Below, piece by piece: positions 1 to 64,000 of a DNA stretch of 64,000 bases (position 1 is the first letter of the stretch; every line of letters starts with the position of its first letter). A program made the translations under genes and the position numbers. The DNA lies in NCBI RefSeq assembly GCF_900176335.1, contig NZ_FWXW01000002.1:186001-250000 (forward strand), read 5' to 3'. This DNA is from Papillibacter cinnamivorans DSM 12816. GTDB taxonomy: Bacteria; Bacillota; Clostridia; Oscillospirales; Oscillospiraceae. A model generated the notes under the pieces. The model saw nothing but the letters and a program-made list of their open reading frames with translations, was not told where the DNA came from and ran no database searches.

Positions 1-1591
1 TGCCCAAAGATTTGGACATCTTTCGCCCCTTCTCGTCCCGCACCAGGCCGTGGATGAATACCGTGTGGAAGGGGATCTGCTTCATGTGCTCCATGCCGGA
101 AAAGATCATCCGGGCCACCCAGAAGAAGATGATGTCGTACCCCGTCACCAGCACGTCCGTAGGATAGAAGTAGGAGAGCTCCGGCGTCTTGTCCGGCCAG
201 CCCAAAGTGGAAAACGGCCACAGCGCGGAGGAAAACCAGGTATCCAGCACGTCCTCGTCCTGGTGTACCGGCCCGCCGCAGACCTCGCACCGGTCCGGGT
301 CCTCCCGGGAAACCGTGATATGGCCGCAGTTTTCACAATAGAACGCCGGGATCCGGTGTCCCCACCAGAGCTGCCGGGAGATACACCAGTCGTGGACATT
401 CTCCATCCAGTTGATATAAATCTTGGAAAACCGGTCGGGCACGAAGCGGATCTCCCCGTCCTGCACTACCCGGATGGCCTCCTCGGCCAGGGGCTGCATC
501 TTCACGAACCACTGGGCGGATACGATGGGCTCCACGTCGGTGCCGCAGCGGTAGCAGGTTCCCACGTTGTGGACATGGTCTTCGATCTTGTGAACGAGGC
601 CCAGGGCCTCCAGGTCGGAGACGATGGCGCGCCTGGCCTCGTAGCGGTCCATGCCCTGGTATTTCCCGCCGTTTTCGTTGATTTTCGCATTGTCGTCCAG
701 TACCAGAACCGACTCCAGGTTGTGCCGCAGGCCGATTTCAAAGTCGTTGGGGTCATGGCTGGGCGTGATTTTGACGCAGCCTGTCCCGAAGGACATATCC
801 ACGTATTCGTCCGCCACCACCGGGATCTCCCGGTTCACCAGGGGCAGAATCACCGTCTTTCCCACCAGGTGCTGATACCGGGGGTCCTCCGGGTGTACGG
901 CCACCGCCGTGTCCCCCAGCATGGTCTCCGGACGCGTGGTGGCCACCACCACGTACTCCTCCGAGTCCTTCACCGGATAGCGAAGGTGCCAAAGATGGCT
1001 GGGTTTTTCCTTATATTCCACCTCCGCGTCGGAAAGCGCGGTGGTGCAGTGGGGACACCAGTTGATGATCCGGCTCCCCTTGTAGATGAGTCCCTTCTGG
1101 TAGAGTGTCACGAAGACCTCCCGCACGGCGCGGGAGCAGCCCTCGTCCATGGTGAAGCGCAGCCGGTCCCAGTCACAGGAGGAGCCCAGCTTTTTCAGCT
1201 GCTCTATGATGCGGTTGCCGTACTGTTCCTTCCAGGCCCATACCCGCTGCAGAAAGGCCTCCCGGCCGAGATCGTACCGGGTAATGCCTTCCTTCCGGAG
1301 CATTTCCTCCACTTTGATCTGGGTAGCGATACCCGCGTGGTCCGTCCCCGGGATCCAAAGGGCCGCATAGCCCTGCATCCGCTTGGTCCGGATGAGGATG
1401 TCCTGGAGGGTTTCGTCAAAGGCGTGCCCCAGGTGCAGCTGTCCCGTAACGTTGGGGGGCGGGATCACGATGGTGAAAGGCTTCCGCTCCGGGTCGATGA
1501 CGCCCCGGAACCCTCCGCTTTTCATCCACATATCGTAAATCCGATCCTCCACCTCGCGGGGATCGTAGACTTTTGGCAGTTCCTTCGGCAT
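1..1591 (-). CDS. valS: Valine-tRNA ligase, C-terminus cut by the window edge
   Basis: This is a class I aminoacyl-tRNA synthetase that charges tRNA-Val in the cytoplasm. About 530 N-terminal residues are present. The class I signature HLGH is at about residues 53-56, preceded by PPPNVTG. The large insertion typical of the ValRS editing (CP1) domain follows. The KMSKS signature is the last thing visible before the edge. The anticodon-binding and C-terminal coiled-coil parts lie outside. The ATG at 1591 has a GGGAG ribosome site 8 nt upstream. It follows trxA on the same strand after a 314-nt spacer holding a large hairpin. I looked for a T-box leader upstream and found none. Confidence 0.95.
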
Positions 1592-1832
1592 TTCCTTCAC
1601 TCCCAGATTTATTCCGTACTCCCGGAAACCGAGCGGTCCGTTCCAATGGCTGCGCCGCGGCGTAATGCCGGTCTGCGCCTGCGCGGATGCGCGCTTCCCA
1701 TCCCGATTTTCTCCGGATTCGGCAGACTTTAGTCTACCATGTGCCATCTGAAAATGCAACACTTTCCGCCCCGCGCTCCCCTTCTGCGCCCGGATTCTCC
1801 CCCTGTATGCACAAATCGTCCGGAATCGGCAA

Positions 1833-1879
1833 GCCGGGGCTGTCCCGGTATGCCGACGGCATATCGGGACAGCCCCGGC
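1833..1879. repeat. 22-bp hairpin between trxA and valS
   Basis: The arms at 1833-1854 and 1858-1879 pair over 22 bp (one G-U) around a 3-nt loop. Neither side has a T-run, so a standard intrinsic terminator is doubtful in either direction. The rest of the 1592-1905 spacer shows only a short dyad near 1724-1740 (GGCAGACT/AGTCTACC) and no gene. It may be a Rho-independent pause, an RNA-processing site or a small hairpin repeat. Confidence 0.7.
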
Positions 1880-1905
1880 GCGGTGTCGCAGAAGGCCCGC
1901 TTTGT

Positions 1906-2232
1906 TTACAGATTGGCTTCCAGCAGCGAGGCGTATTTGTCCTTGGGCATGACCCCCACCTCCCTGGCGATCTCCTTGCCATTGCGGAACAGGATCACGG
2001 TGGGGATGCTCATCACCTGATACCGCATCGCCAGCTCCGACTCTTCGTCCACATTGACCTTGCCGATGAGGGCTTTGCCGTTGTACTGGTCGGCCAGCTG
2101 CTCGATCACGGGGCCCACCATACGGCAGGGTCCGCACCAGGACGCCCAGAAGTCCACCAGAGCCACCTTATTTTGGGGAATTACCTCGTCAAAACTCTTT
2201 TCGTTCAGATGCACTGCCTTTTCGTTTGCCAT
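1906..2232 (-). CDS. trxA: Thioredoxin
   Basis: This is a small cytoplasmic dithiol-disulfide carrier of 108 residues, the normal size. The active site WCGPC is at residues 32-36 and the cis-proline (SIPTV) is near residue 77. Its gene starts 13 nt after the stop of the thioredoxin-reductase-like gene, so the two are almost certainly co-transcribed with the upstream arsR. This makes it the likely substrate of the neighbouring flavoenzyme. Confidence 0.96.
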
Positions 2233-2245
2233 TTTATGGCCCTCC

Positions 2246-3106
2246 TTAGTTTTCTTTTTTCATCTTATCGATGTATTCCGCGGCATAGAGCGCCGCTACC
2301 TGGCCCTCGCCCACCGCTTTGGCGATTTGATACGGCCTTCCCGTGCAGTCTCCCGCGGCGAACACTCCCGGTATGGAGGTCTCCATGCGCTTGTTTGTCA
2401 CAATGCTGCCGTTTTCCACCTGGATGCCCTGCATGATATCCTGGGGCGAAATGGCCTGGCGCAGGATGAAAATGCCATCGGCGGGGATCTCCCGCCCGTC
2501 CGCAATCAGGGCCTCGGCCGCCTTGTCGCCCCGGATCTCCAGACGCTTGGCCGTAACGAGCTCCACTCCTTCGGCAAGTCCCCGGGTCCCCTCCTTGTCG
2601 GCCACAAAGGTCACCTGACATCCGATTTCATGCAGGTAATTGGCTTCCTCCACCGCGTCGGCCGATTTTCCCACCACGACGACCTTTCTGCCCCGGTAGA
2701 GCATGCCGTCGCAGGTGGCACAGTAACTTACGCCCTTCCCCAGAAACTCTCCCTCTCCCGGGAGCTTGCCCGCCGGTACGACCCCGGTGGTCAGAATTAT
2801 GGTCTTTGCTTCCGCCACCTCGCTCTCGTAACTGAGGAAAAAGCTCTCTCCCATGGGCATGACGCTGATCACCCGTTTGTTGACCTCTTCCACTCCCTGG
2901 CTCTCCGCGTGCTTCCGGAACTGCTCCATAAGCTCCTGTCCGCCGAGGCCGGGAAGCCCCAGATAGTTGTCCACCCGCTCTGCTTTGGCAAGATAGCTGT
3001 CCTTGTAGTCGTTGGTGACCAGCAGGACGGTTTTGTTCCGGATCCTTGCGTTGATGGCGGCGGAAAGCCCTGCCGGACCTCCGCCGATAATTGCTATATC
3101 AGTCAT
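2246..3106 (-). CDS. trxB: Thioredoxin-reductase-like flavoprotein with degenerate NADPH site
   Basis: This is a 286-residue FAD-dependent pyridine-nucleotide-disulfide oxidoreductase of the thioredoxin reductase type. The N-terminal FAD motif GGGPAGL and the redox pair CATCDG (C129, C132) are intact, and a C-terminal GD motif for FAD is present. The NADPH-binding signatures are not. Where GGGDSA is expected the sequence reads GKSADA (about 146-151), and the HRRxxxR stretch reads VADKEGTRG. The protein is shorter than the usual 305-320 residues. It overlaps arsR upstream by 8 nt and precedes trxA. It probably reduces the adjacent TrxA. The electron donor may be ferredoxin, as in the clostridial ferredoxin-dependent flavin thioredoxin reductases, rather than NADPH; that is an inference. 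Confidence 0.88.
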   Translation of the reverse strand: MTDIAIIGGGPAGLSAAINARIRNKTVLLVTNDYKDSYLAKAERVDNYLGLPGLGGQELMEQFRKHAESQGVEEVNKRVISVMPMGESFFLSYESEVAEAKTIILTTGVVPAGKLPGEGEFLGKGVSYCATCDGMLYRGRKVVVVGKSADAVEEANYLHEIGCQVTFVADKEGTRGLAEGVELVTAKRLEIRGDKAAEALIADGREIPADGIFILRQAISPQDIMQGIQVENGSIVTNKRMETSIPGVFAAGDCTGRPYQIAKAVGEGQVAALYAAEYIDKMKKEN

Positions 3107-3419
3107 CGTCGTGACCTCCTTCTATGAATACTGCCCCTTTGGATTCAAAGATCGCTTTGATAATGGGGACTATTTCATCGTTGCAGATTTCATAATGGAT
3201 CTCATTGCCCACTCTGACCCCGCGGACGATTCCCGCTGCCTTCAGCCGGGTCAGATGCTGGGAAATGCTCGACTGTGAGCTGGGTATGCAGGTTTCTATC
3301 CCGGAAACATTGCTGCTCCCCTTCTCCATGATTCTCTGCACGATGCAAAGGCGCACGGGATGCCCGATTGCCTTCAGCAATTCCGCTTTATCTTCATAAA
3401 CGTGCTTATCCTCCAACAT
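3099..3419 (-). CDS. ArsR-family repressor heading the thioredoxin operon
   Basis: This is a 106-residue winged-helix repressor. A longer in-frame extension upstream is AT-rich and unlikely to be coding. The ATG at 3419 follows a GGGTGAGG site, and the protein then starts at the usual ArsR length. The recognition helix region contains SSQSSISQHLTRLKAAG. Cysteines sit at residues 25, 44 and 79. There is no standard CxC metal motif, so a thiol- or persulfide-sensing role is possible. Its stop lies inside the start of the trxB-like gene (8-nt overlap), so it is the first gene of arsR-trxB-trxA and probably autoregulates it. Confidence 0.88.
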   Translation of the reverse strand: MLEDKHVYEDKAELLKAIGHPVRLCIVQRIMEKGSSNVSGIETCIPSSQSSISQHLTRLKAAGIVRGVRVGNEIHYEICNDEIVPIIKAIFESKGAVFIEGGHDDD

Positions 3420-3462
3420 AATCCTCACCCTGCTGTTAAGTATTGGATTGCGGCGCTTGTAT

Positions 3463-3496
3463 AAATTTATTATATTTAAATTTTCTAATATTGCAA
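3463..3496 (-). promoter_or_regulatory. arsR promoter with overlapping dyad operator
   Basis: On the minus strand the -35 TTGCAA (3496-3491) and -10 TATAAT (3474-3469) are separated by 16 nt. A dyad AAATTTA-N7-TAAATTT spans 3463-3483 and covers the -10 box, where a dimeric ArsR repressor would block RNA polymerase. The promoter match is direct; assignment of the dyad to this ArsR is inferred. Confidence 0.6.
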
Positions 3497-3586
3497 TAAA
3501 AAATTTTATAAGAGCATGGAAAAATGAAAATTTTACATTTATTTTGAGGGCGCCGACGAAAATCCCGAAAATAATTCGAACATCCC

Positions 3587-3616
3587 TTTTCATTTTTTCA
3601 ATAAATGAGGTATAAT
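3587..3616 (+). promoter_or_regulatory. Candidate glnS promoter
   Basis: A perfect -10 TATAAT lies at 3611-3616, with a weak -35 TTTTCA at 3587-3592 (18-nt spacer). It is about 75 nt before the glnS start and faces away from the arsR promoter. Confidence 0.5.
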
Positions 3617-3691
3617 ATTTAATCGTCATATGCTTGTCGATACTGCCGGCGCGGCATGTACCGGAAAAGCAACAGCATAGGAGTGGACCGT

Positions 3692-5380
3692 ATGGCAGAA
3701 GAAGTGAAAACCCCTGATACCCTGGAGGGAAACGTCAATTTCATACACGCATTTGTCGCGGAAGACATTGCCCCCGGCGGTCGCTTTGAGGGCCTGACCG
3801 TGCACACCCGGTTTCCCCCGGAACCCAACGGGTACCTGCATATCGGACATGCAAAGGCCATCTGCATCGATTTTGGGACGGCGGAGCGCTTCGGCGGACT
3901 GTGCAACCTCCGCATGGACGACACGAATCCCACCAAGGAGGACGTGGAGTACGTCGACGCAATCCGGGAGGATATCCGCTGGCTGGGCTTTGACTGGGGC
4001 GACCGGTTTTACTATGCCTCGGATTATTTCGAGCAGATGTATCAGTTTGCCATCGGCCTCATCCGGAAAGGCCTGGCCTATGTCTGTGAGCTTTCTCCCG
4101 AGCAGATGAAAGAATGCCGGGGCGATCTCACCCACCCCGCCGTCTGTCCTTTCCGGGACCGGCCCGTTGAAGAAAGCCTGGATCTTTTTGCCCGCATGCG
4201 CGCCGGCGAGTTTCCAAACGGCGCCATGACCCTTCGGGCCAGGATCGACCCCGCCTCCGGCAATTTCAACCTCCGGGATCCGGCCATTTACCGCATCAAT
4301 CACACCTCTCACCACCGGACGGGGGACGCTTGGTGCATCTATCCCATGTATGATTATGCCCATCCCATAGAGGACGCCCTGGAGGGGATCACACACTCCC
4401 TCTGTTCCCTGGAGTTTGAAGACCATCGGCCCCTGTACGACTGGGTGATCCGCAATATAGACACTGTGGCCAAACCCCGGCAGATCGAGTTTTCCCGTCT
4501 GGACATGAATTATACCGTCATGAGTAAGCGCAAGCTGCGGCTTCTGGTGGAAAAGGGCCTGGTGTCCGGTTGGGACGACCCCAGAATGCCCACCCTCTGC
4601 GGTCTCCGCCGCCGGGGATATACCCCCGCCTCCATCCGCAACTTCTGTGAGCGGATAGGAGTTTCCAAGGCCGCCAGCATTGTTCAGCGCGATTTTCTGG
4701 AGCACTGCCTGCGGGAGGACCTGAACCGTACTGCCCGGCGGGTCATGGCGGTTCTTCGCCCTGTGAAGCTGACGATTGCCAATTATCCCGAGGGAAAAGA
4801 AGAATTTTTCGAGGTGGAAAACCATCCCGAATACCCCGAGGAGGGTACCCGCCCGGTGTCCTTCTCCCGGGAGGTATGGATCGAAGCCGACGACTTCATG
4901 GAGGAACCCCCAAAAAAATACTACCGCCTCTTCCCCGGCAACGAAGTACGGCTGAAGGGCGCTTACGTGGTCCGGTGCACTGGCTGCAAAAAGGACGAAT
5001 CCGGACGAGTCACCGAGGTTCTGGCCGAATACGATCCCTTGAGCCGGGGCGGTAATCCCGCCGACGGCCGCAAGATCAAAGGCACCATCCACTGGGTGGA
5101 CATAAAGACCGCCGTGGATGCCCGGATCCGGCTCTACGATTCCCTTTTCACCGATATGGACCCCGACGGAGCGGACAATAACTTTCTCGAGTGTTTGAAT
5201 CCCAATTCCCTGGAAGTGCTGGACGGCTGCAAGGTGGAGCAAAGCCTGGGCGCCTGTGCCGCAGGCTCCTATCAGTTCATGCGTCAGGGCTACTTCTGCC
5301 CCGACGGCAAAGACAGTCGTCCCGGCGCCCCGGTATTTAACCGTTCCGTGTCCCTGAAGGACAGCTTTAAGCCCGAGTAA
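3692..5380 (+). CDS. glnS: Glutamine-tRNA ligase
   Basis: This is a cytoplasmic class I synthetase that charges tRNA-Gln directly. The 562-residue protein carries HIGH at about residues 50-53 (after FPPEPNGYL) and a KMSKS equivalent, VMSKRKL, near residue 270. A C-terminal beta-barrel anticodon-binding region follows. The ATG at 3692 has a GGAG site 8 nt upstream; an earlier in-frame ATG at 3656 lacks one. It appears monocistronic. GlnRS rather than GluRS is supported by the overall GlnRS-like length and C-terminal arrangement. Many Firmicutes instead use the GatCAB transamidation route, so its presence is informative about lineage. Confidence 0.94.
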   Translation: MAEEVKTPDTLEGNVNFIHAFVAEDIAPGGRFEGLTVHTRFPPEPNGYLHIGHAKAICIDFGTAERFGGLCNLRMDDTNPTKEDVEYVDAIREDIRWLGFDWGDRFYYASDYFEQMYQFAIGLIRKGLAYVCELSPEQMKECRGDLTHPAVCPFRDRPVEESLDLFARMRAGEFPNGAMTLRARIDPASGNFNLRDPAIYRINHTSHHRTGDAWCIYPMYDYAHPIEDALEGITHSLCSLEFEDHRPLYDWVIRNIDTVAKPRQIEFSRLDMNYTVMSKRKLRLLVEKGLVSGWDDPRMPTLCGLRRRGYTPASIRNFCERIGVSKAASIVQRDFLEHCLREDLNRTARRVMAVLRPVKLTIANYPEGKEEFFEVENHPEYPEEGTRPVSFSREVWIEADDFMEEPPKKYYRLFPGNEVRLKGAYVVRCTGCKKDESGRVTEVLAEYDPLSRGGNPADGRKIKGTIHWVDIKTAVDARIRLYDSLFTDMDPDGADNNFLECLNPNSLEVLDGCKVEQSLGACAAGSYQFMRQGYFCPDGKDSRPGAPVFNRSVSLKDSFKPE

Positions 5381-5578
5381 TCCATATTGACCGTTGAGAA
5401 ACTTTTTAATGAATCATCAACTGAAAGCCGGCGGGAGTTTTCCTTTGGCTTTCAGCTTGCCGAAAAACCCTCTCCTCCGCTCGCCGCCTGCAAAAATCTT
5501 TTGTAGATTGAGTGCCCTCAGAAATGCGTCCTCATCCCGCCCGTTCCTGTCGGATAGCAGGGATTTTCGGGGGGAAAC

Positions 5579-5624
5579 GCTCAATGCCCCGGCTGCCGAT
5601 CCTTCGGCAGCCGGGGCATTGAGC
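5579..5624. repeat. 21-bp perfect hairpin downstream of glnS
   Basis: The arms at 5579-5599 and 5604-5624 are exact reverse complements (21 bp) around a TCCT loop. A T-rich stretch follows on the plus strand (5630-5641), so it could end glnS transcription. It lies 200 nt past the glnS stop, which is far for a dedicated terminator. The rest of 5381-5799 has only short, poorly coding ORFs. Confidence 0.7.
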
Positions 5625-5799
5625 TTCCGATTTGCATTTTTCCACGTTTTCATTCCGCCGTTTTTTGGAATCCCCTCGATTCCGTAGTACCGCGTTAATC
5701 GCCTCAGAGCCCGTGCGCGGGTGACTTTCGGCCAGTCTGCAAACCGCTCCGCCTGCGGCAGCCGACTCTGTCCGTTTCATAATTCATCGCATTCTTCTC

Positions 5800-6084
5800 C
5801 TAATTGGAAAGCCAGTCTTCCACAACGTAGGGCAGGGATACCGGTGTCACAAAATTGTCCGACAGCAGCTTGAGAAGCGTTTCGATCCCACGTACGCTCA
5901 TGGTGATGTTTCCGATAGCCAATACATCCCCATCTTGATCCGGCGACGCGATTTTGACGCCGTAATTTTCGCACAGGAGATCGTTTCCCCCGGAGATTTC
6001 CTCAATCAGCATATAATAATCGAAGCGATATTTTATCCCTCCTTCTGCTTCCGCCTCTTTGCTGGTGAATAACAATTCCCTCAT
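5800..6084 (-). CDS. DUF6514-like small protein
   Basis: This is a 94-residue cytoplasmic protein resembling the clostridial DUF6514 family (start MRELLFTSKEAEAEG, end SLPYVVEDWL). Its function is unknown. I chose the ATG at 6084 because AGAGG lies 7 nt upstream; a longer in-frame form from 6186 reads through non-coding-like sequence. The protein is acidic with no membrane segment. It stands alone between hairpin-rich spacers. Confidence 0.75.
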   Translation of the reverse strand: MRELLFTSKEAEAEGGIKYRFDYYMLIEEISGGNDLLCENYGVKIASPDQDGDVLAIGNITMSVRGIETLLKLLSDNFVTPVSLPYVVEDWLSN

Positions 6085-6331
6085 GCATTTTCCTCTCAAT
6101 CCTCCGATATTGCAGACTGTAATGGTATTATGCCATAATTTTGGATAGGCCGACAGATTCAAATTTCGCATAATTCGACACGGCAAAAGGATTTAATACG
6201 GTATGTATTGAATACTTGTCGCAGTAGGTCGTAATTTGTAGTTATGTGTCGATATAAAACGGAATATTACAAATTTATCGCGGTAGAATGGAATTATTTT
6301 AATATTGCTTCTACTTTTTTCGACATGTTAC

Positions 6332-6358
6332 TATAATACTATCCTGCCCGAAGGGAGG
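6332..6358 (+). promoter_or_regulatory. -10 box and ribosome site of the small membrane gene
   Basis: TATAAT is at 6332-6337 and a strong GGGAGG ribosome site at 6353-6358. The first ATG is 17 nt beyond that site. An in-frame CTG at 6367 is at the ideal 8 nt and an ATT at 6364 is at 5 nt, so a non-AUG start is possible. No convincing -35 is visible. Confidence 0.45.
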
Positions 6359-6375
6359 AAGCCATTCTGAAACGT

Positions 6376-6621
6376 ATGCTCCGAAGCCTTGAGGCGATGC
6401 ACGAAATTACATATTTTATAATGAAAAAAGGGATGCAGCTCACCTGTATTCTTCTTCTGTGCACCATCGTCATCCGCCTGTACGCGGGTCCCCTGGCGGT
6501 GGATACATATACGCTTCATGAATATGCAAAGCTCATGTTTCAGCTCTCCTTCGTCATCCTCCTGGAAACGGTCCTGGGCACGGCGATCCTGGAAGAGCAG
6601 CTGAGAAAAAGAAGCAAATAA
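6376..6621 (+). CDS. Small two-helix membrane protein
   Basis: This is an 81-residue protein of unknown function. Two hydrophobic stretches are visible: about residues 19-37 (MQLTCILLLCTIVIRLYAG) and about 53-70 (FQLSFVILLETVLGTAIL). It ends in a basic tail (EEQLRKRSK). The composition fits a small inner-membrane protein. The ATG used here lies too far from the only strong ribosome site, so translation may begin at the CTG at 6367 instead. It has its own -10 box and a bulged hairpin downstream, so it is probably monocistronic. Confidence 0.6.
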   Translation: MLRSLEAMHEITYFIMKKGMQLTCILLLCTIVIRLYAGPLAVDTYTLHEYAKLMFQLSFVILLETVLGTAILEEQLRKRSK

Positions 6622-6645
6622 CACCCCGGAAAAATAATAAAAATC

Positions 6646-6691
6646 AGTGACTGACTTAAAATGCCGCGGCATTTATAATCAGTCACTTTCC
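6646..6691. terminator. Bulged hairpin after the small membrane gene
   Basis: Outer arms AGTGACTGA and TCAGTCACT enclose a perfect ATGCCGCGGCAT palindrome. It lies about 25 nt past the stop at 6621 and is followed by pyrimidine-rich sequence. It is a probable transcription end, without a long T-run. Confidence 0.5.
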
Positions 6692-6749
6692 TTCTCCCGT
6701 CAAAATTTCATAATACTGGACTTCAATAAAAATGTTGATACAACAAGTG

Positions 6750-6798
6750 AAGACGTATGGTTGTCCCCCGCCTCCGGCGGGGGACAACCATACGTCTT
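6750..6798. repeat. 23-bp perfect hairpin
   Basis: Arms 6750-6772 and 6776-6798 pair exactly over 23 bp with a 3-nt TCC loop. A modest T-rich stretch (GTTTAATCTTTG) follows on the plus strand. It is not adjacent to any gene end, being about 130 nt past the small membrane gene. It resembles the 1833 and 5579 hairpins in size and loop but not in sequence. Confidence 0.7.
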
Positions 6799-6899
6799 GT
6801 TTAATCTTTGAAGAAGAGCTGCAAATCGAACTTTTGCAGAATGGTTAACATAACACTTTAAGCAGCGTCCAAAATCATTGGAATTCCGAAATGTCTTAA

Positions 6900-7199
6900 A
6901 TGCCAGGAAACTTTCGAATCAAAAATCTTCTTAAACGTCGAATAAGCTATATTTTCGCAGACCCAATAAGCCCCACAAACCAAAACCCGGAGAGCTCCGA
7001 TGGCGGGCTGAAAAACAGACCTATGGACATAGAGCTGTTCGTGCGTTCGAAACTGCCGATAGTCAATCTGTCATTAAGAGCGCTTACGAAGCACCCACCT
7101 CCGGAGATCCAAAAGGCCAAAGCCTCTTGGTCTGTTTTTGGTGACTTTTTGCAGAAACAAAAAGTTACCCCCAGCGGGGAGCGCGCAGCTCCCATCTAA
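6900..7199. other. Low-confidence ORF-like spacer segment
   Basis: Both strands stay open here (99 codons plus, 82 codons minus), but neither frame has a good ribosome site or a recognisable domain. The minus-strand text (KKSPKTDQEA..., SGFWFVGLIGSAKI) has the look of intergenic repeat sequence often mis-annotated as a short protein in related genomes; that is an impression, not a search result. I would not call it a gene. Confidence 0.3.
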
Positions 7200-7244
7200 A
7201 CCTCTCATAGTCTATCTCATAGTTGTTAAATGTATCAAATCCCC

Positions 7245-7282
7245 ACAAAAACAGAAAATCCCCCTTCCCAAAGGGAAGGGGG
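7245..7282 (-). terminator. Intrinsic terminator of rnmV operon
   Basis: A 10-bp perfect stem (CCCCCTTCCC / GGGAAGGGGG, 7260-7282) with a 3-nt loop is followed on the minus strand by a T-rich tract (ATTTTCTGTTTTTGT). It lies 17 nt beyond the rnmV stop. Confidence 0.85.
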
Positions 7283-7298
7283 CGGCGAATAGCGTCTT

Positions 7299-7922
7299 TC
7301 AAAGCTCCCCTTCGGTGGGAGAAAGCTCTTCTCCCAGCTCCGAAACGGCTTTTTTATATTCCTCATAGCTCATGAGGGCGTTTAGCACCTCGGTAAGGCC
7401 CTTCGTGTTCAGATGCTCGGGCAGATCCAGCCGGAGAAGCAGCTCCCGCCGCTTCTCCCCGCTCATTCTCCCGCCGGAGAACCCGTCTGCGTATAAGTCC
7501 GCCCGGGTGATTTCCCGTCCCCGCTCTTCCCGCGGAGGCGCCTCGCCGAAGGTGGCCCCCGCCGCTTTCAGCGCCCGGAGAAGAACGCCGCTCTCCATGC
7601 CCTCCACGCCCAGCTTGCCCTCCCGGCCCGCCCGGCGCTTTCTCCGTTCCTTGCCGGAAATATCCGGGATGTAGGCGTGCTTCACCCTGTCGGCAGGGAG
7701 CGCACCTTTCAGATAGTTCCGGATGACGAAGCCCGCCCCGTCACTGTCGGTGAGGACGATGATCCCCCGGGATTGGGCCAGCTTCCGTAAAAGCCCCAGT
7801 TTCTCCTCGTCGGAAAAAATCCCGAAACCGGAGGTTTCGATAATGGTGGCGTCCACCAGCTGCCGAAGAGTGTTCTTGTCGTACCGACCCTCCACCACGA
7901 TGACCTCGCTTACTCGGATCAC
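7299..7922 (-). CDS. rnmV: Ribonuclease M5 (5S rRNA maturation)
   Basis: This is a 207-residue Toprim-fold nuclease that trims both ends of the 5S rRNA precursor. The Toprim signature is clear: the N-terminal VVEGRYDKNTL supplies the catalytic Glu, and VLTDSDGAG (about residues 56-64) the DxD metal site. The C-terminal part has the mixed basic and acidic character of the family. Its ATG overlaps the holA stop by 4 nt (ATGA), so translation is coupled to the gene upstream. The operon order is comEC-holA-rnmV. Confidence 0.92.
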   Translation of the reverse strand: MIRVSEVIVVEGRYDKNTLRQLVDATIIETSGFGIFSDEEKLGLLRKLAQSRGIIVLTDSDGAGFVIRNYLKGALPADRVKHAYIPDISGKERRKRRAGREGKLGVEGMESGVLLRALKAAGATFGEAPPREERGREITRADLYADGFSGGRMSGEKRRELLLRLDLPEHLNTKGLTEVLNALMSYEEYKKAVSELGEELSPTEGEL

Positions 7923-8962
7923 GCCTCCGCCTCCTTCTGGGCCAGGCGCAGAATCAGCAGCTTGAGGATATCCTCACTGTCCCCGAAAGAGCTCTTCATG
8001 GCCAGATCCGCCTCACAGCACAGGCGCACCGCTTTCCGGCACCAGGGCGTGGAAAACCGCCCTGCCGAGCGGAGAAGAAGCTGGGCCGGATAGGAAGAGC
8101 GCATTCCCCACAGCTCCATGAGCTTCGACGCGTCCCTTCCCGTGTCAAGGGCGAGCCTCGCCGAATACAGCTGCCGCATCTGCCGCCCGATCACCGCCAG
8201 CAGGCGCACGGGCGGCTCCTGCATTTTGAGAAGCGTCCCCAGGATGCCCGCCGCCTTGTCGAAATCCCGCTCGGCCATGGCGTCGGTCATCTGAAAGGCG
8301 ACCGCGTCCAGCACCGGGGTGGCCACAGCGTCGATATCCTCTTTGGTGATCGTCCTGCCCTTGGCGTATGCGCCCACCTTTTCGATTTCGGAAACCAGTC
8401 CGGTCATAAGCCCTCCGCACAGAAAGATGAGATATTCCGCCCTTTTGCCGTCGATCTCCTTGTCCATGGCTTTGAAGCGGCGGCGGATCCAGGACACCAG
8501 GTCGCTTTGCTCCTGCCGCGAGAACTGAACCGTTTCGCCTTTCTCCCGGATGGTTTTTGTAAGCTTCAGCCGGGCGTCCGGTTTATATTCCAAAGTATCG
8601 TAGAGAAAGACCAGGCAGCAGGTGTCCGGCAGATCGGATAAAAACGCCGCCAGCTCCTCCTTCTGCTCCCCCGCCTTGAAAAGATCGTAGTCGCTCACCG
8701 TGACGAAGGTCTTTCCCGCTCCCATGGGAAAGGTGTCCACCGCCTCATTCAGCTCCCGGAGGGTGAGGTTCTTCCCCTGGAGCCTGCGGAAGTTGAATTC
8801 CTCCATGCCCGGCTCCACCAGGGCCTTTTTCATCTCGCCCAGACAAAAGTCCCGGAGATAGTCCTCTTCCCCGTAAAATACGTAAAGCTTTCCGATGTCC
8901 CCGTCGCTTACGGCCCTTCTCAGCCTCCTGTACCCAGCCTGGTCCGCCCCTGTTTTCGCCAT
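7919..8962 (-). CDS. holA: DNA polymerase III delta subunit
   Basis: This is the clamp-loader subunit that opens the beta sliding clamp. The protein has 347 residues, the usual size. The N-terminal motif GKLYVFYGEEDYLRDF is characteristic of the delta family. A basic, helical C-terminal region follows. The start at 8962 has AAAGGAGG 8 nt upstream; a longer in-frame version from 9022 would overlap the comEC stop. It begins 43 nt after comEC and overlaps rnmV by 4 nt. Confidence 0.92.
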   Translation of the reverse strand: MAKTGADQAGYRRLRRAVSDGDIGKLYVFYGEEDYLRDFCLGEMKKALVEPGMEEFNFRRLQGKNLTLRELNEAVDTFPMGAGKTFVTVSDYDLFKAGEQKEELAAFLSDLPDTCCLVFLYDTLEYKPDARLKLTKTIREKGETVQFSRQEQSDLVSWIRRRFKAMDKEIDGKRAEYLIFLCGGLMTGLVSEIEKVGAYAKGRTITKEDIDAVATPVLDAVAFQMTDAMAERDFDKAAGILGTLLKMQEPPVRLLAVIGRQMRQLYSARLALDTGRDASKLMELWGMRSSYPAQLLLRSAGRFSTPWCRKAVRLCCEADLAMKSSFGDSEDILKLLILRLAQKEAEA

Positions 8963-9005
8963 GGAAATCCCCTCCTTTCCGCATTTTTTCAGGCTCGAAC
9001 CGAGA

Positions 9006-11258
9006 TCAGCTCTCTCCCGCATTTACCGTCACGGTGCCCATCGTGTCCGTCCGGAAGATCCGCACCTGGTGCCGGGAGAGACGCTCCAGAGTCTCCTCCG
9101 CGGGATGCCCGTAGCTGTTCCGTCCAACCGATATGATTGCGATCTCCGGGTCCGTCTCCGATAAAAGATCGTCGCCGGTGGAATTCTTGGAGCCGTGGTG
9201 CCCCGCCACCAGTACCTCGATGTCCGGGAGCGTTTTGTTCCGCAGGAGCCTTTCCTCCGTGCTTATGCTCATATCCCCGGTGATGAGCACGTCAAAGCTC
9301 CCGGCGGAGCACAAAACGGCCAGTCCCGCCTCGTTGTCCGAGCCTCCCGATAAAGGTGCGAATACCGTCGCCTCCGCGTTCCCGAACCGGAGTATCGTGT
9401 CCTCGGTGACAAAAAGGACCTCCGTCCCCGCCTCTTCCGCCAAAGACAGAATCTCTTCCCGGACACCCGCGTCGTCATACGTGTCCGGCACCAGCAGCCG
9501 GGTTACTTCCATCCGGGAGAGCAAAACGGGAAGTCCGTTCACGTGGTCTGAATCGTAATGGGTCAGCACCAGCAGGTCCAGCCTGCTCCGGCCCATGGAG
9601 GCAAGCCGCTCCGCCGCCGTGTCCCCCGGGTCGTCCGGACTGTTTCCCCCGCAGTCCACCAGCATGCAGGTTCCCCTGGAGGTAAACAGGATGCTCTCTC
9701 CCTGCCCCACGTCCAGGGCGGAAACCGTGAGCTCCGTGCTCCCCGCCTGAACGGACGGAAGCAGGACGGCAAGACACAGCCCCACGGCCGCGGCGGAGCC
9801 GAACAAGAGCAGCCCCCGTTTCCTGACTCTGCCCAGAATGCACAGTCCCAGTGTCAGATAAACGTAAACCAGCCATACTCTCACATATACGCTCACGGTA
9901 TAGACCGCCGCGAAGGGAAACTTAGCAAGGCGCGGAATGAGAAACAGCAGGTAGTCCGTTCCCAAAGACACGATAAAAGCCAGATAGGTTCCCAGGGGAA
10001 GCCAGATAAGGCCGGCAAGAGTCGCGATGAGCCCTCCCACAAAGACAAAGGAGACCGCCCAAAGGCAAAGAAAGTTGGCAATGGGCGCCACCAGAGAGAC
10101 GGTGTCGAAATAGACGGCGACCAGCGGGGTGGTGAAAGCCATGGCTCCCAGGGTACTGGAAACGCTGGCTGCCAGAAACCGGACGGCCTTTCTCTTAAGG
10201 CCCTTTTCCCGCTCCTTCTTCCCCTCTATGGCCAGATAGATTTTCGGAGAAAAGAGCGCGATGCCGGCGATGGCGGCGAAGGAGAGCTGAAGCCCGATCC
10301 CCGCCGCCGCGAAGGGATTCTGCAGCAGGATCAGCAGCAGGGCGAAGGAAAGGGTGGTGGGCGGGTCCTCCTCTCGCCCCAGCGCGGGTGCCAGAAGGAT
10401 CATGATTTGCATGATCCCCGCCCGCGCCACGGAGGGGGTGTTCCCCACCACGGCCATGAAAAGCAGAATCAGCGGAATGGCAAAGAGCGCCGCCCGCCGC
10501 CGTCTGCGTGAAATCAGCAGGATAAAACCCACCAGGGCGGCGATGTGCATGCCGGAGACCGCCACCGTGTGGGACAGTCCCGAAACCGAGAGGGCCGAGG
10601 AGAAGGGATCGGAAAGCTCTCCCCTGTCCCCCAGGAGAAGCGCCTTCATAAAGGGAGCCTCGGCTTCCCCGAATATGGCCCCCATGGTCCCGCCCAGCTT
10701 TTTTGCCATCACCGCGGGATAATATCGGATCGGTATGGAATCCGCCGGAAGGATCGTCGCCTCCCCCTTCTGGTAGGCCAGGAGGAACACTCCCCGGGAG
10801 GTGAAGGTGGTAACATCCGTATCGTCAATCAAAAAGGAGACGGAAAGCCTGGCGTTGGTCTCGATCCTATCCCCCGGCTGGATCTCTAAAAGACTCTCGT
10901 CTCCGTAGAGAACGGTCCGGATTTTCCCACTCCCTTCCCCCAGGAGCAGCACCGTTATCTTTGAGCCGTAGCCCGTCTTCTGGGCGTAGTCCGCGGCCTC
11001 GGCGGTGATTTCCTTCACCTGCCCGTCCAAAGCCCGGGCCGGCTCCTGAAAAATCCGGGCGTAGAGCGTATTGTACCCCAGCCCGGCAAAAAATCCCGCC
11101 AGCAGAAGGATGGTCCGAAGCCGCCGACCCTCTTGTTTCATGAAAAAGGAGACGGCTCCGGCGGCGAGGCCGAGCAGAAGCGGAACCATCCCGCCGAAAT
11201 ATTGGGCGAGAAAAACCGCAGCGGAAAAGGAAAAGGCAAATATCGCCAGCTTCCGCAT
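9006..11258 (-). CDS. comEC: ComEC/Rec2-type DNA uptake channel
   Basis: This is a 750-residue polytopic membrane protein that forms the channel for transforming DNA across the membrane. The N-terminal region has several membrane spans and an OB-like soluble loop. The central competence domain contains SGLSHTVAVSGMHIAAL. The C-terminal third is a metallo-beta-lactamase domain with THYDSDH (about residue 560), LITGD and AGHHGSKNS. Such domains are proposed to degrade the non-transported strand. It heads a comEC-holA-rnmV cluster. comEA is not adjacent, so uptake competence cannot be judged from this window. Confidence 0.93.
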   Translation of the reverse strand: MRKLAIFAFSFSAAVFLAQYFGGMVPLLLGLAAGAVSFFMKQEGRRLRTILLLAGFFAGLGYNTLYARIFQEPARALDGQVKEITAEAADYAQKTGYGSKITVLLLGEGSGKIRTVLYGDESLLEIQPGDRIETNARLSVSFLIDDTDVTTFTSRGVFLLAYQKGEATILPADSIPIRYYPAVMAKKLGGTMGAIFGEAEAPFMKALLLGDRGELSDPFSSALSVSGLSHTVAVSGMHIAALVGFILLISRRRRRAALFAIPLILLFMAVVGNTPSVARAGIMQIMILLAPALGREEDPPTTLSFALLLILLQNPFAAAGIGLQLSFAAIAGIALFSPKIYLAIEGKKEREKGLKRKAVRFLAASVSSTLGAMAFTTPLVAVYFDTVSLVAPIANFLCLWAVSFVFVGGLIATLAGLIWLPLGTYLAFIVSLGTDYLLFLIPRLAKFPFAAVYTVSVYVRVWLVYVYLTLGLCILGRVRKRGLLLFGSAAAVGLCLAVLLPSVQAGSTELTVSALDVGQGESILFTSRGTCMLVDCGGNSPDDPGDTAAERLASMGRSRLDLLVLTHYDSDHVNGLPVLLSRMEVTRLLVPDTYDDAGVREEILSLAEEAGTEVLFVTEDTILRFGNAEATVFAPLSGGSDNEAGLAVLCSAGSFDVLITGDMSISTEERLLRNKTLPDIEVLVAGHHGSKNSTGDDLLSETDPEIAIISVGRNSYGHPAEETLERLSRHQVRIFRTDTMGTVTVNAGES

Positions 11259-11277
11259 GGTTTCCTCTCACCCCCCA

Positions 11278-11317
11278 TTTTAGAAAAAGGGAATCTCATC
11301 GGGATATGAGATTCCCT
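11278..11317 (-). terminator. Terminator between hinT and comEC
   Basis: A 12-bp stem (AGGGAATCTCAT / ATGAGATTCCCT, 11288-11317) with a 6-nt loop is followed on the minus strand by TTTTTCTAAAA. It separates hinT transcription from comEC. Confidence 0.88.
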
Positions 11318-11345
11318 CGGCTTATCGTTCCGCCTTTGGCCTGTA

Positions 11346-11687
11346 TCAGCCCGGAGGCCAGCTCATGTCGCGGCCGGCCAGCACGTGAAAATGCAGATGA
11401 GGAACGCTCTGTCCGCCCTGCTCTCCCACGTTGGTCACCACCCGGAACCCCTGGGCAAACCCCTCCCGGGCGGCGATGGCCGCGATCACCTCGAAAATAT
11501 GCGCGACGATCCCGGCATTTTCCGGCCCCAGCTCCGCGGCGGAGGCGATGTGCGCCTTGGGAAGCACCAGAAAGTGCACCGGCGCCTTGGGATCGATGTC
11601 CCGGAAGGCATAAATCGTCTCGTCCTCATATACCTTCGCGGAGGGGATCTCCCCTGCTATGATTTTGCAGAACAGGCAGTCTTCCAT
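11346..11687 (-). CDS. hinT: HIT-family nucleotide hydrolase (HinT type)
   Basis: This is a 113-residue cytoplasmic protein of the histidine-triad family, which hydrolyses nucleoside phosphoramidates and related adducts. The N-terminal CLFCKIIAGEIPSAKVYED and the active-site triad PHLHFHVLAG (residues 96-105) are both textbook. It follows alaS by 63 nt on the same strand and ends at a strong terminator, so it may be the last gene of an mltG-U32-alaS-hinT transcript. Confidence 0.94.
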   Translation of the reverse strand: MEDCLFCKIIAGEIPSAKVYEDETIYAFRDIDPKAPVHFLVLPKAHIASAAELGPENAGIVAHIFEVIAAIAAREGFAQGFRVVTNVGEQGGQSVPHLHFHVLAGRDMSWPPG

Positions 11688-11750
11688 GTCCTTGCCCTCC
11701 TTCGCAAATTCTCCGCCAAGCCTCCGAAATCGTTTCCCGGCAGAGTCGTT

Positions 11751-14390
11751 TTACTTCTTGATTCCCGCCTGTACGAACTCTTCCACCGCGGAAAGGGCCT
11801 TTTCCATCAGGGCGGGATCCTTGCCGCCGCCCATTGCGATGTCCGGCTTGCCTCCGCCGCTTCCGCCGGCGAGCTTCGTCACCGTCCGGATGAGGTCGCC
11901 GGCCTTGATGCCGGACTCCACCGCTTTTTTGCCGCAGACAGCCAGGAAGGTGAGCTTGTCCTCCCCCCTGGAGGCGAGAACGGCGACGATCCCATCCTCT
12001 TTGTCCCGCAGAAAATCTCCCATCTTCCGGAGCGTATCCGCATCCACCTGGGAAAGTCCCGCGGTCAATACCTTAAGCTCTCCCACCGGCTTTGCGGAGG
12101 AAAGAAGCTCTTCGGCCTTTCCCAGGGTCTGCTTCGCCTGCTGCCGCTCCAGCTGGCGGCGAAGCTCCCGGAGCTCTTCCGTCTGCTGTGCCGCCCGGAC
12201 GGGCAGGTCCGCGGGCGTGGATTTCAGAAGCTCGGCGGCCTGCTTGAGAATCTCCTCATCGTGCTCCACCGACTCGATGGATGCAACCCCCACCGTGGCC
12301 TCGATCCGGCGGACGCCGGAAGCCACGGAGAATTCCGATCCGATGCGGAACAGCCCCGCCTTGGCGGTGTTGTCCAGATGGGTGCCGCCGCACAGCTCCG
12401 TGGAATAGTCCCCCATGCGTACAACGCGCACGACGTCGCCGTACTTTTCTCCGAACAGGGCCATGGCCCCCAGTTTTTTCGCCTCCGCGATGGGCATCTC
12501 GTCCACCCGGACGGGCATTCCCGCGAGAATCGCCCGGTTGACCTCCCGCTCGATGGTGTGAAGCTCCCCGGGGGTGACGGCCGAAAAATGGGTAAAGTCG
12601 AACCGCAGGACATCCGGCTGAACCAGAGATCCCGCCTGCTCCACGTGGGTGCCCAGCACCGAGCGCAGCGCCTTTTGAAGAAGGTGGGTCGAAGAGTGCG
12701 CGCGCATGATTGCCCGGCGGCGCTCGGCGTCGATTTTTGCCGTCACCGCCTCGTCCACCCGGATCTGTCCCTGTATTACCTTGCCGCTGTGCATGTATTT
12801 TCCGTCTTTGGACTTGTGGACGTCGCTCACCTCAAAGACCATGTCTCCGGCACAAATGGTTCCGGTGTCCGCCGTCTGTCCGCCCATTTCCGCGTAAAAC
12901 GGCGTCCGGTCCAGCACCACCACGGCGCTCTCTCCCGTGTACGCGGTGCTCCGCAGCTCGTTTTCCGCCGCGATGGCCAGCACCTTCGCCGGGCTTTCAA
13001 ATTCCGTGTACCCGGTGAATTCCGTTTTCAGATCCTTGTCCAGGCCCAGATCCAGGCCCACCCAGGCAAAGTCCCCCAGAGCCGCCGTTGCCGCCCTGGC
13101 CCGGGCCTTCTGCTCGTCCATGAGCTTGTCGAACCCTTCCCGGTCCGCGCTCATGCCCTGCTCTTCCAGGATCTCCACCGTCAGGTCGATGGGGAATCCG
13201 TAGGTATCGTACAGCCGGAAGGCGTCGGCTCCGTTTAAAACCGCGCTCCTATGCTTTTTTTCATCCTCTATCATGTCCAGCAGAATCTTGAGTCCCGCGT
13301 CGATGGTCTGGCTGAACCGCTCTTCCTCCGCCCGAATGATCCGTGTGATGTAGTCCCGCTTTTCCTCCAGCTCGGGGTAGGCTCCCCGGCTCTCCCGGAT
13401 AACGGTCCCGGCCACCTCGTAAAGGAAGGGGCGGGTAACGCCCAGAAGCCTTCCGTGCCGGGCCGCGCGCCGCAGCAGCCGGCGCAGAACATAGCCTCTT
13501 CCCTCGTTGGAGGGAAGCACGCCGTCGCACACCATCATGGTGGTGGAGCGGATATGGTCGGTGATCACCCGCAGGGACACGTCCTTATTGTCGCTCTGTC
13601 CGTAGACAGCCCCCGTGATTTCGGAGACATGAGCGGTAATGTTCCGGATGGTGTCCACGTCGAAGAGGGAGTAAACGTTCTGCATGATGCAGGCAAGGCG
13701 CTCCAGACCCATGCCTGTGTCGATGTTCTTCTGCTTTAAGGGGGTGTAGTTCCCGTTCCCGTCGTTGTTAAACTGGGTGAAAACCAGGTTCCAGAATTCC
13801 ACATACCGGTCGCAGTCGCAGCCCACGAAGCACTCCGGCCTGTCGCAGCCGTATTTCTCGCCCCGGTCGAAGTAGATCTCCGAGCAGGGTCCGCAGGGTC
13901 CGGCCCCGATCTCCCAGAAGTTGTCCTCCTTGCCCAGGCGCACCATATGGGACGGCTTGACACCGACTTCCTTTGTCCAGATGTCGTAGGCTTCGTCGTC
14001 GTCCTGATAAACCGACACGTAAAGCTTGTCCGTGGGAATCTCCAGCACCTGGGTGATGAACTCCCAGGCCCACGCCGTCGCCTCCCGCTTGAAATAATCC
14101 CCGAAGGAGAAATTGCCCAGCATTTCGAAGAAGGTGCCGTGCCGCGCGGTTTTGCCCACCCGCTCGATATCCGGCGTGCGGATGCATTTCTGGCAGGTGG
14201 TCATCCGTTTCCGCGGAGGCGTCACCTCACCGGAAAAATAGGGCTTTAAAGGAGCCATTCCGGAGTTAATCAGCAGCAGGCTGCTGTCCCCCTGGGGCAC
14301 CAGGGGAAACGACGGATGGCGCAGATGGCCCTTGCTCTCGAAGAAGGTAAGGAATTTTTCTCTCAGTTCGTTCAGTCCCAGTTGTTCCAT
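11751..14390 (-). CDS. alaS: Alanine-tRNA ligase
   Basis: This is a class II synthetase of 879 residues with the full bacterial architecture. It has an N-terminal catalytic core (ELREKFLTFFESKGH, motif 2 TCQKCIRTPDIERVG). The editing domain carries metal ligands in HSSTHLLQ and CGGTHLDNT. A C-terminal DHHA1/C-Ala region ends with GGSGGGKPDIAMGGG. The ATG at 14390 begins the conserved MEQLGLNELREKF; a longer in-frame extension to 14483 is not conserved-looking. A GGAGG lies 11 nt upstream. The gene follows a U32 peptidase and mltG, as in Bacillus-type alaS-yrr neighbourhoods. I found no T-box in the short spacer. Confidence 0.96.
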   Translation of the reverse strand: MEQLGLNELREKFLTFFESKGHLRHPSFPLVPQGDSSLLLINSGMAPLKPYFSGEVTPPRKRMTTCQKCIRTPDIERVGKTARHGTFFEMLGNFSFGDYFKREATAWAWEFITQVLEIPTDKLYVSVYQDDDEAYDIWTKEVGVKPSHMVRLGKEDNFWEIGAGPCGPCSEIYFDRGEKYGCDRPECFVGCDCDRYVEFWNLVFTQFNNDGNGNYTPLKQKNIDTGMGLERLACIMQNVYSLFDVDTIRNITAHVSEITGAVYGQSDNKDVSLRVITDHIRSTTMMVCDGVLPSNEGRGYVLRRLLRRAARHGRLLGVTRPFLYEVAGTVIRESRGAYPELEEKRDYITRIIRAEEERFSQTIDAGLKILLDMIEDEKKHRSAVLNGADAFRLYDTYGFPIDLTVEILEEQGMSADREGFDKLMDEQKARARAATAALGDFAWVGLDLGLDKDLKTEFTGYTEFESPAKVLAIAAENELRSTAYTGESAVVVLDRTPFYAEMGGQTADTGTICAGDMVFEVSDVHKSKDGKYMHSGKVIQGQIRVDEAVTAKIDAERRRAIMRAHSSTHLLQKALRSVLGTHVEQAGSLVQPDVLRFDFTHFSAVTPGELHTIEREVNRAILAGMPVRVDEMPIAEAKKLGAMALFGEKYGDVVRVVRMGDYSTELCGGTHLDNTAKAGLFRIGSEFSVASGVRRIEATVGVASIESVEHDEEILKQAAELLKSTPADLPVRAAQQTEELRELRRQLERQQAKQTLGKAEELLSSAKPVGELKVLTAGLSQVDADTLRKMGDFLRDKEDGIVAVLASRGEDKLTFLAVCGKKAVESGIKAGDLIRTVTKLAGGSGGGKPDIAMGGGKDPALMEKALSAVEEFVQAGIKK

Positions 14391-14466
14391 TGGCAAAAAG
14401 GCCTCCGTACTATAAAATCCCGGCGGAACGGCCGGCAGAAAATACGCAGAATGATTGTATACCTGT

Positions 14467-15696
14467 TTACTCCGGCCTGTCAATATCCGGCCCCCGGCGC
14501 CGCAGGATAGCTCCCGGCGGGGCCGCCTGGGGAAGACGCATCCGGAAGGGCATTTTCGGATGGGGCGTTGAAAAGATCCTCTCTCCGGCCTCGTCCTTTA
14601 TCTCATCGGCTGTAAAGGAAATAGGCTTCACTCCGGGTGAGAGGAGCTCCAGGAGGTCTCCCTCAAAAATCCGGTTTCGCTGGGACAGAACCGCGTTCCC
14701 GTTTTCATCGCAGTTTTCCACCACCGCGGCCATGTCCCATCTGCGGATATAGCCGGAGCTCTCCCTGTACTGCCCGTCCTCTGGCGGGCCGAAATAAAAG
14801 CCGGTAAAATACGGCCGGTGGCTCACCTTTTCGACTTCCTCCAGCCAGACGGGGTCCACGGCCCGTCCCACCGCCGCGGCGTCCGCCGCCATGCGGTAGG
14901 CCTGGGTGATCACCGCCGCATAGTAGGCGGTCTTCATCCTTCCTTCGATCTTGAGGCTGGAAACCCCGGCGCGGAGGAGCTCCGGGATGTGCTCGATCAT
15001 GCACAGATCCCGGGAGTTGAGGATATGGGTCCCCTCCCCGTCTTCAAAAACCGGGAAATATTCTCCCGGCCGCTTTTCCTCCATCAGGGTGTACCGGTAG
15101 CGGCAGGGCTGGGCGCATGCCCCCCGGTTGGCGTCTCTTCCCGTGAGATAGTTGGAAAGGACACACCTTCCGGAAAAGGAAACGCACACCGATCCGTGAA
15201 CGAAGACCTCCAGTTCCAGCTCCGTCGGCGCCTTTTCCCGGATTTCGGCGATCTCTTTAAGGCTCAGCTCCCTGGCCAGGATCACCCGTTTGGCTCCCAG
15301 CTCGTAAAAAGCCCGGGCGCTCTCGTAATTGACGATTCCGGCCTGGGTGCTGATGTGGAGCTGCAGACCCGGGGCATGCCGCCCGGCAAGACGGAGTACC
15401 CCCAGGTCGGCCACGATGGCGGCGTCCGCCCCCATGGCGCAAAGCTCCTGAAAGTACTCCGGAAGGGCCTCCAGTTCCCCGTTTCTGGGAAGGGTGTTCA
15501 CCGTCACGTAGGCGCGGGCCCCCTGCCGGTGGCAAAAGGCCACGGCCCGCCGCAGCTCGTCGGGTCCGAAATTCCCAGCGGCAGAGCGCATGCCGTACTC
15601 CCGCCCCGCCAGGTAAACGGCGTCGGCCCCGTATAAAAGCGCGGCCTCCAGCCTTTCCAAGTCCCCCGCGGGAGACAGCAGCTCTGGCCTATCCAT
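14467..15696 (-). CDS. U32-family protein, probable tRNA U34 hydroxylation factor
   Basis: This is a 409-residue member of the peptidase U32 family. The signature region EVFVHGSVCVSFSGRC is followed by further Cys residues (GACAQPCRYRY) that in this family bind iron-sulfur or metal. U32 proteins next to mltG in Firmicutes (TrhP, formerly YrrN/YrrO) make 5-hydroxyuridine at the wobble position of tRNA, and that role fits here better than a protease. The start overlaps the mltG stop by 8 nt. It is not certain which TrhP paralogue this is. Confidence 0.85.
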   Translation of the reverse strand: MDRPELLSPAGDLERLEAALLYGADAVYLAGREYGMRSAAGNFGPDELRRAVAFCHRQGARAYVTVNTLPRNGELEALPEYFQELCAMGADAAIVADLGVLRLAGRHAPGLQLHISTQAGIVNYESARAFYELGAKRVILARELSLKEIAEIREKAPTELELEVFVHGSVCVSFSGRCVLSNYLTGRDANRGACAQPCRYRYTLMEEKRPGEYFPVFEDGEGTHILNSRDLCMIEHIPELLRAGVSSLKIEGRMKTAYYAAVITQAYRMAADAAAVGRAVDPVWLEEVEKVSHRPYFTGFYFGPPEDGQYRESSGYIRRWDMAAVVENCDENGNAVLSQRNRIFEGDLLELLSPGVKPISFTADEIKDEAGERIFSTPHPKMPFRMRLPQAAPPGAILRRRGPDIDRPE

Positions 15697-16825
15697 TGGA
15701 CAGGGAGTTTTTATAATTCACAAACTCCTGGTAGGTCTTGAAGAAGTGGTGGACACCGTCTTTCCCAAGAATATAGAAATAGTAGCTGGTGCTGGCCGGT
15801 TTCAGCGCCGCCTTGATGGAGGCGAGGCCGGGGTTTGCGATGGGTCCCGCGGGCAGGCCTTGGTACAGGTAGGTGTTGTAAGGGCTGTCGATCTTCAGAT
15901 CCTCCTCCGTAAGCTGTTCCTTGCGTTCCGGAAGGGCGTACTGTACCGTTGCGTCGATTTGAAGATAAGGATAGGAACTGCTCCTCAGTCGGTTATAAAT
16001 CACCGATGCGATCTTGGCTCTCTCCTCGTCGTTGGCCGCCTCTTTCTCAATCAGGGAGGCGATGATGACGATCTGGTGTTTGGAGTAACCCGTGTCCCCG
16101 ACTTGGGCGCTCAGATCCTCGTCGAATTTCTTGCTGAAGTTCTTCAGCAGACGGTTGATGGCGTTTTCCGGGGATTCTCCCAGATAAAACTCGTAGGTGT
16201 CCGGGAAGAGGTATCCCTCCAGCCGTGTCGCGTCTCCCAGGGGAAGGTCCTTGAGAAAATCGTAGTCAAAGTCGTGGTTCGCCGCCGTATCCATGAGATC
16301 CTGGTAGTCGTTGACGCCTTTTTCCTCCAGGAGCTCAAAGGTCTGCTTGATAGTATAGCCCTCTGGGATGGTGACCGATACGGTCATCCGGCTGGCGGAG
16401 CGGCTCCCCATGGCGGTGACGATGGCCCGGTAATCCATGTCGGTGTTCAGTTCGTAGGAGCCCTCCGAAATCTTGCTATCCGCGTGGGAAACGGCTCCGT
16501 AGAAGAGGAACAGCCCCCTAAACTCGATGATCCCCGCTTTTTTCAGTTTGGTGGCCACGGTGCCCAAAGAGTCGCTCTCCCCTATCTCCACCACCGCCGT
16601 CAGCTCTTTTTTGTTCAGCGCCAGCACGTCATTGGCGCCGATCCATCCCAGAGCGGCCAGCAGCGCGGAGACACAGAGCACAAATACGATGTAAAGAGCC
16701 GGGTTTCCGAACAGTCCGCGGCTCCGGCGGCGGGGTTTTCTTCCGCCGTCTCTCGCGCTGCGTCCGGAATCGGAGGGTCTGCGGCCTCCCCGGTTGGATT
16801 TTTTGAATCTTTCCTCACCAGACAT
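15689..16825 (-). CDS. mltG: Endolytic murein transglycosylase MltG
   Basis: This is a 378-residue membrane-anchored enzyme that cleaves nascent glycan strands and so ends peptidoglycan chains. A basic cytoplasmic N-terminus (residues 1-45) precedes one membrane span (LYIVFVLCVSALLAALGWI). A LysM-like segment and the YceG domain follow. The catalytic Glu lies in IIASLIEKEAANDEER, with the conserved ASVIYNRL after it. The ATG at 16825 has GGAG 7 nt upstream. It is first of an mltG-U32-alaS cluster. Confidence 0.93.
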   Translation of the reverse strand: MSGEERFKKSNRGGRRPSDSGRSARDGGRKPRRRSRGLFGNPALYIVFVLCVSALLAALGWIGANDVLALNKKELTAVVEIGESDSLGTVATKLKKAGIIEFRGLFLFYGAVSHADSKISEGSYELNTDMDYRAIVTAMGSRSASRMTVSVTIPEGYTIKQTFELLEEKGVNDYQDLMDTAANHDFDYDFLKDLPLGDATRLEGYLFPDTYEFYLGESPENAINRLLKNFSKKFDEDLSAQVGDTGYSKHQIVIIASLIEKEAANDEERAKIASVIYNRLRSSSYPYLQIDATVQYALPERKEQLTEEDLKIDSPYNTYLYQGLPAGPIANPGLASIKAALKPASTSYYFYILGKDGVHHFFKTYQEFVNYKNSLSNG

Positions 16826-16938
16826 TTGTTTTCTCCGTTCTTTTTTAAAAAAAATTGAGAATTTCCCGCCGGACATGTTGCCCATGGCTCCGGCCCTACA
16901 TAAGATGGCCCAGACAGCGATCAAGAGAGGTGATAAAC

Positions 16939-17076
16939 ATGTGCTTTGGCAATAACAGCTGCTTTTTCATCCTGATCATCCTGTGCGTCCTGTGCTGCTG
17001 CTGCGGCGGTTTCGGAAATAATTTCGATCCCGGCTTCAATGGCTGCAATTGCAACTGCAACTGTGGAAACAACTGA
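16939..17076 (+). CDS. Tiny Cys- and Asn-rich membrane peptide
   Basis: This gene encodes 45 residues, is easily missed and diverges from mltG. The ATG at 16939 has GAGAGGTG at a good distance. The peptide begins MCFGNNSC, then has one hydrophobic helix (FFILIILCVLCCCC). It ends in a glycine, asparagine and cysteine tail with CNCNCNC. Ten or more cysteines in 45 residues suggest metal binding, crosslinking or a coat-like role. It resembles the short spore-associated YjcZ-like peptides in size and one-helix plan, but not closely in sequence. No clear terminator follows. Confidence 0.6.
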   Translation: MCFGNNSCFFILIILCVLCCCCGGFGNNFDPGFNGCNCNCNCGNN

Positions 17077-17182
17077 AAAAGCACGGTTCGGCGTAGGAAC
17101 AACAAAAGCGCATGGGTGCGTATAAGATGCCGTGCGGATCCGGCTTGTGGATATTCCGCCGTTTTATGCGCGCCCGGGCAAT

Positions 17183-17767
17183 TCACCCTCGGATCCCGGG
17201 CCGGATGGTTTCCTTTTCCGTAATCACCGCGTCCACCCTGCGGTCGTGCTCCAGCCTGACCAGACGCTCCCGGAGAAAAATCCCCCTGCACAGGCCAGCT
17301 GAAAAAGCGGAGCTTTTTTGAAGATACCGGTCGTAATATCCCCCGCCCCGTCCCAGACGGAACCCCTCTCTGTCAAAGCAGAGGGCGGGGACCAGAATAA
17401 AATCCATGGCGTCCGGAGGAAGGTTTGGCGATTGCTGTCCCGGCTCCAGTATGCCGAAGCGGCCCGGCCGCAGTTCTTCCGGAGAACAAATGAGCCTTGC
17501 CTCCATTTCTCCGCCCCCCCGGCACAGGGGAACGGCCGCCCGCTTCCCCGCCGCCAGCAGTTCCGGGATCAGCATCGCGGTATTCGGCTCGGCGCCGGTA
17601 CCCACATAGAGAAAGACGACGGAAGCCTCCCGGAATTCCCGAAGCTCCCGGAGCCGGGCAAAAAGCTCCCCGTCGCTGCGCTCTCGGGTTTTGTCGTCTA
17701 TCTTTTCCTGCTCAAAAACAAGCCGCCTGCGCAGGACGGCTTTTTCTTTTTCAGTCGCGTCGTGCAC
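17183..17767 (-). CDS. 5-formyltetrahydrofolate cyclo-ligase
   Basis: This is a 194-residue ATP-dependent enzyme that converts 5-formyl-THF to 5,10-methenyl-THF in folate metabolism. The family signature GRGGGYYDRYL (about residues 141-151) and FILVPALCFDREGFRLG before it are intact, and the basic N-terminus (KAVLRRRL) is typical. Translation starts at GTG with a weak ribosome site, inside the last 17 nt of the tmk-like gene, which implies coupling. Confidence 0.93.
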   Translation of the reverse strand: MHDATEKEKAVLRRRLVFEQEKIDDKTRERSDGELFARLRELREFREASVVFLYVGTGAEPNTAMLIPELLAAGKRAAVPLCRGGGEMEARLICSPEELRPGRFGILEPGQQSPNLPPDAMDFILVPALCFDREGFRLGRGGGYYDRYLQKSSAFSAGLCRGIFLRERLVRLEHDRRVDAVITEKETIRPGIRG

Positions 17768-18443
17768 CGCCCGATGTCACTCCTTTTTCCTTCACCAGGG
17801 CATAGATCTCCTCGTGAATATCCTCCGGAGTCCTGAGGATAGCGCCCGGCGCGCATTCGATCCGCACCCAGCCGCAGTAGGCGGCCGCCTGGAGAGCGGC
17901 CTGCCTGCACCGGGCGAGGTATCCCTCGTCCAGCTCGTGGATGTCTCCCTTGGTGCCCGTTGCCCGCTCGCGGCTGCGCAGCATGGAAACCGCCGCCTCG
18001 GTGGGCATATCGAGAAAAAGTACCAGATCTGGCCTGGGCAGTTCCAGCAGCCGGTATTCAAAATCAAAAAGCCACCGGAAGAATTCTTCCCGCTCGCCGG
18101 CGTCCGCCTTTGCTCCCTGGTGCACCGCGTTGGAAGTGGTGTACCGGTCGGCCAGCACCAGCCCGCCCTTCCGGTAGTATTCCCCCCAGACCTTTTTATA
18201 GGAGGCATACCGGTCCACCGCGTAAAAGGTGGAGGCGGCGTAGGCGTTCACGTCCGACGGGTGTTTCCCGAATTCTCCGTTTAAATACATCCGCAGCAGG
18301 GCGGAAGAAGGTTCCGAATACTGCGGAAATATGAGTTTCTGAAATTCTGTTTTCTCCTCCTCCAGCCGCCGGCACAGCCGTGCGAACTGGGTGGATTTTC
18401 CCGAACCGTCGGTCCCCTCGAAAACGATTAGCTTACCTGCCAT
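17751..18443 (-). CDS. tmk: Thymidylate kinase-like P-loop kinase
   Basis: This 230-residue protein phosphorylates dTMP to dTDP if its assignment is right. The P-loop is FEGTDGSGKST (residues 8-18). The substrate region has LADRYTTSN (DR motif), and an Arg-rich LID-like stretch (MLRSRERATGTKGD) follows. It is slightly longer than the classic 205-215. It sits in tagA-tmk-fthC with a 16-nt gap to tagA. No other dTMP kinase is visible in the window, so a second copy elsewhere cannot be excluded. Confidence 0.88.
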   Translation of the reverse strand: MAGKLIVFEGTDGSGKSTQFARLCRRLEEEKTEFQKLIFPQYSEPSSALLRMYLNGEFGKHPSDVNAYAASTFYAVDRYASYKKVWGEYYRKGGLVLADRYTTSNAVHQGAKADAGEREEFFRWLFDFEYRLLELPRPDLVLFLDMPTEAAVSMLRSRERATGTKGDIHELDEGYLARCRQAALQAAAYCGWVRIECAPGAILRTPEDIHEEIYALVKEKGVTSGGARRD

Positions 18444-18459
18444 GCGGCCTTCTCCTCCG

Positions 18460-19185
18460 TCACCGGTCGTTTCCCCGTCCCCCCGCGATTACCGCCAGCA
18501 GGAACAGTGGGAGCTTCGCCATGCGCCCGATGCGCCTGGGTTCTTTTAAAAGGCGGTAGAACCATTCCAGGCCCAGCCGGATCATGAACTCCGGCGCCCG
18601 GGAGGCCTCTCCCGCGAATACGTCCAGAGACCCTCCCAGCCCCACGAGAAGGCTCGCCTGAAGAGCGTTTCGGTTTTTGCGCATCCAGAGCTCCTGCTTC
18701 GGAGCGCCCAGGCATACGAAAACCGCCTGCGCGCCGCTTTCGTTGATCCGCGCGACAACGGGTCCGTCGTCCTTAAAATATCCGTCAGCCGTGCCGGCGA
18801 TGATCAGGCCGGGATTGGCGGTTCGGAGGGCCTCGGCCGCCCTTTCCGCGATACCGGGCTTTGCCCCCAGAAGAAACAGGCTCCTGCCCTCTTCGGCCAG
18901 GACCGCCGTCAGCCGTACGGCGAAATCGATTCCCGCCGTCTTGCCCTTCAGCGGCCGGCCCAGAATCCTGGAAGCGTAGACGATGCCGATTCCGTCCGGC
19001 AGCACCAGATCCGCCCCGTTCACGGCTTCTGCCAGGGCTCTGTCCGTCCTGCACATATATACGATCTCCGGATTGGGCGTGACCACGCAGTGACTCCCGC
19101 CCTCGGCGAGAAATCCCCGGGCGGCGGATACCGCCTCGTCCAGAGTCACGTTGTCGAATCCCACGTCCAGTATTCCGATCCTCAA
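18460..19185 (-). CDS. tagA: WecG/TagA/CpsF glycosyltransferase
   Basis: This is a 241-residue membrane-associated GT26 enzyme that adds N-acetylmannosamine, or a similar sugar, to an undecaprenyl-linked acceptor in wall teichoic acid or polysaccharide assembly. The conserved text includes VVTPNPEIVYMCR, LVLPDGIGIVYASR, LFLLGAKPG and VCLGAPKQELWM, with GGSLDVFAGEASRAPEFM near the C-terminus. It starts at TTG after a G-rich site and is the first gene of a three-gene set. The acceptor and sugar cannot be read from sequence. Confidence 0.9.
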   Translation of the reverse strand: MRIGILDVGFDNVTLDEAVSAARGFLAEGGSHCVVTPNPEIVYMCRTDRALAEAVNGADLVLPDGIGIVYASRILGRPLKGKTAGIDFAVRLTAVLAEEGRSLFLLGAKPGIAERAAEALRTANPGLIIAGTADGYFKDDGPVVARINESGAQAVFVCLGAPKQELWMRKNRNALQASLLVGLGGSLDVFAGEASRAPEFMIRLGLEWFYRLLKEPRRIGRMAKLPLFLLAVIAGGRGNDR

Positions 19186-19333
19186 GCTTCCGCCCCCGTG
19201 CGCTTCCCCGCAGCATCCTTGCCGGGCGCGCGCTGTCTTTATAATTTGTCAAGACATTTTACCATATACCGCCCGGAATGTCCATGGACATTCGCCGAAA
19301 ACAAAACCGGGCAAAAAAACTTCGTCCTGCCTG

Positions 19334-19363
19334 TTGACAAAACGGGCCTCCGTCCTGTATAAT
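19334..19363 (+). promoter_or_regulatory. Promoter of the first Phe T-box unit
   Basis: TTGACA at 19334-19339 and TATAAT at 19358-19363 are both perfect consensus, with an 18-nt spacer. They drive the T-box leader that starts a few nucleotides later. Confidence 0.88.
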
Positions 19364-19380
19364 GCACTTTAACAGCACAA

Positions 19381-19656
19381 AGTGTAAAAGTGATGACCAG
19401 GAAGCAGTAGAAACGAAATCGGCCCACAGAGAGTTCCCGGACGGTGCGAGGGGCGGGCGCGGCGTTTTGAATTCACCCTGCGAGCTGCCCATACGAGGGG
19501 GTCTCCCAAGGATGGTGCCGGAGCTTCGTCCGTTATCGCGAGAGGGTATGCTTTTTGTATACCCGTCAAGGCCGGCGCCGCGAGGCGGCGGCAAACCGAG
19601 GTGGTACCACGGGCATGGATCTCGTCCTCCGATTGTTTCGGAGGGCGTTTTTGTTT
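19381..19656 (+). promoter_or_regulatory. T-box riboswitch, predicted Phe specifier (first copy)
   Basis: This is a full T-box leader. It has the Stem I start AAGTGATGACCAGG, the AGAGAGTT motif, and the specifier loop reading TGAA-TTC-ACC with TTC at 19472-19474 (Phe). The antiterminator is GAGGTGGTACCACGG (19598-19612). The TGGT bulge pairs with an ACCA end, matching the A73 of tRNA-Phe. The terminator (19623-19656) has CCTCCGA/TCGGAGG arms and a T-run. Uncharged tRNA-Phe should allow read-through into the binding-protein gene. The specifier was placed by eye against known leaders. Confidence 0.85.
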
Positions 19657-19775
19657 TGCATGGCAAATCGGTTCATTCCATCTGCCGCTCGGGCAGCTGC
19701 CTGAGAGCATCGCCGCGGTCCTCGGTTCCCTTTTGGTAGTTTGAATTTGGGTAAAGAAATGAAGGAGGAAAAGAA

Positions 19776-20798
19776 ATGAAAAAGACATCCCGGCTCTTAG
19801 CGCTCTCTCTTGCTCTGGCCATGGTGCTGGCCCTGGCGGGCTGCACCTCCGGCGGAAGCACCGCCACGGCCACCCCCACCGCCACCCCCGCGCCCACGGA
19901 ACAGGCAAGCTTCTCCGTTGGCATCATTCAGTACGTGGAGCACGCCGCCCTGGATGCTTCCCGGGAGGGCTTCGTACAGGCTCTGGCGGACAACGGCTAT
20001 GTGGAAGGTCAGAACCTGACCCTGGACCTGCAGAACGCCCAGGCCGACCAGAATAACCTCAAGACCATCAGCCAGCGCTTTGTCAACAACAAGGTGGACC
20101 TGATCCTTGCCATAGCCACCCCCGCGGCCCAGGCCATGGCTTCCGAAACCACCGAGATCCCGATTCTGGGCACCGCTATCACCGACTACGTGGCTGCCAA
20201 GCTCGTCGACTCCAACGAGGCCCCCGGGGGCAACGTCTCCGGCACCACCGATATGAACCCCGTCAAGGAACAGATCGACCTGCTGGTCAAGCTGGTGCCC
20301 GATGTTAAAACCGTTGGAATCCTTTATACCTCCAGCGAAGACAACTCCGTGGTTCAGGCCAACATGGTCAAGGAAGCCTGCGAGGCTCTGAACCTCGCCG
20401 TGGAGGAGGCCACCGTCACCTCCGTCAACGACGTGCAGCAGGCGGCCCAGTCTTTGGTGGGCAAAGTGGACGCTATCTACATCCCCACGGATAACATCCT
20501 GGCCTCCGCCATGCCTGTTGTCTCCACCGTGACCAACGAAGCCAAGATCCCCACCATCTGCGGCGAATCCAACATGGTACTGGCCGGCGGCCTTGCCACC
20601 CTTGGCATCAACTACTATAACCTGGGCTACCAGACCGGCGAGATGGCTGTCCGCCTCTTCAAGGGCGAGGCAAAAATCTCCGAGATGCCCATCGAGTCTC
20701 TCACCAACTATGATTTCACCATCAACGGCGAAGTGGCCAAGACCATCGGCGTCACCATTCCCGAGGATCTGCAGCAGTATGTCGTAAATCCCTCCTGA
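19776..20798 (+). CDS. ABC importer substrate-binding lipoprotein
   Basis: This is a 340-residue binding protein of the ABC_sub_bind (PF04392-like) type. The signal peptide is followed by a lipobox ALAGC (Cys about residue 23) and a low-complexity TATPTATPAPT linker, so it is anchored outside the membrane. The mature part begins FSVGIIQYVEHAALD, typical of the TrpX-like branch of aromatic amino acid importers. A T-box upstream senses tRNA-Phe by my reading. The permease and ATPase follow after a separate promoter and a second T-box. Phenylalanine or a related aromatic compound is the likely ligand. Confidence 0.9.
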   Translation: MKKTSRLLALSLALAMVLALAGCTSGGSTATATPTATPAPTEQASFSVGIIQYVEHAALDASREGFVQALADNGYVEGQNLTLDLQNAQADQNNLKTISQRFVNNKVDLILAIATPAAQAMASETTEIPILGTAITDYVAAKLVDSNEAPGGNVSGTTDMNPVKEQIDLLVKLVPDVKTVGILYTSSEDNSVVQANMVKEACEALNLAVEEATVTSVNDVQQAAQSLVGKVDAIYIPTDNILASAMPVVSTVTNEAKIPTICGESNMVLAGGLATLGINYYNLGYQTGEMAVRLFKGEAKISEMPIESLTNYDFTINGEVAKTIGVTIPEDLQQYVVNPS

Positions 20799-20834
20799 CG
20801 GGGAAACCGGAAATTTCAGCCGGAATATAGACCT

Positions 20835-20867
20835 AAAACGCCCGGGCCGTGAGGTCCGGGCGTTTTT
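20835..20867 (+). terminator. Intrinsic terminator after the binding-protein gene
   Basis: AAAACGCCCGG pairs with CCGGGCGTTTT, ending in a T-run (20863-20867). It closes the first transcription unit of the importer. Confidence 0.88.
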
Positions 20868-20917
20868 CCGGCAGTTCTTTCCGTCTCTTTTACTCTTTGC
20901 ACCGGCAGAGAAAACGG

Positions 20918-20946
20918 TTGACATTCCGCCTGCAAACCGATATAAT
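20918..20946 (+). promoter_or_regulatory. Promoter of the second Phe T-box unit
   Basis: TTGACA (20918-20923) and TATAAT (20941-20946) have a 17-nt spacer: a perfect housekeeping promoter inside the importer locus. Confidence 0.92.
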
Positions 20947-20952
20947 GCTAAG

Positions 20953-21237
20953 CAAATGTAAAAGCGATGATCGGGAGCAAGTAGGTGCGGCGCGCCCCTT
21001 TCAGAGAGTTTCCGGCCGGTGCGAGGAAACGGGGGAACCGCGCGGAATTCGTCCCGTACGCTGCGCGCTGAATGCCTTTGGGCAAGTAGGCTGCCGCCGG
21101 TCTCCGTCCGTTATCGCGGCAGGGCAGTTCTGCCCGCTGAGGTTGCCGCCGCAAGACGGCGACAAACCGAGGTGGTACCACGGGTATCTGGCGCCCGTCC
21201 TCTGATGGATTGTTGGGGGGACGGGTGTTTTCATTTG
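20953..21237 (+). promoter_or_regulatory. T-box riboswitch, predicted Phe specifier (second copy)
   Basis: It has the same layout as the first copy: AAATGTAAAAGCGATGA start, CAGAGAGTTT, then GGAA-TTC-GTCC with TTC at 21048-21050 (Phe). The antiterminator GAGGTGGTACCACGG (21169-21183) is identical to the first copy. The terminator (CCCGTCC/GGACGGG plus GTGTTTT) follows at about 21191-21237. It controls the permease and ATPase genes. The antiterminators match exactly while Stem I sequences have diverged, which suggests an old duplication. Confidence 0.85.
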
Positions 21238-21352
21238 CCCGGGCGCTTCGGTTTCCTCCGGGTTTTTATTTCCGTTATCCACGCGGCGGTGGCGCCGCCA
21301 TGAGGGGCCGGATAGATTCCGGTATGCATTGAAAAGGGTTGGGTGGAGCGAA

Positions 21353-22255
21353 ATGATTCTGATTCTGCAGGGCGCCGTCTCTTTGGGCCTTCTTTGGGCC
21401 GTGATGACCATCGGCGTATTCATTACATACCGCATTCTGGACTATGCCGACCTCACCGTGGAGGGAAGCATAACCACGGGTGCATCTGTGGCTGCGACTC
21501 TCATCTCCGGCGGATGGAATCCCTATGCGGCCACCTTCTTGGCCATGATAAGCGGTATGGTGGCGGGCCTGGCTACGGGGCTCCTGCATACCAAGCTGAA
21601 AATCCCGCCGCTTCTTTCCGGTATCCTCAGTATGATCGCTCTGTACTCCATCAATCTTCGGATCATGGGAAAGGCAAACATCTCCCTTTTGAAAACCGAT
21701 ACGATTTACACTCCCTTCATCAACCTGGGCCTCGGCAGCCGCAATGCGGTGATTTTATTCGGCCTGATCTGCGTTGTTATCCTGATTGCGCTGCTGTATT
21801 GGTTTTTCGGTACGGAAATCGGATGCGCCATCCGGGCCACGGGCAACAACCCCAACATGATCCGGGCTCAGGGAGTCAACACCGACAGCACCAAGATCCT
21901 GGGGCTGGTCATCAGCAACGGCCTGGTGGCTCTGGCCGGCGCCCTCATCGCCCAGTATCAGAGCTTTTCCGACGTGGGCATGGGGATCGGCTCCATCGTC
22001 ATCGGCCTTGCCTCCGTCATCATCGGCGAGGTTCTCTTCGGGACCCGCAACTTCCTGAATACTCTGATTTCTCTTGTCCTGGGCGCCATCACCTACCGGG
22101 TTATCATCGCCCTGGTTCTGGAAATGGGTATGCGGCCCACCGACCTGCGTCTCTTCACAGCCATCACCGTAACCGTCGCCCTTTCTCTCCCCCTGTTCCG
22201 CGGATATCTGAATACCTTTATCCGATCCGCGAAGAATGAGAAAGGAGGTGCTTGA
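21353..22255 (+). CDS. ABC importer permease
   Basis: This is a roughly 300-residue inner-membrane permease of the branched-chain/BPD_transp_2 class, with about eight hydrophobic segments. Examples are ILILQGAVSLGLLWAVMTIG and VIIGEVLFGTRNFLNTLIS. The ATG at 21353 follows GGTGGAG at 5-7 nt; a TTG 24 nt earlier has no ribosome site. It carries the substrate bound by the upstream lipoprotein. The ATPase gene starts 1 nt after its stop. Confidence 0.9.
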   Translation: MILILQGAVSLGLLWAVMTIGVFITYRILDYADLTVEGSITTGASVAATLISGGWNPYAATFLAMISGMVAGLATGLLHTKLKIPPLLSGILSMIALYSINLRIMGKANISLLKTDTIYTPFINLGLGSRNAVILFGLICVVILIALLYWFFGTEIGCAIRATGNNPNMIRAQGVNTDSTKILGLVISNGLVALAGALIAQYQSFSDVGMGIGSIVIGLASVIIGEVLFGTRNFLNTLISLVLGAITYRVIIALVLEMGMRPTDLRLFTAITVTVALSLPLFRGYLNTFIRSAKNEKGGA

Positions 22256-22256
22256 C

Positions 22257-23051
22257 ATGCTTACCGTAACGAACCTCCGCAAGACCTTCAACGCCGGCAC
22301 CATCAATGAAAAAACCGCCCTGGACGGCGTCAGCCTCCAGCTGGAGGAGGGAGATTTCGTCACCGTCATCGGCGGCAACGGCTCCGGCAAGTCCACCCTT
22401 CTCAATTGCGTCGCCGGGGTTCACTATGTGGACAGCGGCACAATTATGATTGACGGCGTCAACGTGACCAAACTTCCCGAATACCGCCGTGCCCGTCTTC
22501 TTGGCCGCGTCTTTCAGGACCCCATGATGGGCACTGCAGCCAACATGGGTATCGAGGAAAATCTGGCTCTGGCTTATCGCCGGGGGCAGCGGCGCGGCCT
22601 CGGCTGGGGCATCTCCAACAAGGAGCGGGAGCTCTACCAAAAGCTCCTCAAACCCCTGGACCTGGGCCTGGAAAACCGGCTTTCCGCCAAGGTTGGCCTT
22701 CTCTCCGGCGGCCAGCGCCAGGCCCTCACTCTGTTAATGGCGACATTGAAGAAACCCAAGCTGCTTCTTCTGGATGAACACACGGCCGCCCTGGACCCTA
22801 AAACGGCCGCAACGGTTCTGGATATGAGCGAGCGCATCGTCCGGGAAAATAACCTCACCACCATGATGGTGACCCACAACATGCGCGACGCCATCCGCCA
22901 CGGCAACCGCCTTATCATGATGTACGAGGGAAAGGTCGTCGTGGACATTTCCGGCGAGGAAAAAAAATGCCTCAAGGTGGACGATCTCCTGGCCAAGTTC
23001 CAGCAGGTCAGCGGTGACGACGAGGTCAACGACCGCATGCTTCTGTCGTAA
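22257..23051 (+). CDS. ABC importer ATPase
   Basis: This is a 264-residue cytoplasmic ATPase that powers the importer. Walker A is GGNGSGKST, the signature motif is LSGGQRQALTLL, Walker B is LLLLDEHTAALDP, and a switch His lies in MMVTHNMRDA. The start at 22257 has AAAGGAGG at ideal spacing; the in-frame start at 22236 does not. It closes the importer unit, followed by a strong terminator. Confidence 0.93.
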   Translation: MLTVTNLRKTFNAGTINEKTALDGVSLQLEEGDFVTVIGGNGSGKSTLLNCVAGVHYVDSGTIMIDGVNVTKLPEYRRARLLGRVFQDPMMGTAANMGIEENLALAYRRGQRRGLGWGISNKERELYQKLLKPLDLGLENRLSAKVGLLSGGQRQALTLLMATLKKPKLLLLDEHTAALDPKTAATVLDMSERIVRENNLTTMMVTHNMRDAIRHGNRLIMMYEGKVVVDISGEEKKCLKVDDLLAKFQQVSGDDEVNDRMLLS

Positions 23052-23059
23052 AATAAAAG

Positions 23060-23082
23060 CGCAGCCGCAAGGCTGCGTTTTT
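23060..23082 (+). terminator. Terminator of the ABC importer
   Basis: CGCAGCC-gcaa-GGCTGCG followed by TTTTT, 9 nt past the ATPase stop. Confidence 0.92.
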
Positions 23083-23228
23083 GCGCTTTAATAATAGAAT
23101 TTCCGGTCTTGCAGAGCTTTCGCCGCAGGCAAAAAATTTTGATCCGTGTGCACCGGAGCATGCGCCTGGGGAGTCCGCCGCTGTCTGCGGCTTAGTATCT
23201 GTGAGGGGCTGTGTCCCCCCGGGATGTT

Positions 23229-23948
23229 TCATACCTGGGACAGAATTTCCCCGATCTTCCCTTCCATTATGTAGTCCGCGCCGCTGTCGCTGAGGGTGGG
23301 CGTCTTGTTGATGATCACCAGCTTATCGCCGGAATAATACCGGATGAGGCCCGCCGCGGGGTACACCACCAGAGAAGTTCCCCCCACGATGAGAAGGTCC
23401 GCCTTGGAAATCGCCCTAGCCGCTTTGTTCATCACTTCCCCGTCCAGCACCTCCTCGTATAGCACCACGTCGGGCCGCACCATTCCGCCGCAGGCGCATC
23501 GGGGGACTATATCCGGCGAGCGGAGCACATAGTCGAGATCGTATTTCTTCCCGCACCTGACGCAGTAGTTCCGGTGCACCGAACCGTGCAGCTCATACAC
23601 GTTGCGGCTTCCCGCCGCCTGATGGAGCCCGTCGATGTTCTGGGTCACCACCGCGCTGAGCTTTCCCTCCCGCTCCCACTGGGCAAGCTTCAGATGGGCC
23701 GCGTTGGGCCTGGCGTCGGTAAAAATCATCTTTTCCCTGTAAAAACGGAAGAATTCCTCCGGACGGTTTTCAAAAAAGGTGTGGCTCAGCATGACCTCCG
23801 GCGGATAGGCGTACTTCTGGCTGTACAGGCCGTCCACGCTGCGGAAATCCGGAATGCCGCTCTCGGTGGAGACCCCCGCTCCCCCGAAAAAGACGATATT
23901 CCCGCTGGACTCCACCAGCTCGCGGAGTACTTTCACCGTGTTTTCCAA
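23229..23948 (-). CDS. Sir2-family NAD-dependent deacylase
   Basis: This is a 239-residue cytoplasmic sirtuin that removes acyl groups from lysines using NAD. It has GAGVSTESGIPDFRS (about residues 24-38) and the catalytic TQNIDGLH. The zinc pairs are CVRCGKK and PRCACGG, followed by VGGTSLVVYPAAG. The TTG at 23948 has AGGAGGG upstream; the longer in-frame extension runs through the divergent gene and is not plausible. It is divergent from an ArsC-fold gene only 39 nt away, so the two must share or overlap control sequence. Confidence 0.9.
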   Translation of the reverse strand: MENTVKVLRELVESSGNIVFFGGAGVSTESGIPDFRSVDGLYSQKYAYPPEVMLSHTFFENRPEEFFRFYREKMIFTDARPNAAHLKLAQWEREGKLSAVVTQNIDGLHQAAGSRNVYELHGSVHRNYCVRCGKKYDLDYVLRSPDIVPRCACGGMVRPDVVLYEEVLDGEVMNKAARAISKADLLIVGGTSLVVYPAAGLIRYYSGDKLVIINKTPTLSDSGADYIMEGKIGEILSQV

Positions 23949-23987
23949 CTGGATCCCTCCTGACTTTGATGCGAAAGAGGCAGTGCC

Positions 23988-24323
23988 GTGAACATTCAGA
24001 TTTTCGGTTCCTCCAAATCCTTCGACAGCAAAAAAGCCGAGCGCTGGTTCAAAGAGCGCGGCATCCGTTATCAGTATATCGACCTTCCCCGCTATGGCAT
24101 GAGCCGCCGGGAGCTGGAAAGTGTCCGGGTCAAAGTGGGCCTGGAGGAGCTGATAAACCGCAAGTCCCGGGAATACGAGGAACTTTTTATCCAGTATATC
24201 ACACCCGGGGCCGCGGAGGAAAAGATTTTTGAAAACCCGGGGCTGCTGAATGTCCCCATCGTCCGCAACGGACGGGAAGCCACTGTGGGGTATCGTCCCG
24301 AAATTTGGAACACCTGGTATTGA
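23988..24323 (+). CDS. ArsC/Spx-fold protein lacking the catalytic cysteine
   Basis: This is a 111-residue thioredoxin-like protein of the ArsC/Spx group, recognised by IQIFGSSKSFDSKKAERW and VPIVRNGREATVGYRPEIW. In ArsC and Spx the N-terminal loop carries an essential Cys (CxxS or CxxC); here it reads SSKSFDSKK and the whole protein has no Cys. It is therefore unlikely to reduce arsenate. A binding role, such as contact with RNA polymerase, is possible but unproven. Start is GTG after AGAGG. Confidence 0.82.
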   Translation: MNIQIFGSSKSFDSKKAERWFKERGIRYQYIDLPRYGMSRRELESVRVKVGLEELINRKSREYEELFIQYITPGAAEEKIFENPGLLNVPIVRNGREATVGYRPEIWNTWY

Positions 24324-24394
24324 GTCCCTGATTAGTATTCCAGTTTGCAGGATATCCGTCGCTTCCTGCAATTTTCCGGCGCCGTTGTTCATGA

Positions 24395-24434
24395 GCCGCT
24401 TTAAATGCTTTTATTGCATTCGAGGCGGTTTTTC
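24395..24434 (+). terminator. Weak terminator after the ArsC-fold gene
   Basis: Interrupted stem: CCGC and AATGC pair with GCATT and GCGG across an internal loop, followed by TTTTT. Beyond it, 24435-24690 is AT-rich with no supported gene. Confidence 0.45.
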
Positions 24435-24690
24435 CATGCCGCGCAGAAGGCTTTCCCATTCTCTCGTTTCTTCTTCCAGCTGCATTTGCCGTTTCTTCTT
24501 CATTTGCAATTTCTACAATTTTCGACATTCATTTTCCAGGGATATGTTTCCTTTTTCCACGTTGGCCAATATGGTGGTTCGATATTACATATATGATATT
24601 AATACTATAAAATAATTGCATAAAACTGAGTTTGTTCATAAATATGAGCATGATTGTTAAAAAATAATCATTGAATTTCCTCCTATTTTA

Positions 24691-24719
24691 TTTACATATC
24701 ATATATCCTGTGCTACACT
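24691..24719 (+). promoter_or_regulatory. Candidate promoter of the fatty-acid permease
   Basis: TTTACA (24691-24696) and TACACT (24714-24719) with 17-nt spacing. This would give a leader of about 325 nt before the ATG at 25050. The leader contains a GAGGAGGGG site with a short 37-codon frame starting at GTG 24741 and ending at a TAG. I do not recognise it and it may be a remnant or an upstream ORF. Confidence 0.45.
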
Positions 24720-25049
24720 TTCTATAACCGCAGAGGAGGGGGTGAATATCCGTTTGCAAGGCATAGCGTGTGTCTTGCATTTTTTCTATCTGAAAATGAT
24801 CGTATATAAAGGAGGAAGGAAAATCATCCTGCACAGTTTCCAATCGGTCGACAGTCCTTAGGCATACGGCCGTTTGCGGGATATCAGCGGGGTCGGTGCC
24901 CCTGTTGCAAATGCAAGACGGCTGGCAAAATGGGTGACGGCGGAAATTCACTGAAGCAGAAATTCCGTTTATGGATGATGGGTCCTGAATATGGTTTCTA
25001 TCAAATCATGCAACCTTTGGCTACACTAATTGGATAGAAAGAAGGAATA

Positions 25050-26420
25050 ATGGTGTTTAAGAAATTTACCAATGGATGCGTAAATTTGGTAAATAAATAT
25101 CTGCCGGATGCATTCCTGTTCGCCATCGTTTTGACAATTATTGTTTTCCTTGCCGGCATGGGAATTACCCAGCAGACCCCCATGGCTATGGTAAAGCATT
25201 GGGGCACCGGGTTCTGGTCTTTGCTTTCCTTCTCCATGCAGATGGTCCTGGTCCTTGTTCTCGGTACCGCCATGGCTAAAGCGCCGGTATTTGAGCGTCT
25301 TCTCACAGCCATCGCCATGAGCGCGAAAACCCCGGGCCGCGCCGTCGTGATCACCGCCGTCGTCGCCACCGTTGCCTGCTGGCTCAACTGGGGCTTCGGG
25401 CTGATCATCGGTGTTCTGATCGCGAAAGAAATGGCAAAGCGGGTTAAGGGCGTGGATTACCGGCTTCTCATCGCCACAGGATACGCCGGCATGATCGTGT
25501 GGCACGGCGGAATTTCCGGTTCGATTCCGCTGCAGATCGCCAGCGGTTCAGCGGAGAGTCTCGCGCAGCAGACCGCCGGGGCCCTTACGGCGCAGGTCCC
25601 GACTTCCGAAACAATCTTCGCTCCTTTCAATCTGATTATCTGCCTTTTGTTTTTGATCTTCCTTCCTTTGGTAGCCCATGCGATGATGCCCACAAAGGAA
25701 AATACCGTCACGGTGGATCCGCGGATTTTCGAAGAACCCCCCGCGCCTCCCGCCCACAAGTTTACGCCGGCGGAGAATTTCGAGCGCAACAGAGTAATGT
25801 GGATTATTACGCTCGCTCTGGGTTACATATACATCGTTTATAATCTGGTAACCACAAACTTCAATCTCGGTCTGAACATCGTCAACATGATTTTCCTCTT
25901 CGTCGGCCTGACCCTTCACGGGAACCTGCGGCGGTACATCGACGCACTGATGGCTTCCGCTTCCACGGCAGGCGGAATCATCCTGCAGTTCCCCTTCTAC
26001 GCCGGCATCATGGGCATGATGACGGGAGTCAGCGCAGCCACGGGCACTTCTCTCGCCCAGGTGATCTCCAACGCCTTCGTCAGTATAGCGACGCCTGTCA
26101 CCTTCCCGCTGTTCACCTACCTGAGCGCGGGCATCGTAAACCTCTTTGTCCCGTCCGGCGGCGGCCAATGGGCGGTCCAGGGCCCGATTATGATGCCGGC
26201 CGGCGTTGCCCTTGGAGTCAAGCCGGCGGTCACGGCCATGGGCATCGCCTGGGGCGATGCCTGGACCAATATGATTCAGCCTTTCTGGGCTCTTCCCGCT
26301 CTGGGCATCGCGGGACTGAGCGCAAGGGACATCATGGGCTACTGCGTAATCGTTCTCATCATGGGCGGCATCATCACCTCCGCCGTTTTTCTTCTCTTCG
26401 GCGGCATGGGCTGGTTCTGA
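25050..26420 (+). CDS. Short-chain fatty acid transporter, AtoE family
   Basis: This is a 456-residue inner-membrane permease of the AtoE type, expected to import acetoacetate, butyrate or similar short acids. Around ten to twelve hydrophobic segments are visible. Conserved stretches include LNWGFGLIIG, IVWHGGISGSIPL, and FVPSGGGQWAVQGPIMMPA near residue 370. The ATG at 25050 has GAAGGA upstream. It is monocistronic between a long leader and a terminator. No CoA-transferase gene is adjacent. Confidence 0.9.
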   Translation: MVFKKFTNGCVNLVNKYLPDAFLFAIVLTIIVFLAGMGITQQTPMAMVKHWGTGFWSLLSFSMQMVLVLVLGTAMAKAPVFERLLTAIAMSAKTPGRAVVITAVVATVACWLNWGFGLIIGVLIAKEMAKRVKGVDYRLLIATGYAGMIVWHGGISGSIPLQIASGSAESLAQQTAGALTAQVPTSETIFAPFNLIICLLFLIFLPLVAHAMMPTKENTVTVDPRIFEEPPAPPAHKFTPAENFERNRVMWIITLALGYIYIVYNLVTTNFNLGLNIVNMIFLFVGLTLHGNLRRYIDALMASASTAGGIILQFPFYAGIMGMMTGVSAATGTSLAQVISNAFVSIATPVTFPLFTYLSAGIVNLFVPSGGGQWAVQGPIMMPAGVALGVKPAVTAMGIAWGDAWTNMIQPFWALPALGIAGLSARDIMGYCVIVLIMGGIITSAVFLLFGGMGWF

Positions 26421-26580
26421 TCCTCGTCTTCCCGCTAAAAACACTTGTGCATAGAATAAAACATCTTATCGTCTCAGACATAGGAGCCGTCACCGGGAAG
26501 CAAAGCGGCCTAACCGGCTGTTTTGCTTCCCTTTCCCGCCTGTTTCGCAACCGCCTGTCCTCCCCGTATCTGATAAATAA

Positions 26581-26613
26581 TAAAATCCCTGTTTTCTAAA
26601 AGAAAACAGGGAT
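26581..26613. terminator. Bidirectional terminator, first copy of a 33-bp repeat
   Basis: ATCCCTGTTTTC pairs with GAAAACAGGGAT. The 33-nt unit is repeated exactly at 26817-26849. It probably ends the permease transcript. Confidence 0.7.
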
Positions 26614-26816
26614 CAGCCTGTAGAAAAAGCCTCGCAGAGTTTCGCCGCCGGAGCGGCGAAAAAAAATCAGATCATTTTCGGGCGCGGCGTGCACGTGCCC
26701 GAAAATACTTCTCAGGCTGCAAGCGTCAAACCGTCCCCGCCTGCGGCGGACGGCGAGGCGCGCGGCAGGCTGCAAGCCTTTTTGCCGAAAAAGGCGTTCC
26801 GCCTTTTTCGGCAAGC
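26614..26816. repeat. Multi-hairpin element between duplicated terminators
   Basis: This 203-bp segment holds at least four hairpins. These are TTTCGCCG/CGGCGAAA, ATTTTCGGGC/GCCCGAAAAT, CCGTCC/GGACGG, and a 15-bp TTGCCGAAAAAGGCG arm with its complement. A minus-strand open frame (72 codons) spans it but looks like repeat-derived text. A diverged relative may lie at about 23105-23150, sharing GCAGAG-TTTCGCCG and the following A-run. No transposase is present. Confidence 0.6.
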
Positions 26817-26849
26817 TAAAATCCCTGTTTTCTAAAAGAAAACAGGGAT
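26817..26849. terminator. guaB terminator, second copy of the 33-bp repeat
   Basis: Identical to 26581-26613. On the minus strand it lies 15 nt past the guaB stop and is followed by TTTTAG, so it probably ends guaB. Confidence 0.75.
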
Positions 26850-26864
26850 TTTATTATCGTTGTT

Positions 26865-28403
<1,539 letters not shown>

Positions 28404-28408
28404 CTATT

Positions 28409-28867
28409 TTACTCTGCGGCGCCCACCGTGTCAACCTCCGAAATCGGATTTCCCTCCTCGAATATTTTCCTGCTGATGGAGGTGAACATGTCCTCGGCCA
28501 TCGTGTAAACCTGCTTCAGTCGGACCGGATTAAAAGGAGTGGGAACGTCGGTGGGATACCGGGTCTCGATATAAAACCGGTTCAGAGCCGCGCTCTCGTC
28601 CATATACTCCGTAAAGCCCTCGTCCTGCCTGGCCGCCTGCCTGCACAGATAGGTCAGGTTATGCCCGTCGAAATGCCTGCCGGTGGTAAACAGGAGATAC
28701 CCCTTCAGCGCCTTTTCGATGGCCTGCTGGCAGTGAAAGGCCGCGTTCCTCCAGTCCCCGTCGTAAGCCATGAGGATTCGGGCGGAATGCAGGTCTGACT
28801 GGGCTCTGTCCAGCCATGCGTAATAGCGCTTGCTGTCGCTGCGTCCTCCGGAATTCCGATACGACAT
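28409..28867 (-). CDS. HEPN-domain protein
   Basis: This is a 152-residue helical protein of the PF05168-type HEPN family. The markers are WLDRAQSDLHSARIL near the N-terminus, FHCQQAIEKALKGYLL in the second helix, HNLTYLC, and FYIETRYPTD. HEPN proteins often act with a nucleotidyltransferase partner, in toxin-antitoxin pairs or stress systems. The partner gene ends at 28868, directly abutting this start. The Rx4-6H RNase motif of the toxic HEPN class is not evident in the last helices. guaB follows after 71 nt. Confidence 0.85.
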   Translation of the reverse strand: MSYRNSGGRSDSKRYYAWLDRAQSDLHSARILMAYDGDWRNAAFHCQQAIEKALKGYLLFTTGRHFDGHNLTYLCRQAARQDEGFTEYMDESAALNRFYIETRYPTDVPTPFNPVRLKQVYTMAEDMFTSISRKIFEEGNPISEVDTVGAAE

Positions 28868-29203
28868 CTAGTCCTCCTTCCCCGCTTCGGAAGGCCGGGC
28901 CTCCGAAGCGTCGTAGAGGATGGTTCCCCTTTCCAGGATCCGCGAGGCATAGCTCTGGGGATCTTCCAGGAGGCACTCCCATTCGTCGGGCGTATAAACA
29001 ATGATGTCGAAGGAGACCTCGCTGTCGATTTTCAGGTACAGCTTTTTTTCGACGGCCTGCTTATCCGCGGTGTCCAGCACCAGGCAGAATTTGGCCTCCC
29101 CCGTTTTTCCGGAGGAAACCACCTTTTTTTCCCCGTACAGGATGATCTTTTCCGGGTGGCTGATAGCAATGATTTCATCCCGGATCCGCACGAGTTCGTT
29201 CAT
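28868..29203 (-). CDS. MNT-like nucleotidyltransferase with degenerate active site
   Basis: This is a 111-residue protein with the minimal-nucleotidyltransferase layout. It has a hydrophobic beta strand leading to LYGEKKV where a GSxxxG motif is expected, then KFCLVLD where SDxDL is expected. A final acidic strand VSFDIIVY keeps one Asp. Loss of the GS and DxD residues suggests it cannot transfer nucleotides. Pairing with HEPN is conserved. The start at 29203 follows AAAGGAG. Confidence 0.75.
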   Translation of the reverse strand: MNELVRIRDEIIAISHPEKIILYGEKKVVSSGKTGEAKFCLVLDTADKQAVEKKLYLKIDSEVSFDIIVYTPDEWECLLEDPQSYASRILERGTILYDASEARPSEAGKED

Positions 29204-29251
29204 CGCCTTTCTCCTTTCAGCGTCCCGCTAAACGTATCATTTTGATCCCTT

Positions 29252-29989
29252 CTAAGCCATCTTATCCAGCGTTAAGCTGCCCTCGAACCGCGCTTTGCCT
29301 TCCGCATCTGCGCCTTTAACAAACCATTGGTTTACCAGGCTCGCCATGTCCAGTCCGATCTTCTCCCCGGGCCTGCACTCTGCCAGATAGCCGATCTGCA
29401 TGCTCTTGGGGTACACGCCCTCCTGCTGATCCAAAGCGATCGTGTCGCACAGGATATCGGCGTATCTCGCGTTGTTTACGTGGCCGTTGATATCCGCGTC
29501 GCTGTATACCATGGTCCGGACCCCGGCGGCCGCCAGTTCTCCCGGCATTCTCAGCCGCGGAAGGGCCGTCTGCTTCCCGTCTGTAACCGCCGTCTGTTCC
29601 GTTGCGGGCAGTACCGAGCCGATCCGCAGCAGCGAATGGGTAACGGCATCGGCCACCACCCAAAGGCTCACCGCCTCCCCCACGGTCTCTCCCTCCGCCT
29701 CAATGGAAAAATCCCGGTACATGCTGGCTCCCCCGGCCCTTCTGTGCCAGGTCCGGATTTTCAGCGTCTCTCCTCCCCGGATGGGCCGGATGAGCTCATA
29801 GCGGATGCGCACCAGCATCCAGATGGCGTTGTGTCTTTCGATGAGTTCCTCCCGGGATATGCCCAGGGCGACGGAGTGCTCCCCCGCGGCCTCCTGAAAA
29901 AAGCGCAGCAGTGCCGAAGGCCGGCACAGGTCGAACAGGTCGGTCTCCCCGGACGCCACCGTGTAGACCGATTCGTAAATACTTCCCAT
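29252..29989 (-). CDS. Acyl-ACP thioesterase
   Basis: This is a 245-residue double-hotdog enzyme of the bacterial FatA/FatB-like family that releases free fatty acids from acyl-ACP. The catalytic region DADINGHVNNARYADIL (about residues 165-181) carries the Asn-His pair, and the N-terminal hotdog has ERHNAIWMLVRIRYELIRP. The ATG at 29989 has AAAGGAG at good spacing; the earlier in-frame ATG at 30031 sits inside a palindrome. The transcript begins near a 35-bp palindrome that could be an operator. Confidence 0.9.
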   Translation of the reverse strand: MGSIYESVYTVASGETDLFDLCRPSALLRFFQEAAGEHSVALGISREELIERHNAIWMLVRIRYELIRPIRGGETLKIRTWHRRAGGASMYRDFSIEAEGETVGEAVSLWVVADAVTHSLLRIGSVLPATEQTAVTDGKQTALPRLRMPGELAAAGVRTMVYSDADINGHVNNARYADILCDTIALDQQEGVYPKSMQIGYLAECRPGEKIGLDMASLVNQWFVKGADAEGKARFEGSLTLDKMA

Positions 29990-30009
29990 AGTATGTTCTC
30001 CTTTGGTGT

Positions 30010-30044
30010 AATAACAAACTTCATGCAGCATGAAGTTTGTTATT
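30010..30044. promoter_or_regulatory. 35-bp perfect palindrome upstream of the thioesterase
   Basis: The 17-nt arms at 30010-30026 and 30028-30044 are exact reverse complements around one central A. It ends about 20 nt before the thioesterase start. One base is too short for an RNA loop, so a DNA operator for a dimeric regulator is more likely than a terminator. A second, bulged dyad (TGGCC...GGCCA) lies at 30045-30078. Confidence 0.6.
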
Positions 30045-30139
30045 GTGGCCGTATGGGGGCTAAAGCGCCCATGGCCATAAATGAATTGTTTATGTTGTTA
30101 TCCCTCTTTCAACGGGATTGCAGCGTAAATCCCCTGCCT

Positions 30140-30748
30140 TTATGATTTGCCGGCGGCTCCCCGGATGGTGATGCGGTCCAGACAGCACAGGCTGTCCAGA
30201 TCCTCGTCCGTCGCGGCGGGAATGCGGAGCTTCGCGCCGCATTCCCCGCAGGTAAGCTCCACCGAGCCGTATAAAACGCGCATTCCCCACTTGCGGGAAC
30301 CGCAGGTGCAGGAAATTTTGTTCCGGGCGGCGATCTCCCGCAGCTCCGAGAGGACCTCGTGCATGACGGTTTCGTTCAGGAAGGTCCCTTCTGCGGACTC
30401 GTCCAGCATTTCTCCCGCCTGCCGGAGCCGCTGCGCTGCGGCCTTTGCGGCGGTCTCCTCCGTCAGGTAGCAGCACTCCGCGCCGGTCTTCGGGCAGGAG
30501 AGCACCAGCGTTTTTTTGCCGAGAAGGCTCCCCGCCGGGATCTCGGCCCTGTGCTCCCCGCCGCAGAAGGCGCAGGGCACCCGCAGCAAAAACTTTCCGG
30601 CCGCCTCCTCGACGATGGAAAGGCTCGAGTCCTTGCAGGAACAGGCAATACTCTGAGGCCCCGCCTGCAGCGCGAACGCGGTGCGGGATTCCGTCACCGG
30701 CTGCCTGCACACCGGGCAGAGATAGACGATGGTCTTCGCGTCTTCCAT
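30140..30748 (-). CDS. Zinc-ribbon-rich protein of unknown function
   Basis: This is a 202-residue, probably cytoplasmic protein. Cysteine pairs are spread along it: CPVC (11-14), CSC (36-38), CAFC (about 59-62), CTCG, and CGEC near the C-terminus. A helical acidic middle (EETAAKAAAQRLRQAGEMLDESAEG) separates the two cysteine-rich halves. The pattern suggests two zinc ribbons joined by a coil; it resembles CpXC-type proteins, but I cannot assign a family firmly. The glycosylase gene lies upstream on the same strand (46-nt gap). Confidence 0.7.
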   Translation of the reverse strand: MEDAKTIVYLCPVCRQPVTESRTAFALQAGPQSIACSCKDSSLSIVEEAAGKFLLRVPCAFCGGEHRAEIPAGSLLGKKTLVLSCPKTGAECCYLTEETAAKAAAQRLRQAGEMLDESAEGTFLNETVMHEVLSELREIAARNKISCTCGSRKWGMRVLYGSVELTCGECGAKLRIPAATDEDLDSLCCLDRITIRGAAGKS

Positions 30749-30794
30749 GATCTCCTCCGTTTATCCTTCCGGATGGACGGCCGGGCTGCGGCGG

Positions 30795-31643
30795 TCATCC
30801 CGCGCATTCCTTCCCGGCGCCCCCGGACCTCTCGTAAAAAAATATGTACTGCTGGGCGATCCCTGCGTTTTCCCCGAAGGCGGAGGGGTCGAACCGATCT
30901 CCTTGGCGCTCCATCGCCCGCCTGACCCAGACGTCCACCGGAAAGGCATCCGTCCGTCCCATACCGAAGAGGAGCACGCAGTCGGCCACCTTACGCCCCA
31001 CTCCCGGCAGGCTTGCCAGCGCCCGGCGGGCCTCCTCCGTGGATACTCCGGCCAGGGCCTCAAAATTGAGGCTGCCATCGGTTACGGCCCGGGCGGCAGA
31101 CAGGATATAAGGCGCCCGGTATCCGCTGCGCAGCACCTCCAGATCGCCAAGCGAAAGCTCCGCGACCCGTTCAGCTTTTGGAAATGTATAGACTATACGG
31201 TTCTCAAATTCAATCGGCTCTCCGTAAGTGCTGCAAAGAGTCTCCACAATTTGCCGGATCCGGGGGATGTGGTTGCACTGGGAAAAGAGGAAGGAACACA
31301 GCGCCTCCCATGGCTCCTGGCGGAGAATGCGGATTCCCGCGCCGTATTCCGCCGCCGCGTGCATCCTGGGGTCTTGGGAAATTTCCCACCGTACGCTGCC
31401 GTAATCCCGCTCAAGGTCGAAATACGGAAACCACACGGCCTCAAACTCCGCCCGTCCGCCGCTGAACAGGATCTTGTCCCCTTCCCGCCGGACCCGGGCC
31501 GCCTTTTCCATGGCCACTCCCAAAAAGCTGCCGTCGGCCTGCCGCCTCCAGCGGAAACACTGCCCGCATTCAAATATTTTTTCCGGGTCAAAGTCGGAAA
31601 CACCCGTGATTTCCACCCGGCCGTCTGCTTCGGTAACGCGCAT
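30795..31643 (-). CDS. 8-oxoguanine DNA glycosylase (OGG type)
   Basis: This is a 282-residue base-excision repair enzyme with an N-terminal OGG domain (ECGQCFRWRR) and a helix-hairpin-helix GPD core. The hairpin LPGVGRKVADCVLLFG carries the catalytic Lys, and the catalytic Asp is in DAFPVDVWV. SFLFSQCNHIPRIRQIVE marks the substrate pocket helix. The ATG at 31643 has GGGGAGG at 5 nt; an earlier GTG start would lose that site. It should remove oxidised guanine from DNA. Confidence 0.93.
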   Translation of the reverse strand: MRVTEADGRVEITGVSDFDPEKIFECGQCFRWRRQADGSFLGVAMEKAARVRREGDKILFSGGRAEFEAVWFPYFDLERDYGSVRWEISQDPRMHAAAEYGAGIRILRQEPWEALCSFLFSQCNHIPRIRQIVETLCSTYGEPIEFENRIVYTFPKAERVAELSLGDLEVLRSGYRAPYILSAARAVTDGSLNFEALAGVSTEEARRALASLPGVGRKVADCVLLFGMGRTDAFPVDVWVRRAMERQGDRFDPSAFGENAGIAQQYIFFYERSGGAGKECAG

Positions 31644-31752
31644 CTGATCCTCCCCGGTCCCGAATCGCACCTTCAGAGTGACGCCGTCCGGTTTCTGTTA
31701 ATTGTACTATTATACCCTTTCCGCTTATCTGGCGCAACCTTTGAAATCGGAC

Positions 31753-31781
31753 TCATATTTTGAAAATTTTCGTTTACACTA
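31753..31781 (+). promoter_or_regulatory. Possible sigma-G-type promoter before spoVAD
   Basis: TCATA (31753-31757) and TACACTA (31775-31781) resemble the sigma-G -35 and -10 elements with 17-nt spacing. The match is partial (4 of 5 and 5 of 7). The forespore role of spoVAD makes it plausible. Confidence 0.35.
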
Positions 31782-31865
31782 ACGGAAGCGGCGGACGGAT
31801 ACGGTTCTTCCGCGCCGCCGCGTTCTGCAGCATGTGCAAGAGCCCCGCCCCAAGGAGGTATTTAT

Positions 31866-32885
31866 TTGGATTCAAAACGCGTGGGAAAACGCACCGTGCG
31901 CTTTTCCAGCCCCCCTTCCATTGCCGGAGAGGCCTGCGTGGTGGGCAGAAAAGAGGGGGACGGACCTCTTGCCGCCACCTTCGACTACATCAGCCAGGAC
32001 CCCACCTTTGGGGAGACATCCTGGGAAAAGGCGGAGTCCCGGATGCAGAAGGACGCCCTGAACCGGGCTCTGGACAAAGCGGGCATTCCGGCCTCTTCCC
32101 TGGAATACATTTTCGCCGGGGATCTGCTGAACCAGTGCATCGGGACCTCCTTCGGGCTCCGGGAATTCGGCGTACCCTTTTACGGGCTGTACGGCGCCTG
32201 CTCCACCATGGCCGAGAGCCTTTCCCTGGCCGCCATGGCCGTGGACGGCGGCTTTGCCTCCTGGGCGGCGGCCCTCACCTCGTCCCATTTCTGTTCCGCC
32301 GAGCGCCAGTACCGCACCCCTCTGGAATACGGAGGCCAGCGCACCCCCACCGCCCAGTGGACGGTCACCGGCTCCGGGGCCTGCATTCTGACCCGGGACG
32401 GACCCGGACCCTATATCACCCACGCCACCGCCGGAAAAATCGTGGACAAGGGCATAAAGGATGCCGCCAACATGGGCGCTGCCATGGCTCCCGCGGCTTA
32501 CGAAACTTTGGTTTCTTTTTTTACCGATACAAACACCACTCCTCGCCAGTATGACCTTATCGTCACCGGCGACCTGGGCCTTTTAGGAAAGGAAATCGTT
32601 ACGGACTTTTTCGCAAAAGACGGGCTGGACGTCTCCGCGAATTATACCGACTGCGGCGTTTTGATCTACGACATCGAAAAACAGGATATGCACATGGGAG
32701 CCTCCGGCTGCGGTTGCTCCGCGGTGGTCCTTGCCGGACACCTGCTCTCCGGTCTCCGGGAAGGCCGCTACGGGAAAATCCTCTTTGCCGGCACCGGCGC
32801 TCTCCTCTCCCCCGTCTCCACCCAGCAGGGGGAGAGCATTCCCTCCGTCTGCCATCTGGTCTGCATATCCAACGGGAAGGACTGA
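31866..32885 (+). CDS. spoVAD: Stage V sporulation protein AD
   Basis: This is a 339-residue thiolase-fold protein of the SpoVA apparatus that moves dipicolinic acid into the forespore and out at germination. Matching text includes LEYIFAGDLLNQC, YGLYGACSTMAESL, GQRTPTAQWTVTGSGA and GASGCGCSAVV. TTG start after AAGGAGG. spoVAE follows at 7 nt. I see no spoVAC upstream, where it usually sits; the neighbour there is the OGG gene. Confidence 0.95.
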   Translation: MDSKRVGKRTVRFSSPPSIAGEACVVGRKEGDGPLAATFDYISQDPTFGETSWEKAESRMQKDALNRALDKAGIPASSLEYIFAGDLLNQCIGTSFGLREFGVPFYGLYGACSTMAESLSLAAMAVDGGFASWAAALTSSHFCSAERQYRTPLEYGGQRTPTAQWTVTGSGACILTRDGPGPYITHATAGKIVDKGIKDAANMGAAMAPAAYETLVSFFTDTNTTPRQYDLIVTGDLGLLGKEIVTDFFAKDGLDVSANYTDCGVLIYDIEKQDMHMGASGCGCSAVVLAGHLLSGLREGRYGKILFAGTGALLSPVSTQQGESIPSVCHLVCISNGKD

Positions 32886-32892
32886 AAACCAC

Positions 32893-33249
32893 TTGGAGTA
32901 TCTTAACGCCTTTCTCTGCGGCGGTCTTTTATGCGCCGTCGGTCAGATCCTCATCGATAAAACCAAGCTGTCGCCGGCCCGGATTCTGGTCTCCTATGTG
33001 GTGGCCGGCGTGGTGCTGGGCGCTGTGGGACTGTATCAGCCATTGGTGGAATGGGGTGGTGCCGGAGCCACCGTGCCACTCACCGGCTTCGGCTACAATC
33101 TCGCCAAGGGGGTCGGCGAGGCGGTGGCGGAGAAGGGCTTTCTGGGCGCTTTGTCCGGTGGTGTCAAAGCCGCTGCCGCCGGGATTTCCGCCGCCGTATT
33201 TTTTGGATATCTCGTGGCCCTGGTCTTCAAACCGGGAGACAAGAACTGA
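32893..33249 (+). CDS. spoVAE: Stage V sporulation protein AE
   Basis: This is a 118-residue inner-membrane component of the SpoVA channel. About four hydrophobic helices are visible, with the family motifs GGLLCAVGQILIDKTKLSPARILVS and GFGYNLAKGVGEAV. The TTG at 32893 opens the conserved part; a longer in-frame extension overlaps spoVAD and is not coding-like. Translation is likely coupled to spoVAD. Confidence 0.92.
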   Translation: MEYLNAFLCGGLLCAVGQILIDKTKLSPARILVSYVVAGVVLGAVGLYQPLVEWGGAGATVPLTGFGYNLAKGVGEAVAEKGFLGALSGGVKAAAAGISAAVFFGYLVALVFKPGDKN

Positions 33250-33360
33250 CCTTTCCGAAAGACACGAACCGGTTCTTTCCATTTTTATAAAACCAGGCTG
33301 CATTTCAAACGTTTTCATCTTACGGGCCCGTATTTTCCTCTCTTTCCTTTCTGCCGCCTC

Positions 33361-33419
33361 TTGACACCCGCAGCCGGAGAATATATAATACCAATAAGAT
33401 ACCCCACGGGGGTGGGGTA
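33361..33419 (+). promoter_or_regulatory. copA promoter with CsoR-type operator
   Basis: TTGACA (33361-33366) and TATAAT (33384-33389) at 17-nt spacing form a consensus promoter. Just downstream, TACCCCAC-GGGG-GTGGGGTA (33400-33419) matches the GC-rich pseudo-palindrome bound by CsoR repressors. The csoR gene is the last gene of the unit, so the loop is autoregulatory. Copper should relieve repression. Confidence 0.88.
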
Positions 33420-33439
33420 ATAGAAAGGAGGCGTTGGAG

Positions 33440-35974
33440 TTGAAGGAAAAATTCGATGTCACGGGCATGACCTGTTCCGCCTGCTCCGCCCATGTGGAAA
33501 ACGCCGTTCATAAGCTGCCCGGAGTGGATTCCGTCTCCGTGAATCTGCTCACCGGAAGCATGGAGGTGTCCTACCGGCCGGACGCTCTGTCCGAAGAGCA
33601 GATTGCCGGCGCGGTGACTAACGCAGGCTACGGCGCCGCTCCCGTCCGCTCCGGGTCGGAAAAGGCAGCGGTTCCCGCCTCGTCCGCTGGGGACGAACTT
33701 TCCGGAATGAAGCACCGGCTGATTGTCTCCGCCGTTTTTCTGATCCCCCTATTTTACCTGTCCATGGGCCATATGCTCTCCTTTCCCCTGCCCGCAGTCT
33801 TTCATAGCGGGGAAAACGCTCTGGTTCTGGCCCTGGCCCAGCTGTTTCTCTGCCTTCCCATTGTCTATGTAAACGACAAATATTATAAGACGGGCTTCCG
33901 CGCACTCTTTCACGGAGCTCCCACCATGGATACCCTCATCGCGGTGGGTTCCGCCGCCTCGGTGATTTACGGCGTCGCGGCCATCTTTTTCATCGCTTGG
34001 GGAATGGGGCACGGAGATACGGGACTGGTGGAGCGATACTCCATGGAGCTCTACTTCGAGTCCGCCGGCATGATTCTCACCCTCATCACCCTGGGAAAAT
34101 TCCTGGAGACCCGCTCCAAACGCCGCACCACCGATTCCATAGCAAAGCTCGTGGCCCTTGCCCCCAAAACCGCTTTGATTAGTAAGGATGGGGCCGAAAC
34201 CGAGGTGCCCGTGGAGCAGGTGGCGGTGGGAGATGTGGTGATAGTCAAGCCGGGGGGCAGCATCCCCGTGGACGGAATCATCCTGGAGGGCTCCTCCGCG
34301 GTGGATGAGTCCGCCATCACGGGGGAGAGCCTCCCCGTGGATAAGGCCCCCGGGGACACGGTGGTGGCCGCAGCCATCAACCGTTCCGGCTCCTTCCGTT
34401 TCCGGGCGACCCGCGTGGGAAACGACACCGCCCTGGCCCAGATCATCCGCCTGGTGGAGGAGGCAAGTGCCTCCAAGGCCCCCATCGCGCGCCTGGCCGA
34501 CCGGGTGAGCGGCGTCTTTGTCCCCGTGGTCATCGTCATTGCCGTTCTGGCGGCGGTCGTTTGGCTCCTCCTGGGCCAGAGCGTGGAATTCGCCCTTTCC
34601 GTGGGAGTGGGCGTACTGGTCATCTCCTGCCCCTGCGCCCTGGGGCTGGCTACCCCCGTGGCCATCATGGTGGGAACCGGCAAGGGCGCGGAAAACGGAA
34701 TTTTGATTAAATCCGGCGAAGCCCTGGAGACGGCCCATCTGGTGGACACCGTGGTGCTGGACAAAACCGGCACCGTCACGGAAGGCACCCCCCGGGTGAC
34801 CGACGTCTCTCCCGCCCCGGGGACCTCCCGGGAAGAACTTCTGTGTCTCTTCGCCTCTCTGGAAAAGTCCTCCGAGCACCCCTTTGCCTCCGCCCTGGTG
34901 GAGGAAGCCGAAAAATGGAACATTCCCCTCTGCCCCGTCTCCGATTTCCGCGCCGTCACCGGGCTGGGCGTGGAAGGCACGGTGGACGGCATGGAGCTTT
35001 TTGCCGGAAGCGCCAGGTTCCTCCGGGAGCGCGGCCTGGATCCGGCGCCCCTGGAAGACGCCGCCCGGTCCTTTTCCGACGAGGGGAAGACGCCCTTGTA
35101 CCTTGCCTGTCGGGATCGGATTCTGGGCCTCGTAGCGGTGGCGGACGTGGTGAAGACCACCAGTCGCAAAGCGGTGGAAGCTTTCCGGGCCCTGGGGATC
35201 GACGTGGTCATGCTCACCGGGGACAATGCCCGCACCGCCGCCGCCATCGGGCGGCAGCTGGGCATCGATTCTGTCTCCGCAGAGGTCCTCCCCGCCGACA
35301 AGGAAAAGGAGGTCGCGGCCCTTCAGGCAAAGGGCCGGAAGGTGGCTATGATCGGGGACGGCATCAACGACGCTCCGGCCCTGGTACGAGCCGACGTGGG
35401 CATCGCCATCGGCGCAGGGACCGACGTGGCTGTGGAATCCGCGGACATCGTTCTCATGAAAAGTGACCTTGTGGACGCGGTTTCCGCCGTACAGCTCAGC
35501 CGCGCGGTCATCCGGAACATCCGGCAGAACCTCTTCTGGGCCTTTTTCTACAACGTTCTCGGCATACCCCTGGCGGCCGGCGTCTTTTACCCCCTGCTGG
35601 GTCTGCGCTTAAATCCCATGTTCGGCGCCGCTGCCATGAGCCTCAGCTCCCTCTTCGTAGTCACCAACGCCCTGCGTCTCCGGCGTTTTAAACCCTCCCT
35701 GCCCAAAAACGATACGGTCCCGGAAAAAACCGGAATCCAGCCGCTGAAAGGAGAAGTCATTATGAAAAAAGAACTGAAGATCGAGGGCATGAGCTGCTCC
35801 CATTGCTCCGCCCGGGTGGAAAAGGCCCTCTCCGCCCTCCCCGGGGTCAGCGCCTCGGTGGATCTCGCCTCGAAAACCGCCGTAGTGGAGTCCGCCGCCG
35901 AGATAAGCGACGAGACCCTCTCCCGCGCCGTCACGGACGCAGGGTACGAGGTTGTCTCCGTCAAGAAGGTGTGA
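33440..35974 (+). CDS. copA: Copper-translocating P-type ATPase with N- and C-terminal metal-binding domains
   Basis: This is an 844-residue P1B ATPase that exports Cu(I). It has an N-terminal HMA domain (GMTCSAC, residues 9-15) and six to eight membrane spans. The CPC motif is in ISCPCALGLATP, with DKTGT phosphorylation site, SSEHPFA and GDGINDAPAL. Unusually it ends with a second HMA domain (GMSCSHC) after a linker. That last part begins at an in-frame ATG (35762) preceded by AAAGGAG. I chose the TTG at 33440, which is 8 nt after GGAGG; the TTG at 33434 is too close. Confidence 0.95.
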   Translation: MKEKFDVTGMTCSACSAHVENAVHKLPGVDSVSVNLLTGSMEVSYRPDALSEEQIAGAVTNAGYGAAPVRSGSEKAAVPASSAGDELSGMKHRLIVSAVFLIPLFYLSMGHMLSFPLPAVFHSGENALVLALAQLFLCLPIVYVNDKYYKTGFRALFHGAPTMDTLIAVGSAASVIYGVAAIFFIAWGMGHGDTGLVERYSMELYFESAGMILTLITLGKFLETRSKRRTTDSIAKLVALAPKTALISKDGAETEVPVEQVAVGDVVIVKPGGSIPVDGIILEGSSAVDESAITGESLPVDKAPGDTVVAAAINRSGSFRFRATRVGNDTALAQIIRLVEEASASKAPIARLADRVSGVFVPVVIVIAVLAAVVWLLLGQSVEFALSVGVGVLVISCPCALGLATPVAIMVGTGKGAENGILIKSGEALETAHLVDTVVLDKTGTVTEGTPRVTDVSPAPGTSREELLCLFASLEKSSEHPFASALVEEAEKWNIPLCPVSDFRAVTGLGVEGTVDGMELFAGSARFLRERGLDPAPLEDAARSFSDEGKTPLYLACRDRILGLVAVADVVKTTSRKAVEAFRALGIDVVMLTGDNARTAAAIGRQLGIDSVSAEVLPADKEKEVAALQAKGRKVAMIGDGINDAPALVRADVGIAIGAGTDVAVESADIVLMKSDLVDAVSAVQLSRAVIRNIRQNLFWAFFYNVLGIPLAAGVFYPLLGLRLNPMFGAAAMSLSSLFVVTNALRLRRFKPSLPKNDTVPEKTGIQPLKGEVIMKKELKIEGMSCSHCSARVEKALSALPGVSASVDLASKTAVVESAAEISDETLSRAVTDAGYEVVSVKKV
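35762..35974 (+). CDS. Possible separately translated CopZ-like copper chaperone (internal start in copA)
   Basis: The ATG at 35762 is in frame with copA and has GGAG at 35750-35753, an ideal 8-nt gap. It would give a 70-residue protein starting MKKELKIEGMSCSHCSA, the exact size and shape of a stand-alone CopZ copper chaperone. Either this is a fused copZ that kept its ribosome site, or both the long ATPase and the short chaperone are made from one gene. The sequence supports the possibility; it does not prove translation. Confidence 0.55.
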   Translation: MKKELKIEGMSCSHCSARVEKALSALPGVSASVDLASKTAVVESAAEISDETLSRAVTDAGYEVVSVKKV

Positions 35975-35977
35975 CCC

Positions 35978-36241
35978 GTGCGCGCGGACAGATCGCAGGT
36001 TTCCCGCCTGCTGAAGACCGCCCGCGGGCAGATCGACGGGATTCTCCGCATGGTGGAGGAGGACCGGTATTGCCTGGACATCTCCGATCAGCTGATGGCC
36101 ACCCAGGCCATCCTCTCACGGGTGAACCGGGAGATCCTTCGCGCCCACATGAAGGGCTGCGTCAGGGAGGCCTTCGCCTCCGGAGACGCAGAGCAAAAGG
36201 TGGACGAGCTTGTCTCTTTGGTGGACAAGCTCGCCCGGTAG
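35978..36241 (+). CDS. csoR: CsoR-family copper-sensing repressor
   Basis: This is an 87-residue all-helical repressor. The Cu(I) ligands C32 (RYCLD), H57 and C61 (HMKGC) are present, and the RGQIDGILRMVEEDRYC helix is typical. It starts at GTG 4 nt after the copA stop. The G-tract operator upstream of copA fits its known DNA-binding class. Confidence 0.92.
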   Translation: MRADRSQVSRLLKTARGQIDGILRMVEEDRYCLDISDQLMATQAILSRVNREILRAHMKGCVREAFASGDAEQKVDELVSLVDKLAR

Positions 36242-36278
36242 GATAATGATTTGTATTTTCACTGTAATGGTCAATTCC

Positions 36279-36317
36279 TTTACGGCGTCTGAACCCCCTG
36301 GGTTTCGGACGCCGTAA
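36279..36317 (+). terminator. Terminator of the copper operon
   Basis: TTTACGGCGTC pairs with GACGCCGTAAA; the inner part continues partly (TGAA/TTCG). It lies 37 nt after csoR and can serve both strands (csoR and the facing ZIP gene). Confidence 0.8.
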
Positions 36318-36333
36318 AATTGTGCGCTTTCTT

Positions 36334-37140
36334 TTATCCCAGGGCCACGTCCAGAATCATCATCACCAGGAAGCCCAGCATGACGCCCCCCGTCCCCACA
36401 TGGGAATGCTCTCCCAGATGGGCCTCCGGGATCAGTTCCTCCACCACCACATAGATCATGGCTCCCGCGGCAAAGGAGAGAAACCAGGGCATCAGCGGCT
36501 GCACCGTCCCGGCCACCAGTACGGCTGCAACGCCTCCCATGGGCTCCACCAGGCCGGAGGCCGCGCCGAAAAGGAACGCCTTCCCGTTGGACAGGCCCTC
36601 CCGCTTCATGGGAAGGGCAACGGCCGCGCCCTCAGGAATATTCTGCAGCGCGATGCCCGTAGCCAGGGCGAAAGCGGCCGCCAGGGTGACTCCCGAGCCC
36701 GCCTGCGCCGCGAGCCCGAAAGAGAGCCCCACCGCCATTCCCTCGGGGATGTTGTGCAGCGTCACCGCAAGCACCAGGAGTGTGGATCGTCCCAAAGGGC
36801 TTTTAGGCCCCTCAGGGTTCCTGCTTCCCGGATGCAGATGGGGGATGAGCCTGTCTAAAAGCAGCAGGAAAAGCCCGCCCGTCACGAAGCCTCCCGCCGC
36901 GGGGACCCATCCGATGCTCCCCTGCTCCTCCGCCATTTCGATGGCGGGGATCAGAAGGGACCAGACCGAAGCCGCGATCATCACGCCGGCGGCAAATCCC
37001 AGAAAGCCCCGTTCCCATTGGGGGCTTACTTCCTTTTTAAAAAAGAATACGGCCGAAGCGCCCAGGACCGTGGCCAGAAACGTGATCCCGGTTCCTTCCA
37101 GCGCCAGCAGCAGCGGACTGAAATCGTTCAGTCTCCCCAC
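36334..37140 (-). CDS. ZIP-family metal transporter
   Basis: This is a roughly 268-residue inner-membrane importer of zinc or other divalent metals, with about eight hydrophobic helices. The paired signatures TLHNIPEGMAVGL and ALQNIPEGAAVAL, plus GLVEPMGG, define the ZupT/GufA branch. A His-containing C-terminus (HLGEHSHVG) is present. The start is uncertain: a GTG at 37140 abuts the GGAGGAG site, while a CTG at 37131 is better spaced. Convergent with csoR, so it is not part of the copper operon. Confidence 0.88.
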   Translation of the reverse strand: MGRLNDFSPLLLALEGTGITFLATVLGASAVFFFKKEVSPQWERGFLGFAAGVMIAASVWSLLIPAIEMAEEQGSIGWVPAAGGFVTGGLFLLLLDRLIPHLHPGSRNPEGPKSPLGRSTLLVLAVTLHNIPEGMAVGLSFGLAAQAGSGVTLAAAFALATGIALQNIPEGAAVALPMKREGLSNGKAFLFGAASGLVEPMGGVAAVLVAGTVQPLMPWFLSFAAGAMIYVVVEELIPEAHLGEHSHVGTGGVMLGFLVMMILDVALG

Positions 37141-37364
37141 CTCCTCCGAATAGCAAAATCGTGTTATTATTGTACCCGAACAGGCCCCGGCCTGCAACTG
37201 TAAATCCTGATTCCCCGCCTATTTCCTGAAATCTCCGAAAAGCGGAAACGGAGAGGCCGCCGTTTCCGGCGCCTCCCCGCTCCCGCGATGTCTGCCGTAT
37301 ATCCCGACGGCCCTTCTAACCATTTTGTTTCCTCAGGCGCGCAGGGCAAAAATACTGCGTCGCC

Positions 37365-38189
37365 TCAGCCGAAGCTGTGCTTGAGGATGATCCACATATC
37401 GTGGCCCGTGAGGTACCACTGGGGCTTGAAATCCTCCGCCAGCAGCATCAGCTTGTTGAAGCTGGCGTAGGCCGCGTAGTGGTCGTATATGACGCTGTTG
37501 AACAGGAACGGCATCATGTTGTCCGGCGCCGGCGTGATGTCCGCCCAGCCCCCGTCCAGCAGCTGCATTTTATCCATCTTGGGAAACAGGGAGATCCCCA
37601 GGTGGGGAATATCCCCTGTAAGTACGTACCGTCCTTCCGACGTGGGGACCACGATGCCGATGCTCCCCGAGGTGTGCCCCGGCAGTTTATACAGCTCCAG
37701 CCCGTTGGCGAGTTTCACGTCTCCTTCGATCATGCAGATGTTTTTCAGCTTTTTGATATCCCCGGGCGTCCGTTTGTCGAAATCCGAGCGGATCTTCTGC
37801 GTCGGCAGCGGATCCAGCAGATTGGCATATTCGTCCTTCTGAAAGATGGTGAAGGCGTCCGGGAACAGAAGGGCGCACCCCGCGTGGTCGTTGTGCAGGT
37901 GGGTGTAGATCACGGTGTCGATGTCCTTGGGCTTAAGCCCTTCCTTTTCAAGGGATTCAAGGACATACCGGCTTCCTCCCTCCGCAGGGCATCCGGCCCA
38001 TGCCTTGCCGTCCACGATGTTGTCCTCATGGATCCCCGTGTCCACCAGAATGTTTTGCTTGCCGTCCTGCAGAAGATACCCCATATAGGGAAAATCCAGA
38101 AGGAGCTCGGGATCCAGTCCGCAGGAGAGGTTCCCCTTGGGCACGGTGATCTTGCCGTAGTACAGTGATTTGATCTTCCAGTTGTTCAC
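37365..38189 (-). CDS. Metallo-beta-lactamase-fold protein, lactonase-like
   Basis: This is a 274-residue cytoplasmic hydrolase. The metal site THLHNDHAGC (about residues 95-104), KLPGHTSGS and LTGDIPHL are the HxHxDH-H-D set of the fold. The overall plan, with long N-terminal strand LVDTGIHEDN, resembles N-acyl-homoserine lactonases. Gram-positive members often act on other lactones or thioesters, so the substrate is unknown. It is monocistronic, with an uncertain promoter. Confidence 0.82.
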   Translation of the reverse strand: MNNWKIKSLYYGKITVPKGNLSCGLDPELLLDFPYMGYLLQDGKQNILVDTGIHEDNIVDGKAWAGCPAEGGSRYVLESLEKEGLKPKDIDTVIYTHLHNDHAGCALLFPDAFTIFQKDEYANLLDPLPTQKIRSDFDKRTPGDIKKLKNICMIEGDVKLANGLELYKLPGHTSGSIGIVVPTSEGRYVLTGDIPHLGISLFPKMDKMQLLDGGWADITPAPDNMMPFLFNSVIYDHYAAYASFNKLMLLAEDFKPQWYLTGHDMWIILKHSFG

Positions 38190-38499
38190 AGTTGTCCCTC
38201 TTTCCTTGCAGTCTTTGTGTTTCGCTGCCCATACGGATCTTATTACTTTCGTCTATGCAAAAACCGTGCCAGAATGACATTCCGGCATCTTTGCTTGTCT
38301 CCCAGCGCTTTCCGGTTTTTCTCCTTTCCGCCGGATTTTCACTTGACGTATGGTTTGCACCCGTCTGTGGCCAAAAGACCCCATTCCCAGCGGGTTGCGG
38401 GTTTGTACACTTTTCCTTGCATGTTAACCAAACCGTACATTTTTAAATTTGTCCGCCGGGGCTACAGGAAATTTTTCCCGAAATCCGAACCCGTTTCGG

Positions 38500-38536
38500 A
38501 ACATTATTGGCCTTGCCCCGTCAAACATGGTAAGAT
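38500..38536 (+). promoter_or_regulatory. Candidate promoter of the SLH protein gene
   Basis: TTGGCC near 38506 and an extended -10 (TGGTAAGAT, about 38527-38536) lie some 40 nt before the start at 38576. The match is moderate. The rest of 38190-38499 shows no gene. Confidence 0.4.
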
Positions 38537-38575
38537 CAAGAAAAAACCTGCCAAGACGGAAGAAAGGGGATTGGT

Positions 38576-40762
38576 ATGAAAATAACGAAAAAACTCGCGG
38601 CCGGACTGCTGGCCCTTGCTCTTCTCTCCTCCCTCGCGCTGCCTGCTCTGGCCGCCGGGGCGGATCTGGACGCGCGGCTGAAGGCTGTGACCCTGAAAGT
38701 GAAGGAAACCCTGGATATAGGAGACGACTATACGGAATTCACCGGGAACCTGACGGAGAGCGACCCCGCCGCCCAGTGGAGCCTGTACTGGAGCAAGGAT
38801 GACGAGAGCCTCCAGGTCCGGGCGACGGAAGAGGGTAAAATCCTTTACTATTCCCTCTACCGGAACACGGACATCTATTCCGGCGACGACGGGAACATCG
38901 CCAAATTCCCGGATTCCGCAGGCACCGCCCGGGCGAAAGATGCGGCCGAGGCCTTCCTGGCCAAAGTTCTGGACACCGGAATCGAGTCCGTGGACCTTGA
39001 AAGCTATACCGACTCCGTGCTGCGGTATTATTCCTCGGGCAGCTGTTCCTTTTACGGTACTCTGAAGCTCAATGGCACGGACACCCCCATCAGCGTCAAT
39101 CTCTCCGTGGATACCGGCGACATGCAGGTCGTCTCCTTCTATCGCAGCGACAGCGGCGAAGACTACTCCTCTCTGTCGGTCCCCGGGCAGGCGATCTCTG
39201 TTTCAGCGGCTTCTCCCGTTTTGTTTTCCACGGTAAACATGTATCTGTCCTACGCCCTCAGAGACGGCGACGATAAGACGGCGTATCTCCAGTACACCCC
39301 CGTGTCGGACGGCTCTTACGCCGTGGACGCCGTCACCGGAAAGCTGGTTTCCCTGAATACCTATCTCGCATACATGGGTTATGAAAATGCAAAGAGCCCC
39401 AGCGTTGCCTATGACAGCGCGTCCGGCCTTACCCAGGTGGAACTGGACACTGCCGCCGGCCTGAAGGACGTCCTTTCCCGGGATACCCTGGAAGCGGCCG
39501 CCCGGAACATCTCCGAGTTTGGCATCACCTCGGACTTTTCTCTCCGGTCTGTAAATTATTACGCCGGTACGGGGGACTCCGCCGGCAGCGTCACGGCCTA
39601 CCTTTCCTTCTATTCCGGCGGGACCGCCTCTGCCTCTGCCTCTGTCTCCTCCGGAGTAGCCGTTCCGGCCTCGGATAAGGTTTCCTCCGGTTCGGTCAGC
39701 AGCTATAAATACGTCACTCTGGACGCCAAGACCGCCGCTCTTATCTCCTTCTCCTCCTACCGCGGTTCCGACGATAAGAACCCCGAGCTTCTCTATACCC
39801 GGTCCCAGGCCGAAACCGTCGCCCGGAATTTCCTTGCAAAATACGAGAAGGACCGTCTCGCGGTAACCTCTCTGGCCTCTTCCGAGGACGCGGAAGGCAG
39901 CGAAACCTGCACCTTTGTATATCAGCATACGGTAAACGGCATCCCCTTCCCCCAGAATTCCCTCTATGTGACCGTGGACGCCGTAACCGGAAATATTTCC
40001 GCCTTCAGCGTTTCCTGGACCGACGATATTGAATTTGTCTCCGCGGCGAATGTCATCCCTGCCGAGTCCGCCAAAGGGCTGTATACGGCGGCCGAGGATC
40101 TGGTCCTGTCCTATGTATACGTGTCGGAGGATACGGAGGACGGCTTTGCGGATTCCCATCTTCTCCTGGCCTACACCTTTGATTCCCGGAACACCGTATG
40201 GGGTGTGGACGCCGTGTCGGGAGCGCTTCTTCGCAGCGAGTCCTCCGGGGATACAAAGCTTGCTTATGACGACATTTCCTCCCATTACGCCAGGGATAAG
40301 ATTGAAAAGCTTGCCCAGTACGGGATTGGATTTTCCGGCGGTTCCTTCTTCCCGGACCGGCAGCTCACCCAGAAGGATCTGCTTACCCTCCTGATCGCCG
40401 CCTGCGGGAATTATTACGGCACCCCCGTTTCCGAAACCGAGGAGGATTCTCTCTATCTCAGCGCTTATTCCCTTGGCATCCTCACAAAAGAGGAAAAAGC
40501 CCCCGATTCCCTCGTCACCCGTGCCGAGCTTGTGAAGCTGGTGCTCCGCGCCGCGGGATACGGCCGGGCGGCCGAGATACCCGACATCTATGTGGTGAAG
40601 TTTGCGGACGCATCGGCGGTGCCTTCCGGCCTCACCGGATATGTTGCCATCGCCCGGGGCCTCGGGATCATCAGCGGAACGCCCGAGGGAAAATTCCTGC
40701 CCAGTCAGGTCGCCACACGGGCCGAGGCCGCCGTGGTCCTCTATAACTACATGAGCACCTGA
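38576..40762 (+). CDS. Exported YcdB/YcdC-like protein with C-terminal S-layer homology repeats
   Basis: This is a 728-residue secreted protein. A signal peptide (residues 1-26, ending LPALAAG) precedes a long beta-rich body with repeated PepSY-like elements (AVTGKLVSLNTYL, DAVTGNISAFSVSW, VDAVSGALLRSES). The C-terminus has two to three SLH-like repeats (SLVTRAELVKLVLRAAGYG, LPSQVATRAEAAVVLYNYM) that would attach it to the cell wall. Function unknown, probably surface-associated. Confidence 0.85.
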   Translation: MKITKKLAAGLLALALLSSLALPALAAGADLDARLKAVTLKVKETLDIGDDYTEFTGNLTESDPAAQWSLYWSKDDESLQVRATEEGKILYYSLYRNTDIYSGDDGNIAKFPDSAGTARAKDAAEAFLAKVLDTGIESVDLESYTDSVLRYYSSGSCSFYGTLKLNGTDTPISVNLSVDTGDMQVVSFYRSDSGEDYSSLSVPGQAISVSAASPVLFSTVNMYLSYALRDGDDKTAYLQYTPVSDGSYAVDAVTGKLVSLNTYLAYMGYENAKSPSVAYDSASGLTQVELDTAAGLKDVLSRDTLEAAARNISEFGITSDFSLRSVNYYAGTGDSAGSVTAYLSFYSGGTASASASVSSGVAVPASDKVSSGSVSSYKYVTLDAKTAALISFSSYRGSDDKNPELLYTRSQAETVARNFLAKYEKDRLAVTSLASSEDAEGSETCTFVYQHTVNGIPFPQNSLYVTVDAVTGNISAFSVSWTDDIEFVSAANVIPAESAKGLYTAAEDLVLSYVYVSEDTEDGFADSHLLLAYTFDSRNTVWGVDAVSGALLRSESSGDTKLAYDDISSHYARDKIEKLAQYGIGFSGGSFFPDRQLTQKDLLTLLIAACGNYYGTPVSETEEDSLYLSAYSLGILTKEEKAPDSLVTRAELVKLVLRAAGYGRAAEIPDIYVVKFADASAVPSGLTGYVAIARGLGIISGTPEGKFLPSQVATRAEAAVVLYNYMST

Positions 40763-40812
40763 AGCGGACACAATCCTTAAAGAAAGTTCCCCCTCTATCC
40801 TCAATCTATATG

Positions 40813-40849
40813 GGGAGCCGCCCGCGCCAATATGACGCGGGCGGCTCCC
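40813..40849. terminator. Terminator between the SLH gene and the tetR gene
   Basis: A perfect 14-bp stem, GGGAGCCGCCCGCG with its complement around a 9-nt loop. It serves the two convergent genes; only weak T content follows. Confidence 0.75.
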
Positions 40850-40879
40850 TGTGTATATGAATAAAAACGTCAGGCCGCT

Positions 40880-41503
40880 TTATTCATCGCTTTCCCTCTT
40901 TTTTCGGAATCCCTCGATAAGCTGCGAAACCATACGAACACTGCTTTGCGCCAGATCGCCCTTTCCGTCGGAGAAGATCCAGTCCAGGGTGACGCCCCGC
41001 AGTCCCGTCACCAGCAGAGATGCAATCTCCCGGGAATCCACATCCTCCCGCAGTTCCCCGCACGCCTGTCCTCTCTCCGCCAGTTCCCGGGTTTTAATGT
41101 ACAGCGGCCGGGTCTCGTCGGTGAGATAGCGCCGCTTTGCCCGGGGAGCCAGCTCCTCGTGATAGAGGGTCCGAAAGATCTCCATTCCGCACTGTCGGAC
41201 GTAGTTTGCCTGAAATTCCGCGAATTTCAGCAGGCGCTCCACGCAGGACGCTTCCGGCGGCAGCGCCTCGAAAATCTTCATCTGCTCCTCGTCGATTTCC
41301 CGGATCTGCCCGACAATGAGATCGTGTTTGGAAGAAAAACAGGCGTAGAACACGTTTTTGGAAAGACCAGCCGCCTGGCAGATTTCGTCCACGGTCACCC
41401 CGTCGTACCCCTTTTGGGCAAAAAGCCGCTTGGCGGCGGCAAAGAGCTTGTCCCGCGTGCGGTCCGTTTTCTTTTTTCCCGGAGTCGCGTTTTTTTCCTT
41501 CAT
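40880..41503 (-). CDS. TetR-family regulator
   Basis: This is a 207-residue repressor with an N-terminal helix-turn-helix (TRDKLFAAAKRLFAQKGYDGVTVDEICQ AAGLSKNVFY ACF) and a helical ligand domain. The ATG at 41503 follows GAGGAGAAGGG; an earlier in-frame ATG at 41548 is weaker. Its target is unclear: the neighbours are a convergent SLH gene and, across a spacer, tlp on the same strand. Confidence 0.88.
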   Translation of the reverse strand: MKEKNATPGKKKTDRTRDKLFAAAKRLFAQKGYDGVTVDEICQAAGLSKNVFYACFSSKHDLIVGQIREIDEEQMKIFEALPPEASCVERLLKFAEFQANYVRQCGMEIFRTLYHEELAPRAKRRYLTDETRPLYIKTRELAERGQACGELREDVDSREIASLLVTGLRGVTLDWIFSDGKGDLAQSSVRMVSQLIEGFRKKRESDE

Positions 41504-41675
41504 ACCCTTCTCCTCGTTCGGGCAAAGCCTTTCTCCTGCGTCGGCCAAACTTCACCTGTATGCGGCGGTATGTAATTTTATACTAGTAAACTTCGGAGAA
41601 ATTGTCAATACCCGGAGTCCTCCGTCAGTTTCCGCTTCCATGTGGACGGATGCCGGCCTTCGGATATCCTGACCC

Positions 41676-41704
41676 GGGGGCGCGGCTTTCAAAACCGCGC
41701 CCCC
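41676..41704. terminator. Terminator after tlp
   Basis: GGGGGCGCGG pairs with CCGCGCCCCC around 9 nt; it lies 25 nt beyond the tlp stop. No long T-run follows on the minus strand. Confidence 0.65.
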
Positions 41705-41729
41705 CGCTGTCATGCGTATTTCCGGAAAC

Positions 41730-41975
41730 CTATTCTCTCCCCGATGGATCCTTTCCCTGCCGCCTACTGTATTCGGCTTCCTCCTTGATTTCCCGGCGCA
41801 TGCCCCGCAGCGCCTCTTCCCTTCGCTCGTTTTTTTCCCGCAGCTCCCGCTCCTTCTTTTCGTCATGGGTCTTTGCCATCAGCTCGTCCGCCGCCTCCAT
41901 TTTCCGGAGGGTGGCTCCGATATTCTTCTGAATGCGTTCCGCGTTGTCCCTTCTGTCGTCCGGATTGTGCTTCAT
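41730..41975 (-). CDS. tlp: Small acid-soluble spore protein Tlp
   Basis: This 81-residue, highly charged helical protein matches the Tlp family of spore-core proteins (start MKHNPDDRRDNAERIQKNIG, then REKNERREEALRGMRREIKEEA). Such proteins accumulate in the forespore. A near-perfect sigma-G promoter lies upstream, consistent with that timing. Confidence 0.92.
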   Translation of the reverse strand: MKHNPDDRRDNAERIQKNIGATLRKMEAADELMAKTHDEKKERELREKNERREEALRGMRREIKEEAEYSRRQGKDPSGRE

Positions 41976-42015
41976 ATTTTTTCCCTTTCTTTAAAATTCG
42001 TTTGGACAGCCAAAA

Positions 42016-42044
42016 TAGTATAAGCGGTCCATGTCCGTTTATTC
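42016..42044 (-). promoter_or_regulatory. Sigma-G-type promoter of tlp
   Basis: On the minus strand GAATA (42044-42040) and TATACTA (42022-42016) are 17 nt apart, matching the forespore sigma-G consensus in all but one -10 base. It is about 40 nt before the tlp ATG. Confidence 0.75.
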
Positions 42045-42221
42045 TCCCTTCGAAGGCCCGCGGCGGGACGGTCTTGCCCGGCTTTGGCCCGCCGTGTTAC
42101 AATCAATCTGAAAAGAGGCAAATCGTGTACCCCCTTTGTCCGAATATCCGATCTGTTTTTATAGGCCGTCAAAGGGACCGCCGTGTCTTTTACGGTAAAA
42201 TTCATTCTGAGGAGGGATCGT

Positions 42222-42758
42222 GTGGCGGAGCTGTTGCAGGAAGGCGGCGTCTGGCTTTACGTATTCATTTTTGTGGGAAAAATTCTGGAAGTTTCGGTCT
42301 CCACAGTCAGGCTCGTCCTCATTAACCGGGGCGAGCGTGTCCGGGGGGCCGCCATTGCCTTTGTGGAAATTCTTCTCTGGCTCGCGGTCACGGGGACCGT
42401 GCTGGCGGGCTTTCAAAGCGACTGGATCCGCGTTTTGGTTTTTGCCGCCGCCTTTGCCATCGGAAATTATGTGGGTTCCTGGGTGGAAGACAGGCTGGCC
42501 TTCGGTCTCTGCTCCATTCAGGTGATCGTCCCCGACTGCGTGGAGAGCCTGGATATAGCAACCAGATTGCGGGAAAACAAATTTGCCGTCACCGTTCTTC
42601 AGGGTCAGGGAAAAGACGGGCCCCGGGAGCTCATGCTCCTTCATATCAAGCGCAAGCGCATCCCCCAGGCAGTACAGATTATCCGCTCGGAGCTGGATAC
42701 CGCCGTCATTACCGTCAACGACTCCAAGATCCTGCACGGAGGCTTTATCGGAAAATAA
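42222..42758 (+). CDS. UPF0316/DUF5698-DUF2179 membrane protein
   Basis: This is a 178-residue membrane protein with two to three N-terminal helices (WLYVFIFVGKILEVSVST, VEILLWLAVTGTVLAG, VLVFAAAFAIGNYVG) followed by a soluble DUF2179 domain (residues 90-175) rich in VTV strands. Function is unknown in the family. GTG at 42222 has GGAGG at 6 nt; an alternative GTG at 42183 would add 13 residues. Confidence 0.82.
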   Translation: MAELLQEGGVWLYVFIFVGKILEVSVSTVRLVLINRGERVRGAAIAFVEILLWLAVTGTVLAGFQSDWIRVLVFAAAFAIGNYVGSWVEDRLAFGLCSIQVIVPDCVESLDIATRLRENKFAVTVLQGQGKDGPRELMLLHIKRKRIPQAVQIIRSELDTAVITVNDSKILHGGFIGK

Positions 42759-42791
42759 CCTTATCCGCCGGTTGCAGGCATGGTTTTTCAT

Positions 42792-42819
42792 TTGACAAAC
42801 CTGTCCAAGCTGGTATACT
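42792..42819 (+). promoter_or_regulatory. Promoter of the zinc-ribbon gene
   Basis: TTGACA (42792-42797), 16-nt spacer, and TATACT (42814-42819) with an extended TGG before it. Confidence 0.75.
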
Positions 42820-42884
42820 GGTTTCGTGACGGCTCGGATCTGCCGCGTCGTCGGAGTAGTATCACATCGAAAGGGGAACTGGCC

Positions 42885-43118
42885 ATGCCGGATCTGATCC
42901 GATGCCCCGCGTGCAACGCCAAGGTGCCCGCAGACGCCCAGGTCTGCCGGAATTGCGGAAACATTATTGGAGAACTCGTCTGCCCCAAGTGCGGTTCCAA
43001 GGAAACGGAAAAACTCCAGGGCATGCGTCAGGCCGCTTACGCCGTGATCTTCGGCTCTCTGAACTCTTTCAGGGCATACCACTGTAGATCCTGCGGCAAG
43101 ATCTTCAGGCCGAAATAA
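42885..43118 (+). CDS. Small double zinc-ribbon protein
   Basis: This is a 77-residue protein with CPAC...CRNC and CPKC...CRSC pairs (about residues 7-24 and 33-72), two zinc ribbons back to back. Function unknown. The ATG at 42885 has AAAGGGG upstream; a longer in-frame ORF from 42780 overlaps the promoter and is unlikely. Confidence 0.72.
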   Translation: MPDLIRCPACNAKVPADAQVCRNCGNIIGELVCPKCGSKETEKLQGMRQAAYAVIFGSLNSFRAYHCRSCGKIFRPK

Positions 43119-43139
43119 GCCGTACCCGGCAAATGAAAC

Positions 43140-43174
43140 AAAAAGAAGACAGGCGGAGCGCCTGTCTTCTTTTT
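43140..43174. terminator. Bidirectional terminator
   Basis: A 16-bp perfect stem AAAAAGAAGACAGGCG with its complement and a GAG loop, ending in TTTTT. Confidence 0.92.
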
Positions 43175-43258
43175 ATTCCTTCTTCGTTTTATATCTGCGC
43201 TCTTTCGAATAAATTCCCTCCCGCCTGTCAAACTACGCTGTACAGGGGGGCGTTTTTA

Positions 43259-43969
43259 TTGGCGGAGGAGATCCTGCAGACCGCGCTGAAATCGGTATTC
43301 TCCATTGTCCTTTTGTTTATCCTTACCAGAATCATGGGCAAAAAACAGATTTCCCAGCTGACGTTCTTCGATTACGTCTCCGGAATTTCCATCGGTTCCA
43401 TTGCCGCCGCCTTCGCGGTGGACGATTCAGTGGGGTATTTAAAGGGAATAACGGGGCTTATCGTCTATGCTCTCTTTCCGGTCCTGCTGTCCGCCGTCAG
43501 CCTGAAAAGCTACCGTGGCAGAAAATTTCTGGACGGATCGCCCACTGTACTGATCCGAAACGGAAAAATCGTGGAAAGCGGGCTGAAAAGATCCAGGATG
43601 AACATCAACGACCTGCTGGAGGAATGCCGGCTTAAGAACGCCTTCAACCTTGCGGACGTGGAGTCCGCCGTCCTGGAAACCAACGGAAAGCTCAGCGTCC
43701 AGATGAAAGCTCCCTGCCGGCCCCTGACACCCCGGGACATGAGCATTCCCGTCGCGCCCCAGGGGCTTATGACCAAGCTGATTGTGGACGGAAAAGTCCT
43801 GAAAACCCAGCTCGTAAGCGTCGGCAAAGACGAGGCCTGGCTGGAAGAGCAGCTGCTGGGACAGGGAATTTCCCATCCCTCCGAAGTCCTGCTTGCCGTG
43901 CTGGCCTCTACGGGTGTTCTGCACGTCTTTCCGAAAAGCGATCCTTTCCCCTCCGCGCCCCCTCTTTGA
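43259..43969 (+). CDS. YetF-like DUF421 membrane protein
   Basis: This is a 236-residue membrane protein. Hydrophobic helices in the first 85 residues (SVFSIVLLFILTRIMGKKQISQLTFFDYVSGISIGS) precede the DUF421/YetF soluble domain with KSYRGRKFLDGSPTVLIRNG and MNINDLLEECRLKNAFNLADVESAVLE. Family members are linked to spores in some Firmicutes; the role here is unknown. TTG at 43259 has GGGGGG 8 nt upstream. Confidence 0.88.
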   Translation: MAEEILQTALKSVFSIVLLFILTRIMGKKQISQLTFFDYVSGISIGSIAAAFAVDDSVGYLKGITGLIVYALFPVLLSAVSLKSYRGRKFLDGSPTVLIRNGKIVESGLKRSRMNINDLLEECRLKNAFNLADVESAVLETNGKLSVQMKAPCRPLTPRDMSIPVAPQGLMTKLIVDGKVLKTQLVSVGKDEAWLEEQLLGQGISHPSEVLLAVLASTGVLHVFPKSDPFPSAPPL

Positions 43970-43981
43970 CGCCCGCAAATC

Positions 43982-44019
43982 AAAATCGTGCCTATCCTCC
44001 CCGGATAGGCACGATTTTT
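43982..44019. terminator. Bidirectional terminator
   Basis: AAAATCGTGCCTATCC pairs with GGATAGGCACGATTTT; it serves the YetF gene and the facing membrane gene. Confidence 0.92.
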
Positions 44020-44065
44020 CCTGCAGACGGATCCCCTGCCGGATGCGTCTGCGCCCGGCAGGCCT

Positions 44066-44968
44066 TCACGTCGCCTTGACGGCCCGGAAGCTCAGATAGG
44101 CCTGATGGTCCGTCTTTCTTTTGTCGTATATGCCCCCGTGGTACACGATGATGCATGCCCGGGTTTCATCTTCGCCGGAGGTATCCGCCGTCCAGTAGTA
44201 GATCACCTTGGAATGTACGTCCCATAGAGGAGACTCCTTGTCCGGCGTTTTTTCATAGACGGCCGTCTTGGCTGCGATGTCCCATACGCCGCCGGCGTTC
44301 TCCCCGTGAATCGTCATGGAACGGACCGCCTCCTCGGCGGTGGGCAGGCGCCAGATATTCTGCTCCGTTTCCATGACCGTAAGTCCGTCCTCGGACAGAT
44401 ATCTGCAGATCTCCCGCGCCTCCTCCCAGGACACTCCCCGGTCTGGCCAGCCCGGTCCCCTGGGTGCCCAGGCGAGGGTAACCCCGTTCCCCTCCACGAT
44501 CCTGGTGCCGAGGTCTCCGTCGTCCAGCCGCTGCGCCGCCCTGATCCCCTGGGGAACCGAGACTGCCAGAGTAATGATCAGCGGCACGAAGAGGATCAGG
44601 CGGTATGCCCACTTCAGGGGATACGGCTCCCCGTAGTAATAGAGGAGCCCCAGCGCCGCGAAGGGAATCACAATGAGAAGCCCCAGCACGCTGAAGCTGG
44701 CCCCGGAAAAAAACCAGACGCAGAATACGCCCGCGAGCAGGTGCAGGATGAGCCCCGCCTTTTTCCACCGCAGGATGACCAGCGCCAGTATGACAAAAAC
44801 GATGGCGAACAGCAGGTACTGAAAAAAGAACAGAAAGAGGTTTTCCAAAAGGGATTGGGAATACCATCCCTCGTGGAAATTCTCAACGGCGCCCCACCAT
44901 GCCCATATGCCGGAGAGCACCACTGTGACGGACACCCCGGCCCACCCCAATATCCTCTTTTTTTTCAT
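44066..44968 (-). CDS. Membrane protein with C-terminal DUF1566/Lcl-like domain
   Basis: This is a 300-residue protein with four to five N-terminal membrane helices (AGVSVTVVLSGIWAWWG, NLFLFFFQYLLFAIVFVILALVIL, AGLILHLLAGVFCVWFFSG, FSVLGLLIVIPFAALGLLY). A soluble C-terminal domain carries WEEAREICRYL, NIWRLPTAEEAVRSM, YYWTADTSGEDE and AYLSFRAVK. That second half resembles DUF1566/formylglycine-like lectin-fold domains. Function unknown. The ATG at 44968 follows a G-rich site. Confidence 0.7.
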   Translation of the reverse strand: MKKKRILGWAGVSVTVVLSGIWAWWGAVENFHEGWYSQSLLENLFLFFFQYLLFAIVFVILALVILRWKKAGLILHLLAGVFCVWFFSGASFSVLGLLIVIPFAALGLLYYYGEPYPLKWAYRLILFVPLIITLAVSVPQGIRAAQRLDDGDLGTRIVEGNGVTLAWAPRGPGWPDRGVSWEEAREICRYLSEDGLTVMETEQNIWRLPTAEEAVRSMTIHGENAGGVWDIAAKTAVYEKTPDKESPLWDVHSKVIYYWTADTSGEDETRACIIVYHGGIYDKRKTDHQAYLSFRAVKAT

Positions 44969-45033
44969 GCCGCCCCCCCTTCGCTGCGCTTCGGTCAAAC
45001 CCGCCGCACCAGAATAGATTCCATTTGAATTCT

Positions 45034-46404
45034 TCATTCGATGTGATACCGCTTTATTTTTTCATATAAAAGACTGCGGGGAATATGGAGCAGTTGGGAC
45101 GCCTTGGTTTTATTGCCGCCGGTCTTCAGCAGGGCGCTTCGGATCGCATCGCTCTCCGCCTTCCGCTTCTGATCCTGCAGAGAGTCGGAAGAGAGAGTAT
45201 CGCCGGACTGAAATGCTCTCGGCAGGAAAAATCTGAAATCCTCCGGCTCCAGCACGCCGGACGGGGAAAGCACTGCGGCTCTCTCCAGAACATGCTCCAA
45301 TTCCCGCACGTTTCCCGGCCATGAATACTTCTGGAAAATCTCCAGCATCCGGTCTGAAATCCCGGAAACCATGCAGCCGTGGTTTCGATTGATTTTATCG
45401 ATGAAGAATCGGCATAATGCGGGCAGGTCCTCCAGCCTTTCCCTGAGGGGAGGGAGAAAAAGCTCGATTACGTTGATGCGGTAATAGAGATCCTGCCGGA
45501 AATCCCCCCGTGCCGCCATTTCATCTAAATTTTGATTCGTATTGCATATGACCCGGAAATCCAGCTTCTTGGTTTTGAGTCCTCCGATGCGTTCCACCTC
45601 CCGCTCCTGCAGAACGCGCAGCAGCTTGCTCTGAAGATCCAGAGAAAGGTCTCCGATTTCATCCAGCAAAATCGTTCCGTGATTGGCCTGTTCGAACTTA
45701 CCTGCCTTGCCCCCCTTGGCTGCCCCCGAAAAAGCGCCCTCCGAATATCCGAAAAGCTCGGCTTCCAGGAGATCTTTGGGGATGGCTGCGCAGTTTACTT
45801 TTATATAGGGTCCCGACTTGCGTCCGCTGAGCTGGTGTAAGGCGTTGGCGAATATCTCCTTGCCCACTCCCGTTTCTCCCGTGATCAAAACGGTAAGATC
45901 CGTGTTGGCGACCATCCCGATTTCTTCCTTGAGCTGCTGGATGGAAGAAGAACCGCCGATAACGAAATCCAGCGTGAAGGGCGTTCGCGTAAGGCTTCCC
46001 AGCTGCTTCTGATAGATCTTGTTTTCCATCCGCAGATGCTTCAGCTCTTCGCTCAGCCTTTCCACCAGATCGAGATTCTGGAACGTTGCCGTCGAAAAGG
46101 CTCCCTGAACGGTTCCGTCCTCCCCCAGGATGGGAAACCGGTTGCAGATGGTGGCCTCTCCGTTGTGCATGATGAAAATCTCGCCCGGGATCGGCTTTCC
46201 GCTTTTGACCACTTCGGGCAGTTTTGTGTTGGGGATAACTGCGCGCACATCTTTCCCTATGATATTCTCCCGGTCCGACTCCAGGATGTTCGCATACGCC
46301 TGGCTGATATATCTCACAATATCGCCGGCGTCGATGACAATGCAAAGATAAAGCGCGTCCACCAGATGTTTCAGAAGCTCGTCCTGTTCGATCGGCGCTC
46401 CCAT
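45034..46404 (-). CDS. Sigma-54-dependent activator with PAS domain
   Basis: This is a 456-residue enhancer-binding protein. A PAS sensor (about 10-115) precedes the AAA+ domain with GETGVGKE (176-183), GAFSGA (223-228, a variant of GAFTGA) and LLDEIGDLS. A C-terminal Fis helix-turn-helix ends with NKTKASQLLHIPRSLLYEKIKRY. It is divergent from the PanE-like gene, which has a -24/-12 promoter, so it is the likely local activator. ATG has a GGGAGGGGG site. Confidence 0.94.
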   Translation of the reverse strand: MGAPIEQDELLKHLVDALYLCIVIDAGDIVRYISQAYANILESDRENIIGKDVRAVIPNTKLPEVVKSGKPIPGEIFIMHNGEATICNRFPILGEDGTVQGAFSTATFQNLDLVERLSEELKHLRMENKIYQKQLGSLTRTPFTLDFVIGGSSSIQQLKEEIGMVANTDLTVLITGETGVGKEIFANALHQLSGRKSGPYIKVNCAAIPKDLLEAELFGYSEGAFSGAAKGGKAGKFEQANHGTILLDEIGDLSLDLQSKLLRVLQEREVERIGGLKTKKLDFRVICNTNQNLDEMAARGDFRQDLYYRINVIELFLPPLRERLEDLPALCRFFIDKINRNHGCMVSGISDRMLEIFQKYSWPGNVRELEHVLERAAVLSPSGVLEPEDFRFFLPRAFQSGDTLSSDSLQDQKRKAESDAIRSALLKTGGNKTKASQLLHIPRSLLYEKIKRYHIE

Positions 46405-46476
46405 ACGCCCCCTCCCTTCGTCCCCTTTCGTTTATAGTATACCAAGCGGTCGTCGTTTTCAAGACGGCGGGGTATC

Positions 46477-46516
46477 GTCCGGATAATCGGACAGTTGTTT
46501 GTCCTGAAAAAAGGAC
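46477..46516. promoter_or_regulatory. Candidate activator binding sites
   Basis: Two copies of GTCC-N8-GGAC lie at 46477-46492 and 46501-46516, 24 nt apart, 53-77 nt upstream of the -24 box. Their spacing and position fit enhancer-binding sites of the divergent sigma-54 activator. Confidence 0.5.
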
Positions 46517-46567
46517 GGATTCATGGAAATGCCCAAATAAAATACGGAAAATACGCCGCTTCATGAT

Positions 46568-46582
46568 TGGCATCTGTTTTGC
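46568..46582 (+). promoter_or_regulatory. Sigma-54 (-24/-12) promoter
   Basis: TGGCAT-N5-TTGC with GG and GC exactly 10 nt apart; it lies 46 nt before the ATG of the reductase gene. Confidence 0.8.
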
Positions 46583-46628
46583 TTGATTCAGTAACGGACA
46601 AATTAAAAACTGAAAGGAGATTCCCGGA

Positions 46629-47654
46629 ATGAAAAGAATTGCCATCATGGGCATCGGTTCCCTTGGGACGATCATGGGGGCCATTATCTCCAAAAACGGC
46701 GGAAAAATCACGCTGATTGACGCCAATCAGGCGCATGTGGACGCTCTCAATCAAAACGGCGCCACGGTCATCGGAAAGATGGATCTGAAAAACGTCCCCG
46801 TTACCGCCATAACTCCCGATCAAATGGAGGGGATATACGACATCGTCATTCTCCTGGTCAAGCAGACCTATAACGACGTCGCGCTGCCTCAGCTTCTTCC
46901 TCATCTCGGGCCCGACAGCGTGGTCTGCACCCTTCAGAACGGTATTCCCGAAGAAAGCGTCAGCGAGGTCCTGGGCGCCGGGCGCGTCATCGGCGGTACC
47001 GTGGGTTGGGGCGCGACCTGGATCGGACCGGGAGTCTCGGAACTCACCAGCGACCCGTCCTGCATCCGCGTGGATATCGGCGAGCAGGACGGAAAAATCA
47101 CCCCCCGGCTGAAAGAAGTGCAGCAGCTTTTAAAGATGGCGGGAGAATGCGTGATCGTGGACAACCTGCCCGGTATCCGCTGGTCCAAGCTGATCCAGAA
47201 TGCCACCCTCAGCGGCATGTCCGCCGCCCTGGGCTGCACCTATGCAAAAATCCTGGATAACGAAAAGGCGACCGCCGCGGCCGCGTGGGTCGGAAACGAA
47301 ATGTGCAAGATCGTCCGCAAGCGCAATATCATCCTGGAAGACCTGGTTCCCGGCTGGAGCTATTACTCCCTTGAATTTACCGACAAAGCGGGCCTTGAAA
47401 AATCCATGCAGTGGCTCCGGGATTACTTCAAGCCTCACCGTCCTCTGAAGGCCAGCATGCTCCAGGACATGGAAAAAGGGCGCCGCTGCGAGATCGACCA
47501 GATCGTGGGCACCGCCTGCAAATGGGGAAAGACCCTGGGGATAGCCACGCCCACCTGTCAGACCATCGTCGATATCGTTAAGGATTTTGAAGCCGGAAAT
47601 ATCCCCATGCCGACGATGGAGTGCCTGGACCGCTTTCAGCTGCCGCAGCCGTAA
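46629..47654 (+). CDS. Ketopantoate-reductase-like (ApbA/PanE) dehydrogenase
   Basis: This is a 341-residue NADPH-dependent dehydrogenase of the 2-dehydropantoate reductase family. The N-terminal Rossmann motif is GIGSLGTIMGA (residues 8-18), LVKQTYND marks the substrate loop, and the C-terminal domain has GIRWSKLIQNATLSGMSAALG with the catalytic Lys. Sigma-54 control and absence of other pan genes suggest a catabolic or stress role on another 2-oxo or hydroxy acid rather than pantothenate synthesis. Confidence 0.88.
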   Translation: MKRIAIMGIGSLGTIMGAIISKNGGKITLIDANQAHVDALNQNGATVIGKMDLKNVPVTAITPDQMEGIYDIVILLVKQTYNDVALPQLLPHLGPDSVVCTLQNGIPEESVSEVLGAGRVIGGTVGWGATWIGPGVSELTSDPSCIRVDIGEQDGKITPRLKEVQQLLKMAGECVIVDNLPGIRWSKLIQNATLSGMSAALGCTYAKILDNEKATAAAAWVGNEMCKIVRKRNIILEDLVPGWSYYSLEFTDKAGLEKSMQWLRDYFKPHRPLKASMLQDMEKGRRCEIDQIVGTACKWGKTLGIATPTCQTIVDIVKDFEAGNIPMPTMECLDRFQLPQP

Positions 47655-47694
47655 GGGCGGATATCACTCTCCCTAGAACAAGCATATAAAAAAT

Positions 47695-47730
47695 AAAAAC
47701 CCTGCAACCACTTTGGTTGCAGGGTTTTTT
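47695..47730. terminator. Bidirectional terminator
   Basis: A 16-bp perfect stem (AAAAACCCTGCAACCA and complement), loop CTT, with T-runs on both sides. It serves the reductase gene and the tRNA. Confidence 0.93.
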
Positions 47731-47731
47731 C

Positions 47732-47807
47732 TGGAGCTGGCAAAGTGACTTGAACACTCGACCTGCTGATTACGAATCAGCTGCTCTACCGACTGAGCTA
47801 TGCCAGC
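47732..47807 (-). tRNA. tRNA-Thr (anticodon CGT)
   Basis: A full cloverleaf on the minus strand. The acceptor GCTGGCA pairs with TGCCAGC, then T and an encoded CCA end. D-arm AGCTCAGTCGGTAGAGC, anticodon arm GCTGA-TTCGTAA-TCAGC with CGT anticodon, and T-arm with GTTCAAGTC. It reads ACG codons. Confidence 0.95.
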
Positions 47808-48212
47808 ACATGATCAAATTTTCCGGTACCCGCTCCCGCTGCCCTCCTGCGCCGGAAAGCTCCCGCGCGGAAAAACCATGTAATATCCGGGACCTGCCGA
47901 AGAAAAATGATACCATACTTTTCGCGGTTCGTCAACCTGCACTTTGGCTTTTCCGGGCCTTCAAATGTTTGTTCGAATACAGTCGGTATACCGCTCCGTC
48001 ACCTATCCAGACATGCGGAAATTTTGGTGCCCGATTTATTCCGCTTTACCGCTTTTTCGCCTGTCGTCCCGGCCCGTGCCAACTTTTGTGTTTCATGAAC
48101 AGCCGATTTTGGAAAAAAAGTACGTTGTATGTCCTCTGGGGAAGAACCGAAAGAATGGAAAAGAACGTATAAAGTTTACGTAAAGGTTTCTTCACTCAGA
48201 TTTTACAAATAG

Positions 48213-48242
48213 TTATTCACATTATCCACATAGTTTTCCACA
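48213..48242 (+). promoter_or_regulatory. Cluster of three DnaA boxes
   Basis: TTATTCACA (48213-48221), TTATCCACA (48222-48230, perfect consensus) and TTTTCCACA (48234-48242) lie head to tail in an AT-rich spacer of 650 nt (47808-48462). No dnaA, dnaN or rpmH is nearby, so this is more likely a DnaA-titrating or regulatory cluster than oriC. No gene is supported in the rest of the spacer. Confidence 0.65.
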
Positions 48243-48462
48243 CGGACATATCCCTTGCGTCCCTAGGGGTCTAATCAAATTAACCAGATTTATACATCCT
48301 CTGCAAACCCTTTTTGCCCTTTGGGGCTCTTTCCGATTAGGTTACCATAACAAATTATATCCCTGTATTTTACATTTTTTCCTTTTAACCAACTGCATCC
48401 GTCAAATCGACCGAATTCTCCATGGCAGTCGAAAAAATCTGCTGCTTCGACAAAATCCTCTT

Positions 48463-49473
48463 TCAGCCCCGGCTGATATCCAGTGTGGCGTAAGCGTTGA
48501 GGTCCATTCCGGCGCGTTTTCCGGCGATATATTCGTAATAGCCCTGGCATCCGATCATGGCCGCGTTGTCTCCGCAGAGAGCCGTCGGGGGGAGGAATAG
48601 CTGGAAACCGTTTTCCGCCGCCGCCCTTGTAAGGTCCTCCCGGATCCGGGAATTGGCGGCCACTCCGCCCCCCGCCACGACGGTCCTGCGTCCGAGCATT
48701 CTCGCCGCCTCCACGGCGCGGGGCACTAGAACCTCGCTCACCGCTTTGGTAAAGGAGGCGGCGAAAGAGGCCTCGTCCAGAGTCTCCCCCTTTTGTCTTG
48801 CGTTGTGAATGAGATTGATGGCGGCGGTCTTCAGCCCCGAAAAGGACATGTCCAGCTCCGCGTCTTCCACTTTGGCTCTGGGAAGCGCGTATCTGGAGTC
48901 GTCCCCGCCCCGGGCCAGCCGGTCCATGGCGGCGCCGCCGGGATAACCCAGCCCCAGGACTCTGGCCACCTTGTCGAAGCACTCCCCCGCCGCGTCGTCC
49001 CTGGAAGCCCCCACGATATGCATATCCGTATAGTCCCTCACGTCCACGAGGAGCGTGTTGCCCCCCGAGATGGCAAGGCTAAGAAAAGGCGGCTCCAGCT
49101 CCGGAAAGGCGATGTACCCCGCCGCGATGTGTCCCCGGACGTGGTGCACGGGAATCAGCGGCACCCCGAGCCCGTAGGACGCCGCCTTGGCGAAGTTTAC
49201 CCCCACCAATAGCGCGCCGATGAGCCCCGGGGCGTAGGTCACCGCCACGGCGTCGATCTCCTCCCGCCGGAGCCCCGCTTCCGCCAGCGCCTGCTCGGCA
49301 AGGCCGCCCACGGCCTCCACATGCCTGCGGGAAGCGATTTCCGGCACCACGCCGCCGTAAACGGCGTGCATGTCCGCCTGGGACAAAACCACGTCAGACA
49401 GCACCTCCCGCCCGTTCCGGCAGATGGCCGCCGCCGTTTCGTCGCAGGAGCTCTCGATTGCCAGGATGTTCAT
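48463..49473 (-). CDS. tsaD: tRNA N6-threonylcarbamoyladenosine transferase subunit TsaD
   Basis: This is a 336-residue cytoplasmic ASKHA-fold protein that adds the threonylcarbamoyl group to A37 of ANN-reading tRNAs. The start ILAIESSCDETA, VGVNFAKAASYG, HHVRGH (the metal-binding His pair), LAISGGNT and GGVAANSRIR are conserved. The ATG at 49473 overlaps the rimI stop by 4 nt. Confidence 0.95.
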   Translation of the reverse strand: MNILAIESSCDETAAAICRNGREVLSDVVLSQADMHAVYGGVVPEIASRRHVEAVGGLAEQALAEAGLRREEIDAVAVTYAPGLIGALLVGVNFAKAASYGLGVPLIPVHHVRGHIAAGYIAFPELEPPFLSLAISGGNTLLVDVRDYTDMHIVGASRDDAAGECFDKVARVLGLGYPGGAAMDRLARGGDDSRYALPRAKVEDAELDMSFSGLKTAAINLIHNARQKGETLDEASFAASFTKAVSEVLVPRAVEAARMLGRRTVVAGGGVAANSRIREDLTRAAAENGFQLFLPPTALCGDNAAMIGCQGYYEYIAGKRAGMDLNAYATLDISRG

Positions 49474-49934
49474 GCGTGTCTCTCCTTCAGCCAAAGGGTC
49501 ATGAGGACGGCGTCCTCCTTCGGTTCCTCATAATACCCGCTCCTGCGCCCCGCTTCCTCGAATCCGCAGGATGTGTAAAGTGTTATCGCTTCACGGTTTC
49601 CCGCCCGGGCCTCCAGCGTGAGAAAGGCTAGGCCGGTGTCCCGTCCATAACCGACCAGCGTTTGCACCAGCGCGTTTCCGATGCCTTGCCGGCGTGCGTC
49701 GGGGTGTACCGCCACGTTTGTGATATACCCCTCGTCCACAACGGCGTGCATCCCCGCGTAGCCCAGCACGCGCACATGATTCAGCGCCACCGCGTAAACA
49801 GCGTGGGGGTTTGTAAGCTCTCCCGCCAGCATCTCCTCGGTCCAGGGCGTGGAAAAGCACAGCCGCTCGATTTCCGCCATCCCCCGGATGTGCTCCGGCG
49901 AAAGGGATACGATGGAATAGTCCCGTCCTCCCAT
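49470..49934 (-). CDS. rimI: Ribosomal-protein-alanine N-acetyltransferase RimI
   Basis: This is a 154-residue GNAT acetyltransferase. Acetyl-CoA motif VHPDARRQGIGNALV (about 75-89) and SCGFEEAGRRSGYY are typical. It sits in tsaD-rimI-polA and its start lies next to the polA stop, so translation is coupled. The substrate is probably a ribosomal protein N-terminus, as in the family. Confidence 0.92.
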   Translation of the reverse strand: MGGRDYSIVSLSPEHIRGMAEIERLCFSTPWTEEMLAGELTNPHAVYAVALNHVRVLGYAGMHAVVDEGYITNVAVHPDARRQGIGNALVQTLVGYGRDTGLAFLTLEARAGNREAITLYTSCGFEEAGRRSGYYEEPKEDAVLMTLWLKERHA

Positions 49935-49935
49935 T

Positions 49936-52581
49936 TCACGCCTTCGCCTCATACCAGTTTTCCCCGCTGCCGGCGTCCGCCTCCAGGGGGACGGACAAAG
50001 ACATGACGCCCTCCATCTCTTCCACCAGAAGAGTCTTCACCCGCTCCACCTCGTCCCGGGGGGCCTCCACGATGAGCTCGTCGTGTACCTGCAGGATGAG
50101 CCTTGCCCGGAGCCCTTCTCTATTCAGGCGGTCGTGCACCCGCACCATGGCAAGCTTGATGATGTCCGCCGCCGTCCCCTGGATGGGCATGTTTAAAGCC
50201 ACCCGCTCTCCGAAGCTGCGGATGTTGTGGTCCTTGGAATTGAGCTCCGGCAGCGCCCGCCGCCGGTTCATGAGGGTCACGACGTAGCCGTCGTGTTTGG
50301 CCCGCTCCACGATTTCCTTCATATAGGCCCGCACCCCGGAGTATTTCTCCAGGTAAGTGCGGATATAGTGCCTGGCCTCGGCGACGGTTACCCCGATGTC
50401 CTGGGAAAGGGAATAGTCCGAGATGCCGTACACGATCCCGAAATTCACCGCCTTGGCCCGGGTCCGCATCAGATGGGTCACCTCGTCCTGGGAAACCCCG
50501 AAGACCTGGGAGGCCGTCACCCGGTGGATGTCCTCCCCGGTGAGGAACGCCTGGCACATCACCGGATCTTTGGAGATATGGGCCAGCAGCCGCAGCTCGA
50601 TCTGGGAATAGTCGGCGTCCACCAGCACCTGCCCCTCCGCAGGGATGAACATTTTTCGGATTTCGCTCCCCAGATCCGTTCGGACGGGGATGTTCTGCAG
50701 GTTTGGTTCGGTGGAGCTCAGCCGCCCCGTGGCGGTCACCGTCATCTGGAAGCAGGTGTGGATCCTCCCGTCCGGCCCGATGACCTTCAGAAGCCCGTCG
50801 GCGTAAGTGGACTTGAGCTTGGAAAACTGCCGGTACTCCAGGATCATGGGGATGACGGGGTGGGATTCCCTCAGCTTGTCCAGCACGTCCGCGTTGGTGG
50901 AATATCCCGTCTTGGTCTTCTTCATGGCGGGCAGCCCCAGCCTCTCGAAGAGGACCTCCCCCAGCTGCTTGGGCGAGTTGAGGTTGAACGGTCCCCCCGC
51001 GATGCGGTAGATCTCCTCCTCCAACTCCCCGATCCGGGAAGAGAGCATCTCCCCGAACTCCCGGAGCCGTTTGGGGTCCACCCGGAAGCCCGCCCTCTCC
51101 ATGTCCGCCAGTACCCGGCACAGAGGCATCTCCACGGTGCTGAAAAGCTCCGTCATTCCCATTTCCTTCAGCTTCCCGGATAAGACCCCATACAGCCGCC
51201 CGGCGGCGGAGGCCCAGGCGGCCATGGCGCGACCCGCCGCTTCCCGGTCCCCCAGGGCCGAAAAGGCTCCCTGGGCGGCAAAGGCGTCCCTCGTCGGAAT
51301 GCTTTCGGAAAGATAGGCCGCCGCCAGCTTGTCCAGGGTATAGCTGTTGCTGGTGGCGCTGATGAGATACCCCGCCAGCGCCGTGTCGAACAGAAACCCG
51401 TCTGCGGCGGGAATCCCCGCCTCCGGAAGCGTCCCCATGAGTTCCTTGACCTCGTGGGAAACCTTTTTCACCCTATTGCTGAACAAAACCCCCAAAAACC
51501 GGTCGTATTCGTCTCCCAGATCGTCCGCCGCAACCAGACTCACCCGGTTTTCCTCGGCTATGGCCACGGCCTCCAGCCCGGGATGGCAGACGACCGATAT
51601 GAAGGGAGCCGCCTCCAGGCGCCCGGTAAGCTCCTCCAGGGCTTTCCCGTCGGCGATCCACGCCGTTTCCGGCGCTGGCCGGTCCGGGTCTCCCTTCGCC
51701 CCCTCCCCGGTCTCGTTAAGGCCGAACTTGTCCATGAATTTGAAAAACTCCAGCCGGCGGAAAAGCTCCCCCAGCTTCTTTTTGTCGGCTTCCCGGCGAA
51801 GGGCGTCCGCAGGCGCAAACTCCATGGGCACCTGCCGGTCTATGGTGGCCAGACGGTAGGACATTTCCGCCTTGTCCCGCCCCTCGCTGAGCTTTTTCCG
51901 TACGCTGTCCTTGATTCCCGGGCTCTCCAGCTCCTCGTAAAGCCTGGAGACCGAGCCGAAGCGGCGGACCAGGTCCATGGCCGTCTTCTCCCCCACCCCC
52001 GGGACCCCCGGGATGTGGTCGGAGGGGTCCCCCATGAGGGCCTTCAGGTCCACCATCCCCGCCGGGGGAAAACCGTACTGCTCCGTGAAGGCCGCCTCGT
52101 CGTAGTTTCGCTCCTCCGTCTGCCCCATGCGGGTGGAAACCAGCTTCACCCGCACCCGGGGGGAAATCAGCTGCAGGCTGTCCTTGTCCCCCGTGGCGAT
52201 GACGCACTCCCAGCCCTCCGCCTCACAGATCCGGCTCACGGTGCCAATGATGTCGTCGGCCTCGAAGCCCTCCTGTTCGTATCGGGGGATGTTCATGGCG
52301 TCCAGCGTTTCCTTCAGAAGAGGGATCTGGGAGGCCAGCTCGTCAGGCATGGGGCGCCGCCCCGCCTTGTAGTCCTCGTACTCCGCGTGCCGGAAGGTGG
52401 GCGCCTTGAGATCGAAGGCGCAGCACACCGCGTCGGGCTTTTCCTCCTCCAGGAGTTTTCCCAGGATGGCGATGAAGCCGTACACGGCGTTGGTGCAGAC
52501 CCCTTCCCGTGTGGAAAGAAGCCGGATCCCGTAAAAGGCCCGGTTGACGATGCTGTTCCCGTCCAGAATCATGAGTTTCAT
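49936..52581 (-). CDS. polA: DNA polymerase I
   Basis: This is an 881-residue repair polymerase. The N-terminal 5'-3' exonuclease (LILDGNSIVNRAFYGIR) is complete, with the helix-3-turn motif HIPGVPGVGEKTA. The middle 3'-5' exonuclease region lacks the usual DxE start (reads FISVVCHPGLE), so proofreading is probably lost, as is common in Firmicutes. The polymerase domain has DADYSQIELRLLAH and LQVHDELIVEAP. Confidence 0.96.
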   Translation of the reverse strand: MKLMILDGNSIVNRAFYGIRLLSTREGVCTNAVYGFIAILGKLLEEEKPDAVCCAFDLKAPTFRHAEYEDYKAGRRPMPDELASQIPLLKETLDAMNIPRYEQEGFEADDIIGTVSRICEAEGWECVIATGDKDSLQLISPRVRVKLVSTRMGQTEERNYDEAAFTEQYGFPPAGMVDLKALMGDPSDHIPGVPGVGEKTAMDLVRRFGSVSRLYEELESPGIKDSVRKKLSEGRDKAEMSYRLATIDRQVPMEFAPADALRREADKKKLGELFRRLEFFKFMDKFGLNETGEGAKGDPDRPAPETAWIADGKALEELTGRLEAAPFISVVCHPGLEAVAIAEENRVSLVAADDLGDEYDRFLGVLFSNRVKKVSHEVKELMGTLPEAGIPAADGFLFDTALAGYLISATSNSYTLDKLAAAYLSESIPTRDAFAAQGAFSALGDREAAGRAMAAWASAAGRLYGVLSGKLKEMGMTELFSTVEMPLCRVLADMERAGFRVDPKRLREFGEMLSSRIGELEEEIYRIAGGPFNLNSPKQLGEVLFERLGLPAMKKTKTGYSTNADVLDKLRESHPVIPMILEYRQFSKLKSTYADGLLKVIGPDGRIHTCFQMTVTATGRLSSTEPNLQNIPVRTDLGSEIRKMFIPAEGQVLVDADYSQIELRLLAHISKDPVMCQAFLTGEDIHRVTASQVFGVSQDEVTHLMRTRAKAVNFGIVYGISDYSLSQDIGVTVAEARHYIRTYLEKYSGVRAYMKEIVERAKHDGYVVTLMNRRRALPELNSKDHNIRSFGERVALNMPIQGTAADIIKLAMVRVHDRLNREGLRARLILQVHDELIVEAPRDEVERVKTLLVEEMEGVMSLSVPLEADAGSGENWYEAKA

Positions 52582-52692
52582 GGTTCTTGTCCCCTTCTTT
52601 CCCGTTTCCTATGTTCCCATTATATCACAGGTGGTCGCCAATTCTGCGGGAATTGTGAAGCGTTCATCGCCTATTGTTTCATTGAAACCGGC

Positions 52693-54082
52693 CTAAGCCT
52701 TCTTCCACTTTACCCCCTGGGGCGTATCCTCCAGAAGGATGCCCATTTCCTTGAGCTGGTCCCGGATCCGGTCGGCCTCCCTGAAATTCTTTGCCTTTCT
52801 CGCCGCCTGCCTGGCCTCAATGAGTGCCTCCACCTCGTCGTCCAAAGAATTCTCGTTTCTGCCGTAGAGAAGGCCCAGCACGTCGGCAAGCTCCCGCACC
52901 ATGGCAAGGCACTCGGCGGCGAAACCTCTCGTGGGCTTGTTCTCCTGGGCTGTGGCGGCATTCGCCGCCCGTACCAGCTCAAAGAGGACCGACACCGCGT
53001 CGGCGGTGTTGAAGTCGTCGTCCATGGCATCAATGAACCGCGCCCGATACCCTCCGAAGGTATCCGTGAATGCGGTCTCCTCGGGTGTCTTGGGCAGGTC
53101 CGGCGCGGTTTCCGAGAGAAACTTCAGGTTGTCTGCGGCGGTATACAGCCGGTCCAGAGCGGCCTTGGCCTGCATGAGAGACTCCTCGGAATAGTTTAAG
53201 GGGCTGCGGTAATGGGCCGAGAGCATGAACATCCGAATGGTCTCGTAACCGTAGGCCCCCGCCGCCTCCCGGACGGTGAAGAAATTCCCCAGAGATTTGG
53301 ACATTTTCCGGTTGTCGATGCTGAGAAACCCGTTGTGCATCCAGTAGTGCACAAAGTCGCAGCCATTGTGGGCCTCGCTCTGGGCGATCTCGTTTTCATG
53401 GTGGGGGAAGATCAGGTCCTGCCCGCCGCAGTGGATGTCGATGGTCTCGCCCAGATACCGGCCCGCCATCACCGAGCACTCGATGTGCCAGCCCGGCCTG
53501 CCCCTGCCCCAGGGGGCGTCCCAGGCGGGCTCTCCCGGCTTTGCCGCCTTCCAGAGGGCGAAGTCCATGGGCGCGCGCTTGCTCTCGCTCACTCCCACAC
53601 GGGCCCCCGCCTCCAGGTCCTCCAGCGGCTGATGGGACAGCTTTCCGTACTCGGGGAACTGTTCCGTGCTGTAATACACGTCCCCTTCCGAGACATAGGC
53701 ATACCCCTTGTCGATAAGCCCCTGGATAAAGGCGATGATTTCCTCTATGTTTTCCGTGGCCTTGGGGTGGATATCCGCGTCCCGCACGCCCAGACCGTGG
53801 GCGTCGGCGAAGTATTCCCCGATATAGCGCTCCGCGATTTTATCGTAGGTGGTGCCCTCTTCGTTGGCTTTGCCTATCACCTTGTCGTCCACATCGGTGA
53901 AGTTCTGCACGAAGGTCACCTTGTACCCCCGGTATTCCAGGTACCTCCGGAAGGTGTCGAAGAGGATGATGGGCCGGGCGTTTCCCACATGGATGAAATT
54001 GTAGACCGTGGGACCGCAGGTGTAGATCTTCACCTCGCCCTTCGTTATGGGGACGAACTCCTCCTTTTTCCTCGTCAGCGTG

Positions 54083-54096
<14 letters not shown>
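52693..54096 (-). CDS. cysS: Cysteine-tRNA ligase
   Basis: This is a 467-residue class I synthetase. [16 protein letters not shown] holds the HIGH-equivalent and first zinc Cys, [15 protein letters not shown] the zinc site, and KMSKSLGN the second signature. The ATG at 54096 has GGAGGAG upstream. Its start overlaps the cysE stop by 14 nt. Confidence 0.96.
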
Positions 54097-54742
<646 letters not shown>

Positions 54743-54796
54743 ATGATATTCTCCTCCGGCAAATGGATGTTGGGGCAGTCGTTCCTCCGGCTTTCG

Positions 54797-55035
54797 GAAA
54801 AAAAGAAATCCGCCTTTTGGACGCTGTAATCCAAGAGGCGGGCTTTCGCTCGCGGTTCCACTCTGATTTATCACTCGCGGCCCCGGGGGCCGTCTTCGGC
54901 GGTAACGCTGCCGGGCGGAGGGCTCCTTCGTCCCCCATGCTCGCGGATGCACTTCATATGAATTTCGCACAAAGCCGTTTTCAGCCGGTGGCGGCTTCTC
55001 TCTGAGGGGAAATCCATGCTACTCTTTCCGTTCAT
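54797..55035 (-). promoter_or_regulatory. T-box riboswitch, Cys specifier
   Basis: Minus-strand leader with GAGTAG start, CAGAGAGAAGCCG, and a specifier region GAAG-TGC-ATCC (TGC at 54951-54949, Cys). The antiterminator AGAGTGGAACCGCG (54864-54851) has a TGGA bulge that pairs with the U73-containing end of tRNA-Cys. A terminator (CCGCCT/AGGCGG, T-run) ends near 54797. Confidence 0.88.
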
Positions 55036-55072
55036 CGCATGATTCAGTTGTATCGCTTAAATGTATTGTAGT

Positions 55073-55101
55073 ATATTATCATTTCCTTCTTTTGGTGTCA
55101 A
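55073..55101 (-). promoter_or_regulatory. cysE-cysS promoter
   Basis: TTGACA (55101-55096), 17-nt spacer, and TAATAT (55078-55073) on the minus strand. The -35 overlaps the pgsA stop codon. Confidence 0.82.
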
Positions 55102-55640
55102 GTCCTCCCGCCCAGGACATCCCGGTTGCGGATGAAATATTCCGTTCCGGACCAGACCGTGGTCACAAGGATGACCGCCACGGCCAAAGTGTTCAACGTA
55201 AAGCCTCCGAGAGGGATCTCCGTCAGCGGGGTCATCATGACGGATAGGCAGACCAGCGAGCTGGCGGTCTTGACCTTGCCCGATACTCCCGCCGCGATCA
55301 CCCGTCCGCCGTCCACCGCCACCAGCCGCAGCGCCGTCACCGCGAATTCCCGTGCGATGACGACAAGGGCGACCCAGGCCGGCAGCTGTCCCCGCTCCAC
55401 GAAGACCAGGACCGCCGCCATGACCAGCAGCTTGTCTGCCAGGGGGTCCATGAATTTCCCGAAATCCGTGATCTGATTGCAGTGCCGGGCGATGTACCCG
55501 TCCACCCAGTCCGTGGCGCTGGCAAAAATGAAGATCCCCAGCGCCCAGTAGCCCGCGTGCGGGAGCCCCGAATAGGAAACCACTACGAAAACGGGGATCA
55601 GAATCACCCGCAGCAGGGTAATTTTATTGGCGGTATTCAA
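55098..55640 (-). CDS. pgsA: CDP-diacylglycerol-glycerol-3-phosphate 3-phosphatidyltransferase
   Basis: This is a 180-residue membrane enzyme that makes phosphatidylglycerol phosphate. The CDP-alcohol motif DWVDGYIARHCNQITDFG continues to KFMDPLADK (about 44-70); the spacing of Asp residues is right. Several helices follow. It overlaps the rimO stop by 4 nt. Confidence 0.94.
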   Translation of the reverse strand: MNTANKITLLRVILIPVFVVVSYSGLPHAGYWALGIFIFASATDWVDGYIARHCNQITDFGKFMDPLADKLLVMAAVLVFVERGQLPAWVALVVIAREFAVTALRLVAVDGGRVIAAGVSGKVKTASSLVCLSVMMTPLTEIPLGGFTLNTLAVAVILVTTVWSGTEYFIRNRDVLGGRT

Positions 55641-56989
55641 TCGTCATCTTCCTTGTCGTCGTTTTCTTCCAGGCGGCCCACGTTCGTCCCGTCCTCGGCG
55701 CCCAGGATGCGCACGGGGACCATCTCTCCCGGGGAAACGGTCCTGTCCGCGGTAAAGAGGATCCTGCCGTCCACATCCGGGGATTCGGCCCAGCTCCGTC
55801 CCTGAAACAGGCCCGTCTCCTCGTCGATCCCCTCGCACAGGACGGTGAGAAGCCTTCCCCGGAGGCCTTCGTTGAACCGGTCCATGATCTCCGACTGCAG
55901 TTCGGTGAGAAGCATTCTCCGGCGCTCTGCCGTCTCCCGGTCCGCCTGGTCCGGCATATCGCAGGCGGCGGTCCCTTCCTCCGGGGAAAAGGGGAAAATC
56001 CCGGCCCGCTCGATCTTCGCCTCCCGCAGAAAATCGCACAGCTCCTCGAACTCGGCCTCTCCCTCTCCAGGCAGCCCGCAGATGATACTGGTGCGCAGCA
56101 CGAGGTCCGATATCTCCTCCCGCAGGCGGCGGAAAAGCGCCGTGATCTCTTCCTTCGTTCCCCTCCGGTTCATCCGCCGGAGGATTTCGTCGTTCACATG
56201 CTGGATGGGGATGTCCAGGTATTTTAAAATTTTATCCTCCCGGGCGATCGTCCGGATGAGCTCCCCGTCGATCTCGTCGGGATAGAGATAGTGCAGGCGG
56301 ATCCACCGAAAGTCTTCGATCCGGCACAAAAAGCGCAGAAGCTCCGGCAGCATCCGCTTTCCGTAGCGGTCGGTGCCGTACCGGGTGATATCCTGGGCCA
56401 CTACGATGAGCTCCCGGACACCCCGCCGTGCCAGCTCTTCCGCCTCCCGGACAATCTCCTCCATGCTCCTGCTGCGGTACCTCCCCCGGAGGGACGGGAT
56501 GACGCAGTAGGCGCACCGGTTGTCGCACCCCTCGGCGATCTTCAGATAGGCGGTGTACCAGGGCGTTGCCTGGATCCGGGGGATCTCCGCCTCCGGGGCG
56601 TCGACGTCCCCGAACAGGCAGGGCGTCTCCCCCCGCAGCGCGGCCTCGATCCCGGAGACCACCTCGTGGAAGCTTCCGCAGCCCAAAAGGCCGTCCGCCT
56701 CGGGCAGCTCCTCCAGGATCTCCTGCCGGTAGCGCTCCGCCAGGCAGCCGGCCACCAGGATTTTCCCGATCCGCCCTTCCCGCTTGAGTTCTCCCAGGCG
56801 CAGAATGTGGTCGATGGCCTCGCTCTTGGCGCTGTCGATAAATCCGCAGGTGTTGAGCACCACCGCCGAGGCTCCCTCCGGCTCCCCCGTGACGGTATAC
56901 CCCGCCTGCTCCGTCAGATACATCATCTGCTCGCTGTTTACCAGGTTCTTGGCGCACCCCAGCGAGATAAAACAAATTGTCGGCTTCAT
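55637..56989 (-). CDS. rimO: Ribosomal protein S12 methylthiotransferase
   Basis: This is a 450-residue radical-SAM enzyme that thiomethylates Asp of S12. It has an N-terminal UPF0004 domain (LGCAKNLVNSEQM), the radical-SAM CDNRCAYCVIP (about 148-158), and a C-terminal TRAM domain. The SLGCAKN start and the TRAM ending fit RimO rather than MiaB. Confidence 0.93.
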   Translation of the reverse strand: MKPTICFISLGCAKNLVNSEQMMYLTEQAGYTVTGEPEGASAVVLNTCGFIDSAKSEAIDHILRLGELKREGRIGKILVAGCLAERYRQEILEELPEADGLLGCGSFHEVVSGIEAALRGETPCLFGDVDAPEAEIPRIQATPWYTAYLKIAEGCDNRCAYCVIPSLRGRYRSRSMEEIVREAEELARRGVRELIVVAQDITRYGTDRYGKRMLPELLRFLCRIEDFRWIRLHYLYPDEIDGELIRTIAREDKILKYLDIPIQHVNDEILRRMNRRGTKEEITALFRRLREEISDLVLRTSIICGLPGEGEAEFEELCDFLREAKIERAGIFPFSPEEGTAACDMPDQADRETAERRRMLLTELQSEIMDRFNEGLRGRLLTVLCEGIDEETGLFQGRSWAESPDVDGRILFTADRTVSPGEMVPVRILGAEDGTNVGRLEENDDKEDDD

Positions 56990-57087
56990 ATCTTCTCTTC
57001 CGTCCGGCCGGGCAGTCTTCCCCGCCGGGCGTTCTTTCTCCGTCTCTCGGTTTCCGGCTCACCGGTATCGGTCCATGGGCAAAATCG

Positions 57088-57699
57088 TCAGTCCGTAACG
57101 TCCTCGCCGTACCGCCGCAGCCCCGCGGCGATCTCCTCCCAGGCAAATCCCCGGCGCAGGAGGGCCTCGGTCACCTTTCCCAGCTCCTTCCGGTCCGGTT
57201 GTTTCCCACGGAGTTTTTGGGCGATGAGCTTATCGACGCTCTCCTCCGGAGCCTGGGCGCCGTTTAGGGCTTCCTCCCAGAGCTCCCGGGGCACGCCCCG
57301 GCGCCGGAGCTCCTCCCGGAGCCGCCTTTCCCCGTACCCTCTTCCGGAGTAACGGTTCACGATGGCCCCTGCGTACTCCGCGTCGTTGACGGCGCCCAGC
57401 TTTTCCAGCCAGTCGGCCGCCTCCGCAGCCGCCTCGGGGCTCTCCCCCTTGGCCTCCAGCTTTTCCCGGAGCTCCCGCTTGGAATAGGCCCGTTTGCCCG
57501 TCATGGCGGCGCCCCGGATTCTCGCTTTCTCCTGTGCCGACTCCCGGAGCATTTCTCCGAGCTCCTCCTCGGAGATTTCCGCGCCCGGCTTTAGGCACCG
57601 GTTTATCAGCGCGTTTTCATAGACCTTCCGGGTCCGGCCGTCTTCGAAGTGCAGAAGGTACCGTCCTCGCCCCGCCGGCTCAATCCTCAGAAGACGCAT
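57088..57699 (-). CDS. recX: Regulatory protein RecX
   Basis: This is a 203-residue helical protein that restrains RecA filaments. Repeated three-helix units include [36 protein letters not shown] and REELRRRGV. It overlaps the recA stop by 20 nt, with GGAGG at 9 nt before its ATG inside recA. Confidence 0.92.
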
Positions 57700-58801
57700 C
57701 TTCGAAGTCCTCCGCCGAGACGTCCACCGGACGGCCCGCGGCCTTCGCAGCCGCCCTGGACTGGGAAGTCATGAGCTTGTATGCGTTCTTCCGGATGTCG
57801 GCCTCCAGCCTGGCCGCCGTCTCTGGGTTTTCCTTCAGATACTGCTTCACCGCGTCCCTTCCCTGGCCCAGGCGCATCTCCCCCATGGAATACCAGGATC
57901 CGCTCTTCTGTAGGAGGTCCAGCCGGGTGGCAAGATCCACGATCTCGCCGGTGTGGGAGATTCCCTCCCCGTACATGATGTCGAACTCCGCCTCCCGGAA
58001 GGGGGGCGCCACTTTATTTTTGACCACCTTAGCCCGGGTGCGGTTGCCCACCATTTCCCCCGCGTTTTTCAGCGTCTCGATCCTGCGCACGTCGATACGC
58101 ACGCTGGAATAAAACTTCAGCGCCCGCCCGCCGGTGGTCACCTCGGGATTTCCGTAGGCGATGCCCACCTTCTCCCGAAGCTGGTTAATGAAGATCACGA
58201 TGCAGTTGGTCTTGGAAATGGAGCCCGCCAGCTTCCGCAGCGCCTGGGACATGAGCCGCGCCTGAAGCCCCACGTAGGCGTCCCCCATCTCCCCCTCGAT
58301 TTCCGCCCGAGGCACCAGCGCCGCCACCGAGTCCACCACGATGGCGTCGATAGCGCCGGAGCGCACCAATGCTTCGGTGATCTCCAGGGCCTGCTCTCCG
58401 GTGTCCGGCTGGGAAATGAGCATGCTGTCGATATCCACTCCCAGGGCCCTTGCGTAGGTGGCGTCCAGTGCGTGCTCGGCGTCCACGAAAGCCACCTCGC
58501 CTCCCTTCCGCTGCGCCTCCGCCAGGACGTGGAGTGCCAGGGTGGTTTTGCCTGAGGACTCTGGCCCATAAATTTCGACGATCCTTCCCTTGGGAAGCCC
58601 GCCGATTCCCAGCGCCAGGTCCAGGGAAAGGGAACCCGTGGGGATTACCTCCACGTTGGTCCCCGCGCTCTCGCCCAGACGCATCACGGCGCCTTTTCCG
58701 TAGGCCCGCTCAATCTGTGCCAGGGCGGTTTCCAGGGCTCTCTTTTTGTCCGACGCGGGCACAGCCGGCGCGGTCTGCGGTCTTTTCTTATCGTTTGCCA
58801 T
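57680..58801 (-). CDS. recA: Recombinase RecA
   Basis: This is a 373-residue strand-exchange ATPase. The Walker A is GPESSGKTT, and the sequence runs through [31 protein letters not shown]-like loops and INQLREKVG. The ATG at 58801 has GAGG 9 nt upstream; earlier in-frame ATGs are too close. No SOS box was identified by eye. Confidence 0.96.
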
Positions 58802-58821
58802 TTGCATCAACCTCATCCACT

Positions 58822-59688
58822 CTAAATTTGAGATTCCCTTCGCCCGGAAACCACCCGTTCGATCCCCTGGCCGTCCCGGATGGTCTCGATATCGCCGAAT
58901 CCGCTCAATTGCATGATTTTATAAACCCGGGGAGCCTGCCCCGCCCCGCACTCGAAGAGGAGCCTTCCCCCCTGCTTCAGCGCCTGCTTCCATAGGGAAG
59001 AGACCGAATGAAAAAACGCCAGCCCGTCCTCTCCCCCGTCCAGAGCCGTCCTGGGCTCGTACCGGGAAACCGACGGATCCAGGCCCTCGATTTCCCCCGA
59101 GGGAATGTAGGGAGGATTGCAGACAATGCAGTCGAATTCCCCGAAAGCCGCGGGAGGCTTGCCCCGCGCGTCCGCCCGTGCGGTGGAGACCCGCGCGGTG
59201 AGCTCGTTTCTTCTGGTGTTTTCCCGGCCCAGGCGGATGGCCTCGTCCATGAGATCCGCCAGCAGCACCCGGCACTCCGGTGCGTTTGCCGCTACGGCAA
59301 GGCCCACGCACCCGCTCCCGGCGCACAGGTCCAGTACCCGGGCTCCCGGGGGACGGGAGCGGACAAAGGCGATGGCCGCCTCTGCCAGCACCTCGGTGTC
59401 CGTCCTGGGGATCAGCACGCCCGGGGAGATGGAAAGAGGAAGCCCGTAAAACTCCCATTCCCCTATGAGGTAAGCCGCCGGCTCTCCCGCCAGGCGGCGG
59501 CGCAGCAGCTCCCGCGCCTGCCTTTCCGGCTCCTCCCCCATATAAAGGCCCAGATCCCGCAGAAACTCTTCCTTCGTCTTGTCGGAAGCCCGGCACAGGA
59601 TTTCCCGCGCCTCAAGGGAGGCAGCGGCAATCCCCGCCCGGGCAAGCTCCCGCCGTATGTCCAGATACAAGTTGTTGTAGGTCGTCAT
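58822..59688 (-). CDS. prmC: Release factor glutamine methyltransferase
   Basis: This is a 288-residue SAM-dependent enzyme that methylates the GGQ Gln of release factors. It has [28 protein letters not shown], and the catalytic NPPYIPSGE. recA follows after 20 nt. prfA is not in the window. Confidence 0.94.
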
Positions 59689-59736
59689 CCCGTCACCCCA
59701 GTGCTCCAAAACCGCTGCCGCTTCCGCCCAAAAGGC

Positions 59737-60690
59737 TCACCAGCGGTCCGAGCCCTTTTCCTCGGGGATCACCCGCCGGAGGGCCTCGATCCCCACCTCG
59801 ATCATGGAGTCGTCCGGCTCGTTGGTGGTGAATTTCTGCAGCCACAGGCCGGGGGCCGTCAGAAACCGGGTAAATGCGTTGTCGTGCCTCCCCGTGAAGC
59901 GGTTGATCTCATAGCTGATGCCCACCACGACGGGCAGCAGCAGGATGCGGAACAAAAGCCGCAGCCACAAGTTGGGGAAGGAAGCCACCGAAAACACCAG
60001 GATGCTGATGATCATCACCACGAAGAGAAAGCTGGTGCCGCAGCGGGGATGGAACCGGGACTGGCGGCGAACGTTTTCCACCGTCAGCTCCTCGCCCTTT
60101 TCGTAGCAGAAGATGGTTTTGTGCTCCGCGCCGTGGTAGGAAAACACCCTGCGTATGTCCTTCTGTCTGGAAATGGTGATGAGATACCCCAGAAACAGCG
60201 CCACCCGGATGGCCCCTTCGATCAGGTTCCGCGCCACGGGGGACTGGATTCTTGCGTCGAACAGGCCCACCAGCAGCGTGGGCAGCAAAATGAAAAGGCC
60301 CACAGCAAAGAAAATTCCCAGGGCGGTGGCAAGGCCGATAAACGCCTTTTCCGCCCGCTCTCCCCCCAGCTTTTCGGTGAGCCACTTTTCAAACCGGGAG
60401 GGTTCCTCCGCCTCCTCCTCCGGGAGGTACTCGGCGGAAAACATCAGGGCCTGGACGCCCTTGACCATGGAGTCGATAAAAACAGCCGATCCCCGGATGA
60501 GGGGAAGGCCCAGAATGGGATAGCGCTCCTTCACCAGCTTGAGCTCTTCCTCCCGGGCAACCAGTCCCTCGGGGGTTCTCACCACGATGGACTGCTTTTT
60601 CGGCCCGCGCATCATGATTCCTTCTATCAGGGCCTGTCCGCCGATGGTGGTGCGGAAGCAGGCCTGCGCCTTGTCCGGCGAATTTGCCAT
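59737..60690 (-). CDS. DUF1385 membrane protein
   Basis: This is a 317-residue membrane protein. It starts with GGQALIEGIMMRGPKK, the family hallmark, and has HGAEHKTIFCYEKGEELTVENV with a His/Glu-rich metal-like site. Four to five hydrophobic helices surround it. In Firmicutes it often precedes prmC, as here. Function is unknown. Confidence 0.9.
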   Translation of the reverse strand: MANSPDKAQACFRTTIGGQALIEGIMMRGPKKQSIVVRTPEGLVAREEELKLVKERYPILGLPLIRGSAVFIDSMVKGVQALMFSAEYLPEEEAEEPSRFEKWLTEKLGGERAEKAFIGLATALGIFFAVGLFILLPTLLVGLFDARIQSPVARNLIEGAIRVALFLGYLITISRQKDIRRVFSYHGAEHKTIFCYEKGEELTVENVRRQSRFHPRCGTSFLFVVMIISILVFSVASFPNLWLRLLFRILLLPVVVGISYEINRFTGRHDNAFTRFLTAPGLWLQKFTTNEPDDSMIEVGIEALRRVIPEEKGSDRW

Positions 60691-60853
60691 TGCATAGTCT
60701 CCTTTTTCTGTGTCTCATAACCCGCCGGCGAAAGCCGAAGAAAACCCGGCCTCCCGGCGGAAAGTACGGGCCGGGCCCGGGGCCCCGCCGGCATTTGTAT
60801 CATATCAGAAGCTCCCGGACAATACAAGACCGGGAAAGGCTCCTCTCTCCCGG

Positions 60854-62269
60854 TCAGGTTCCGCCCAGGGGAAGCCGGATGGTGACCAGAAGGCCTCCCG
60901 GGGGCGGCGCGTTTTCCAGAATGAGCTGGCCGTTGTGCCGGGTCACGATCTCCTCGCAGACCGCCAGTCCGATGCCGCTGCCCCGGGCCTTGGAGCTTCC
61001 CTTGTAGAACATGTACTTCAGGTGCGGCAGCTCCTCCGGCAGCACGCCCGGCCCGTAGTCCCGGATTTTCACCTCGGCGAAGTTGCCGTCTCGCTGGACC
61101 CAGGCCGTGATCTTCTTCCCCGAACCCCCGTGCTTGGCGGCGTTGTCCAGAATGTTGCAGAACACCTGGCGGAGCCGTTCCGGATCTCCCGATATGGGCG
61201 GGATCTCCTCTTCCTCCTCGTGATATTCCAGCTCGATGCCCTCCTGCCGGAAGAACTCCCGGTAGGTGTAGATAGCGTCCTCGAATTCCGCCTGCAGGTC
61301 CACCGGTTCGATCCGGAGGGTGAATCGCCCGTCCTCCATCTTGTTGAACTCCAGAAGCTCCTCCACCATAGTGGTGAGCCTCCGTGACTCCTTGAGGATA
61401 ATCCCCACTCCCTTTTTCAGGTCCTCCGGATCCATGTTGTTTTCATGCATCAGCGTCTCGCCCCAGCCGTTGATGGCGGTGAGGGGCGTGCGCAGCTCGT
61501 GGGAAATGGAGGAAATGAACTCCCGCTTGACCTTTTCTGTGTAGCTGATTTTATTGGACATGTCGTTGATGGTGTCGATGAGCTCCCCGATCTCGTCCTC
61601 ATGCTTCTTTTCGATCTGCACCCCGTAGCTTCCCGAGGCGATGCGCTTGGTCGTGGCCGTGATTTCGGCCACCGGCTCCACGATGGACCGGATAAAGTAC
61701 AGGTTGGACACGATCACCAAAACGAGGATCAGCGCCCCCACCCCCAGGGCCAGGGCCATCCCCTTGAGGATCTGCAGATCCACCACCTTCAGAGCGGTGA
61801 CGTACCGCATGACGCCCACTACCGTGCCGCTGAACACCATGGGGCTGGAAACCGCCATCACCCGCTCCCCCGTCAGGGGGTCGTTTCCCGTCCAGGAGGA
61901 GATTTCCCCCGTCCGGATGGCCTCCTCAATCTCGGGAGTCCGGGGGGACGTGCCCGCGGTCAGCCCGTAGGTGGAGATTTCGATGTTGCCTGCGGCGTTG
62001 ATGAACTGCAGTTCCAGCCGGTCCTTCTCGTCGAATTTCTGGGTAAAGCTGTAGGCCGTCTGGTAGTATTCGCTGTAGCTTTTCAGCATGTAATTGCTGA
62101 AAAACTCCGAAGCCGTCTTCGCCTTGGCTTCCAACCCCGTGCGGACGCTGGAGTAATAATAGCTGGAAAGTGCCATGGAAAAGGCGGACACACCGATCAG
62201 GACGATCAGCAGCATCGCGCTGACGCTGTTGAACATCCATCGCCGCTTGATTCCCTTGAGCAGTGTCAT
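60854..62269 (-). CDS. Sensor histidine kinase
   Basis: This is a 471-residue membrane kinase with two helices flanking an extracellular domain (about 35-160). HAMP lies at about 205-255, the HisKA motif FISSISHELRTPLTAI contains the phospho-His, and N, G1 and G2 boxes (QVFCNILDNAAKHG, IRDYGPGV, GSGIGLAVC) follow. Paired with the response regulator upstream (38-nt gap). The WalK/ResE-like layout suggests cell-envelope control, but the signal is unknown. Confidence 0.93.
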   Translation of the reverse strand: MTLLKGIKRRWMFNSVSAMLLIVLIGVSAFSMALSSYYYSSVRTGLEAKAKTASEFFSNYMLKSYSEYYQTAYSFTQKFDEKDRLELQFINAAGNIEISTYGLTAGTSPRTPEIEEAIRTGEISSWTGNDPLTGERVMAVSSPMVFSGTVVGVMRYVTALKVVDLQILKGMALALGVGALILVLVIVSNLYFIRSIVEPVAEITATTKRIASGSYGVQIEKKHEDEIGELIDTINDMSNKISYTEKVKREFISSISHELRTPLTAINGWGETLMHENNMDPEDLKKGVGIILKESRRLTTMVEELLEFNKMEDGRFTLRIEPVDLQAEFEDAIYTYREFFRQEGIELEYHEEEEEIPPISGDPERLRQVFCNILDNAAKHGGSGKKITAWVQRDGNFAEVKIRDYGPGVLPEELPHLKYMFYKGSSKARGSGIGLAVCEEIVTRHNGQLILENAPPPGGLLVTIRLPLGGT

Positions 62270-62307
62270 GTTCGGTACTCCTTGGCTGCCTCTCCTTGCC
62301 GGAGGGG

Positions 62308-62994
62308 TCAGAAGCCCCATTTATAGCCGTACCCCCACACTGTGGTGATATAGGCGGGATTCGTGGGGTCGTCCTCGATTTTGATTCGCAGTCTGCGCAT
62401 GTTGACGTCCACAATTTTGAGCTCCCCGAAGTAGTCCCTGCCCCAGACCAGGTCCAGGATCTCCTCCCGGGACAGGGCTTTGCCCGGATTGTCCATGAAC
62501 ATCTTCATGATGGCGTATTCCACCTGGGTGAGCTTGATTCGCTGGCCGCTTTTCTCCAGCGTGCGGTTGCGGGTGTTGAGCAGAAACGGATCCTGCCGGA
62601 TCTCGCTGGATTCGGCTTCCCCGCTGCCCCCGGTTCTCCGGTAAAGTGCGTCGATCCTGGCCGTCAGCTCCGCGGGGGAAAAGGGCTTGGTGACATAGTC
62701 GTCGGCTCCCGTCATGAGCCCCGTCACCTTGTCCATCTCCTGGGTGCGGGCCGTGAGCATGATGATCCCGATTCTCGTATTTGTGGCCCGGATCCGCCGG
62801 CATACCTCGAATCCGTCGATCCCGGGCAGCATGATGTCCAGAATGGCCACCTTCACGTCGGGATTGAGCCGGAGCTTCTCCAGAGCCTCTTCCCCGCTCT
62901 CCGCCTCGATGGCCTCGTATCCCGCGCGTTTGAGATTGATTACGATAAAGCTCCGGATGCTGGATTCGTCTTCAAGTACCAGCACTTTCTTCAT
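62308..62994 (-). CDS. OmpR-family response regulator
   Basis: This is a 228-residue two-domain regulator. The receiver has acidic pair LEDESS, phospho-Asp in AILDIMLPGIDG, and the switch Lys in DDYVTKPFSPAEL. A winged-helix DNA-binding domain (LTQVEYAIMKMFMDNPG, VDVNMRRLRIKIEDD) follows. It is first in a regulator-kinase pair. Confidence 0.95.
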   Translation of the reverse strand: MKKVLVLEDESSIRSFIVINLKRAGYEAIEAESGEEALEKLRLNPDVKVAILDIMLPGIDGFEVCRRIRATNTRIGIIMLTARTQEMDKVTGLMTGADDYVTKPFSPAELTARIDALYRRTGGSGEAESSEIRQDPFLLNTRNRTLEKSGQRIKLTQVEYAIMKMFMDNPGKALSREEILDLVWGRDYFGELKIVDVNMRRLRIKIEDDPTNPAYITTVWGYGYKWGF

Positions 62995-63012
62995 GTTTCG
63001 ACTCTCCTCGCC

Positions 63013-64000
63013 TTATGAATTATACCCCGTAATCCATTCTTTCTTGATGAGATTGAATCTTGAAATCAGCTCATCCTGGCTGATGGCATAGCTCCAGTTG
63101 TTGTTGCCCGCAAGGAATTCCGCGGCGTAAATCGCCTCCACCTGCTTTTTCAGGATGAAGCGGTTGCCGATCTGGCTCCGGGCCTCCCGGTTATCCCCCG
63201 TAAGAGTATAGATCGCGAGAAACTCCACGGGTTTCGTATTTTCGTCGGTCCAGATGGAGAATATGATCGCCCGCTCCCCGGTAACGGTGTCTCTGCGGGA
63301 AACGGTGATCCGGTCCTCCCAGCCGTCGGGCAGCACCAGGTACCACCCGTCGGCGTTGTTGTGATAGGTGGTGCTCACCCGGGTGACCTTTGCCGAAAGG
63401 GAATACTGTCTCCAGTAGATCTTCAGATAGACGTCGGCGGTCTTTTTGTCTTTATACGTGGGAAACGGCACGGGCTGGGGCAGCTCCATGATACCGTCCC
63501 CGTTGATGTCGGTGGCGTAGACCGCGTAGTACCGGGCGGTCTCGATGCTGATCCCCGTGTCCGCGTTCATGGTGATGTTGGTGAGCACGCCGTTCTGGCT
63601 GGCCAGAATGTCGGTGATCAGCCCGCTGACGCCGTAGGTTCCCGCGATGAAGACCGCCGGGACGTCCTCCTGCAGATATCCCGTTACCACCCGGGTAAGG
63701 CTGTCCTGGGTCACGGAAAGCCGCACCTGAGAGTTGAGCTCCATTCCCTTGCCCTGCCAGCTGTAGGCCTCGGCGATGCCGACCCCGTCCGACGTGTCGA
63801 AGCGCAGGAGCACGATGTCGTCCAGCCCGTCATTGTTCATATCGAAGACCAGAAGCTTGGAATAGCTGCTCACCATGAGCTCCGTAATCACATAGTCCTT
63901 TACGGAATAGACGGCCATGGCGTGGATTTCCGTGCTGATCTGCCAGCCCACGATAAATTCGCTCACGCCGTCCCCGTTAAGGTCGGCGTACTGAATGGTG
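63013..64000 (-). CDS. FG-GAP/VCBS-like protein, 5' end beyond the window
   Basis: The frame runs off the right edge, with at least 329 residues visible. Calcium-loop-like repeats DLNGDGVSE, DMNNDGLDD and DINGDGIME recur every 80-100 residues. The rest is beta-rich. Such proteins are usually exported. It lies upstream of the two-component pair on the same strand, so it may be part of the same transcript and relate to its signal. Confidence 0.8.
   Translation of the reverse strand, partial: TIQYADLNGDGVSEFIVGWQISTEIHAMAVYSVKDYVITELMVSSYSKLLVFDMNNDGLDDIVLLRFDTSDGVGIAEAYSWQGKGMELNSQVRLSVTQDSLTRVVTGYLQEDVPAVFIAGTYGVSGLITDILASQNGVLTNITMNADTGISIETARYYAVYATDINGDGIMELPQPVPFPTYKDKKTADVYLKIYWRQYSLSAKVTRVSTTYHNNADGWYLVLPDGWEDRITVSRRDTVTGERAIIFSIWTDENTKPVEFLAIYTLTGDNREARSQIGNRFILKKQVEAIYAAEFLAGNNNWSYAISQDELISRFNLIKKEWITGYNS

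Follow-up and report, generated by a model that had tools for sequence, protein, structure and literature searches.

The aromatic amino-acid importer locus of Papillibacter cinnamivorans DSM 12816 probably forms two transcription units, each with its own promoter and its own Phe T-box leader (T1 and T2), serving a single importer of phenylalanine and probably also of tyrosine. The locus lies in the window, the 64,000-nucleotide stretch that we analysed, and its predicted features are given in table 1. A sequence-only reading had proposed two independent Phe-type units with a terminator between them, and the covariance models, promoters and terminator described below bear this out.

Two T-box units in one importer locus

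The scan of the whole genome with the covariance model RF00230 gave 14 matches at E up to 1, with scores of 51.5-116.8 bits, and both leaders were among them. T2 exceeds the gathering score of 93 bits (its E-value refers to the whole window). T1 was matched over its full length (E-value over 2.4 kb), yet its score remains below that threshold. Against R1, our own T-box model, T1 scored 158.5 bits; R1 was partly built from T1 itself. The two putative promoters match the consensus at all 12 positions. The scan of 19200-21400 gave five promoter-like sites, and shuffles averaged 0.7. The stretch holding the terminator between the units (20830-20872) folds at -28.4 kcal/mol (z -4.71). The corresponding folding z at the T1 attenuator is -2.72 (19626-19668). 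The T2 attenuator was unlisted by the consensus terminator scan, since its loop is longer than the scan permits. Compared with T1, it has the poorer U tract (TTTTCATTT, 21228-21236). Terminator and antiterminator are mutually exclusive, and the strand common to both is visible in the sequence.

Table 1. Predicted features of the importer locus, in window coordinates.
Feature	Position	Strand	Evidence or description
Promoter 1, TTGACA-18-TATAAT	19334..19363	+	12/12 consensus
T-box leader T1, from Stem I through the antiterminator	19384..19632	+	RF00230, 79.9 bits, E 4.3e-17
T1 specifier UUC (Phe)	19472..19474	+	Column of the 21-T-box alignment; context GAA-UUC-A-CCCUG
T1 UGGU antiterminator bulge	19602..19605	+	Sequence; tRNA-Phe A73
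T1 attenuator terminator, overlapping the antiterminator 3' strand	19623..19647	+	10-bp stem, then TTTTTGTTTT
Substrate-binding protein gene	19776..20798	+	PF04392, E 6.7e-87; TrpX-like
Intrinsic terminator, 3' of the binding-protein gene	20835..20866	+	14-bp hairpin
Promoter 2, TTGACA-17-TATAAT	20918..20946	+	12/12 consensus
T-box leader T2	20958..21205	+	RF00230, 99.8 bits, E 8.7e-21
T2 specifier UUC (Phe)	21048..21050	+	Alignment; context GAA-UUC-G-UCCCG, stem strand UCCCG after G
T2 UGGU antiterminator bulge	21173..21176	+	Sequence
T2 attenuator terminator	21191..21228	+	Stretch 21190-21236: -25.6 kcal/mol, z -5.31
Permease gene	21353..22255	+	PF02653, E 4.1e-28
ATPase gene	22257..23051	+	PF00005, E 3.8e-26

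The three genes of a PF04392/PF02653/PF00005 importer adjoin one another, in the same adjacency as in relatives. The locus extends beyond 22255, where the span of the sequence-only reading ended, through the ATPase gene to 23051. The binding protein scored 352.3 bits against NF041285 (TrpX, NCBIfam), under the curated cut-off of 390, which places it outside TrpX membership; its lipoprotein signal was spotted by eye only. A structure-database match gave the solved relatives PDB 6hni, 3lft and 3lkv, with CD0873 (6hni, E 2.5e-78) scoring highest, and such relatives include Tyr, Trp and Phe binders according to the ligands given in PMC6816091. Judging from its genes and leaders, this is probably a TrpXYZ-type ABC importer for aromatic amino acids, with Phe and probably also Tyr as its substrates. 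The pocket residues fit Phe import and are not diagnostic for it. Phe auxotrophy as a motive for import is unsupported: PF00800 and PF02153 were both found in the genome. The Trp-boxed paralogue of the same genome (L011) falls in a different group of the protein tree.

Specifier register and tRNA match

To calibrate the specifier register we inspected by eye ten further T-boxes of this genome, each with a first gene that has an NCBIfam name; outside this set are L011 and L014, the latter being the leader of a His-tRNA-synthetase-like gene. The codons read were UUC for pheS, UGG for trpE, trpB and a trpB-like gene, ACC for thrS, UGC for cysE, GUC for ilvB, CUC for leuA and AUC for a 2-oxoacid oxidoreductase. 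The tenth, GCA, precedes an aminotransferase gene that is best matched by the alanine aminotransferase model, under its cut-off. We then used an alignment of 21 leaders, drawn from 36 T-boxes after omission of L026, L027, L087, L091 and eleven leaders of the same genome (of other specificity or unread). All 21 leaders have UUC or UAC in the specifier column, preceded by GAA, GAG or, in pheS, GGA. With a structure derived from this same alignment, 92.0% of the cells are paired, 29 of the 38 pairs show changes on both sides, and covariation reaches 0.521, compared with no more than 0.167 after sliding. In the two helices of the antiterminator, 90.5% and 100% of the cells are paired; free-energy folding did not return the antiterminator (z -1.29 and -0.10, little or no better than shuffles).

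This supports the UUC assigned earlier to both leaders, less cleanly for T1, and neither specifier position holds a Trp or Tyr codon. Folding of the specifier loops, which had been suggested as a check, opens the triplets only partly and speaks against the reading to that extent: in single-sequence folds the unpaired probability is 0.41-0.51 for the T1 triplet, 0.98 for the next two bases, and 0.30, 0.29 and 0.97 for the three T2 bases. Both features of T-box membership, a specifier with a host anticodon and a UGGN bulge facing the tRNA end, are present: the genome encodes a tRNA-Phe(GAA) whose anticodon matches UUC and whose A73 matches UGGU. The bulge had also been taken to favour Phe; the fit to A73 stands, and we rejected UGGU as an indicator of Phe. 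Three of the four Trp T-boxes of the genome carry UGGU (L004, L006 and L011, with UGGC in L009) even though its tRNA-Trp has G73, which makes the motif unspecific. The tRNA-Tyr likewise has A73, and according to the TBDB publication (PMC7778990) 46% of Trp T-boxes have U.

Specifiers across the importer family

We collected 41 pairs of a T-box and a binding protein, including the window and excluding R1 matches away from a binding protein, duplicates at the same locus and the partial matches L148 11-127 and L272. There were 20 Phe, 16 Tyr and 5 Trp specifiers (L153 and L197, both UGG, were read by eye). Phe T-boxes thus occur on 19 further binding proteins, and such a leader on this importer is unexceptional, contrary to the expectation that it would be new. 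On the protein tree the labels change between Phe and Tyr at least eight times, and at least five of these changes are forced by well-supported branches. Shuffled labels change on average 14.0 and 13.0 times, so the real labels are more clustered than chance. The two codons differ by a single base (UUC and UAC). Given this difference and the frequent changes, the specifier may report one of two substrates.

The unusual part is the position of T2. The genes for binding protein, permease and ATPase usually lie close together in this family, and none of 150 other intervals between binding-protein and permease genes contains an R1 match. The arrangement with a T-box in this interval, which had been put forward as new, was seen here only.

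Alternative readings

The specifier of T1 leaves room for another codon. It is separated from the paired CCUG by 2 nt, or by 1 nt if an A.C mismatch is allowed; a CAGG/CCUG stem with one spacer base would give UCA (Ser) as a weak alternative. Applied by us to T1, the scheme described for TBDB (PMC7778990) would default to UCA, because T1 has one base more between specifier and paired strand than the T-boxes used for calibration. T1 would then read tRNA-Ser(UGA), which exists in the genome, and T2 would be the only Phe leader. We consider this very unlikely: UUC of T1 aligns with UUC or UAC in all 21 leaders, its spacing recurs in the relatives G319 (UAC-A-C-CCUG) and L087 (UUC-A-C-CCCG), the G73 of tRNA-Ser(UGA) meets UGGU by wobble only, and we saw no link between serine and the importer. 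An idle T2, with permease and ATPase transcribed from promoter 1 by read-through, would suit its poorer U tract and the close spacing usual in the family. Against it stand the strong terminator ahead of T2, promoter 2, and a leader that outscores T1 in Rfam and has all the T-box elements looked for; we regard it as improbable. The origin of T2 is less clear-cut. It may formerly have headed a second binding protein, since lost, as suggested by three loci (L106, L109 and L117) with the order T-box, protein 1, T-box, protein 2, permease, ATPase, with another gene intervening in L109 and L117. The alternative, a local copy of T1, fits the observation that T1 and T2 are mutually closest by identity (65-67%; in one comparison L109_4223 ties with T1 as closest to T2), and we lean towards doubting the lost protein. 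The leader tree does not prove a tandem duplication. Built from the 36 T-boxes with 10 added and 15 dropped for their other specificity or long branch, it groups T1 with L096/L106 (support 91/91) apart from T2, and the T1+T2 clade was neither demonstrated nor rejected (AU p 0.082).

The main substrate could be Tyr, or several aromatics alike, with the Phe T-box reporting one of them and the specifier drifting since either signal serves; we give this somewhat less than an even chance. The binding protein shares Glu264 and Tyr280 with CD0873, which binds tyrosine; there this glutamate contacts the tyrosine hydroxyl, while the Phe binder VC_1101 has Ala at the position (PMC6816091). The glutamate occurs in 16/20 Phe-labelled and 16/16 Tyr-labelled proteins, the sister protein on the tree (69.6% identical) is under a Tyr T-box, and the frequent label changes point in the same direction. 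Glu264 is nevertheless not diagnostic, because 3/5 Trp-labelled proteins have it too. We also dropped the two-residue pocket rule, as given in PMC6816091, as a substrate test: 27/30 relatives have Glu at the first position. The clustering of labels beyond chance argues against free drift. Moreover, at the three loci that pair a Phe-boxed with a Tyr-boxed binding protein, only the Tyr-boxed protein has Glu (the Phe-boxed ones have A, D and D), a hint that pocket and specifier agree where the two are kept separate.

Proposed mechanism and implications

In the two-unit reading that we favour, each unit has a strong sigma-70-type promoter to itself, from which transcription would pass through that unit's own transcriptional T-box. 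In Stem I of each leader, UUC would pair with GAA, the tRNA-Phe anticodon. If the tRNA is uncharged, its ACCA end would pair with the UGGU bulge, stabilize the antiterminator and allow transcription of the downstream gene or genes; with charged tRNA-Phe the terminator would form. As the first unit would end at a strong terminator, permease and ATPase would depend on promoter 2 and T2 instead of on read-through. Anatomy, codons and a matching tRNA are read directly from the DNA; tRNA binding, antitermination, the transported substrate and any unequal gain of T1 and T2 are extrapolated from them.

More tentatively, and with somewhat less than an even chance, this family of Phe/Tyr importers may have retained its T-box through at least five switches of the specifier, back and forth between UUC and UAC, and in this genome the importer would in addition have been divided between two units that each sense Phe. 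What the T-box names would then be whichever of two paired substrates is limiting, rather than the substrate itself, and the split would allow a single tRNA signal to adjust binding protein and pump with unequal gains. Separate control might also set an excess of binding protein, as had been proposed. Since T-box specifiers serve to assign substrates to transporters, the frequent Phe/Tyr exchange marks where caution is due. Close relatives with exchanged specifiers are natural pairs for testing changes of T-box specificity, and the split locus is a clean test case, provided by nature, of whether one tRNA tunes an importer's binding protein and pump separately.

Comparison with known systems

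In the literature consulted we found neither a Phe T-box on a TrpXYZ-type importer nor an importer split by two T-boxes; either may be described in Vitreschak 2008 or Gutierrez-Preciado 2009. The trpXYZ operon of Streptococcus suis, as described in PMC9382623, belongs to the same importer family and is likewise under T-box transcription attenuation. It has a Trp specifier and a single T-box in the trpXYZ mRNA, whereas the importer studied here has two, both Phe. CD0873 shares with our protein Glu and Tyr at two selectivity-linked positions; it binds Tyr and, unlike the T-boxed protein of this locus, is described in a main text with 0 occurrences of the term T-box (PMC6816091). A Phe T-box on a transporter, as at this locus, is reported for an NSS transporter of the Bacillus cereus group and is thought to derive from a Tyr T-box (Wels 2008, PMC2494555). 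NSS is a different transporter family from the importer studied here, and it is the only one given in the Phe row of the table in that paper. The same paper describes more than one T-box per locus for thrZ and trpE, as found here. There, two or three T-boxes stand side by side before one gene, while T1 and T2 each have a separate promoter and their own gene or genes.

Organization of the importer locus

The two T-box leaders of the TrpXYZ-type importer, T1 ahead of the binding-protein gene and T2 ahead of the permease-ATPase pair, were both recovered by the Rfam T-box model RF00230 (table). T2 exceeds the gathering score of 93 bits. T1 falls below it, yet it matches the full model (E 4.3e-17), and both scores are within the range that the host genome's 14 matches cover (51.5 to 116.8 bits). 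As the sequence-only reading had described, each unit has its own consensus promoter and a terminator separates them: the 554 bases between the binding-protein and permease genes contain terminator, promoter and T-box. This two-T-box pattern is confirmed and lies far from what chance would give.

Features of the importer locus, in window coordinates
Feature	Position	Strand	Evidence
Promoter-like site ahead of T1	19334-19363	+	12/12 consensus bases
T1 T-box leader	19384-19632	+	RF00230, 79.9 bits; 5' of binding-protein gene
Binding-protein gene	19776-20798	+	PF04392
Hairpin and U run after binding-protein stop	20835-20866	+	folded stretch -28.4 kcal/mol, z -4.71
Promoter-like site ahead of T2	20918-20946	+	12/12 consensus bases
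T2 T-box leader	20958-21205	+	RF00230, 99.8 bits; 5' of permease gene
Permease gene	21353-22255	+	PF02653
ATPase gene	22257-23051	+	PF00005

Specifier codons and leader structure

We calibrated the specifier frame by eye on ten other host T-boxes whose first genes are named by NCBIfam, applying rules from the accessible part of PMC7778990. The codon fitting the gene lies one base 5' of the paired 3' strand of Stem I: GUC (ilvB), CUC (leuA), UGG (trpB-like, trpB and trpE), UUC (pheS), UGC (cysE), ACC (thrS), AUC (2-oxoacid oxidoreductase gamma subunit) and GCA (an aminotransferase whose best model, alanine aminotransferase, scores it below cut-off). T2 fits this frame exactly (UUC-G-UCCCG). T1 (UUC-A-CCCUG) requires an A.C mismatch at the loop-adjoining pair or a two-base spacer, and its triplet under the strict frame is UCA. 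The same spacing recurs in the relatives G319 (UAC) and L087 (UUC). When T1 and T2 are aligned with 19 other leaders, every one of the 21 rows has UUC or UAC in the specifier column, preceded by GAA, GAG or (pheS) GGA. The reading that fits best by a wide margin is UUC in both leaders, as originally proposed. The UGGU antiterminator bulge had also been invoked for Phe. The host tRNA-Phe(GAA) does carry A73, as does tRNA-Tyr, while tRNA-Trp and tRNA-Ser(UGA) carry G73; but three of the four host Trp T-boxes (L004, L006 and L011, not L009) also have UGGU, so the argument adds little.

The RNAalifold consensus of the 21 leaders has 92.0% of cells paired, changes on both sides in 29 of 38 pairs and a covariation score of 0.521 (0.254 shuffled, at most 0.167 with partners slid), figures that are favourably biased because this alignment also supplied the structure. 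In each of T1 and T2 the terminator and the antiterminator share a strand, 5' in the former and 3' in the latter; the U tract is poorer in T2. Single-sequence folding supports the T-box structure more weakly than the consensus. It did not return the canonical Stem I of T1, and the antiterminator stretches were barely, if at all, more stable than shuffled sequence (z -1.29 and -0.10). It left the specifier triplets partly open (unpaired probabilities 0.49, 0.51 and 0.41 in T1; 0.30, 0.29 and 0.97 in T2).

Phe and Tyr T-boxes across the importer family

An alignment of six binding proteins, used to scan a genome collection, provided the best 80 of at least 578 loci, and searches of further relatives added others. 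Over all of them we ran R1, a covariance model of transporter T-boxes built partly from T1. Among the loci listed there are 41 pairs of T-box and binding protein, including T1 and a host Trp-boxed paralogue: 20 Phe, 16 Tyr and 5 Trp, the last probably under-counted because the training leaders of R1 were of the Phe and Tyr types. With 20 of 41 pairs being Phe, a Phe T-box on such an importer is not new in nature, contrary to the initial expectation. The paralogue (L197, host contig 10, about 168271-169594) has its own permease and ATPase, so the host has Trp and Phe versions of the importer.

In the tree of the 41 proteins the Trp-labelled ones form one group (89/78). Labels change between Phe and Tyr at least eight times, at least five of them forced by well-supported branches, and are more clustered than when shuffled (means 14.0 and 13.0). 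The sister of the window protein comes from G319 and is Tyr-boxed (99/89). In three pairs with opposite codons, either sisters or from a single locus, the leaders resemble each other (identity 75.9% for L085/L086, 84.6% in L106, 76.4% in L109), so in these three the leader was probably retained with one base changed. Other switches may reflect replacement of the whole leader.

T-boxes were also met elsewhere. The window has a third (54831-55044, - strand; Cys specifier UGC, UGGA bulge), followed by cysE and a cysteinyl-tRNA-synthetase-family gene. At host locus L007 (contig 5) a T-box of the Ile type (AUC) precedes a 2-oxoacid:acceptor oxidoreductase gene, a sort of target that is not known to be common. 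In another genome of the family, L230 (3-7808) has a Tyr T-box before the genes of a sodium:solute symporter and an AMP-binding enzyme and, farther downstream, a Phe T-box before a POR_N/TPP and POR pair, presumably indolepyruvate-oxidoreductase-like. L229 and L231-L235 have one Tyr and one Phe T-box apiece; within L229-L235, Pfam gene assignments cover L230 only. Acetobacterium records (L076, L078, L079, L084, L126) show a further, different T-box near 1730-2165, some 2.2-2.4 kb 5' of the Tyr-boxed importer.

Origin of the doubled arrangement

The 150 distinct binding-protein/permease intervals, at least one from each of 148 of the 177 other loci listed, have a median gap of 91.5 bases and exceed 300 bases in three cases. 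R1 matched in none of these 150, which agrees with the claim that the doubling is unusual. The other two-T-box loci have one T-box per binding protein. L106, L109 and L117 carry Phe and Tyr T-boxes on two binding proteins with a single downstream permease-ATPase; L148 has the same gene layout, its second T-box being Tyr and its first partial. T2 could be a copy made locally from T1, or it could once have headed a second binding protein since lost. T1 and T2 are each other's closest leaders by identity (65-67%), as a copy would be, but the leader tree does not join them as sisters, nor does the test of a T1+T2 clade reject it (p 0.082).

Ligand, regulation and comparison with known systems

Among PDB sequences, three distinct ones match the binding protein: 6hni best, then 3lft and 3lkv. 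Tyr, Trp and Phe are bound in these solved proteins, with selectivity attributed to two positions, according to the accessible part of PMC6816091. The window protein has the pair of the Tyr-binder, Glu264 and Tyr280, which is common to most relatives, Trp-boxed included (Glu in 27 of 30 compared); it scores 352.3 bits with the NCBI TrpX model, below the cut-off of 390. At the three loci with Phe-boxed and Tyr-boxed proteins side by side, the Phe-boxed one lacks Glu (A, D, D). Glu is kept in 16 of the remaining 17 Phe-labelled proteins, near which no second binding protein was seen, several of the sequence stretches being short. Where two proteins divide the work, we read pocket and specifier as corresponding; a single binding protein at a locus probably takes both Phe and Tyr.

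The locus is best explained, from its sequence, by two separate transcription-attenuation units, each of which uncharged tRNA-Phe would induce. That the promoters are independent and the intervening terminator strong implies a binding-protein:pump ratio set by the two leaders, and the poorer U tract of T2 might give a higher basal pump level. Import probably supplements synthesis, since prephenate dehydratase and prephenate dehydrogenase families are both retained in the host genome.

In the literature searched, which covers T-box surveys in part, neither a Phe T-box on an importer of this family nor one importer split by two T-boxes is described. In the accessible text of PMC2494555, adjacent T-boxes are mentioned at thrZ and trpE, and a Phe T-box stands on an NSS transporter, whereas T1 and T2 stand on a PF04392/PF02653/PF00005 importer. 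The trpXYZ operon of PMC9382623, as far as its accessible text goes, has a single Trp T-box, in contrast to the two apparently Phe-type T-boxes described here.
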